Part shown: positions 1 through 34,321 of the stretch, piece by piece
Position numbering within the stretch: position 1 is the first letter of the stretch
How the letters are laid out: every line of letters starts with the position of its first letter
Assembly: GCA_024277725.1 (NCBI GenBank)
Contig: JAJRUP010000231.1
Span: 1-34,321 of the forward strand
Direction: 5' to 3'
DNA from: a bacterium
Lineage (GTDB): Bacteria > CG2-30-53-67
DNA: 34,321 bases
The notes under the pieces: generated by a model
What the model was told of the DNA's origin: nothing
The model's input: only the letters and a program-made list of their open reading frames with translations
The model's database searches: none
Made by a program: the position numbers and the translations under genes

Positions 1-23
1 AGTCACCAAACGCCTTTTTACGA

Positions 24-50
24 GGCGGGGGAGGAGATTCCTCCCCCGCC
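24..50. repeat. Perfect 12-bp inverted repeat GGCGGGGGAGGA-gat-TCCTCCCCCGCC
   Basis: Arms are exact reverse complements; no downstream T-run. Confidence 0.7.
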
Positions 51-200
51 ATTTGAAGTAAATTCAAATGGTTCCACCCCCACCCCAGGCCGGGGCTTAC
101 CCGCCCTCGGCCTGTTGATGACTTCTTACGAAGCCATCATAGTTAGCAACAACGAGAAAAATAAAAGTCTGACATCACCCCCCCATGATGTCATTCAAAA

Positions 201-234
201 AAGGCGTCCCGAAGTCACAGGACGCCTTTTTATT
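201..234 (+). terminator. Rho-independent terminator
   Basis: AAGGCGTCC / GGACGCCTT stem followed by a T-rich tract. Confidence 0.75.
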
Positions 235-599
235 TATTTTCGCATGCTTTGAAAGATTCTGTAGAGTAACGCTTCAAGAAGAAACCTCATTCCCTCAAAA
301 AACGGAATGTCCAGTAACTATAAGTAACTCCAAGCAAAATCAACTCTTTTCAAAATATTCTCCCTTGATGCGTTCCATTTCGGTCAAAAATAATGTTTGA
401 TAATATGAAGGAATAATGATAAGCTTTGTCTGAATTTTGACGTCTTTGTTCTTGTGAAAAACCATCGAGGGTTTCGCCGGTGTCATTTTGTAACCATTTT
501 GCAGCACCATGATCCTGCTTTTTTCGAAAGTACAGGTTTTTACGCTGTAGGAAAAAAATCGCCTAATAAGTGAAAAGTTTTTCCTTTTTTCTGTAAATT

Positions 600-627
600 T
601 TTACACACTGGAACATAACGGTACAAT
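600..627 (+). promoter_or_regulatory. Candidate sigma-70 promoter upstream of the 932-3121 gene
   Basis: TTTACA (600-605), 16-bp spacer, TACAAT (622-627). Confidence 0.45.
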
Positions 628-746
628 AGGGGATCACGGAGCAGGCAGGAATCCGAGAGAAGATTATCCGCATAACCCCTTGTTTTGTAAAGGTTGCCTT
701 CCGGCCTGGAGAAGATCAGGTGCTGTAAAGGCTAAAGGTGCCACCT

Positions 747-763
747 TTGGCACGGCTTTTGCA
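747..763 (+). promoter_or_regulatory. Candidate sigma-54 (-24/-12) promoter
   Basis: TTGGCACGGCTTTTGCA matches YTGGCACGRNNNTTGCW, with GG-N10-GC spacing. Confidence 0.75.
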
Positions 764-774
764 GATCCATTGCT

Positions 775-865
775 TAGCACCCTGCTCGTAAACACGGTGA
801 CGCACTAAAAGGGCATGCCTGAACATCGCACGCAGACTGGCCACCGCATTTACGAACAGAACCAC
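775..865. repeat. Dispersed imperfect-palindrome repeat, copy A
   Basis: Arms CTGCTCGTAAACACGGTG and, inverted, CTGTTCGTAAATGCGGTG; core shared with copies B-E. Confidence 0.7.
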
Positions 866-931
866 TTGGGACGTCCGGTTCCCTGTAGATGAACTGCGGG
901 TTTGCAACGTCCCGGGTGACAGGAACACAAA

Positions 932-3121
932 ATGGGGAAAAAAAGAATGTCTGACTCCAGACAATTTATCAAAGATCCGACTGCCCGGAAATACATGCTC
1001 GACATCTACCCGGATATCAGTCAGGACTTCGCCTCAAGAAAATTCCAGGAAATCAACATCCTGTTGAAGGCGGGTATGATTTCCAACCTGAACATGGAGT
1101 TCAAGGTCTCCCTCCATGTTCTCTGCGATCTGATCAGTGAAATGATCTCCTACGACCGGGCACTGCTCTACCTGCGAAATAACGATCTCGATATGGTCAC
1201 GCCCTTCATCGTTCGCGGGTTTCCGAAGAAAATCGCCGAGCCCCTGCAACAGGGAAATCTCTTCGCCGAATGGTGTATGCAAAGCGGGAAGACCTTCTTC
1301 ATCCCCTTCAGCAACGATAAAAAAGTAAGCCGGGATCTTGCCTATGCAGATGCCGCCTCGCTGATCTCCGTGCCGATCTATGAAAGCAACAACATCATCG
1401 GTACCCTGCAGATCTTCAGCAATAAGGCGAACTTCTTTTCCGAAGACGATGCCAAGCTTCTCTGGCTTCTCATGATTCAGTCGGAGGCACTCTTCCGGAA
1501 TTATGAAGCCAACGGTCAGGAGGATGCCGCCTCCCTCCTGCACAGCCTTCCGGGCCAGGCAAATCTCTCACAGTTCCATGAACAGTTGGAACGGGAGATC
1601 GGGAGGGCGAAACGCAGGAAAAACCCCATGTCCCTCCTATTGATTGAGATGGACCGCTGGAACGAATACAACCAGCAATATGGACACCTCAAGGGCGAAC
1701 AGACACTGAATGAAATCAGCTCCATCCTCATGAATCAGATCCGGCAGATCGATACCGTCTGCCGTTACGGCGAAGACCGTTTTGCCCTGATCCTGACGGA
1801 AACCGACCGGAAAGGCGGGTTGGTTTTTGCCGACCGGCTGCGGGAAACAATCAGCCGCCACCTCTTTCAGAATGAAAGGGGCGAACGGTCCATACGGATC
1901 ACCATCAGTGCCGGACTGGTCACCTTTCCCTTTGATGCCCAAGAGAAACTGGCCCTGATTCATTCCATGGAGCAGGCCCTGCGCAGCGCCAAGGAACAGG
2001 GGGGAAATCAAGTCACCCAATACCCGCAACAGGATCCTCTCGCAACGGAGTCCGAAACGCTGACGCAACAGCTCGATCTAAACCGGGTCACTCGCACTAT
2101 TCATTCCGTTTTCAACATGGAGCGACTGATCGAACTGATCGTGGAGATCGCCATGGAGGCTCTGCATGCGGAGAAAGGTTCCCTTCTCCTTGCGGACCCC
2201 GAAGCCGACCAGTTTGTGATCAAGGCCGCCTGCGGTTTCGGCAAGTACACCGACTTGATCAAGAATACGCGGGTCCCTGCGGACAAAACGGTAACCGGTT
2301 GGGTTGCCGCAGGAAAGAAGCCCGTGGTTTCAGAAAATATCGAAACCATCCCCGAAGTTCACAAGAATCTTTACAAAGACTACAAGAACGACTCCTTTCT
2401 GTCGATCCCGCTATTAGCCGGCGAGAAAACCTTGGGAGTGATTCACATCTCAAACAAAGCCGACGGAGGAGCCTTCACGGAAAAGGACTTGCAACAAATC
2501 CTCCCCTTAAGCGGTCACCTGGCGAATTTTCTTCAGGAAGGCCTCCGTTTCGAGGAGATTCAATACAGTTTCTCCAAAACGGCGCTCGCTTCGCTGGCCA
2601 TGGTGCTGGAGGCCAAGGATTCCTTCCATAACGGCCATTCGGAGCGTGTTGCCCGGTACACGGAAGAACTTGCAAAACGGATGAAACTGACAAAAGCGGA
2701 GATCGAAAAACTCACGCTCTCTGCCCGACTCCATGATATCGTAAAGATCGCTATCCGGAGTGAACTGTACAATAAAAAAGGGAAGCTCTCCGAAGAGGAG
2801 ACCGCCATCATCCGGCGTCACCCCTTCTTCAGCTGGAAGATCTTAGACGCCCTTGCGACGGAGGAAGAAGAAGTAAAAAATACGATTCTGCAGCATCATG
2901 AGAAGTTGAACGGCTCCGGATACCCCTATGGTCTGGTGGGAGATCAGATTCCCCTGCCGTCCCGTATTCTTTGCGTCGCCGACACCTTTGTCTCCATGAC
3001 CTCTAACCGGGCATGGAGAAAACCCTTCACCCGGGATGCCGCCTTGAAAGAAATGCAGAGCCTCGCCAACATCCATTTTGATCCGCAGGTCTTGCAGAAA
3101 CTGTCCGAGATTGTCCAATAA
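932..3121 (+). CDS. GAF - degenerate GGDEF - GAF - HD-GYP signalling protein
   Basis: 729 aa; GGDEF position reads CRYGEDRFALIL; HD-GYP motifs LHDIVK, HHEKLNGSGYP. Confidence 0.85.
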   Translation: MGKKRMSDSRQFIKDPTARKYMLDIYPDISQDFASRKFQEINILLKAGMISNLNMEFKVSLHVLCDLISEMISYDRALLYLRNNDLDMVTPFIVRGFPKKIAEPLQQGNLFAEWCMQSGKTFFIPFSNDKKVSRDLAYADAASLISVPIYESNNIIGTLQIFSNKANFFSEDDAKLLWLLMIQSEALFRNYEANGQEDAASLLHSLPGQANLSQFHEQLEREIGRAKRRKNPMSLLLIEMDRWNEYNQQYGHLKGEQTLNEISSILMNQIRQIDTVCRYGEDRFALILTETDRKGGLVFADRLRETISRHLFQNERGERSIRITISAGLVTFPFDAQEKLALIHSMEQALRSAKEQGGNQVTQYPQQDPLATESETLTQQLDLNRVTRTIHSVFNMERLIELIVEIAMEALHAEKGSLLLADPEADQFVIKAACGFGKYTDLIKNTRVPADKTVTGWVAAGKKPVVSENIETIPEVHKNLYKDYKNDSFLSIPLLAGEKTLGVIHISNKADGGAFTEKDLQQILPLSGHLANFLQEGLRFEEIQYSFSKTALASLAMVLEAKDSFHNGHSERVARYTEELAKRMKLTKAEIEKLTLSARLHDIVKIAIRSELYNKKGKLSEEETAIIRRHPFFSWKILDALATEEEEVKNTILQHHEKLNGSGYPYGLVGDQIPLPSRILCVADTFVSMTSNRAWRKPFTRDAALKEMQSLANIHFDPQVLQKLSEIVQ

Positions 3122-3191
3122 ACCGTAAACAATCAAGCCCGAAGGCGTTTGTTTAAGTGAACACTTCCGGTTGAGCCGATCATGACTCCGG

Positions 3192-3215
3192 CCCAGTCCG
3201 TAGGACCGGGTTTTT
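3192..3215 (+). terminator. Rho-independent terminator
   Basis: CCCAGTCC-gta-GGACCGGG stem (one A.C mismatch) followed by TTTTT. Confidence 0.6.
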
Positions 3216-3316
3216 AAAGTCCGAATAAAAGGCGAGCCTGAAAATCTTGCGGGTCAATCGGTAGGCTTCTTGGGGCAGTCTTTGGGATCCCCCGACGGGG
3301 GAACTCTCTTCATACT

Positions 3317-3397
3317 TCACCCGCCTCCCTTGTAGGAGAGGAGGCCGAGCAAGGCGATAAAAACAGTCAGGATCACCCAGACCCAGATTTCATTCAT
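3317..3397 (-). CDS. Putative 26-aa single-pass membrane microprotein (below ORF-track cutoff)
   Basis: MNEIWVWVILTVFIALLGLLSYKGGG*; AGGAG with 7-nt spacing to ATG; just downstream of the FmdB-like gene on the same strand. Confidence 0.6.
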   Translation of the reverse strand: MNEIWVWVILTVFIALLGLLSYKGGG

Positions 3398-3432
3398 TCG
3401 TTCACTCCTGCCGACGGCAGGGATCAACTCCC

Positions 3433-3651
3433 TCAGGTAAAACCACCCCGGGGGACACAACCGTCCCCTCCAGGGTTTCCTCCATGACCACACGCGCCTT
3501 GAACCGTCGAGGCCGACATCAGTTTCTTACAGTCCTTCTCACCGCATTTCGGACACTGCACCCCGTCGGCCGAGGCACCCAGTTTCTGGAGAACCTCAAA
3601 AATCTCACCACATCCGGAACAGGAATATTCGTAAAAAGGCATGGACGACAA
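3433..3651 (-). CDS. FmdB-type zinc ribbon protein
   Basis: MPFYEYSCSGCGEIFEVLQ...CPKCGEKDCKKLMS, two CxxC pairs. Confidence 0.85.
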   Translation of the reverse strand: MSSMPFYEYSCSGCGEIFEVLQKLGASADGVQCPKCGEKDCKKLMSASTVQGACGHGGNPGGDGCVPRGGFT

Positions 3652-3800
3652 ATTCCTTTCATCAATGACGCTGAATCACTCTCCTTCCAGATAGTTTAAA
3701 TATATTTGAGAAACCAGGGAGAGTCAAGAAACATTTTCTTTTACCCAAAGCATATTTTAGGGTAATATAAAAACAAACTTTAGCTTAAATCGAGGGTGCC

Positions 3801-4703
3801 ATGATCGACTCGACGATCCACATTTTTTACAAGGCAGCACAAAAACTGAATTTTTCCGAAGTCGCACAGGAGATGTACCTGACACAACCGGCCGTCACCT
3901 TCCAGATTAAGAAACTGGAAAACCACCTCGGGACAACTCTTTTTTACCGTGAAAAAAACCGTGTCGCCCTCACCGAAGCAGGAGAGGTTCTCTATCAGCA
4001 TGCGAAGAAGATCCTGGCCTGCTATGAGGAGGCGGAAAGAGAAGTCGGGAAAATCAGCGGTATCGTACAGGGACGCATCCTCATCGGTGCCAGCACCACC
4101 ATGGGAGAGTATATCCTGCCCCGCCTCCTGGGGCAGTTGAAGGAACGATATCCCCGTCTGGAACCGCTGCTCATGATCGGGAATTCCGACCGGATCTTAA
4201 ACGATGTCGTCCGTCGAACCCTCGACGTCGGGATCCTGGCCGAGGAAGTGCTCCACCGGGAATTGCACCAGGAGAAGATTCTGGAAGACGAACTGGTCCT
4301 CATCGCCTCGCCGGCCCACCCCATTGCACGGAAAAAATGGGTCACACCGGAGGACTTGCGCCGTTATCCCTTTATTGCACGGGAAAAGGGTTCCGGTACA
4401 CGAAAAGAGACGGAGATCGGCTTGGAGAAAGCAGGGATCAACCCACGTGAACTCAGCATTTCCATGTGGCTTGGAAGCGGAGAAGCCGTAAAGGGGGCTG
4501 TGGAGGCCAACCTGGGAATCGCCATCCTCTCCCGATGGGCCATACAGAAAGAGATGCGTTTAGGCACTCTTCAGATCGTTCCAATCAAGAACGTCCAACT
4601 TGTGAGGGATTTCAAGCTGATCCACTACAAGAAGAAACCTCTCTCCCTCGCTCTGGAACATATGATCGATTTCCTGAGAAACTACGACTGGAAAACGCTT
4701 TAA
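3801..4703 (+). CDS. LysR family transcriptional regulator
   Basis: 300 aa; N-terminal wHTH (KLNFSEVAQEMYLTQPAVTFQIKKLE) and LysR substrate-binding domain. Confidence 0.9.
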   Translation: MIDSTIHIFYKAAQKLNFSEVAQEMYLTQPAVTFQIKKLENHLGTTLFYREKNRVALTEAGEVLYQHAKKILACYEEAEREVGKISGIVQGRILIGASTTMGEYILPRLLGQLKERYPRLEPLLMIGNSDRILNDVVRRTLDVGILAEEVLHRELHQEKILEDELVLIASPAHPIARKKWVTPEDLRRYPFIAREKGSGTRKETEIGLEKAGINPRELSISMWLGSGEAVKGAVEANLGIAILSRWAIQKEMRLGTLQIVPIKNVQLVRDFKLIHYKKKPLSLALEHMIDFLRNYDWKTL

Positions 4704-4735
4704 GCCGGTCCCCTCAAACGGCCGTACAGGCTGCA

Positions 4736-7225
4736 TCATTTCCCCGATCTCTTTTTGACTGTTTTTTTCCGAACCGCCTTTTTCTTTGCCCCTTTTTTCG
4801 CCGGGACGGCTTTTTTCCGGACCGCCGTCTTCCGGGACGTGCTCTTCTTGCGACCCTTTCCGGCCGGCAGCAGAGCAATGTCGAGCACCTCATCCATCCG
4901 TTCAACGGGAATGAATTCAAGGTTCTTTTTCACTTTGGGCGGTAGCTCCAGGAGATCCTTTTCGTTTTTCTTCGGGATAATGACCTGTCGAATCCCGGCC
5001 CGAAGAGCAGCCATCGACTTCTCCCGGAGCCCCCCGATCGGAAGCACCCTTCCCCGAAGGGTGACTTCCCCCGTCATGGCCAGACTCTTCTTGATGATCC
5101 GGTCGGTGAAAACCGAGGCCAGTGCCGTTGCCATGGTAATCCCCGCCGAAGGTCCATCCTTGGGGATGGCGCCCGCCGGCACATGGACATGGATATCATT
5201 CTGGGCAAACGTCGACTCCTTGATGCCGAGCTTATGGGAACGGGAACGGATAAAACTCATCGCCGCCTGGGCGGATTCCTTCATGACGTCTCCGAGCTGC
5301 CCCGTCAGGACAAGTCCTCCCTTCCCCTTCATCTTGGTCGCCTCGATGAAGATCAGGTCCCCACCACTCTGGGTCCAGGCCAAACCGGTGGCAACACCGA
5401 CCTGGTTGTCTTCCAACTCTACTTCCGGAAGGAACTTGGGGGGCCCGAGGAACTTGTGCAGGTTGTTTGTGGTCACCAGATATTTTCTGTCCTTCCCCTC
5501 GGCAACCTGCCGTGCAACCTTTCTGCAGAGTCTGGCAATCTCCCGCTCCACGTTCCGAAGCCCCGCCTCCTGCGTGTAATGGGTAATCAAATCGAGAATC
5601 GCCGGATCGGGAATCGACAGGATTTTCTCCGTTATGCCATGCTCCTCCAACTGACGGGGAAGGAGGTACTGCCGCGCAATCTTCAGTTTTTCTTCATGGG
5701 TGTAACCGGGAAGGTACAAAACCTCCATACGGTCCCGCAAGGCCGAGGGAATCGGGTCAAGCAGGTTCGCCGTCGTAATAAACATCACGTTGGAAAGATC
5801 AAAGGGCACATTCAGATAATGATCCGAGAAGGAGTTATTCTGTTCCGGGTCCAGGACCTCCAGTAACGCCGAGGAGGGATCTCCCCGAAAATCGGAACCG
5901 AGTTTGTCGATCTCATCCATCATAAAGACCGGGTTGTGTGTCCCCGCCTGTTTGATCCCCTGGATGACTCGCCCCGGAAGGGCACCCACGTAGGTCCGTC
6001 GGTGTCCGCGGATCTCCGCCTCATCCCGGACACCGCCAAGGGAAATCCGGACGAATTTCCGTCCCAGGGCGCGCGCAATGGAACGCCCCAGGGAGGTTTT
6101 CCCGACACCGGGAGGGCCGACAAAACAGAGAATCGGTCCCTTCATCTTTTTCTTGAGTTTTCGGACACTCAGATATTCGAGAATACGGTCCTTCACCTTC
6201 TCCAGATCGTAATGGTCCTCGTCAAGGATGGACCGGGCCTTGGGAATGTCCAGGACATCCCGGGTGGTTTTGCTCCAGGGCATATCGATAAGCCATTCCA
6301 GATAGGTCCGCACCGTAGAGGCCTCCGCAGAATCGGGATGCATCTTCTCCAAACGGCGAAGCTGTTTTTCCGCTTCCGGAAGAACCTTGGCGGGCATTTT
6401 AGCCTTCTCGATCTTGCTGCGCAGTTCATTAATCTCTTCGGCCCGTTCATCTACCTCGCCCAGTTCCTTCTGGATGGCCTTGAGCTGCTCCCGCAGAAAA
6501 TATTCCCGCTGGATCTTGTCCATCTCGCCCTTGGCCTCCGCCTGGATCTTCTGCTGCACCGAAAGGAGTTCAATCTCCTTGCTCAGATATTCGTTGACCT
6601 TCTGGAGCCGCTCCACCGAGTCGGTCAGTTCGAGAATCTCCTGGGCCTGGTCCACTTTCAGGCCGATATTGGAAGTAATCAGATCCGCCAGCCGACCCGG
6701 ATCATCGATGTTTTCGGCAATGATCAGAATGTCGGGCAGGATCATCTTCCCCAGGGAGACCATGTTTTCCAGCTGTTCCTTCACATTCCGGATCAGGGCC
6801 TCCACCTCAACCGTGACTTCCGGCAGGCCCCCTTCCTGAATCTTCTCAATAGCAACTTTGAAGAAGGGGCGGCTCGACAAAAACCTGGAGATCCGGGCCT
6901 TGGCCAGGCCCTGTACCAGGATCTTGATTCTTCCATCCGGAAGTTTCAGCATCCGCATGATCGTCGCCACCGTCCCGATGGAATGGATATCCTCTTGAGT
7001 CGGCTCCTCATCGTCAACTTTTTTTTGCGTGCTGAGGAGGATCAAGCGATCATGGGAGAGGGCTTCGTCGATGGCACGGATCGAAACCTCCCGTCCCACG
7101 AAAAGGGGGAGGATCATAAATGGAAAGACAACCACATCCCGGACCGGCAAAAGCGGTATCTCTTCGGGGATGGTAATCTCTTCTTCCTTCTCTTCTTTCG
7201 GATCGATGGTTTGCTCGTCGGACAT
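4736..7225 (-). CDS. lon: ATP-dependent protease Lon
   Basis: 829 aa; N-domain IPLLPVRDVVVFPFMILPL, Walker A GPPGVGKTS, catalytic PKDGPSAG; Lys/Arg-rich C-terminal tail. Confidence 0.97.
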   Translation of the reverse strand: MSDEQTIDPKEEKEEEITIPEEIPLLPVRDVVVFPFMILPLFVGREVSIRAIDEALSHDRLILLSTQKKVDDEEPTQEDIHSIGTVATIMRMLKLPDGRIKILVQGLAKARISRFLSSRPFFKVAIEKIQEGGLPEVTVEVEALIRNVKEQLENMVSLGKMILPDILIIAENIDDPGRLADLITSNIGLKVDQAQEILELTDSVERLQKVNEYLSKEIELLSVQQKIQAEAKGEMDKIQREYFLREQLKAIQKELGEVDERAEEINELRSKIEKAKMPAKVLPEAEKQLRRLEKMHPDSAEASTVRTYLEWLIDMPWSKTTRDVLDIPKARSILDEDHYDLEKVKDRILEYLSVRKLKKKMKGPILCFVGPPGVGKTSLGRSIARALGRKFVRISLGGVRDEAEIRGHRRTYVGALPGRVIQGIKQAGTHNPVFMMDEIDKLGSDFRGDPSSALLEVLDPEQNNSFSDHYLNVPFDLSNVMFITTANLLDPIPSALRDRMEVLYLPGYTHEEKLKIARQYLLPRQLEEHGITEKILSIPDPAILDLITHYTQEAGLRNVEREIARLCRKVARQVAEGKDRKYLVTTNNLHKFLGPPKFLPEVELEDNQVGVATGLAWTQSGGDLIFIEATKMKGKGGLVLTGQLGDVMKESAQAAMSFIRSRSHKLGIKESTFAQNDIHVHVPAGAIPKDGPSAGITMATALASVFTDRIIKKSLAMTGEVTLRGRVLPIGGLREKSMAALRAGIRQVIIPKKNEKDLLELPPKVKKNLEFIPVERMDEVLDIALLPAGKGRKKSTSRKTAVRKKAVPAKKGAKKKAVRKKTVKKRSGK

Positions 7226-7281
7226 CCATTTCCTCCTGAATGATTATTTCACAGGTACGTACTCACGGTTTTCGCCTTCCA

Positions 7282-8166
7282 TCAGAAGGCATCGAGGTCC
7301 AATCCCTTCAGATAATTCTTAAAAGCCGGCCCCAGCTCGGGATTTTTGAGACCCAGTTCCACCGTGGCCTCTAAAAAACCGATTTTGCTTCCGGCATCGT
7401 ATCGTTTCCCTTCAAAGATATAGCCGTAGACCGACTCCACCTCGGCCAGCCGCTGCAGGGCATTGGTTAACTGGATCTCCCCACCCACCCCCGTCTCCTG
7501 CCTTTCCAGAAATTCAAAGACCTTGGGGGTCAGAATATAGCGGCCGATAATCGCAAGATTGGAGGGCGCCTGCTCTTTGGGTGGCTTTTCCACCATCTCC
7601 CGGACCCGGTAGACCCCTTCGTCCACCTGTTCCCCACCGATCACCCCGTAAAGATGAATCTGATCCCGGGGAACCTCCTGCAGGGCCAGAACCGAGGAAC
7701 CATACTCCTCATAGACCTTCATCATCTGTCCCAGGGAAGGGACGGCGGCATCAATGATATCGTCTCCTAAAAGCACGGCAAAGGGTTCGTCCCCGATCAG
7801 GTCCCGGGCACAAAGAACGGCATGGCCCAACCCGAGCGGTTCCTTCTGGCGGACATAGACGAAATCAACCATGTTGGCAATCTCTTCAATCGTATGCAGC
7901 GCCTTGGTCTTCCCCTTCGACTCGAGATAGAACTCCAGTTCAACGTTCTTGTCAAAATGATCCTCAATCGCTCTTTTTCCGCGACCGGTGATCATAATAA
8001 TGTGCTCAATCCCGGAAGCCACGGCTTCTTCCACAACATACTGGATCATCGGTTTGTCGACAAGGGGAAGCATCTCCTTGGGAGAGGCCTTGGTGGCCGG
8101 GAGAAAACGAGTCCCCAATCCCGCTGCAGGAAAGATTGCCTTTCGTACCTTCTGAATCCGGGGCAT
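7282..8166 (-). CDS. galU: UTP-glucose-1-phosphate uridylyltransferase
   Basis: KAIFPAAGLGTRFLPATKASPKEMLPLVDKPMIQYVVEEA; start taken at MPRIQK rather than the ORF-track start 8217. Confidence 0.95.
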   Translation of the reverse strand: MPRIQKVRKAIFPAAGLGTRFLPATKASPKEMLPLVDKPMIQYVVEEAVASGIEHIIMITGRGKRAIEDHFDKNVELEFYLESKGKTKALHTIEEIANMVDFVYVRQKEPLGLGHAVLCARDLIGDEPFAVLLGDDIIDAAVPSLGQMMKVYEEYGSSVLALQEVPRDQIHLYGVIGGEQVDEGVYRVREMVEKPPKEQAPSNLAIIGRYILTPKVFEFLERQETGVGGEIQLTNALQRLAEVESVYGYIFEGKRYDAGSKIGFLEATVELGLKNPELGPAFKNYLKGLDLDAF

Positions 8167-8287
8167 CCTGATTCCTTTCAAAATATTCAAATCGGGGGGA
8201 AACAAAGAAAATTGCACGAATTATATAGAATGATCGACACAAGAGTCAAGCCAAGATTCGGCGTAACCCTGCAAGGAAACACCCTTT

Positions 8288-9313
8288 TTACCGAAAATGG
8301 TCATACCCCTGCGGCGAAAGCGGTTGTCGCCCCCCCTTCGGATCTTCCAGCCATACTCCCGCTCCTGCTGGAAGGATCTCTCCGATCCGGGTTACGGGGA
8401 CGGGAAGGGCGGCCCGCTCCAATGCGGACCGGACGCCGGCCGGTACCGTAAACAGAAGTTCGTAATCCTCCCCGCCCTGTAAAACGAAGGGGGCCGGTTC
8501 CCAGGCAAGAGCGGCGCAGGTCTCCTGAAAAGAGGTTGAGCAGGGCAGGTCATCAAAGCAGAGAAAAGCGCCGACACCGCTCGCCTCGCAGAGATGGGCA
8601 AGATCGGAAGAAATCCCGTCACTGAGGTCGATCATGGCAGTGGCCCATCCCCCTTTCAGTAGTTCCCTCCCCAATTCAAGACGCGGCTCGGGACGCCGTT
8701 GCCGCACCACCGGAAAGGCACGGTCGTCCCCGCCTTTCCCGGTTTTCAGCAATTGTAAACCGAGAGCGGCATCCCCCAGAGTCCCGCTGACAAAGAGCTG
8801 ATCGCCTGGCTGTGCCCCGCTCCGCAAGAGGGCTTTTCCCTTCTCCGCCTTCCCCAGCAGGATGACATCCAGGACGATCCCTTTCTCCGACCGGGAGAGG
8901 TCGCCGCCTGCAATGGTCACCTGATAGGTCTCTGCGGTTTGGCAGATTCCTTCCAGAATCCTTTCGCCTTCCCCCGGGGGGGTGGAAGGAGGGAGAGCAA
9001 GGCTGATAAAGGCATATTCCGGCGTTCCCCCCATGGCGGCGATATCGCTGAGACTGACCCGGAGGCCTTTGGCTCCGATCTGCGGAAGGGAAAACCAGCA
9101 CCGATCAAAATGGACCCCTTCCGCAAGGAGGTCCGTCGTTACCAGGAGGTCCTGATCCGGCCCGCAGGAGATCACGGCACAGTCATCCCCGATACCGGTC
9201 TGCAGCCCTCCGGAAAACCGCCGTACCCTCCCTTGCAACCGGCGGAGCAAATCGAATTCAGACAATCGATCCGTACCCAATCTCTTCTTCCTCCCTGCCG
9301 CACGCAGGAACAC
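8288..9313 (-). CDS. thiL: Thiamine-monophosphate kinase
   Basis: FDLLRRLQG...GIGDDCAV...VTTDLLAEGVHFD...SDIAAMGG. Confidence 0.92.
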   Translation of the reverse strand: MFLRAAGRKKRLGTDRLSEFDLLRRLQGRVRRFSGGLQTGIGDDCAVISCGPDQDLLVTTDLLAEGVHFDRCWFSLPQIGAKGLRVSLSDIAAMGGTPEYAFISLALPPSTPPGEGERILEGICQTAETYQVTIAGGDLSRSEKGIVLDVILLGKAEKGKALLRSGAQPGDQLFVSGTLGDAALGLQLLKTGKGGDDRAFPVVRQRRPEPRLELGRELLKGGWATAMIDLSDGISSDLAHLCEASGVGAFLCFDDLPCSTSFQETCAALAWEPAPFVLQGGEDYELLFTVPAGVRSALERAALPVPVTRIGEILPAGAGVWLEDPKGGRQPLSPQGYDHFR

Positions 9314-9403
9314 CGGAATCTTTCCACGATTTTCTCAAAGGAAATAAGGAATGAAAATGAAGACCGTCAGAAGGTTCCGTCCAACATTTTCGCCGGGAAG
9401 CCG

Positions 9404-9769
9404 TCATGTGAGTACTTTCCCCACAGTCCGCAACAAATCCGTCAGGTCCGACGACTTGACGACAAAGCCGTCCGCCCGTCGAATCGCCTCTTCCTTCTGA
9501 AAGGAACCGTAGGCCGAATTGATCACCACCCGGACTTCGGGGTATCGGCTCTTGATCTGTGCCAGCAGGTCCAAACCGTTGACCCGGGGCATCTTGATAT
9601 CCAAAACAACCAGATCCGGATGCAGGAATGCCACATCGTCCAGGACCTTCTCTCCCTCCGTTTCGATGCGGACCTCATATCCCCCGTCCTCCAGTTCCGC
9701 TTGATAGAGGAGACAGATACTCTCTTCATCATCGACAACCAATATCAAGGATTTCTGATCACCGGACAT
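9404..9769 (-). CDS. Stand-alone response regulator receiver protein
   Basis: LILVVDDEESICLLYQ, DLVVLDIKMPRVNG, FVVKSSDLT; start taken at MSGDQKS. Confidence 0.9.
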   Translation of the reverse strand: MSGDQKSLILVVDDEESICLLYQAELEDGGYEVRIETEGEKVLDDVAFLHPDLVVLDIKMPRVNGLDLLAQIKSRYPEVRVVINSAYGSFQKEEAIRRADGFVVKSSDLTDLLRTVGKVLT

Positions 9770-9810
9770 AGAGAACACCCTTGCTTCACAAGTCATTCCC
9801 CGGAGAAATA

Positions 9811-10167
9811 CTATTCATGCAGGATTCTCTTCAGGGCGCTTTTCATCTTCGTCAGGTCCGACGACTTGACGATATACTCCTCCGAAGCCCAGAGGGAAAA
9901 ATCCTGCTTGTATTCCTCGTAGGCCGAACAGATAATCACGGGGATGTCATTCTCTTTTCGTTCCTTGATGAGTTTCAGCAGATTGACACCATCCATCCCG
10001 GGCATCTTGATATCGAGGATAATGGCATCCGGCTGATGGGCATCAAGCACCTCCAAAGCCTCATAGCCGTTGCTGGCCAAAAGGACATCATACCCTTCGT
10101 CCGCCAGTTCCTCCTTGTAAAGGGCCCGGATGTTCTCTTCGTCGTCGACAATCAAAATGGTTTTCAT
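9811..10167 (-). CDS. Stand-alone response regulator receiver protein
   Basis: MKTILIVDDEENIRALYKEEL, DAIILDIKMPGMDG, YIVKSSDLT. Confidence 0.92.
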   Translation of the reverse strand: MKTILIVDDEENIRALYKEELADEGYDVLLASNGYEALEVLDAHQPDAIILDIKMPGMDGVNLLKLIKERKENDIPVIICSAYEEYKQDFSLWASEEYIVKSSDLTKMKSALKRILHE

Positions 10168-10240
10168 CGCACTCCCCTTTCAAGATATTATTCCCGGCCG
10201 GAATCCCCTCCAACATCGCTGGCAATGGAATGAAACCGGC

Positions 10241-12685
10241 TCATGCACTCCCCGATTCCCGGACCGAAAGCTTCAAAGAAGATCCTTCCCGCCCTTCTCC
10301 CATCTTGGCGGGAAGAGTCACCAGAAAGGTGACTCCCACCCCCGGATCGTTCTTGACCTGAATATTGCCGCCATGCATCTCCACCACCCGGTGGGTAATG
10401 GACAACCCCAGGCCGGTGCCTGTGTGCTTGGTCGTGAAAAAGGGGTTGAAGATATTGGTAATCACCTCCTCGGCAATCCCCCCGCCCGTGTCCTGCACGG
10501 AAATCACAACGCACCCTTCGGTCTCATCACAGGTACACTCGACGGTAAGCACCCCCCCCTGGCTCATCGCCTGCTGAGCGTTGGACAGAAGATTAATAAA
10601 GACCTGTTTAATCTGATTCGCATCACCGTGGACTTTCGGGATATTTCCATCGATCCTCTTCACCACCTGAATACCGCAATCGGCAAACCCCTCTTCCAGA
10701 ACCTCCAACCCGTCGGTAAGAACCTCGACCACATCGCATTCCTGAAAGACCGGCTCAGCGGAACGGGAAAAAGCAAGAACTTCCTGAAGGACCTTCTCCA
10801 GACGGGCCACTTCTTTGACGATAATCCGGGAATAACGTTTTTCCGGATTTGCCGCGTCGAGCTTGCTGTCAAGACGCCGGGCAAACCCTCCGATGGAAAC
10901 AAGGGGATTCCGGATCTCGTGTGCGATACTTGCCGCCATCTCACCGAGAGCCGCCATCTTCTCCGACTGGATCAGCCGGTCCTGCAATTCCGTGAGGGAG
11001 CGATTGGCATATTCGAGATCGGAATAAACCCGGGCATTTTCAATCGCCAGTCCGGCCTGATTCGCGCAAAGTTCCAGACGCCGCAGGTCCTCATCGGTGA
11101 TCTCCCGCTTGTTGTAAAGATTGTCGACGATGATGACCCCCACCACACGATCCTGAGAGATGAGAGGGACCGTGGCAAAGCTTTCAAATCCCATGGCTTC
11201 AAGGATCGCCGGATTGGTGCGGGGATCTTCCCATGCATTTTTGATATTGAATCCCTTCCGTTCCAACACCGTCAGAACCAGCACCCCATTCCCATACTCG
11301 ATCGGAATCCGGATCCCCTTGGCCAGTTGATCAAAACGGCTTCCCCGTCCCTCCCTGGAAAACCCGACGGAGGAGATCCACTCCTTAAAACTCATATTTT
11401 TCGAACCGATCTCGCTCCAGATTCGATAGGCATCCTCCCCACTGTCCGGACCGACCCCGAGCATCCCCTGCAGGGTATTGGTTTTTTCATTGACCAGGAG
11501 CAAAACCGCACGATTGAAATTCAGCCCGCCGCCGAAGGTCACCGCCTTGAGGATGATCTGGAGAAGCTGATCAAGATTCATGGTGGTGTTCATGGCATTG
11601 CTGATTTCATAAAGGATGGCGAAATCATTGGCCCGCTCCGTATTCTCCCGCAGGAGGCGCTCCGCCCGCTCAAAGTTGCGGGAATTCTCGACAACCATCG
11701 CCCCCTGATTGGCCACGGCCATGAGCAGATGCAGATCATCCTGATGGAAAGGAACCATTGTCCCGGCACTATCGGTCTTCTCGTGGAGCGAAAGGGTCCC
11801 GATCACTTTCTCTTTCACCACCAGGGGAACACAGAGCATGGAGGCAAAGAGCCGCTCACTGGGGAGCAGTTCCACATCGGCCTGATCCGGCGCATTGATC
11901 ATACGGGGATTTCCGTCCTGTGCAACACGACCGGTCACCCCCTCTCCCAGGGGAACAAAGGTACGGGAAATCAGTTCAGGATCCTGGTAGAGGCCGTACA
12001 TCGACTTCACCTTGAGCAACTGATCCTCGTCGTCGAGGAGATGGAGAATCGCCCCGCCGGCACCGATCAGTTCGGTGCTTTTCCGGGTCATGAGACCGAT
12101 CAGTTCCTGAAATTCCAGGGTCGACGTCAGGGCACGCCCGAGATCGTAGAGCGCGACGAGTTCCTCGTACTGCTTGGAGACATCAAGATAGAGCTGGGCA
12201 TTCCGGACACTGCCGCTGATCCCGTCGGCAATGGAGAAGAGCAGATGAATCTCATTCTCCGTAAAGGCCCGCTCTTCAACGGTCCAGACATCAATCACAC
12301 CAAGGCACTTGCCCAAAAAGAGGATCGGCGCCGAAATCATGGAACGATAGTTTTCTTCACCGCAACCGGGAAAATCCCGACGCCGCTCATCGCTCCGGAT
12401 ATCCCGGATGGCAACCGGTGTTTTTTTCGCCGCCACCCATCCGGTGATCCCTTCACCGACATTCAGGCAGATCTCATTGATAAAATCGGCATTCAGCCCC
12501 ACAGCCGCTTTCAGCGTCAGGCACTCCCGCCCCCGCCGCATCAGATAGATGGCACAGGCATCAAAATGCATCTTTTCCACAATCTCCTCCACAACCTGAT
12601 TCAGCCGTTCATGGAGATCGAGAGTGGAATTACTGATCTTCAGGATGTCCCGCAGGACTTCAAACTCGATGATACTGTTGCCCAT
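10241..12685 (-). CDS. Multi-GAF sensor histidine kinase
   Basis: 814 aa; multiple GAF-like segments, H-box AASIAHEIRNPL, N-box VFINLLSNAQQAM, G-boxes DTGGGI and GTGLGLSI. Confidence 0.92.
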   Translation of the reverse strand: MGNSIIEFEVLRDILKISNSTLDLHERLNQVVEEIVEKMHFDACAIYLMRRGRECLTLKAAVGLNADFINEICLNVGEGITGWVAAKKTPVAIRDIRSDERRRDFPGCGEENYRSMISAPILFLGKCLGVIDVWTVEERAFTENEIHLLFSIADGISGSVRNAQLYLDVSKQYEELVALYDLGRALTSTLEFQELIGLMTRKSTELIGAGGAILHLLDDEDQLLKVKSMYGLYQDPELISRTFVPLGEGVTGRVAQDGNPRMINAPDQADVELLPSERLFASMLCVPLVVKEKVIGTLSLHEKTDSAGTMVPFHQDDLHLLMAVANQGAMVVENSRNFERAERLLRENTERANDFAILYEISNAMNTTMNLDQLLQIILKAVTFGGGLNFNRAVLLLVNEKTNTLQGMLGVGPDSGEDAYRIWSEIGSKNMSFKEWISSVGFSREGRGSRFDQLAKGIRIPIEYGNGVLVLTVLERKGFNIKNAWEDPRTNPAILEAMGFESFATVPLISQDRVVGVIIVDNLYNKREITDEDLRRLELCANQAGLAIENARVYSDLEYANRSLTELQDRLIQSEKMAALGEMAASIAHEIRNPLVSIGGFARRLDSKLDAANPEKRYSRIIVKEVARLEKVLQEVLAFSRSAEPVFQECDVVEVLTDGLEVLEEGFADCGIQVVKRIDGNIPKVHGDANQIKQVFINLLSNAQQAMSQGGVLTVECTCDETEGCVVISVQDTGGGIAEEVITNIFNPFFTTKHTGTGLGLSITHRVVEMHGGNIQVKNDPGVGVTFLVTLPAKMGEGREGSSLKLSVRESGSA

Positions 12686-12717
12686 GTTGCCTATTACCCT
12701 GAAAAAGGGGGAACGCC

Positions 12718-14247
12718 TCAGTCGCGTGCGGAGATGAAGCCGCCCTGCAACCCTTCCGGTGCATTGCCGTATTCACGAACAGAACCACGAAGGACATTTG
12801 AATTCTTTTTCAGCAGTCCCTCGTAAAGCGTTACGTACTCCCGTGCCGACCGATCCCAGGAAAAATCGCAGTCCATGGCATTGGCCATCAAGCTTTTCCA
12901 GGCGGCCGGATCCCGATAAGCCGCCAGCCCTTCCTGCAGGGTCTGCACAAGCGCGGCGGGCGAATAATCGGAAAACTTGAAGCCGTTTCCGCTGCACTTC
13001 CCGGCATCAAAGGACGTAATCGTATCCGCAAGCCCCCCTGTCGCACGGACGATCGGGATCGTACCGTATTTGAGACTGTACATCTGGTTCAGCCCGCAAG
13101 GTTCATATCTTGAGGGCATCAGGAAAAAGTCCGCTCCGGCTTCGATGAGATGGGCCAGGGCATTATCATACCCGACGTGCAAACCGAACCGATCGGAAGA
13201 GGCTTCGACCAGCTCGGCAAGTCCGCTGCGATACTGTTCTTCTCCATCGCCCAGCACAACCAGCGAAAGGTCCATCGCAAGCAGTTCCTGCGCGGAGTCG
13301 ACAATCAGATCAAAACCCTTCTGGCTCGTCAGACGGGAGACACATCCGATCAGGGGGCGGTTTTCGGGACCCCGCAGCCCGAAGGCCTTCAGCAGAGCCT
13401 GCTTGCAGACCGTCTTTCCCGAAAGCCTATCCGGGGAATAGCGTGCAGGAATCAGGGGATCGATCTTCGGGTCCCAGCAGGAATAATCGACACCGTTCAA
13501 GATCCCGACTAAGTCCTGCGAGCGTTCCTGCAACACCCCTTCAAGACCGTACCCGTATTCCGGTGTCTGAATCTCTTCAGCATAGCGCCGACTGACCGTC
13601 GTAATGCGGTCCGCGGCAATGAGTCCGGCCTTGAGGAAATTGATCTTGCCGTAGAACTCGATCCCCCGGGGGGTAAACATTTCCCACCCCAACCCTGTGA
13701 GCGGCAGATCGTCACGCCGGAAAAGCCCCTGATAACCGAGATTGTGGATGGTAAAGACGGAAGCGATACCGTGGTAAGGCGCAATCCCCCGATCGTTTTT
13801 CAGATAGAGCGCGGTCAGGGCGGTTTGCCAATCGTTCAGATGGAGGATGTCCGGCACAAAATCGAGACTTTTGACGGCATCCAGGATCGCCCGGGAGAAA
13901 AAGATGAAGCGCGAGGCATTATCCGGATAATCCCCCTTCCCGGGGCCGTAGAGGCCTTCCCGGTCGAAGTAGGGATCATACCCGACGAGATAGACGGGAA
14001 CCCCGGAAGGCAGCGCAGCCAAGGCAAGAGAACCGGTGTGGATCTGCTCCCCCACCCGGACGTGGACCTTCTTCCCCGTCTCATCAAAGGAGATTCCGGC
14101 CCTCTCGACCGATCGGTATCGGGGCATGATCACGCGGACATCGTGGCCCAGTGCCTTCAGGGCCGAGGGGAGACTTGCGGCCACATCGGCCAGACCCCCG
14201 GTCTTGGCGAAAGGAAATACCTCGGAGGCTGCAAAGAGTATCTTCAT
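12718..14247 (-). CDS. glgA: Glycogen (starch) synthase
   Basis: MKILFAASEVFPFAKTGGLADV N-terminus; conserved GT5 motifs; start taken at MKILFAAS. Confidence 0.95.
   Translation of the reverse strand: MKILFAASEVFPFAKTGGLADVAASLPSALKALGHDVRVIMPRYRSVERAGISFDETGKKVHVRVGEQIHTGSLALAALPSGVPVYLVGYDPYFDREGLYGPGKGDYPDNASRFIFFSRAILDAVKSLDFVPDILHLNDWQTALTALYLKNDRGIAPYHGIASVFTIHNLGYQGLFRRDDLPLTGLGWEMFTPRGIEFYGKINFLKAGLIAADRITTVSRRYAEEIQTPEYGYGLEGVLQERSQDLVGILNGVDYSCWDPKIDPLIPARYSPDRLSGKTVCKQALLKAFGLRGPENRPLIGCVSRLTSQKGFDLIVDSAQELLAMDLSLVVLGDGEEQYRSGLAELVEASSDRFGLHVGYDNALAHLIEAGADFFLMPSRYEPCGLNQMYSLKYGTIPIVRATGGLADTITSFDAGKCSGNGFKFSDYSPAALVQTLQEGLAAYRDPAAWKSLMANAMDCDFSWDRSAREYVTLYEGLLKKNSNVLRGSVREYGNAPEGLQGGFISARD
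12747..12788 (-). repeat. Dispersed repeat, half-copy E (inside the glgA 3' end)
   Basis: Minus strand GTGGTTCTGTTCGTGAATACGGCAATGCACCGGAAGGGTTGC aligns without gaps to half-copy D. Confidence 0.65.
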
Positions 14248-14314
14248 TTTTTCACTCCGCCCCTTGGCACAGGCCCACAACGGACGGTTCAGTGGTCCCC
14301 TTTGTCAAGCATGA

Positions 14315-15313
14315 TCAGACGCGGGCTTCCCGCAGGAACTCCGCCGCCTCCTCCGGGGGAGTCGGATTGATATAAAACCCCGATCCCCATTCAAAGCCGG
14401 CGACTTTCGTCAGTTTCGGCATAATCTCAATATGCCAGTGGTAGTGGTCATTGACCTCTTCACCGATAGGAGAGGTATGGAGAATATAATTGTAGGGCGG
14501 CACATTCAGGATCTTGTCGATCCGCTTCAGGGTATCCTGCAGAATCCAGGCCAGCGGGGCGATCTCGTCCCGTTCCATCCTCTCGTAAGAGGAGGCGTGA
14601 TATTTCGGCAGCACCCAGGTCTCGAAGGGGAACCGAGGTGTAAAAGGCTCGATGGCCAGATAGTGCTCGTTTTCCGAAACAACCCGGGTCCGGGTCTCGA
14701 GTTCCTGATGGACGATGTCACAATAGACACATCGCTCCTTGTACTGGTAATGCACCAGGGATCCCTTGATCTCTTCAGCAACCCGCTTCGGAACGATCGG
14801 CAGGGCGATCAACTGGGAATGGGAATGTTCCAGGGAGGCGCCTGCCGATACCCCTTCATTCTTGAAGACCAGAATATACTTGAAACGGGGATCCCGTTTC
14901 AGATCCACGATCCGTTCCCGGTAGGCCCAGAGCATGTCCTCAACTTTTTCCACCGGAAGTGTACTCAAGGTCTTTTCGTGGCGGGGGGTTTCAATAATGA
15001 CTTCATGCGCCCCCACACCGTTCATCGTGTCGTAGATCCCGTCACCCCGTTTCTCCAATTCTCCTTCAATCTGCAAAGCAGGAAACTTGTTGGCCACAAC
15101 ACGCAAACTCCACCCCTCTCCGTTGGGAGCGGAATCGTTTTTCCGGAATGCCAGGATTTCCGGCGGCGTCACTTTCTCATTTCCGTAACAGAAGGGACAG
15201 AATCCACCGTTGCTCTTGTGCAGGGTTTCCCCAAAATCGGTCGGCCGTTTTCCCCGGGCCGTGGAGATGATCACCCACCGTCCAATGATCGGATCTTTCC
15301 TCAATTCAGGCAT
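14315..15313 (-). CDS. galT: Galactose-1-phosphate uridylyltransferase
   Basis: 332 aa; MPELRKDPIIGRWVIISTARGKRP, HSHSQLIALP catalytic histidine motif. Confidence 0.93.
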   Translation of the reverse strand: MPELRKDPIIGRWVIISTARGKRPTDFGETLHKSNGGFCPFCYGNEKVTPPEILAFRKNDSAPNGEGWSLRVVANKFPALQIEGELEKRGDGIYDTMNGVGAHEVIIETPRHEKTLSTLPVEKVEDMLWAYRERIVDLKRDPRFKYILVFKNEGVSAGASLEHSHSQLIALPIVPKRVAEEIKGSLVHYQYKERCVYCDIVHQELETRTRVVSENEHYLAIEPFTPRFPFETWVLPKYHASSYERMERDEIAPLAWILQDTLKRIDKILNVPPYNYILHTSPIGEEVNDHYHWHIEIMPKLTKVAGFEWGSGFYINPTPPEEAAEFLREARV

Positions 15314-15436
15314 ATGATCTCCTATGCTTCAGAACCCAAAAAAACGCATATTTTCAAATAACTTAGAACCCATGGAGGTATTTAAAAATATACCACCTCC
15401 GTCAAAAAGAAGCAACACAAAACTTCGAATTTCTTC

Positions 15437-15526
15437 GTGGTCCTGTTTGTGTATACTGTAACGCGCCGAGAGGAACAGCCTGTACGTTGCACGCAGACAG
15501 GTTGCTGTATCTACGAATAGAACCGC
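15437..15526. repeat. Dispersed imperfect-palindrome repeat, copy B
   Basis: Starts GTGGTCCTGTTTGTGTATACTGTAACGCGCCGAGAGG; right arm CTGTATCTACGAATAGAACCGC is inverted; inner GCACGCAGAC shared with copy A. Confidence 0.7.
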
Positions 15527-15616
15527 CTTCGCTTTCCCCTTGACAGCAGCGGGTGGAACGTTGAAAATGTCACTGATATTTCGCCCCCTGCAGCGATACC
15601 GAAACCTCTGGAGAGA

Positions 15617-16105
15617 ATGATGGGAAGAGAGCCCGCAAAACCGAAAGGCCGTCCGGTACAGGCCGGCACAACCCTGAAGAAGTTGCTGAAGGAACTGGGT
15701 GTTGACTTCATCCTCAAGCGGCATCGCCTCTGGACCTGCTGGAAGAACATCGTCGGAGAGAAGATTGCCGCCCACACACATCCCGATTTCATCTCCGGGA
15801 AGAGCCTTTTTATCATTGTCGATCATCCAACCTGGATGCATCAGCTCAACTTCCTCAAGGAGCAACTGATTTCGAATATCAACCGGGAAATCGACACTCA
15901 GCCGATCTCGGAGATTCGGTTTCGCCTCGGCATTCTTCCGGACCGGACAACTCCCCCACCACAAAAGGAAAAGGAAATCCTTCACATCAGCCCCGAAGAC
16001 CATCGGCAGATGGAAGCATCCCTACAAAAAATCGCTTCACCGGACTTGCGAGAGACGGTTCGCCGCGTCATACTGAGAGATCTTGCGACCCAAGGATCAC
16101 GCTGA
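15617..16105 (+). CDS. DUF721 / DciA-like protein
   Basis: 162 aa; TTLKKLLKELGV...WKNIVGEKIAAHTHPDFISGKSLFIIVDHPTWMHQLNFLKEQLI. Confidence 0.75.
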   Translation: MMGREPAKPKGRPVQAGTTLKKLLKELGVDFILKRHRLWTCWKNIVGEKIAAHTHPDFISGKSLFIIVDHPTWMHQLNFLKEQLISNINREIDTQPISEIRFRLGILPDRTTPPPQKEKEILHISPEDHRQMEASLQKIASPDLRETVRRVILRDLATQGSR

Positions 16106-16172
16106 AGGGCCGCTACGGAAAGGGGTTCTCCCTCAGGGCCCTGCAACCGGCCGGCGGAAGAGCACGGTCTCC

Positions 16173-17105
16173 ATGAAACATCAGGACAACATGAAGAATA
16201 CGGAAGAGAATAACAAAAACATCGTAAAAAGTGACGGTGAAAAAGGAACCGCTCTCGTCAAGAGCGACGCCCTCCACCGTTATATGGCCGAGGTCCGCCG
16301 GCACCCTCTTCTCTCCCGCGAAGAGGAGCACAAACTCGCCGTACGTTATTATCAGACGGGGGACCCCGATGCCGCCCAACAGCTTGTCCTGGGAAATCTC
16401 CGGCTGGTCATCAAGATTGCCTTCGATTTCGTCCGCCTCTACCAGAACACCCTCGATTTGATCCAGGAAGGAAATATCGGACTGATGCAGGCCGTTAAAA
16501 AGTACAATCCCTTTAAAGGGGTCAAACTTTCCACCTATGCCGCCTGGTGGATCCGCGCCTACATCCTGAAATTTATCATGAACAATTACCGGATCTACAA
16601 AATCGGGACAACGGAGGCCCAAAAAAAACTTTTCTATAAATTAAACCAGGAAATGGAAAAACTGAGCGCCCTCGGGGAGGCACCAAGCCCCAAACTGCTG
16701 GCCCGGCATTTCGACGTCCGGGAGGCCGACGTGGTCGAGATGCAGCAAATTTTGAAAGAAGACGACCTTTCCCTCGACGCCCCGATTCAGGAGGATTCCC
16801 AGACCCCCCTGATGCATTTCTTCTCCTCCACGGAACGGCCCGTCGATGAACAGCTGGCCGAAGCGGAACTGATGGATGCCTTTCGGGAAAAACTCCGGGA
16901 TTTTTCCGGGACCCTGACGGAAAAGGAAGCAGCCATTCTGCAACAGCGCCTCCTGGCCGACCCGCCGGCAACGCTCCAGGAGATCGGTGACGCCCACCAA
17001 ATCAGTCGGGAACGGGTGCGGCAGATCGAAAAACGGGTGATCAAGAAACTGAAGGAATATCTGTCGCAGTTCAGGGAGTTCGACGGAATCGAAATCGACC
17101 CCTAA
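16173..17105 (+). CDS. RNA polymerase sigma factor, RpoH-like
   Basis: Sigma-70 regions: GNLRLVIKIAFDFV, DLIQEGNIGLMQAVKKYNPFKGVKLSTYAAWWIRAYI, ISRERVRQIEKRVIKKLKEYL. Confidence 0.88.
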   Translation: MKHQDNMKNTEENNKNIVKSDGEKGTALVKSDALHRYMAEVRRHPLLSREEEHKLAVRYYQTGDPDAAQQLVLGNLRLVIKIAFDFVRLYQNTLDLIQEGNIGLMQAVKKYNPFKGVKLSTYAAWWIRAYILKFIMNNYRIYKIGTTEAQKKLFYKLNQEMEKLSALGEAPSPKLLARHFDVREADVVEMQQILKEDDLSLDAPIQEDSQTPLMHFFSSTERPVDEQLAEAELMDAFREKLRDFSGTLTEKEAAILQQRLLADPPATLQEIGDAHQISRERVRQIEKRVIKKLKEYLSQFREFDGIEIDP

Positions 17106-17276
17106 ATGAGAGATCGGCAGAATCGTCTTGAGCGACCCCGGGCAGGTCGCCGGACTTGGCTCGCCCACCCCTCTTGACATCCTCTCTTTCACGATTATCT
17201 TTTTCATAACAGAAGATCGAATGAGTCGGCCGCTCATGTATGGTGCATTATCAAGTATTGGAAAGGAGTGAAGGCC

Positions 17277-17720
17277 ATGTCCATTTTAACCACCGCATAC
17301 GATCCGATTGCAACTTTCAACACGCTCAATGAGTGGATCAATGGAGAGTTGCAGGACCTTCCCGCGACCCGATTTCTGAATGACGAGAAGGAATGGTATC
17401 CCGCTGTCGATATCCTGGAAAATGAAGATGCCTTTTTCATCAAGGTCGAACTGCCCGAAGTGGACGAGCAGGCGATCGACATGAAGATCGACCACCAGGT
17501 TCTCTCCCTCAGCGGGGAACGGAAGATGGAAGAAGGTGAAGAGACCTGCCATATCCGGCGGAGGGAGCGCAGCTATGGTACCTTTGCTCGCACCTTCCGG
17601 CTTCCCGATTCCGTCGACACCGACAAGGTGCATGCCACCATGAAACAGGGGATTCTCACCATCACCCTTCCCAAAAAGGAAGAGACCAAGCCGAAAACCG
17701 TCAAGGTGGAAATCAAATAA
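17277..17720 (+). CDS. Hsp20 / alpha-crystallin family small heat shock protein
   Basis: ACD signatures YPAVDILENEDAFFIKVELPEVDEQ and TMKQGILTITLPKKEE; AAGGAG upstream of ATG 17277. Confidence 0.93.
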   Translation: MSILTTAYDPIATFNTLNEWINGELQDLPATRFLNDEKEWYPAVDILENEDAFFIKVELPEVDEQAIDMKIDHQVLSLSGERKMEEGEETCHIRRRERSYGTFARTFRLPDSVDTDKVHATMKQGILTITLPKKEETKPKTVKVEIK

Positions 17721-17752
17721 GCAGGAACGGATCTCACCGGATTTCCTCCCTC

Positions 17753-17776
17753 GGGAGGCGGATCTTTCCGCCTCCC
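17753..17776. terminator. Hairpin between convergent hsp20 and dtxR-like genes, putative terminator
   Basis: GGGAGGCGG-atcttt-CCGCCTCCC perfect 9-bp stem. Confidence 0.55.
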
Positions 17777-17824
17777 CCTCTTCTTCCCCTCCCGGAATCT
17801 TCTGGGCAAGGGAAGCAGCCCGGC

Positions 17825-18481
17825 CTATGACCGCCAGACATGGACCTCCCGGGCGATCTCCCGGTCGAGGGCAAGAGTCGTTTCTTCGAAGAGGATCACC
17901 AGTGCGGGCTGTTTCTGATGAATCTTGACTCGCGTGCCGGGAAAGAGCCCCATGGAGGTCAGTTGATCAAGACGTTCATGGTCTCCCGTAGAGATATAGG
18001 CGATCTTTCCTTCGGCACCGGTCGCCAGTTCATCGAGGGGAGCGATGAGGCTCTTGAGCTTCGTCCGTCTCTCGGAACAGCAGGCGCCGGGCGGGATGGG
18101 ACGACCATGGGGGCAGGCCGTGGGGTGCCCCAGGAGCGTACAGATGCTGTCCGCCAGTTCCTCCGTCAGAACATGCTCCAGATCACAGGCCGACTCCTCG
18201 AAGAGGTCAACATTTTTCACCACCAGGACATCGGAAATCAGCCGCTCCGCAAGACGGTGCCGTCGGATAATCCGGTCGGCCAGGATCTTCCCCTCCGCAG
18301 TGGAGCGAACCCGCCCTTTCCCGTCGATCTCGATCAAATTCTCCCGACGAAGGAAATCGATCTGGGCCGAGGTGAGAGGATGATGCAGGTGCCCCGCCTG
18401 AAGATCCTCCTGCAGGACCTCGCCTTTTTCCGCCAGTGTCCCTACCAACTCCATCGCCTCTTCCCGATCAATACGTTCCAT
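17825..18481 (-). CDS. DtxR/MntR-family metal-dependent repressor with C-terminal FeoA/SH3-like domain
   Basis: 218 aa; metal-site region HPTACPHGRPIP; C-terminal LDQLTSMGLFPGTRVKIHQ. Confidence 0.9.
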   Translation of the reverse strand: MERIDREEAMELVGTLAEKGEVLQEDLQAGHLHHPLTSAQIDFLRRENLIEIDGKGRVRSTAEGKILADRIIRRHRLAERLISDVLVVKNVDLFEESACDLEHVLTEELADSICTLLGHPTACPHGRPIPPGACCSERRTKLKSLIAPLDELATGAEGKIAYISTGDHERLDQLTSMGLFPGTRVKIHQKQPALVILFEETTLALDREIAREVHVWRS

Positions 18482-18490
18482 GGCCGCCTC

Positions 18491-20452
18491 CTAAAATATC
18501 GGTACGGAATGTAACAAAAGATTCAGAACCCCTCCCACCAGGACCGCATAGACCAGAATAAAGGTCACCATGAAAAGAGAGGTTTTCTTTCCATGCTCTT
18601 TGATCATGACAAAATAATTTGCCAGACAGGGAACAAAGAGTACCATGACCGTCGTACTGACCGTCAACTGTATCAGGTCAAGCCCTCCGCTCTCGGCAAG
18701 ACGAAAAAGACCTGCGGCACCGTAATCCCGTCTGAGAAACCCCAAGATGAAGGATTCAGCAGTCTTGCCGGGCAATCCGAGAATCCCCTTGAGCACAGGC
18801 TCGATCCCGCGCTGAATCCAGTCGAGCAGATGCAACCGGCTGAGGACGAAGAGAATAAATGTGCCGAGCATGAAGAGGGGGACGGCCTCTTTCAGAAACC
18901 ATTTTACCCGGTAGTAGGTCTTGATCAGGATATTGGAAAGCTTGGGGATCCGAAGAGGGGGAATCTCGATCAGGAAATCGGAACTCTTCCCCGGCAAAAC
19001 CTTCGCCGCGAGGTAACCGACGATCAGAAGCTGCATCAGGACCGTCACCGCCACGATTCCCATGGCCTTCATGGAGATCCCGCCGATCAACCCCATGATC
19101 ACCCCTAACTGGGCGGAACAGGGGACACCAAGCGCCAAGAGGAGTGTCGCAATCACCCGTTCCTTTCGGGTGTTCAGGATCCGCGTCGTTAATGTCGCCA
19201 TGGTATCGCACCCCAGCCCGAGGACCATGGGAAGCACCGCCCGGCCGTTGAGACCGATTTTTTTGAAGATTTTGTTGCTCATGACCGTCAACCGGGGAAG
19301 ATAACCGGAATCTTCCAGGAGCCCGAAAAAGATGAAAAAGAAACTGACCACCGGAAGAACAATGGCCACGGAATAGGTGAGTCCAACGGAAAGAACGCCG
19401 TATTCCCCGACCAGCACATCGTGGACCAGGGGCAGGGGAATGAACGCGTCGATCACCCGGGTCAAAAAAGGGGTAATAAACCTTCCGAATACCACCGATT
19501 CGAGATAGTCTACGCAGATCCCTGCCCCGAAGCGCCCCACAAAGAGATACATCACAGACAACAGCACGAGCAGGATCGGGGCGCCGAAGAGGGGGTGCAT
19601 GGCCCAGTTGCCCCATTTCTCCCGACGCTGCGAAGTCCGCTTTTTTTCCTGGTGTACAACACCCCGGAAGATCCGATCCACCCAGGCCTGCCGCTGTTTA
19701 AGAATAACATACCCCAGGGGTTCACCGAACTCATCCCGGGTACGCTCTACAATGGCCTCGATGTCTTCTTTCTTCAATCCCCCTTTTTGCCCCTCCAAAA
19801 GGCCCGCCAGTTTCCCGTCGCCTGCCAGGATGGTAAGCGAAAGAAATCGTCGGGAAAGTCCCGTCTCCGGCAGGAGAGGAGACAATGCTTTGATGGCGTC
19901 TTCAATGGAGGGGTGGAAACTGAATTTCTTTTCCTGCGCGGATAAATCGTTCAAAGACTTCCGAATTCGGCGCAATCCCCTCCGTTCCGTGGCAACAGTG
20001 GGGATCACCTGGCTCCCTAAAAGCTTCGAGAGTTTTTCCGTATCGACGGTAATTCCCCGCTCCTCGGCCTCATCAAACATATTCAGGGCCAGTATCATCG
20101 GAAGCTCCATATCGGCAAGCTGGGAATAAATCAACAGGGCCCGTTTCAGATTCTTGGCATCGGCTACCTGCAGGATCCCGACATCTTCCGAACGGAGCAG
20201 GATATTCCGCGTGACCTCTTCGTCCTCGGATTTGGGAATCAGGCTGTTCACGCCGGGACTGTCGATGATCTTGATCGATTCCCGCCCCCCACCGGACGTC
20301 TGGATAATCCCCTCGGAAACCTCAACGGAGGTCCCGGGATAATTGGAGACTGTCACATACCGTCCGGTGAGAAGTCCGAAGATAACGCTCTTGCCCACAT
20401 TGGGATTCCCCACCAGGATGATCGTACGGGGTGAATGTTTCGACGTTTTCAA
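18491..20452 (-). CDS. feoB: Ferrous iron transport protein B
   Basis: 653 aa; G1 GNPNVGKS, NMFDE, gate-domain transmembrane segments; start codon reads TTG. Confidence 0.93.
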   Translation of the reverse strand: MKTSKHSPRTIILVGNPNVGKSVIFGLLTGRYVTVSNYPGTSVEVSEGIIQTSGGGRESIKIIDSPGVNSLIPKSEDEEVTRNILLRSEDVGILQVADAKNLKRALLIYSQLADMELPMILALNMFDEAEERGITVDTEKLSKLLGSQVIPTVATERRGLRRIRKSLNDLSAQEKKFSFHPSIEDAIKALSPLLPETGLSRRFLSLTILAGDGKLAGLLEGQKGGLKKEDIEAIVERTRDEFGEPLGYVILKQRQAWVDRIFRGVVHQEKKRTSQRREKWGNWAMHPLFGAPILLVLLSVMYLFVGRFGAGICVDYLESVVFGRFITPFLTRVIDAFIPLPLVHDVLVGEYGVLSVGLTYSVAIVLPVVSFFFIFFGLLEDSGYLPRLTVMSNKIFKKIGLNGRAVLPMVLGLGCDTMATLTTRILNTRKERVIATLLLALGVPCSAQLGVIMGLIGGISMKAMGIVAVTVLMQLLIVGYLAAKVLPGKSSDFLIEIPPLRIPKLSNILIKTYYRVKWFLKEAVPLFMLGTFILFVLSRLHLLDWIQRGIEPVLKGILGLPGKTAESFILGFLRRDYGAAGLFRLAESGGLDLIQLTVSTTVMVLFVPCLANYFVMIKEHGKKTSLFMVTFILVYAVLVGGVLNLLLHSVPIF

Positions 20453-20596
20453 TACCTTCTCGCCTTTTCCTTCTTTTTTCTACCAAGAACCCAGCAAAGA
20501 CGATGAACATACTATTACAATCCCGGCCCAAAAACAAACGGTTTTCCCTTGAATTTCTCCCCGTCCTTGCCTATGATGAGGCTAAATACAAACTGA

Positions 20597-20739
20597 GTGG
20601 GCCTGTTCGTGAATAGGATAGCCTATCGAAAGGGCCGTAGGGTGGTCTCATCAAAACCTGAGGCATGTCGCAGGGAGCGGAATGCCGAGGAGGCCCTTCT
20701 ACGGCACTTGTATGCTATCGCATTTACGAATAGGGCCAC
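20597..20739. repeat. Dispersed imperfect-palindrome repeat, copy C (long form)
   Basis: Outer arms GTGGGCCTGTTCGTGAATAGGATAGC and, inverted, GTGGCCCTATTCGTAAATGCGATAGC; nested GCCGTAG/CTACGGC and GGCAT/ATGCC. Confidence 0.75.
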
Positions 20740-20769
20740 AAAGGTAGTCTTTTTTCCGAGAGCAGGTCT

Positions 20770-22539
20770 ATGCGATGTCTCCGCGTGGGAATGGCCCAGA
20801 TCAACCCGGTTGTCGGCGATCTGACGGGAAACCGTAAGAAGATCCTCGACAACATCCGGAAGGCACGAAAACAGGGCGTACAGCTTTTGACCTTCCCGGA
20901 ACTGGTCGTCACCGGCTATCCCCCCAAGGACCTCCTGTTAAAACCGAAATTCATCCGTAAAAACATCGACATCATCGATTCGATCCTGCCCGAAACGGAA
21001 GGGATCTGCGTCATCATCGGCTTCGTCGATATCGCCGAGGATCTCTATAACGCCGCAGCGATCCTCCACGACGGGAAGTGGATCGGGACCCAGCACAAGA
21101 TCTACCTGCCGAACTATGATGTCTTTGATGAAAATCGTTACTTCCAAGCCGGAACGACGAGTACCCTCTATGACCTGGACTGCGCACTCTTCGGCGTTAA
21201 CATCTGTGAGGACATCTGGTTCCCGGGCGGCCCCACCATGGAAATGGCCAAGAGCGGTGCAGAGATTGTCATCAACATTTCGGCTTCTCCTTTTCACGCC
21301 GGCAAGGGGGGTATGCGGAAGCAGATGATCTCGACCCGGGCCAAGGACAATCTCACCTTCGTGCTCTTCAACAATCTAATCGGCGGCCAGGACGATCTGG
21401 TTTTCGATGGACGGAGCATGATCGCCGACCCCGAAGGACGCATCGTCATCACGGGTCGCTCCTTCGCCGAAGACCTGATCCTGGCCGATCTGAACCTCTC
21501 GGAAGTGCGGCAACACCGCCTGAAAAGCCCCCGGAACCGACGGAATGTCCTGGAAGCCAAAATGGCGGGAAACCTGTTGCCGGTCATCGTCTCGGAAGGA
21601 AAAACAAAACCGTTCCGGAAGAGGAGCTGCCGGCAAAAAATCAATGTCCGGACCAACCCTTTCCTGCTGAAACCTTCGGAAGAGATCTATAACCCCTACG
21701 AAGAGGTCTATGCGGCTCTCATGCTCGGACTTGCAGATTATGCCGGGAAAAATGCCTTCAAGAAGGTGATCATCGGCATCTCCGGGGGGATCGATTCCGC
21801 CCTGACGGCCGCTCTCGCCGTCGACGCCCTGGGCGCCTCCAATGTGGTCGGTGTCGCCATGCCGAGCGGGATTTCCTCCCCGGAAAGCCTGGACGATGCC
21901 CGGACGCTCGCGGAGAACCTTCATTTCCCCCTGAAAGTGATCGACATAGAAGAGATCTTCCAGACCTTTCTTGCAACCCTTGCAAACCCCTTCCAGGGGA
22001 CGAAAAGGGATACGACGGAAGAGAATATCCAGGCCCGTATTCGGGGGATCCTCCTGATGGCCCTTTCCAACAAATTCGGATACCTTGTCTTGAGTACGGG
22101 CAACAAGTCGGAAGTCGCCGTCGGCTATGCAACACTTTACGGAGATATGGCCGGCGGACTGGCCGTCCTTTCGGACGTTCCCAAGACACTGGTATACAAA
22201 CTCGCCGACTACCGGAACGGTCTGGGGGAAGAACCGGTCATCCCCCGGCGCATCCTCACCAAACCCCCTTCCGCAGAACTGGCACCGGGGCAGAAGGATT
22301 CCGACACATTGCCCGATTACGAAATATTGGACGGCATCCTCCATGCCTACATAGAGTTGGACCACGGAACCGACGAGATCGTGGCACGCGGTTACGACAG
22401 GGCCATTGTCAATGACGTAATTCGGATGATCGACCGGAACGAATACAAACGCCAACAGGCGGCACCGGGGATCCGCATCACACCACGGGCCTTCGGTTCA
22501 GGCCGGAGACTTCCGATCACGAATAAGTATCGAGGGTGA
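20770..22539 (+). CDS. nadE: NAD+ synthase, glutamine-hydrolysing
   Basis: 589 aa; nitrilase-type N-terminus (TFPELVVTGYPPKDL, FGVNICEDIWFPGGP) and NAD synthase domain (GISGGIDSAL, STGNKSEVAVGYATLYGD). Confidence 0.96.
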   Translation: MRCLRVGMAQINPVVGDLTGNRKKILDNIRKARKQGVQLLTFPELVVTGYPPKDLLLKPKFIRKNIDIIDSILPETEGICVIIGFVDIAEDLYNAAAILHDGKWIGTQHKIYLPNYDVFDENRYFQAGTTSTLYDLDCALFGVNICEDIWFPGGPTMEMAKSGAEIVINISASPFHAGKGGMRKQMISTRAKDNLTFVLFNNLIGGQDDLVFDGRSMIADPEGRIVITGRSFAEDLILADLNLSEVRQHRLKSPRNRRNVLEAKMAGNLLPVIVSEGKTKPFRKRSCRQKINVRTNPFLLKPSEEIYNPYEEVYAALMLGLADYAGKNAFKKVIIGISGGIDSALTAALAVDALGASNVVGVAMPSGISSPESLDDARTLAENLHFPLKVIDIEEIFQTFLATLANPFQGTKRDTTEENIQARIRGILLMALSNKFGYLVLSTGNKSEVAVGYATLYGDMAGGLAVLSDVPKTLVYKLADYRNGLGEEPVIPRRILTKPPSAELAPGQKDSDTLPDYEILDGILHAYIELDHGTDEIVARGYDRAIVNDVIRMIDRNEYKRQQAAPGIRITPRAFGSGRRLPITNKYRG

Positions 22540-22546
22540 ATACAAT

Positions 22547-22679
22547 AGGGGCCAAGGGGTCCAGGGTTCGAGGGTTCAAGTGAATGAACCTAACGTTCTT
22601 CGTAGTGTCAATGCTTCCACTCGACCCCTCGACCCCTCGACCCCTCGAATCCTTGAATCCTTGAATCCTGGGATCCTTT
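22547..22679. repeat. Inverted pair of 8-bp-period repeat tracts
   Basis: Right tract CTCGACCC x3, CTCGAATC, CTTGAATC x2, CTGGGATC; left tract on the opposite strand CTTGAACC CTCGAACC CTGGACCC CTTGGCCC. Confidence 0.8.
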
Positions 22680-22687
22680 AGTACATT

Positions 22688-23776
22688 ATGAACAACAAAT
22701 CCATCCGAATCATCGGGGCCGGTCCTTCGGGACTCTGTGCCGCGATCAATCTGGCCCGTGCCGGCTATGACGTCACCGTCTTTGAGGGAAGGGGGGACGT
22801 GGGGGCACGTTTTCACGGCGATTTCCAGGGAATCGAGAACTGGAGCACCGTCACGGACTTTCCGACACAATTGGAGGAAATGTCGATCCGTCCCGATTTT
22901 CTTTGTCATCCCTACACCACCGGCCGATTCTACATGAAAGGAAACTATGGGGGGGCCGTCCAATCGGACCGTCCCCTCTTTTACCTGACCTTACGGGGAC
23001 CTCAAGAGAATTCCCTGGATCGTTCCCTGCGCCGGCAGGCGGAAGAGGCCGGCGTGGAACTTCGCTTCAATCGACGCTGTACACCGCAGGAAGGGGAGAT
23101 CGTCGCCACCGGCCCCGCCCGCCCCAACGTCCTGGCCAGCGGCGTTACCTTCCGCACCGACCTGTCCGATACCATCATGGCCACCCTGAACAACGAGATC
23201 GCCCCCTGGGGCTATGCCTATCTGCTGGTCCGAAAAGGTCGGGGGACCCTGGCCAGCGTCTACTACAGGGATTTTCCAAAAGGGTTCGATTTTCTCGACC
23301 GGAGTATCCGGCACTTTCAGAAGAAGGTTCCCTTTGCCATGGAAGAGGCACATCGTTTTACAGGGTATGGAAACTTTACACCCGTCACAACGGCAGTCCA
23401 TCACGGTCGGCTCTACGTGGGAGAAGCCGCAGGATTTCAGGATTTTCTCTTCGGCTTCGGTATCCGCTACGCCCTGACCTCCGGCTACCTGGCCGCCCGC
23501 AGCATCATTGAGGACCGGGATTATGACACCCTCTGGCAGGAAACCATCGGGAAACGACTCACCACATCGCTGGCAAACCGGTACCTCTACCAGATCTTCG
23601 GTACCCTGGCACACCGCTTCATTATCTGGAGGACCACCCGGGGGAACCCCTGGCGTTTCATGCACCGTTTTTACAATTCCTCCGCTTCACGGGTGCTGGC
23701 CTGCCGACCGGCGGCACGATGGCTTGCCGGCACGCGGGGCGGAAAACCTTTACCCTGGAAAGAGGAATATTTATAA
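22688..23776 (+). CDS. FAD-dependent oxidoreductase
   Basis: 362 aa; IRIIGAGPSGLCAAINLARAGYDVTVFEGR dinucleotide-binding motif; LYVGEAAGFQDFLFGFGIRYAL. Confidence 0.85.
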   Translation: MNNKSIRIIGAGPSGLCAAINLARAGYDVTVFEGRGDVGARFHGDFQGIENWSTVTDFPTQLEEMSIRPDFLCHPYTTGRFYMKGNYGGAVQSDRPLFYLTLRGPQENSLDRSLRRQAEEAGVELRFNRRCTPQEGEIVATGPARPNVLASGVTFRTDLSDTIMATLNNEIAPWGYAYLLVRKGRGTLASVYYRDFPKGFDFLDRSIRHFQKKVPFAMEEAHRFTGYGNFTPVTTAVHHGRLYVGEAAGFQDFLFGFGIRYALTSGYLAARSIIEDRDYDTLWQETIGKRLTTSLANRYLYQIFGTLAHRFIIWRTTRGNPWRFMHRFYNSSASRVLACRPAARWLAGTRGGKPLPWKEEYL

Positions 23777-23831
23777 TACGGGAGAAAACAATAGGGAAAA
23801 CATCGTACTGATCTTTCAACGAGGAGGGGTT

Positions 23832-25259
23832 ATGACAAAACACACTCTGCGAATCAGCCTGATCCTGTGTCTCTGCCTGACAGGATTCGCTCAACAGTCC
23901 TTTGCCGACTGGAATTATACCTTTATCCCGGCGGCATCACTCAATCTGGAGTACGATTCAAACATCTATTTCACATCTCGTGATGAGAAGAGTGACTTCA
24001 ACTACCATGGATCCGTTGTTCTTCCATTCCATGCCACGTCTGCCGCATCCGATTTTGCGTTTTCCTATCGTACCAGCAGGTTTCAATATACCTCAGAGCG
24101 CTCCGCCAATTACGGGAATCACTTTCTCGACTTCAGCGCCTCTCATACCGTTTCGCCCCGTCTCCACCTTTCCCTGACGGACCGCTACTCCATTACAAAG
24201 GATTCGGACCGTATTCTGCGGTCCGGCTCAATCGAGGGTGAAACGGGAATCATTGCCGAACGATCCAAAAGGAAATCAAATTCCATTACAGGCGGGATCG
24301 ACTACGCACTGACAAAGCGTTCCTCGTTGAGTCTGAGCGGAACGAACTCGTTCTATCGCTATTCCCCTGCCGAACGATATGATACGAAGACCAACGGCGG
24401 CAACCTCTCTTACAATTACGTTCTCAATCCGAAGAACACTCTTTTCACCACCGTCTCCTACTTTAACAGTGATTACTCAAGGGATTCCAGGCAACTCCGG
24501 GAAAATGCCCTTTATGCCTTCAACGGGCTTTTCAACGAACTCCTCTTCAGCTCCGAATTCGATCGATCGCGGAACACCTCGGCCTATATCGGCATCACCC
24601 ATCGTTTCTCTCCCACCCTGGAGACCACCCTTTACGCAGGAACGAGACGAACGAAGAATACAACCCTTGTGCTCCATCTGAAGGAAAGTCCCGGGAATTC
24701 CGTCATCATTTCCAATGCCAGCCCAAACAGTTTCGTGCAGTACACATTAACAAAATCGGACGGTTCCACGGCAAGACCTCTCGAATTGTCGGACAGCACG
24801 GGGACCCTCACCATTTCCGATGCCGAGATTGCAACAATGAACGATTCTGAAAAAACATCCGGCCTGGTTTATAGCCTCAATATCACAAAGTCCTTTTCCA
24901 CGTCTTCCCTCATCCTCGGGTTCAGTCAGGACGTCACCACACGGACCACCTTCGGGGGGACAACGGAACGGCAGGGCTACCAAGCCTCCTACACCTATCG
25001 CTTCTCCGACCGGCTCAGTGCCAATTTCAACGGACGCTATGACAAGAACACCCAGGAGTCGGACATCCGGGACGACAACTACAAAACCCTCCGACTGGGA
25101 ATCGCTTCAACCTTCGCCATCACCCGGCGTCTCTCCAGCCGGCTTTCCTGGGACCACACGAAGCAGAAACGGGATATCGAGGGAACGGTGAATATCCGCG
25201 ATACGGATCGGGATCTGATACTCCTCACCTTCACCTATGAATGGCCTTTAATCCATTAA
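23832..25259 (+). CDS. Outer-membrane beta-barrel protein
   Basis: Signal peptide MTKHTLRISLILCLCLTGFAQQSFA, then repeated amphipathic beta-strand pattern; start at ATG 23832. Confidence 0.8.
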   Translation: MTKHTLRISLILCLCLTGFAQQSFADWNYTFIPAASLNLEYDSNIYFTSRDEKSDFNYHGSVVLPFHATSAASDFAFSYRTSRFQYTSERSANYGNHFLDFSASHTVSPRLHLSLTDRYSITKDSDRILRSGSIEGETGIIAERSKRKSNSITGGIDYALTKRSSLSLSGTNSFYRYSPAERYDTKTNGGNLSYNYVLNPKNTLFTTVSYFNSDYSRDSRQLRENALYAFNGLFNELLFSSEFDRSRNTSAYIGITHRFSPTLETTLYAGTRRTKNTTLVLHLKESPGNSVIISNASPNSFVQYTLTKSDGSTARPLELSDSTGTLTISDAEIATMNDSEKTSGLVYSLNITKSFSTSSLILGFSQDVTTRTTFGGTTERQGYQASYTYRFSDRLSANFNGRYDKNTQESDIRDDNYKTLRLGIASTFAITRRLSSRLSWDHTKQKRDIEGTVNIRDTDRDLILLTFTYEWPLIH

Positions 25260-26542
25260 TCGACAAGGACCGGATCTTGGAAGGAAGTCATCCTTTACTC
25301 TACCTTGTTTTGATCTGCATCCTGCTGCTGCTCTCCGCCTTTTTCTCCGGCTCCGAGACGGCCCTGATGTCGTTCCGGAAGATGCGCCTGAAACACCTCG
25401 TCCGGCAAGGAAACAAAAAGGCAATCCTGGTGGAACAACTCCTCAAGGATACGGACCGACTCTTAGGGACCATCCTGGTAGGAAACAATCTGGTGAACGT
25501 CGCAGCCTCGGTGTTGACGGGAGCCCTGACCGCCCAGTTTCTCGAACCCCTCTTCGGGAAAGAGACGGCCATGTTCTCCGCAACGGTGATCATGACCTTC
25601 CTGCTTCTCATCTTTGCCGAGATCACCCCCAAGACCTTTTCCGCCCATCATTCCGAAAGGGTTTCCTTCCGGGTAGCCCGCCCCATCCGGTTTCTCGCAT
25701 GGCTGCTGGCGCCTTTGGTCTCCTTTGTCACCTGGATCTCAAATTTCTTTCTTCAGGCAGTCTTCCGTGCCCAACCGATGAAAGCCCACATCTCCCCCGA
25801 GGAAATCCGTTCGATCATTTCTTACGGGGAGGAAGAAGGCGTCCTCGAGAAGGAGAAGCGGGAAATGCTTCACGGAGTCTTCGACATCAGCGAAACCATT
25901 GTCAAAGAGGTCATGGTCCCCCGGCCCGACATTATCGCGATCGACATCGAAGAATCGATCGAGGAAATTCTGCACAAGGTGGTACAACACGGACATTCCC
26001 GCTATCCCGTCTATGAGGACCAGATCGACAAGGTCGTCGGATTTCTCTTCGTCAAGGACCTGCTCCCCTACTGGTCCCGGCCGGAAGGATTGCAGCTTCG
26101 CACAATCCTCCGCACCCCGACCTTTGTCCCGGAGACAAAACGGGTGGACCAACTCATCGAAGAGTTTCGCAAGGCAAAACGACAGATCAGCATCGTCGCC
26201 GACGAATACGGCAGTGTCGCCGGTCTCGTTTCCATGGAAGATCTTTTAGAAGAGATCACCGGTGAAATTCAGGATGAATACGATTCGGAACAGCAGAAGT
26301 TTGAACGCCTCTCGAACGGTTCCTGGATCCTCGACGGCAGCCTCACCCTGGACGAGGTCTGTGAGAAAACCGGCATCAAACTTCCGGAAGGAGAATACGA
26401 GACCATCGCCGGCTTCCTCCTCGACATCTTCGGTAAAATTCCACGGGAAGGCGAGGAGATCTCCTACCGGCAATATCTGATCTCGGCACACAAGATGTCT
26501 CGACATCGGATCGTGAAAATAAAGTTCAAACCGATCCAATAA
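25241..26542 (+). CDS. CNNM/CorC-HlyC family membrane protein (DUF21-CBS-CorC_HlyC)
   Basis: 433 aa; LLLSAFFSGSETALMSFRKMRLKHL, EVMVPRPDIIAIDI, YGSVAGLVSMEDLLEEITGEI. Confidence 0.92.
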   Translation: MAFNPLIDKDRILEGSHPLLYLVLICILLLLSAFFSGSETALMSFRKMRLKHLVRQGNKKAILVEQLLKDTDRLLGTILVGNNLVNVAASVLTGALTAQFLEPLFGKETAMFSATVIMTFLLLIFAEITPKTFSAHHSERVSFRVARPIRFLAWLLAPLVSFVTWISNFFLQAVFRAQPMKAHISPEEIRSIISYGEEEGVLEKEKREMLHGVFDISETIVKEVMVPRPDIIAIDIEESIEEILHKVVQHGHSRYPVYEDQIDKVVGFLFVKDLLPYWSRPEGLQLRTILRTPTFVPETKRVDQLIEEFRKAKRQISIVADEYGSVAGLVSMEDLLEEITGEIQDEYDSEQQKFERLSNGSWILDGSLTLDEVCEKTGIKLPEGEYETIAGFLLDIFGKIPREGEEISYRQYLISAHKMSRHRIVKIKFKPIQ

Positions 26543-26552
26543 AGGGTCCACG

Positions 26553-27110
26553 TTGAAGAAAGCTCTCTTCATCCTTCTTCTTTTTCTCCTGGTTCGGCCG
26601 GACATCCTCTCCGGCGCCTCCCCGCCGTCGGAGGACCCTCTTCCTCTTTTGAACGGAGAGTATTATGTCGCCCTCCAGGAAGCACTCAGGCAGGCCCAAA
26701 AAGAGATCGTCCTCTCTTTTTTCCTCTTCAAGATTTCCGGCCGGGCGAAAGGCCGCACGGCTCAACTTGAAAAATCCCTGAAGGCGGCAGTCCTGCGAGG
26801 CGTCCGGGTAGTTGTCCTTCTGGAAAGATCGAAACATCACGACATTACCGTCGCGAACAACAAAACCGCCGAGAAACTGAGGCGTGACGGAATCACCGTC
26901 CTCTTCGACTCCCCGCAACAGGTCACACACACCAAGGTCGCAATCATCGATCGCACAACACTCTTCCTGGGCAGTCACAACCTGACAGAGAGCGCACTCC
27001 GATTCAATAACGAAGTCTCCATCCGGTTCCACTCCCGAAAAAGGGCACACCGTTTACTGGAGTACCTCGACCGGATCCATCCGGGCATTCTGGCACCGGC
27101 CGGCAATTAA
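26553..27110 (+). CDS. Secreted phospholipase D-like (single HKD) protein
   Basis: 185 aa; signal-like N-terminus, HTKVAIIDRTTLFLGSHNLTESAL; TTG start after AAAGGG. Confidence 0.82.
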   Translation: MKKALFILLLFLLVRPDILSGASPPSEDPLPLLNGEYYVALQEALRQAQKEIVLSFFLFKISGRAKGRTAQLEKSLKAAVLRGVRVVVLLERSKHHDITVANNKTAEKLRRDGITVLFDSPQQVTHTKVAIIDRTTLFLGSHNLTESALRFNNEVSIRFHSRKRAHRLLEYLDRIHPGILAPAGN

Positions 27111-27138
27111 CTTCGAATACCGATTTGTGAAAATCACC

Positions 27139-27167
27139 TTTACAGGGTTTACATTGTCGGATAAAAT
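27139..27167 (+). promoter_or_regulatory. Candidate sigma-70 promoter for the 27208-29055 gene
   Basis: TTTACA, 17-bp spacer, TAAAAT. Confidence 0.6.
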
Positions 27168-27207
27168 GGTATTAAACCTCTTGTAAACACAGTAAAAACA
27201 TCTTCTC

Positions 27208-29055
27208 ATGATACACGACATTCGACTACACGGCGCCTTGTCTGACGAGATCGAATATTTTACGACCATCGCCGGACACGACATCAGCCACCGATATTTC
27301 TTTGAGGAGGACGCCGATCCGGACCAGGGTCCTTTCATCCGGTTCTTCTCCCACGGAAACGAACTGGTTCTGACCCGCCGGGGGGTCCGTCACAAAGGAA
27401 ACGGCGGCAGTTTCTGCGAATATATGTTCGGCGGCGACCAGCCCCGGGAAGATCTGATGCGCAAAGAGGTTTTGAACCGTCTCCTCATGTACGGCGCCGT
27501 CACATCCGACACCGGGGGCGGGATTCAATTTGTTTCCAAACATCACGGCTTTGACGATTACCGAAAGATCTTTTTTGAAGGAAACGCAATCTCGAATTAC
27601 TTCTTCTTTGTCTTCTTCCAGGACATCCATGATTTTCAGGAGCAGCAGGAGACAATCCTGCGGAGTATCGGAAAACGACTGAAACGGTCCCCCTATGTGC
27701 GACGCGGAGACGACCTCAGCCTGATCCATGAACTCCTTTCCGAGATGAGTAACCCCCGCTCCCTTTTCTTTCTGATCCGTGTCGTCAACAAATATCACGA
27801 GGCCTTTTACGAACTCTATCGTGAACTCTATCTGAAAAACAAGTCGATCAGCAACGGGGATGCCGAACGGTTGCAGGCTCTGGCCTCCCATTACCGGATC
27901 AACCAGTTCGACCAGGAACGCATGAAAATCGATGTGATCTACAAGCACCGAGAAAACAAGCGGATCATCGATGAATACAAGGACGTCCTGATCGAAGGGG
28001 AGGAAAATCAGGCGATCAGCAATTCCCAAAGGGCCCGCCTCATCCGCCTCCGGACACTTTGCGTCCGCAACAACATTCCGATCATCCTGCCGAACATCCT
28101 CGATGATCTTCTCCTGAAAAACCGGAAGGTCCTCGAAGTAGACGAACCGAAATACATTCAGGAAACCCGGGAAATCTTTGAAGGACTCTTCATCCGAGAA
28201 GGAAACCCCGAGACCCTGATTACGAATGAAGACCTGGAAAAACTCCTGCGTGCAAAACAGCAGGCCACGGAAATGCAGGACCCCACCTTTGACGGGATCC
28301 TCATGGATACAGTCCGGATCTGTGATGAGCTCGCCGATACGGAAGGCAACGACTGGCCCCTGGAAAACTTCGGTTACATCCTCACCCACTTCGACCGTTA
28401 CGACGCCACCTACATGATCATCAACCAGCTCGCCTTCAATGAAGAAGTGGACTTGACCACCGACAAACTCCGGAGCCTCCTGGGACATAAAAAAGCCTTT
28501 GACGAAACCAATCCCGACCTCTTTCACGGACTTTTTATTCAGACGGTCCTCCAGAACAAATATCTCACGCGATTCGGACGAAAAAAGATTCAGGTCCTGG
28601 CCGAAGGATTAAAGGCCATCGAAATGGGCGAGAAGACCCTTGCGGACGTTATCGAAAACATCGGGGACATCAAGGAACAGGAAAATCTCTACCTGAAGAT
28701 CTACGAACGTGTGCGAAAGAGAATTCGTGAAGTCTATACCAAAATCCACTCCAGACAGGAACGGGACGCGATCCGGAAACAACTCTTCACCGAGTTGATG
28801 ATCGATCTGGAGATCAACAAGAATCTCCTTGACCTCCTTCTGAATCAAGCCATCTTAAACATCAACAAGGAAATCTACTATACGGAAAAGCTGCTGCCTC
28901 AGATTCTCCGGGAAGAAAACAACGATCTTCGGCAGGACTTCTTTGAAAACAGCGGTCTCGACCGGTTCACCCTGGAGGAACTGGAACGGGAATACTACGA
29001 AACGAACAAACTCTCCTCCAAGGAATTGAATATCTTCCAGTCGACATCGGCTTAG
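27208..29055 (+). CDS. Uncharacterised 615-aa protein
   Basis: Long intact ORF with candidate promoter; no catalytic motif recognised. Confidence 0.8.
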   Translation: MIHDIRLHGALSDEIEYFTTIAGHDISHRYFFEEDADPDQGPFIRFFSHGNELVLTRRGVRHKGNGGSFCEYMFGGDQPREDLMRKEVLNRLLMYGAVTSDTGGGIQFVSKHHGFDDYRKIFFEGNAISNYFFFVFFQDIHDFQEQQETILRSIGKRLKRSPYVRRGDDLSLIHELLSEMSNPRSLFFLIRVVNKYHEAFYELYRELYLKNKSISNGDAERLQALASHYRINQFDQERMKIDVIYKHRENKRIIDEYKDVLIEGEENQAISNSQRARLIRLRTLCVRNNIPIILPNILDDLLLKNRKVLEVDEPKYIQETREIFEGLFIREGNPETLITNEDLEKLLRAKQQATEMQDPTFDGILMDTVRICDELADTEGNDWPLENFGYILTHFDRYDATYMIINQLAFNEEVDLTTDKLRSLLGHKKAFDETNPDLFHGLFIQTVLQNKYLTRFGRKKIQVLAEGLKAIEMGEKTLADVIENIGDIKEQENLYLKIYERVRKRIREVYTKIHSRQERDAIRKQLFTELMIDLEINKNLLDLLLNQAILNINKEIYYTEKLLPQILREENNDLRQDFFENSGLDRFTLEELEREYYETNKLSSKELNIFQSTSA

Positions 29056-29100
29056 TGGTCCTATTCTCGAATACAGTAATGCGCCGAGAGGGCCTGTCTG
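29055..29100 (+). repeat. Dispersed repeat, half-copy D
   Basis: GTGGTCCTATTCTCGAATACAGTAATGCGCCGAGAGGGCCTG matches the left half of copy B; no right arm. Confidence 0.65.
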
Positions 29101-29133
29101 TGACACCTCCCGTTTCAAAGAAAAGATCATTAT

Positions 29134-29158
29134 CAACCTGCCTGCTGCAGGCAGGTTG
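29134..29158. repeat. Perfect 25-bp palindrome CAACCTGCCTGC-T-GCAGGCAGGTTG
   Basis: 12-bp arms are exact reverse complements with a 1-nt centre. Confidence 0.9.
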
Positions 29159-29182
29159 CAGGATTCGGGAAGTAAAATCTGC

Positions 29183-29211
29183 TTGCTTTTTACCGGAATT
29201 TTCTGTATAAA
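29183..29211 (+). promoter_or_regulatory. Candidate sigma-70 promoter for ssb
   Basis: TTGCTT, 17-bp spacer, TATAAA. Confidence 0.55.
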
Positions 29212-29274
29212 ATGAACCCGCTGAAGGATACTTTTGGGGCATACCACTCCATAACATATCAAGTAGGGATTATC

Positions 29275-29673
29275 ATGAAAAGTCTGAACAGAGTTCAATT
29301 GATCGGTAGGCTGGGAAAAAATCCGGAGGTGCGCTATACCGCGAACGGGTCTTCCGTCGCCAATTTTACCATGGCAACCAACGAATCCTGGACCGGGAAA
29401 GACGGCCAGAAGAATGAGAAGACGGAATGGCACAATATCGTTGCCTGGGGGAAACTGGGAGAAATCTGCGGGGAATATCTCACCAAAGGGAAACAGGTCT
29501 ATATCGAAGGGAGACTGACGACCCGCTCTTGGGAAGATCGGGACGGGAAAAAACGATATACCACGGAAATCAAAGCCGACAATATGATCATGCTCGGCGG
29601 CCCCGGAGCATCAGGCACCTCTCATGCCGCCCCGGAAAACGATTCCACGATTGAGGATGATATCCCGTTTTAA
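29275..29673 (+). CDS. ssb: Single-stranded DNA-binding protein
   Basis: [39 protein letters not shown]...; acidic DDIPF C-terminal tip. Confidence 0.96.
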
Positions 29674-29704
29674 CCGTTACCTAAATTAATAGTGTAAACT
29701 TTCG

Positions 29705-29735
29705 GGCGTAAACCCTTTGGTTTACGCCTTTTTTT
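29705..29735 (+). terminator. Rho-independent terminator of ssb
   Basis: GGCGTAAACC-cttt-GGTTTACGCC followed by T7. Confidence 0.93.
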
Positions 29736-29812
29736 GTTAATATCCAAGATATCTTGTTGTTTTCTGTATGATTTCTCTTATATTTCGCTGATATCATAAT
29801 TTTCCTTTTCGA

Positions 29813-29841
29813 TTGTAATTTTCAGCAAAAATTGCTATATT
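29813..29841 (+). promoter_or_regulatory. Candidate sigma-70 promoter for the lytic transglycosylase gene
   Basis: TTGTAA, 17-bp spacer, TATATT; predicted TSS close to ATG 29850. Confidence 0.5.
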
Positions 29842-29849
29842 GGTGGGTG

Positions 29850-30596
29850 ATGACAGTTGAGCCAAAAAGAACGGCAGGGGCCCCTTTAATCCCCGGCGGC
29901 CGGAGAATATGGATTAGCGGTACACTTTTGTCCTTATTCCTTTTCCTGGCCAATTACTTTGTCTTCCAGAATCTGGTACAAGGACCGGCATTTTTCCAGC
30001 CGGCAAAGGGAAGATACACGGGAAGCACAATCTCCATCCCCATACCTCTACGCCAAAACGCTCTGACCCATGCTTCCCTTTCGGGAATCAAGAAACGAGA
30101 GCATATCCGGACGCTGGTTTTCCAGAATTTCAAAGGGATCCCTCTCAAAGAGAGGACAAAACTCTTTGATGTCATCTACAACCAGAGCCAGGCCATGGAG
30201 ATTGACCCCTACCTGACCCTCTCGATCATCGCAACGGAAAGTTCCTTTCGGCGAAAAGCAATCTCCTGGGCCGGGGCCTACGGTCTGATGCAGATCAAAC
30301 CGATCACGGCGGAAGAAGTCGCCGGCGACCTGGGTATCCCCTGGGAAGGGGAAAAAACCCTTTTTGATCCTGTCGTCAATATTACTCTCGGATTGAAATA
30401 CCTCTCCAATCTAAAGAAGAGGTTCGGAAACATGAATGATGCCCTGACCGCCTACAACTATGGGCCGCAGTACGTGGTCAGTTGTTTAAGGAAAGATAAG
30501 AAACTACCGGATAAATATGTGAAGAAGATCGGGCAGAATCTGGAACGATACGGCCTGGACCGACACGATTTGCTTCATCGAAACAAACCAGCCTGA
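29850..30596 (+). CDS. Lytic transglycosylase (SLT domain)
   Basis: SIIATESSFRRKAISWAGAYGLMQIKPITAEEVA...DALTAYNYGP; N-terminal membrane anchor. Confidence 0.9.
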   Translation: MTVEPKRTAGAPLIPGGRRIWISGTLLSLFLFLANYFVFQNLVQGPAFFQPAKGRYTGSTISIPIPLRQNALTHASLSGIKKREHIRTLVFQNFKGIPLKERTKLFDVIYNQSQAMEIDPYLTLSIIATESSFRRKAISWAGAYGLMQIKPITAEEVAGDLGIPWEGEKTLFDPVVNITLGLKYLSNLKKRFGNMNDALTAYNYGPQYVVSCLRKDKKLPDKYVKKIGQNLERYGLDRHDLLHRNKPA

Positions 30597-30625
30597 AATC
30601 TTACGCCCCGGACATCGCTAAAAAT

Positions 30626-30901
30626 TCAGTTTTTTCCAAGGGTTGTCGTACTGCAGGAAGAACAGGAATCCTTGCTCTTTGCTCCCTCACAGGCTTTCCG
30701 GCTATTTTTTTTTGAAGCAGACCCATTGGCATAACCATCCGAATACCAGCCGCCACCCTTCAAAGAAAAGGAAGTAAAGGAAATCAGGCGGTGTACGGAA
30801 CCTGAACATTTCTTGCACGTTGTCAAAGGTTCGTCATCAATTCCCTGGGATACTTCGAATTCCGCCCCGCAATCACTGCATCTGTACTCATATATCGGCA
30901 T
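30626..30901 (-). CDS. FmdB-type zinc ribbon protein
   Basis: MPIYEYRCSDCGAEFEVSQGIDDEPLTTCKKCSGSVHRLISF. Confidence 0.88.
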   Translation of the reverse strand: MPIYEYRCSDCGAEFEVSQGIDDEPLTTCKKCSGSVHRLISFTSFSLKGGGWYSDGYANGSASKKNSRKACEGAKSKDSCSSCSTTTLGKN

Positions 30902-31025
30902 AACCAAGACCTCCTGAATCTTTTCCATACTATAATCATTCGAATTGGAAAATCAAGTCAAAAAATACATGCCAATTGATATTGGCTTGTAACTGGTTGC
31001 AATAAAACAGATTAAGGGAATTCTC

Positions 31026-31054
31026 TTGACAACCGGAAACCCCCTGTGTAATTT
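31026..31054 (+). promoter_or_regulatory. Candidate sigma-70 promoter for tRNA-Leu
   Basis: TTGACA, 17-bp spacer, TAATTT. Confidence 0.6.
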
Positions 31055-31077
31055 ACAGATTATCCGCAATTCTCAAT

Positions 31078-31164
31078 GCCGGAGTGGTGAAATTGGTAGA
31101 CGCACGGGACTCAAAATCCCGCGGGGGCAACCCCATGCCGGTTCGATTCCGGCCTCCGGCACCA
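31078..31164 (+). tRNA. tRNA-Leu(CAA)
   Basis: Acceptor GCCGGAG/CTCCGGC, anticodon arm CGGGA-CTCAAAA-TCCCG, T-arm GGTTCGATTCC, encoded CCA. Confidence 0.96.
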
Positions 31165-31171
31165 TTTAAAA

Positions 31172-32335
31172 TCAAGCACTTGCACTCTCCGGCAATTCAA
31201 CAACTTTCCCCTTTTCTTCTTTTTGTGCCTGTTGCGTGTCTGTAGCAGTTTCAACCAGGTGCGCCATGCGCTCCACGGCGGCCTTTCGATGTTCAGGAGC
31301 CAGGTGAGCATAGCGCATGGTCATTTCAATGCTCTTGTGCCTCAAAAGGTCTTTCACGGTGTAAATGTCCACACCGTCCATAACCAGCCATGAGGCAAAG
31401 GTGTGCCGAAGGTCGTGGAAACGGAAATTCTCGATTTCAGCCTTCCGGAGAGCCTTTTGAAAGGATTCCCGTATATCCCTCAACGGTGCGCCGGTTTTCA
31501 TCCCTGGGAAGACATGAGGGTTATCGTCAAACTTGGGGAGGTCATCGAGAAGGTCCTGGACCGTCCGGTTGATAGGGATATAAGCATCTTTCCCGTCCTT
31601 TGAGTCCCGGATCTTGATGATCCCCCGCTTCAGGTTCACGTCACGCCACTGCAATCTGAAGACTTCCCCCTTTCTCATGCCGGTGTTCAGAGCCAAGAGG
31701 ACAATCGGCCTCAGAAAGTCGCTGCAGGCCTCCAGGAGCCGCAGCGCTTCGTCTTTGGTGAGGTAGCGGACTATGGTATTGTTCTCCCGATAGAGTTTGA
31801 CCCTCTTGACCGGGTTATCGTGCGTTTTCCCCCACACAACGGCCTTGGAAAAAACGGTCTTCAACAAGGCCAGTTCCCGGTTGATCGTGGCCTTTGCAAC
31901 ACCATCCTTGCTCCTTCTGGATTTATACTTCTCAATCTTCCAGGGAGTGATTTCATTCAAGGGAAGATCCCCGAACACCGGAATCAGGTGTTTATTGCCT
32001 CTGTCTTCGTCATGTGACCAACTTTTCTTGTTGGCACTTGCAAACCGGATATAATCCTTGAAAAAATCCCGGAAAAGGACCGGCTTTTCCGTCTTGGCCA
32101 CATCAAACCGGCCTCGAACAATATCCCCCTGCCGGGACTTCAAGGCCTTCACTGCGTCCTTCTTGGAGACCTCTCCGGCCTTGCCGACCCTCTCCCTGAT
32201 TCTCCGGGTCCCGACATAGTAGGAGATCCACCAGGAGCCGCCTGTCTTTCCTTTTCGGTAAATAATCCCGTTCTCGGTGAGGGTCTTCCCGACCGGCAAG
32301 GTCTCAATCACCTGTTTCGTGATCTTCGGCATCAT
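31172..32335 (-). CDS. Phage-type tyrosine recombinase/integrase
   Basis: Conserved ALNTGMRKGEVFRLQW, FRFHDLRHTFASWLVMDGVDIYTVKDLLRHKSIEMTMRYAHL; adjacent to the tRNA 3' end. Confidence 0.95.
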   Translation of the reverse strand: MMPKITKQVIETLPVGKTLTENGIIYRKGKTGGSWWISYYVGTRRIRERVGKAGEVSKKDAVKALKSRQGDIVRGRFDVAKTEKPVLFRDFFKDYIRFASANKKSWSHDEDRGNKHLIPVFGDLPLNEITPWKIEKYKSRRSKDGVAKATINRELALLKTVFSKAVVWGKTHDNPVKRVKLYRENNTIVRYLTKDEALRLLEACSDFLRPIVLLALNTGMRKGEVFRLQWRDVNLKRGIIKIRDSKDGKDAYIPINRTVQDLLDDLPKFDDNPHVFPGMKTGAPLRDIRESFQKALRKAEIENFRFHDLRHTFASWLVMDGVDIYTVKDLLRHKSIEMTMRYAHLAPEHRKAAVERMAHLVETATDTQQAQKEEKGKVVELPESASA

Positions 32336-32649
32336 TCCTCTCTCAAAGGAAAAAAGTAAGGTCCAACCTGAGGACCTTCCGGCCACTGGGATAAATACCT
32401 GTTGGCGGTCTTTCTCTCCTCTGCCGTCCGGTCTTCCTCCAGGGTCCAGACCTGGACCAGGACGGCGGCCGGTAAGCTCACACCACCGAGCTTTGACGTG
32501 TCGATCACGTCGGCCGGTCCGTAGTCTCCAAACCCGTCGGCGTCCCCGACCCTCAGAACCGGGATCCCGTCCCGAGAGGCGGGACTCTCCGTTGTGAGTC
32601 GTGCCTTCCATCCGTTCCATTTCTCAATTTCCTTGACGATCATATCCAT
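32332..32649 (-). CDS. Hypothetical 105-aa protein coupled to the integrase gene
   Basis: GAGGAGG with 6-nt spacing to ATG 32649; stop overlaps the integrase start (ATGA). Confidence 0.7.
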   Translation of the reverse strand: MDMIVKEIEKWNGWKARLTTESPASRDGIPVLRVGDADGFGDYGPADVIDTSKLGGVSLPAAVLVQVWTLEEDRTAEERKTANRYLSQWPEGPQVGPYFFPLREE

Positions 32650-32761
32650 CGTCTACCTCCTCAAAAAAAAATGCCTGCACGCCTGTGACCCCTGGACCCT
32701 CGGAAGTCCATATCACAGACATGCAGGCATATTTAAGATTCGTTCTTCTTTGTGTGGCCAT
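32624..32761 (-). CDS. Putative 45-aa leader/upstream ORF
   Basis: GGAGG with 6-nt spacing to ATG 32761; MATQRRTNLKYACMSVIWTSEGPGVTGVQAFFFEEVDDGYDRQGN*; overlaps the 105-aa ORF start. Confidence 0.35.
   Translation of the reverse strand: MATQRRTNLKYACMSVIWTSEGPGVTGVQAFFFEEVDDGYDRQGN
32663..32730 (-). terminator. Long hairpin plus U-tract (terminator/attenuator) directly before the 105-aa ORF RBS
   Basis: Minus strand ATGCCTGCA..CTGTGA..GGAC / GTCC..TCACAG..TGCAGGCAT followed by T8-9. Confidence 0.75.
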
Positions 32762-32796
32762 TGAAGGCCTCCGAGGAGTTTGGGGCGATATCCGAC

Positions 32797-32810
32797 TATA
32801 GAAATCTATA
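32797..32810. promoter_or_regulatory. Palindromic operator candidate TATAGA-AA-TCTATA
   Basis: Perfect 6-bp arms covering the minus-strand -10. Confidence 0.5.
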
Positions 32811-32831
32811 AAACTATTATTCTATTGTCAA
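32803..32831 (-). promoter_or_regulatory. Candidate sigma-70 promoter for the leader/105-aa/integrase unit
   Basis: Minus strand TTGACA (32831-32826), 17-bp spacer, TAGATT (32808-32803). Confidence 0.5.
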
Positions 32832-32841
32832 GAGGAAACTA

Positions 32842-32870
32842 TTGACTTAGGAAGTGGCAGACTTTAGAAT
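32842..32870 (+). promoter_or_regulatory. Candidate sigma-70 promoter for the RHH gene
   Basis: TTGACT, 17-bp spacer, TAGAAT; ATG 6 nt beyond the -10. Confidence 0.65.
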
Positions 32871-32876
32871 CTCCTC

Positions 32877-33032
32877 ATGGAAAAGAAACAGTTCAACTCA
32901 ACAATCAACGCAAATGTGTTAAAATCCCTCAAGATTCTTGCTGTCAAAAAGGACCAGAACATCAATCAGATCCTCGAAGAAGCCATCCGGGACCTCCTCA
33001 AGAAGTACGGCCAGAAGGTCGAGAAGTCATGA
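32877..33032 (+). CDS. Putative 51-aa ribbon-helix-helix regulator (below ORF-track cutoff)
   Basis: MEKKQFNSTINANVLKSLKILAVKKDQNINQILEEAIRDLLKKYGQKVEKS*; N-terminal strand plus two helices as in CopG/Arc-type proteins. Confidence 0.75.
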   Translation: MEKKQFNSTINANVLKSLKILAVKKDQNINQILEEAIRDLLKKYGQKVEKS

Positions 33033-33145
33033 TAAGCCCGTCCTCCATGCTGTTCGGCGCAATGGCCAGCAACAAACTCATACCAGCCCCCGAATCGGAC
33101 CCCCTCGACGGAGGTCCTCATAAACCATTCGATATCCCGCCTTAG
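33029..33145 (+). CDS. Putative 38-aa ORF overlapping the RHH stop codon
   Basis: MISPSSMLFGAMASNKLIPAPESDPLDGGPHKPFDIPP*; ATGA overlap with the RHH stop. Confidence 0.35.
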   Translation: MISPSSMLFGAMASNKLIPAPESDPLDGGPHKPFDIPP

Positions 33146-34321
33146 CCCCCATCTGAACGGCGGCGGCAATCCTCTGCTCCATCCCCGGGACGGCCCCCCT
33201 CGCGTCGACGGAGATGTTTTGCACAACGCCCCCCGCCCCATTCGGGACGATAGACCCCGAAGATCTCGGCACGAAAAGCTCAGGTCCTCTCTCTCCGACA
33301 AGATAAGTACTTCCGGCGGCAACAGGACCACCCGAGGCCCTGGCTCCGCCGAATATAGATGACAGGGCAGCTGTACCAATATTCAAGAGAGGCTTCGTCA
33401 CATGCTCCTGTACCTGTATTCTCAAAAGATCTTTTATGATAGAATCCGCAAGATCTCGGAAATTCCATTTCGCTGAGACCATCTGATCCGTAAACTCATC
33501 GCCCCATCCCCTGATTGCCGCTTCAAGCTCTTCAAAGCCCTTTTTCGGCTTTTCCGTCGCCGCCTTGAGATCTTCCCCGGCCTTCCTCGCCGCCCGGCCG
33601 TATGTTTCCAGAGAGATCGCTCCGGCGTCATAAAGCTTCTTTGCTTGAGAGAGTTTCAGGAGGTATTCTTCCTGAGGAGTCAAGAGCAATCTCCGGAGTG
33701 CTTCTCCCTGCTTCTTGAGCCGGTCAATTTCTTTTTTTGAAGGACGCCTTGGGGCGCTATTATCCCCATTAATATAATCATTCCAAGGCTTGTTCACTTT
33801 GGCGATGACAGCCTGCAGTTCTGCCTGTTTTCTCTGGAGATCTTTTTTGACCCGCTGAAATTCCGCTTCCCGATCTTCATCGGACTGCCAAAACTTCCAG
33901 TTAAATTTTCCGATTCCGGTGTGCAGCGACGACAACTCTTCTTTGAGGTCCTCGATATCCGTTTTCAGGTTTCTGATCCGCTCTGTATCGTTTGCTCCAT
34001 ACCCGAAAAACCGTCTCGCCCATGTAGCGGCCTTTTGGAACCCCTCTCCAATATCAATCAGCAATGGAGAAAGTATAGAAAGCGCCCGTGTCATATCTGC
34101 TTCAATGACCTCACGCATGATCGAAAGTTCATCTTTGGCCCGCTCGGCGTTACGGATTATGGATTCGTTGAGTACAATACCCAGTCTATGTGCCTGATCC
34201 TTAAATTCCTGAACACCAGCTTTGCCTTTTCTGAAGAGATTCACAAGGGCAGCCCCTTCAGAATCGAAGGCTTTAAATGCTATTCTCAACTGTTCTGACT
34301 TATCCTTTGTGTTGTGTATAA
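33078..34321 (-). CDS. Phage tail tape-measure-like protein, C-terminal part (5' end outside window)
   Basis: Coiled-coil region, YLVGERGPELFVPRSSGSIVPN, MEQRIAAAVQMGAKAGYRMVYEDLRRGGPIRGLV; frame stays open to 34321, so TTG 34289 is not necessarily the start. Confidence 0.82.
   Translation of the reverse strand, partial: IHNTKDKSEQLRIAFKAFDSEGAALVNLFRKGKAGVQEFKDQAHRLGIVLNESIIRNAERAKDELSIMREVIEADMTRALSILSPLLIDIGEGFQKAATWARRFFGYGANDTERIRNLKTDIEDLKEELSSLHTGIGKFNWKFWQSDEDREAEFQRVKKDLQRKQAELQAVIAKVNKPWNDYINGDNSAPRRPSKKEIDRLKKQGEALRRLLLTPQEEYLLKLSQAKKLYDAGAISLETYGRAARKAGEDLKAATEKPKKGFEELEAAIRGWGDEFTDQMVSAKWNFRDLADSIIKDLLRIQVQEHVTKPLLNIGTAALSSIFGGARASGGPVAAGSTYLVGERGPELFVPRSSGSIVPNGAGGVVQNISVDARGAVPGMEQRIAAAVQMGAKAGYRMVYEDLRRGGPIRGLV

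What the first reader, a model, noticed from the sequence alone, without database searches (positions are those of the whole stretch)
32624..32830. Leader ORF running through a hairpin/U-tract upstream of the integrase operon: possible attenuator
On the minus strand a candidate promoter is followed by a leader with an ORF that has a good SD (GGAGG, 6-nt spacing). The ORF reads through a long interrupted stem (9+6+4 bp) ending in T8-9, i.e. an intrinsic terminator, and overlaps the start of the 105-aa ORF. That ORF in turn overlaps the integrase start by ATGA. The terminator abuts the SD GAGGAGG, and a CTCCTC in the leader (32773-32778) could pair with that SD. A ribosome in the leader ORF would be expected to melt the hairpin, making integrase expression depend on leader translation. 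This architecture is inferred; an insulating terminator with a chance ORF is the plain alternative.
Basis: partly seen in the sequence, partly recalled or inferred. Interest (0 to 1): 0.72.

Follow-up and report, generated by a model that had tools for sequence, protein, structure and literature searches.

The report
Terminator in prophage integrase leader
A very strong transcription-stop hairpin sits between the only recognisable promoter and the first gene of a prophage's integrase operon, so the integrase can be made only when RNA polymerase reads past it; whether a tiny leader gene controls that read-through is possible but unproven.

Summary
The anatomy is real. On the minus strand a TTGACA-N17-TAGATT site (32831-32803) precedes a ~134-nt leader. 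The leader ends in the strongest hairpin/T-tract of the window (19+7 bp, T9 at 32671-32663; -42.5 kcal/mol, z -8). The T9 abuts the SD of a 105-aa gene that overlaps the integrase by ATGA. No promoter-like site lies between hairpin and integrase, so operon transcripts should have to pass this terminator. It should work as a leader terminator (attenuator in the loose sense), and it also shields int from the tail operon now abutting the module.
The specific claim, relief by leader-ORF translation, is only weakly supported. For: the ORF uses the only minus frame open across the hairpin and has ATG plus a 5-nt SD (0.7% of shuffles). Against: codon usage is nearer to non-coding, the CTCCTC anti-SD is ordinary (15% of shuffles), there is no stall motif, and no homologue was found in 193-386 genomes, phages or plasmids. 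Five distant homologues of the 105-aa protein lack the hairpin; only 2 of 27 related integrases have any upstream terminator, both weak. An insulator with a chance ORF stays open. Conservation could not be tested: the module is a singleton here.

The parts
32803..32831 (-). Sigma-70-like promoter TTGACA-N17-TAGATT, predicted start about 32796
   Evidence: consensus match only
32796..32842 (-). Five ATAG repeats across the divergent promoter region; possible operator array for the RHH repressor
   Evidence: >=5 ATAG in 0.07% of shuffles; role inferred
32773..32778 (-). CTCCTC, can pair with the SD of the 105-aa gene
   Evidence: a comparable hexamer occurs in 15% of shuffles
32624..32761 (-). 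Leader ORF, 45 aa, SD GGAGG 32772-32768, reads through hairpin and T9 and overlaps the 105-aa start
   Evidence: codon score nearer to out-of-frame DNA
32663..32730 (-). Intrinsic terminator: 19+7 bp hairpin (32730-32672) and T9 (32671-32663)
   Evidence: strongest hairpin/T-tract in the window
32332..32649 (-). First gene of the operon, 105 aa, uncharacterised phage family ending QWPEGPQ[VIL]; SD GAGGAGG 32662-32656
   Evidence: homologues L030, L032-L035 at 31-46% identity; no Pfam, PHROG, NCBIfam or fold match
31172..32335 (-). Tyrosine integrase, 387 aa, start overlaps the 105-aa stop (ATGA)
   Evidence: Pfam PF00589 5e-34, phrog_1 1e-82
31078..31164 (+). tRNA-Leu(CAA), likely attachment site
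   Evidence: att role inferred from adjacency to the integrase
32877..33032 (+). Divergent 51-aa ribbon-helix-helix (Arc-like) repressor gene; promoter-like TTGACT-N17-TAGAAT ends 6 nt before its ATG (probably leaderless)
33078..34319 (-). C-terminal part of the tail tape-measure gene, same strand as int, directly upstream of the module

Best explanation
The element is a strong intrinsic terminator in the leader of a prophage 105-aa/integrase operon. RNA polymerase starting near 32796 makes a leader RNA of about 134 nt and mostly stops in T9, just before the SD of the first gene. The integrase is made only from the fraction that reads through. Its likeliest effect is to hold integrase at a low level in the lysogen and to stop tail-operon transcripts that come from the same strand upstream. 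The divergent ribbon-helix-helix protein probably represses the promoter. Translation of the 45-aa leader ORF through the hairpin is the most plausible in-cis way to raise read-through, but that step is inferred. Shown (by sequence and folding only): terminator anatomy, its place between promoter-like site and first gene, the open leader frame. Inferred: promoter use, termination efficiency, repressor action, any relief.
For: Hairpin -42.5 kcal/mol, z -8, directly followed by T9, strongest in the window. The only minus-strand promoter-like site near int lies upstream of the hairpin, none between hairpin and int, and T9 abuts the SD. Predicted folding along transcription flips to the terminator once the 3' arm is complete (-36 to -51 kcal/mol). 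Leader ORF with ATG and 5-nt SD in the only frame open across the hairpin, 0.7% of shuffles. Only 2 of 27 related integrases have any upstream terminator, both weak, so this is not a routine feature.
Against: The promoter is a consensus match in a host whose promoters are unknown. No expression data. No homologue of the leader, so no conservation or covariation. The module looks partly decayed (tail operon cut off beside it), so the arrangement may be recent and accidental.
Confidence: 0.6

Rival explanations
1. Leader-translation-dependent attenuator: a ribosome on the 45-aa ORF keeps the hairpin open, so polymerase reads through, and also uncovers the SD of the 105-aa gene. Integrase expression reports translation capacity. 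This is a special case of the best explanation.
For: ATG plus SD in the only open frame, 0.7% of shuffles. The ORF crosses the whole hairpin and ends inside the 105-aa gene. The leader SD region can pair both with the hairpin's apical region and with the downstream SD, both as strong in only 0.7% of shuffles. Ribosomes are known to block intrinsic terminators inside ORFs (PMC5021804).
Against: No homologue of the leader peptide or leader DNA. Codon score -0.12 against 0.30 +/- 0.11 in frame and -0.28 +/- 0.13 out of frame. No run of regulatory codons. In the model a ribosome at the leader start leaves the downstream SD largely paired. The statistics are post hoc.
Confidence: 0.25
2. Plain insulating terminator with a chance ORF: it blocks transcripts from upstream phage genes and the leader ORF is not translated to any purpose.
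For: A tail operon on the same strand lies directly upstream. 13% of shuffles give some read-through ORF. Codon usage is not coding-like.
Against: It leaves the 105-aa/int operon without a visible promoter downstream of the hairpin. In an annotated relative the tape-measure gene is followed by further tail genes, so the tail operon's closeness looks secondary.
Confidence: 0.3
3. The promoter and hairpin make a free-standing small RNA of about 134 nt that acts elsewhere; int is expressed by incidental read-through.
For: Compact promoter-to-terminator unit, very stable 3' end.
Against: No Rfam family reaches its threshold (best SR6 antitoxin 24 bits against 55). No second copy or homologue.
Confidence: 0.06
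4. Relic: the promoter once drove a gene starting at 32761 (for instance an early lytic gene) that was deleted, leaving its first codons fused to a terminator.
For: The prophage is rearranged: the tape-measure gene runs straight into the repressor/int module, unlike the relative.
Against: The layout directly before a good SD and an intact operon is orderly, and no homologue of the leader codons was found to show a lost gene.
Confidence: 0.12

Closest known systems
Transcription attenuation of tet(M) in Tn916 (orf12 leader peptide)
   Same: Leader ORF and intrinsic terminator(s) upstream of a gene whose read-through also affects a mobile element's functions (PMC9154091, and its reference to Su, He and Clewell 1992; the reach into xis/int is from general knowledge).
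   Different: There it responds to translation inhibitors and sits before a resistance gene; here it lies directly before the integrase operon of a prophage, with no known signal, and the leader ORF is unproven.
Ribosome-mediated attenuators of amino-acid operons (trp, his from general knowledge; leucine-rich attenuator peptide in S. aureus, PMC5794164)
   Same: Leader ORF with SD, terminator between promoter and first gene.
   Different: No run of regulatory codons, no stable competing antiterminator found, and the ORF runs through the terminator instead of ending before it.
Intrinsic terminators inside translated ORFs masked by coupled ribosomes (PMC5021804)
   Same: The physical principle that a following ribosome prevents the terminator hairpin.
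   Different: Demonstrated in E. coli, not as a phage integrase control.
Divergent repressor/integrase modules of temperate phages (general knowledge)
   Same: Small repressor gene transcribed divergently from the int operon, with promoters back to back.
   Different: A ribbon-helix-helix protein rather than a helix-turn-helix one, plus a strong terminator in the int leader.

Membership tests
Leader terminator / attenuator (broad sense) | Intrinsic terminator between promoter and first structural gene | tested here: met
   promoter-like site, hairpin with T9, then SD; promoter by consensus only
Leader terminator / attenuator (broad sense) | Read-through is regulated | not testable with these tools
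   needs reporter or RNA data
Ribosome-mediated (leader-peptide) attenuator | Translated leader ORF with start and SD | tested here: inconclusive
   SD and ATG present (0.7% of shuffles) but codon score between coding and non-coding, no homologue
Ribosome-mediated (leader-peptide) attenuator | Mutually exclusive antiterminator or ribosome-dependent switch | tested here: inconclusive
   leader-loop pairing forms in the nascent RNA but loses to the terminator; blocking the 5' arm abolishes the hairpin in the model
Ribosome-mediated (leader-peptide) attenuator | Regulatory codons or stall motif in the leader peptide | tested here: not met
   MATQRRTNLKYACMSVIWTSEGPGVTGVQAFFFEEVDDGYDRQGN by inspection; only run is FFF, set by T9. 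An unknown stall motif cannot be excluded by eye
Ribosome-mediated (leader-peptide) attenuator | Leader ORF, hairpin and T-tract conserved in homologous loci | tested here: inconclusive
   no close homologue found; distant homologues of the 105-aa gene lack it
Known RNA family (Rfam) | Covariance-model score above gathering threshold | tested here: not met

The most novel reading that the evidence does not exclude
A prophage integrase operon gated by a translation-dependent attenuator: leader-ORF translation both opens the terminator and frees the downstream SD, so that integrase is made only when ribosomes follow polymerase closely, layered on repression by a divergent ribbon-helix-helix protein.
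Probability: 0.22. Interest if true: 0.55.

Novelty: new member of a known kind. Interest (0 to 1): 0.3.

Why it matters
If read-through is regulated, this is a second control layer on the decision to integrate or excise, by a route (leader attenuation) for which a search of open papers found no directly comparable prophage-integrase case (the library is incomplete). If it is only an insulator, it is still an example of how a rearranged prophage keeps its integrase silent.

Tried and rejected
Rfam match: none above threshold; SR6 antitoxin at 24 bits is chance. Viral-contig hit L001 for the 105-aa protein: a 19-residue chance match in an AT-rich contig. DNA hits of the leader region in 15 other genomes: fragments of about 22-53 bp at many different parts of the query, taken as chance. 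G317 hit of the leader peptide: two stops inside, E 0.009 per genome among 386 genomes, chance. Frameshift or slippage on T9 fusing leader ORF and 105-aa gene: rejected, the 105-aa frame has a TAG at 32655-32653 just before its ATG. Function of the 105-aa protein from structure: model pLDDT 76, no significant fold match. The second integrase copy (81% identical) ends at a contig edge before its leader, so it gives no comparison. Hairpin as a repeated element: no second copy in the genome. Integrase-based scans of viral contigs gave no close relative.

Full report
Context. The window is a complete contig (C196) of a 2.9-Mb genome in a phylum with only 8 held genomes. Its right end is prophage: tRNA-Leu(CAA) 31078-31164(+), tyrosine integrase 32335-31172(-), a 105-aa gene 32649-32332(-), the leader under study, a divergent 51-aa ribbon-helix-helix repressor gene 32877-33032(+), and the C-terminal 413 codons of a tail tape-measure gene running on the minus strand from the contig edge. 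In the annotated relative Roseobacter phage CRP-6 the tape-measure gene is followed by further tail genes; here it ends 45 bp from the repressor gene, so the prophage has probably been rearranged.

Observation. All elements described are present (see observation check). The hairpin is longer than stated (19+7 bp), followed by T9. Folded alone it gives -42.5 kcal/mol against -18.1 +/- 3.1 for dinucleotide shuffles, z -8, none of 200 as good. It is the strongest hairpin/T-tract of the window in two separate scans. The generic terminator scan did not list it, presumably because it allows no internal loop.

Position. The only minus-strand promoter-like site near int lies at 32831-32803, upstream of the hairpin; none lies between hairpin and integrase. 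T9 ends at 32663 and the SD GAGGAGG starts at 32662. There is no room for a promoter between terminator and first gene. Unless a non-consensus promoter lies inside the hairpin or the 105-aa gene, operon transcripts must pass the terminator. This is the strongest argument that it controls, rather than merely shields, the operon.

Leader ORF. Of the three minus frames only one is open from the hairpin base to the end of T9, and that frame has an ATG with a 5-nt SD. With the hairpin fixed and the upstream leader shuffled, any start codon reading through occurs in 13%, SD>=5 in 1.0%, ATG with SD>=5 in 0.7%. This is suggestive but was tested after the fact. Codon usage against 12 long ORFs of the window, taken as genes, gives -0.12 per codon: 3.8 sd below in-frame segments and 1.3 sd above out-of-frame segments; the 105-aa gene (0.17) and the repressor gene (0.42) look coding.

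Switching. CTCCTC can pair with the SD, but a comparable hexamer occurs in 15% of shuffles, and the leader-SD duplex is matched by 17%. The leader SD region also pairs with the hairpin's apical region (-21.5 kcal/mol, 4.8% of shuffles); both pairings together are matched in 0.7%. Predicted folds of growing RNA use the leader-loop pairing until polymerase passes about 32680, then flip to the terminator when the 3' arm is complete. Blocking the 5' arm, as a ribosome would, abolishes the terminator in the model; blocking only the leader start does not, and leaves the SD largely paired.

Comparative tests. No DNA homologue of the leader was found in the own genome, 193 genomes, phages or plasmids, and no leader-peptide homologue in phages or 386 genomes. 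The 105-aa protein has five distant relatives: one upstream of an integrase in a Bryobacteraceae genome with one small ORF between (L030, 46% identity) and four in viral contigs. None has a hairpin/T-tract upstream. Among 27 related integrases (31-44% identity) only two have any same-strand terminator within 500 nt upstream, both much weaker. So the feature is unusual and not shared at these distances, and close relatives that could test it were not found.

Verdict. A real, strong leader terminator that should gate the integrase operon (0.6). Leader-translation relief is possible (0.22-0.25) but not shown; a plain insulator with a chance ORF is about as likely (0.3). Precedents exist for the principle (PMC5021804; Tn916 attenuation in PMC9154091); searches of open papers for attenuation of a prophage integrase found nothing directly comparable.

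Noticed in passing
32842-32876(+): The divergent RHH gene has a TTGACT-N17-TAGAAT site ending 6 nt before its ATG and no SD: probably a leaderless repressor mRNA, as for lambda cI from PRM (comparison from general knowledge).
   Followed up: partly
32796-32842(-): Five ATAG repeats, three of them spaced 8 bp, across the back-to-back promoters; >=5 in 0.07% of shuffles. Candidate RHH operator array.
   Followed up: partly
33032-33078: The tape-measure gene runs straight into the repressor/int module; in CRP-6 other tail genes follow it. A short frame after the stop (MSLLLAIAPNSMEDG...) may be the cut-off start of the next tail gene.
   Followed up: partly
L010 1492-2175 (G000:C147 4257-4931): A second integrase, 81% identical over 223 aa, lies beside tRNA-Arg(CCT) at a contig end in the same genome: probably a second related prophage whose leader is not in the assembly.
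   Followed up: partly
32332-32649; L030 449-727; L032 3001-3288; L033 481-768; L034 453-728; L035 2917-3201: Uncharacterised small phage protein family with a near-C-terminal QWPEGPQ motif, no Pfam, PHROG, NCBIfam or fold match.
   Followed up: partly
L030 369-461: In the Bryobacteraceae homologue a 30-aa ORF with an SD-like site also overlaps the start of the 105-aa homologue, but without any hairpin; may be chance.
   Followed up: no
L006 about 1390-1500; L012 1-70: Two integrases in one genome (G094) share a similar leader that could form a hairpin (GGGGATAGGGAA...CCTATCTTTCCCC) just upstream; no Rfam match. Possibly another integrase leader element.
   Followed up: no
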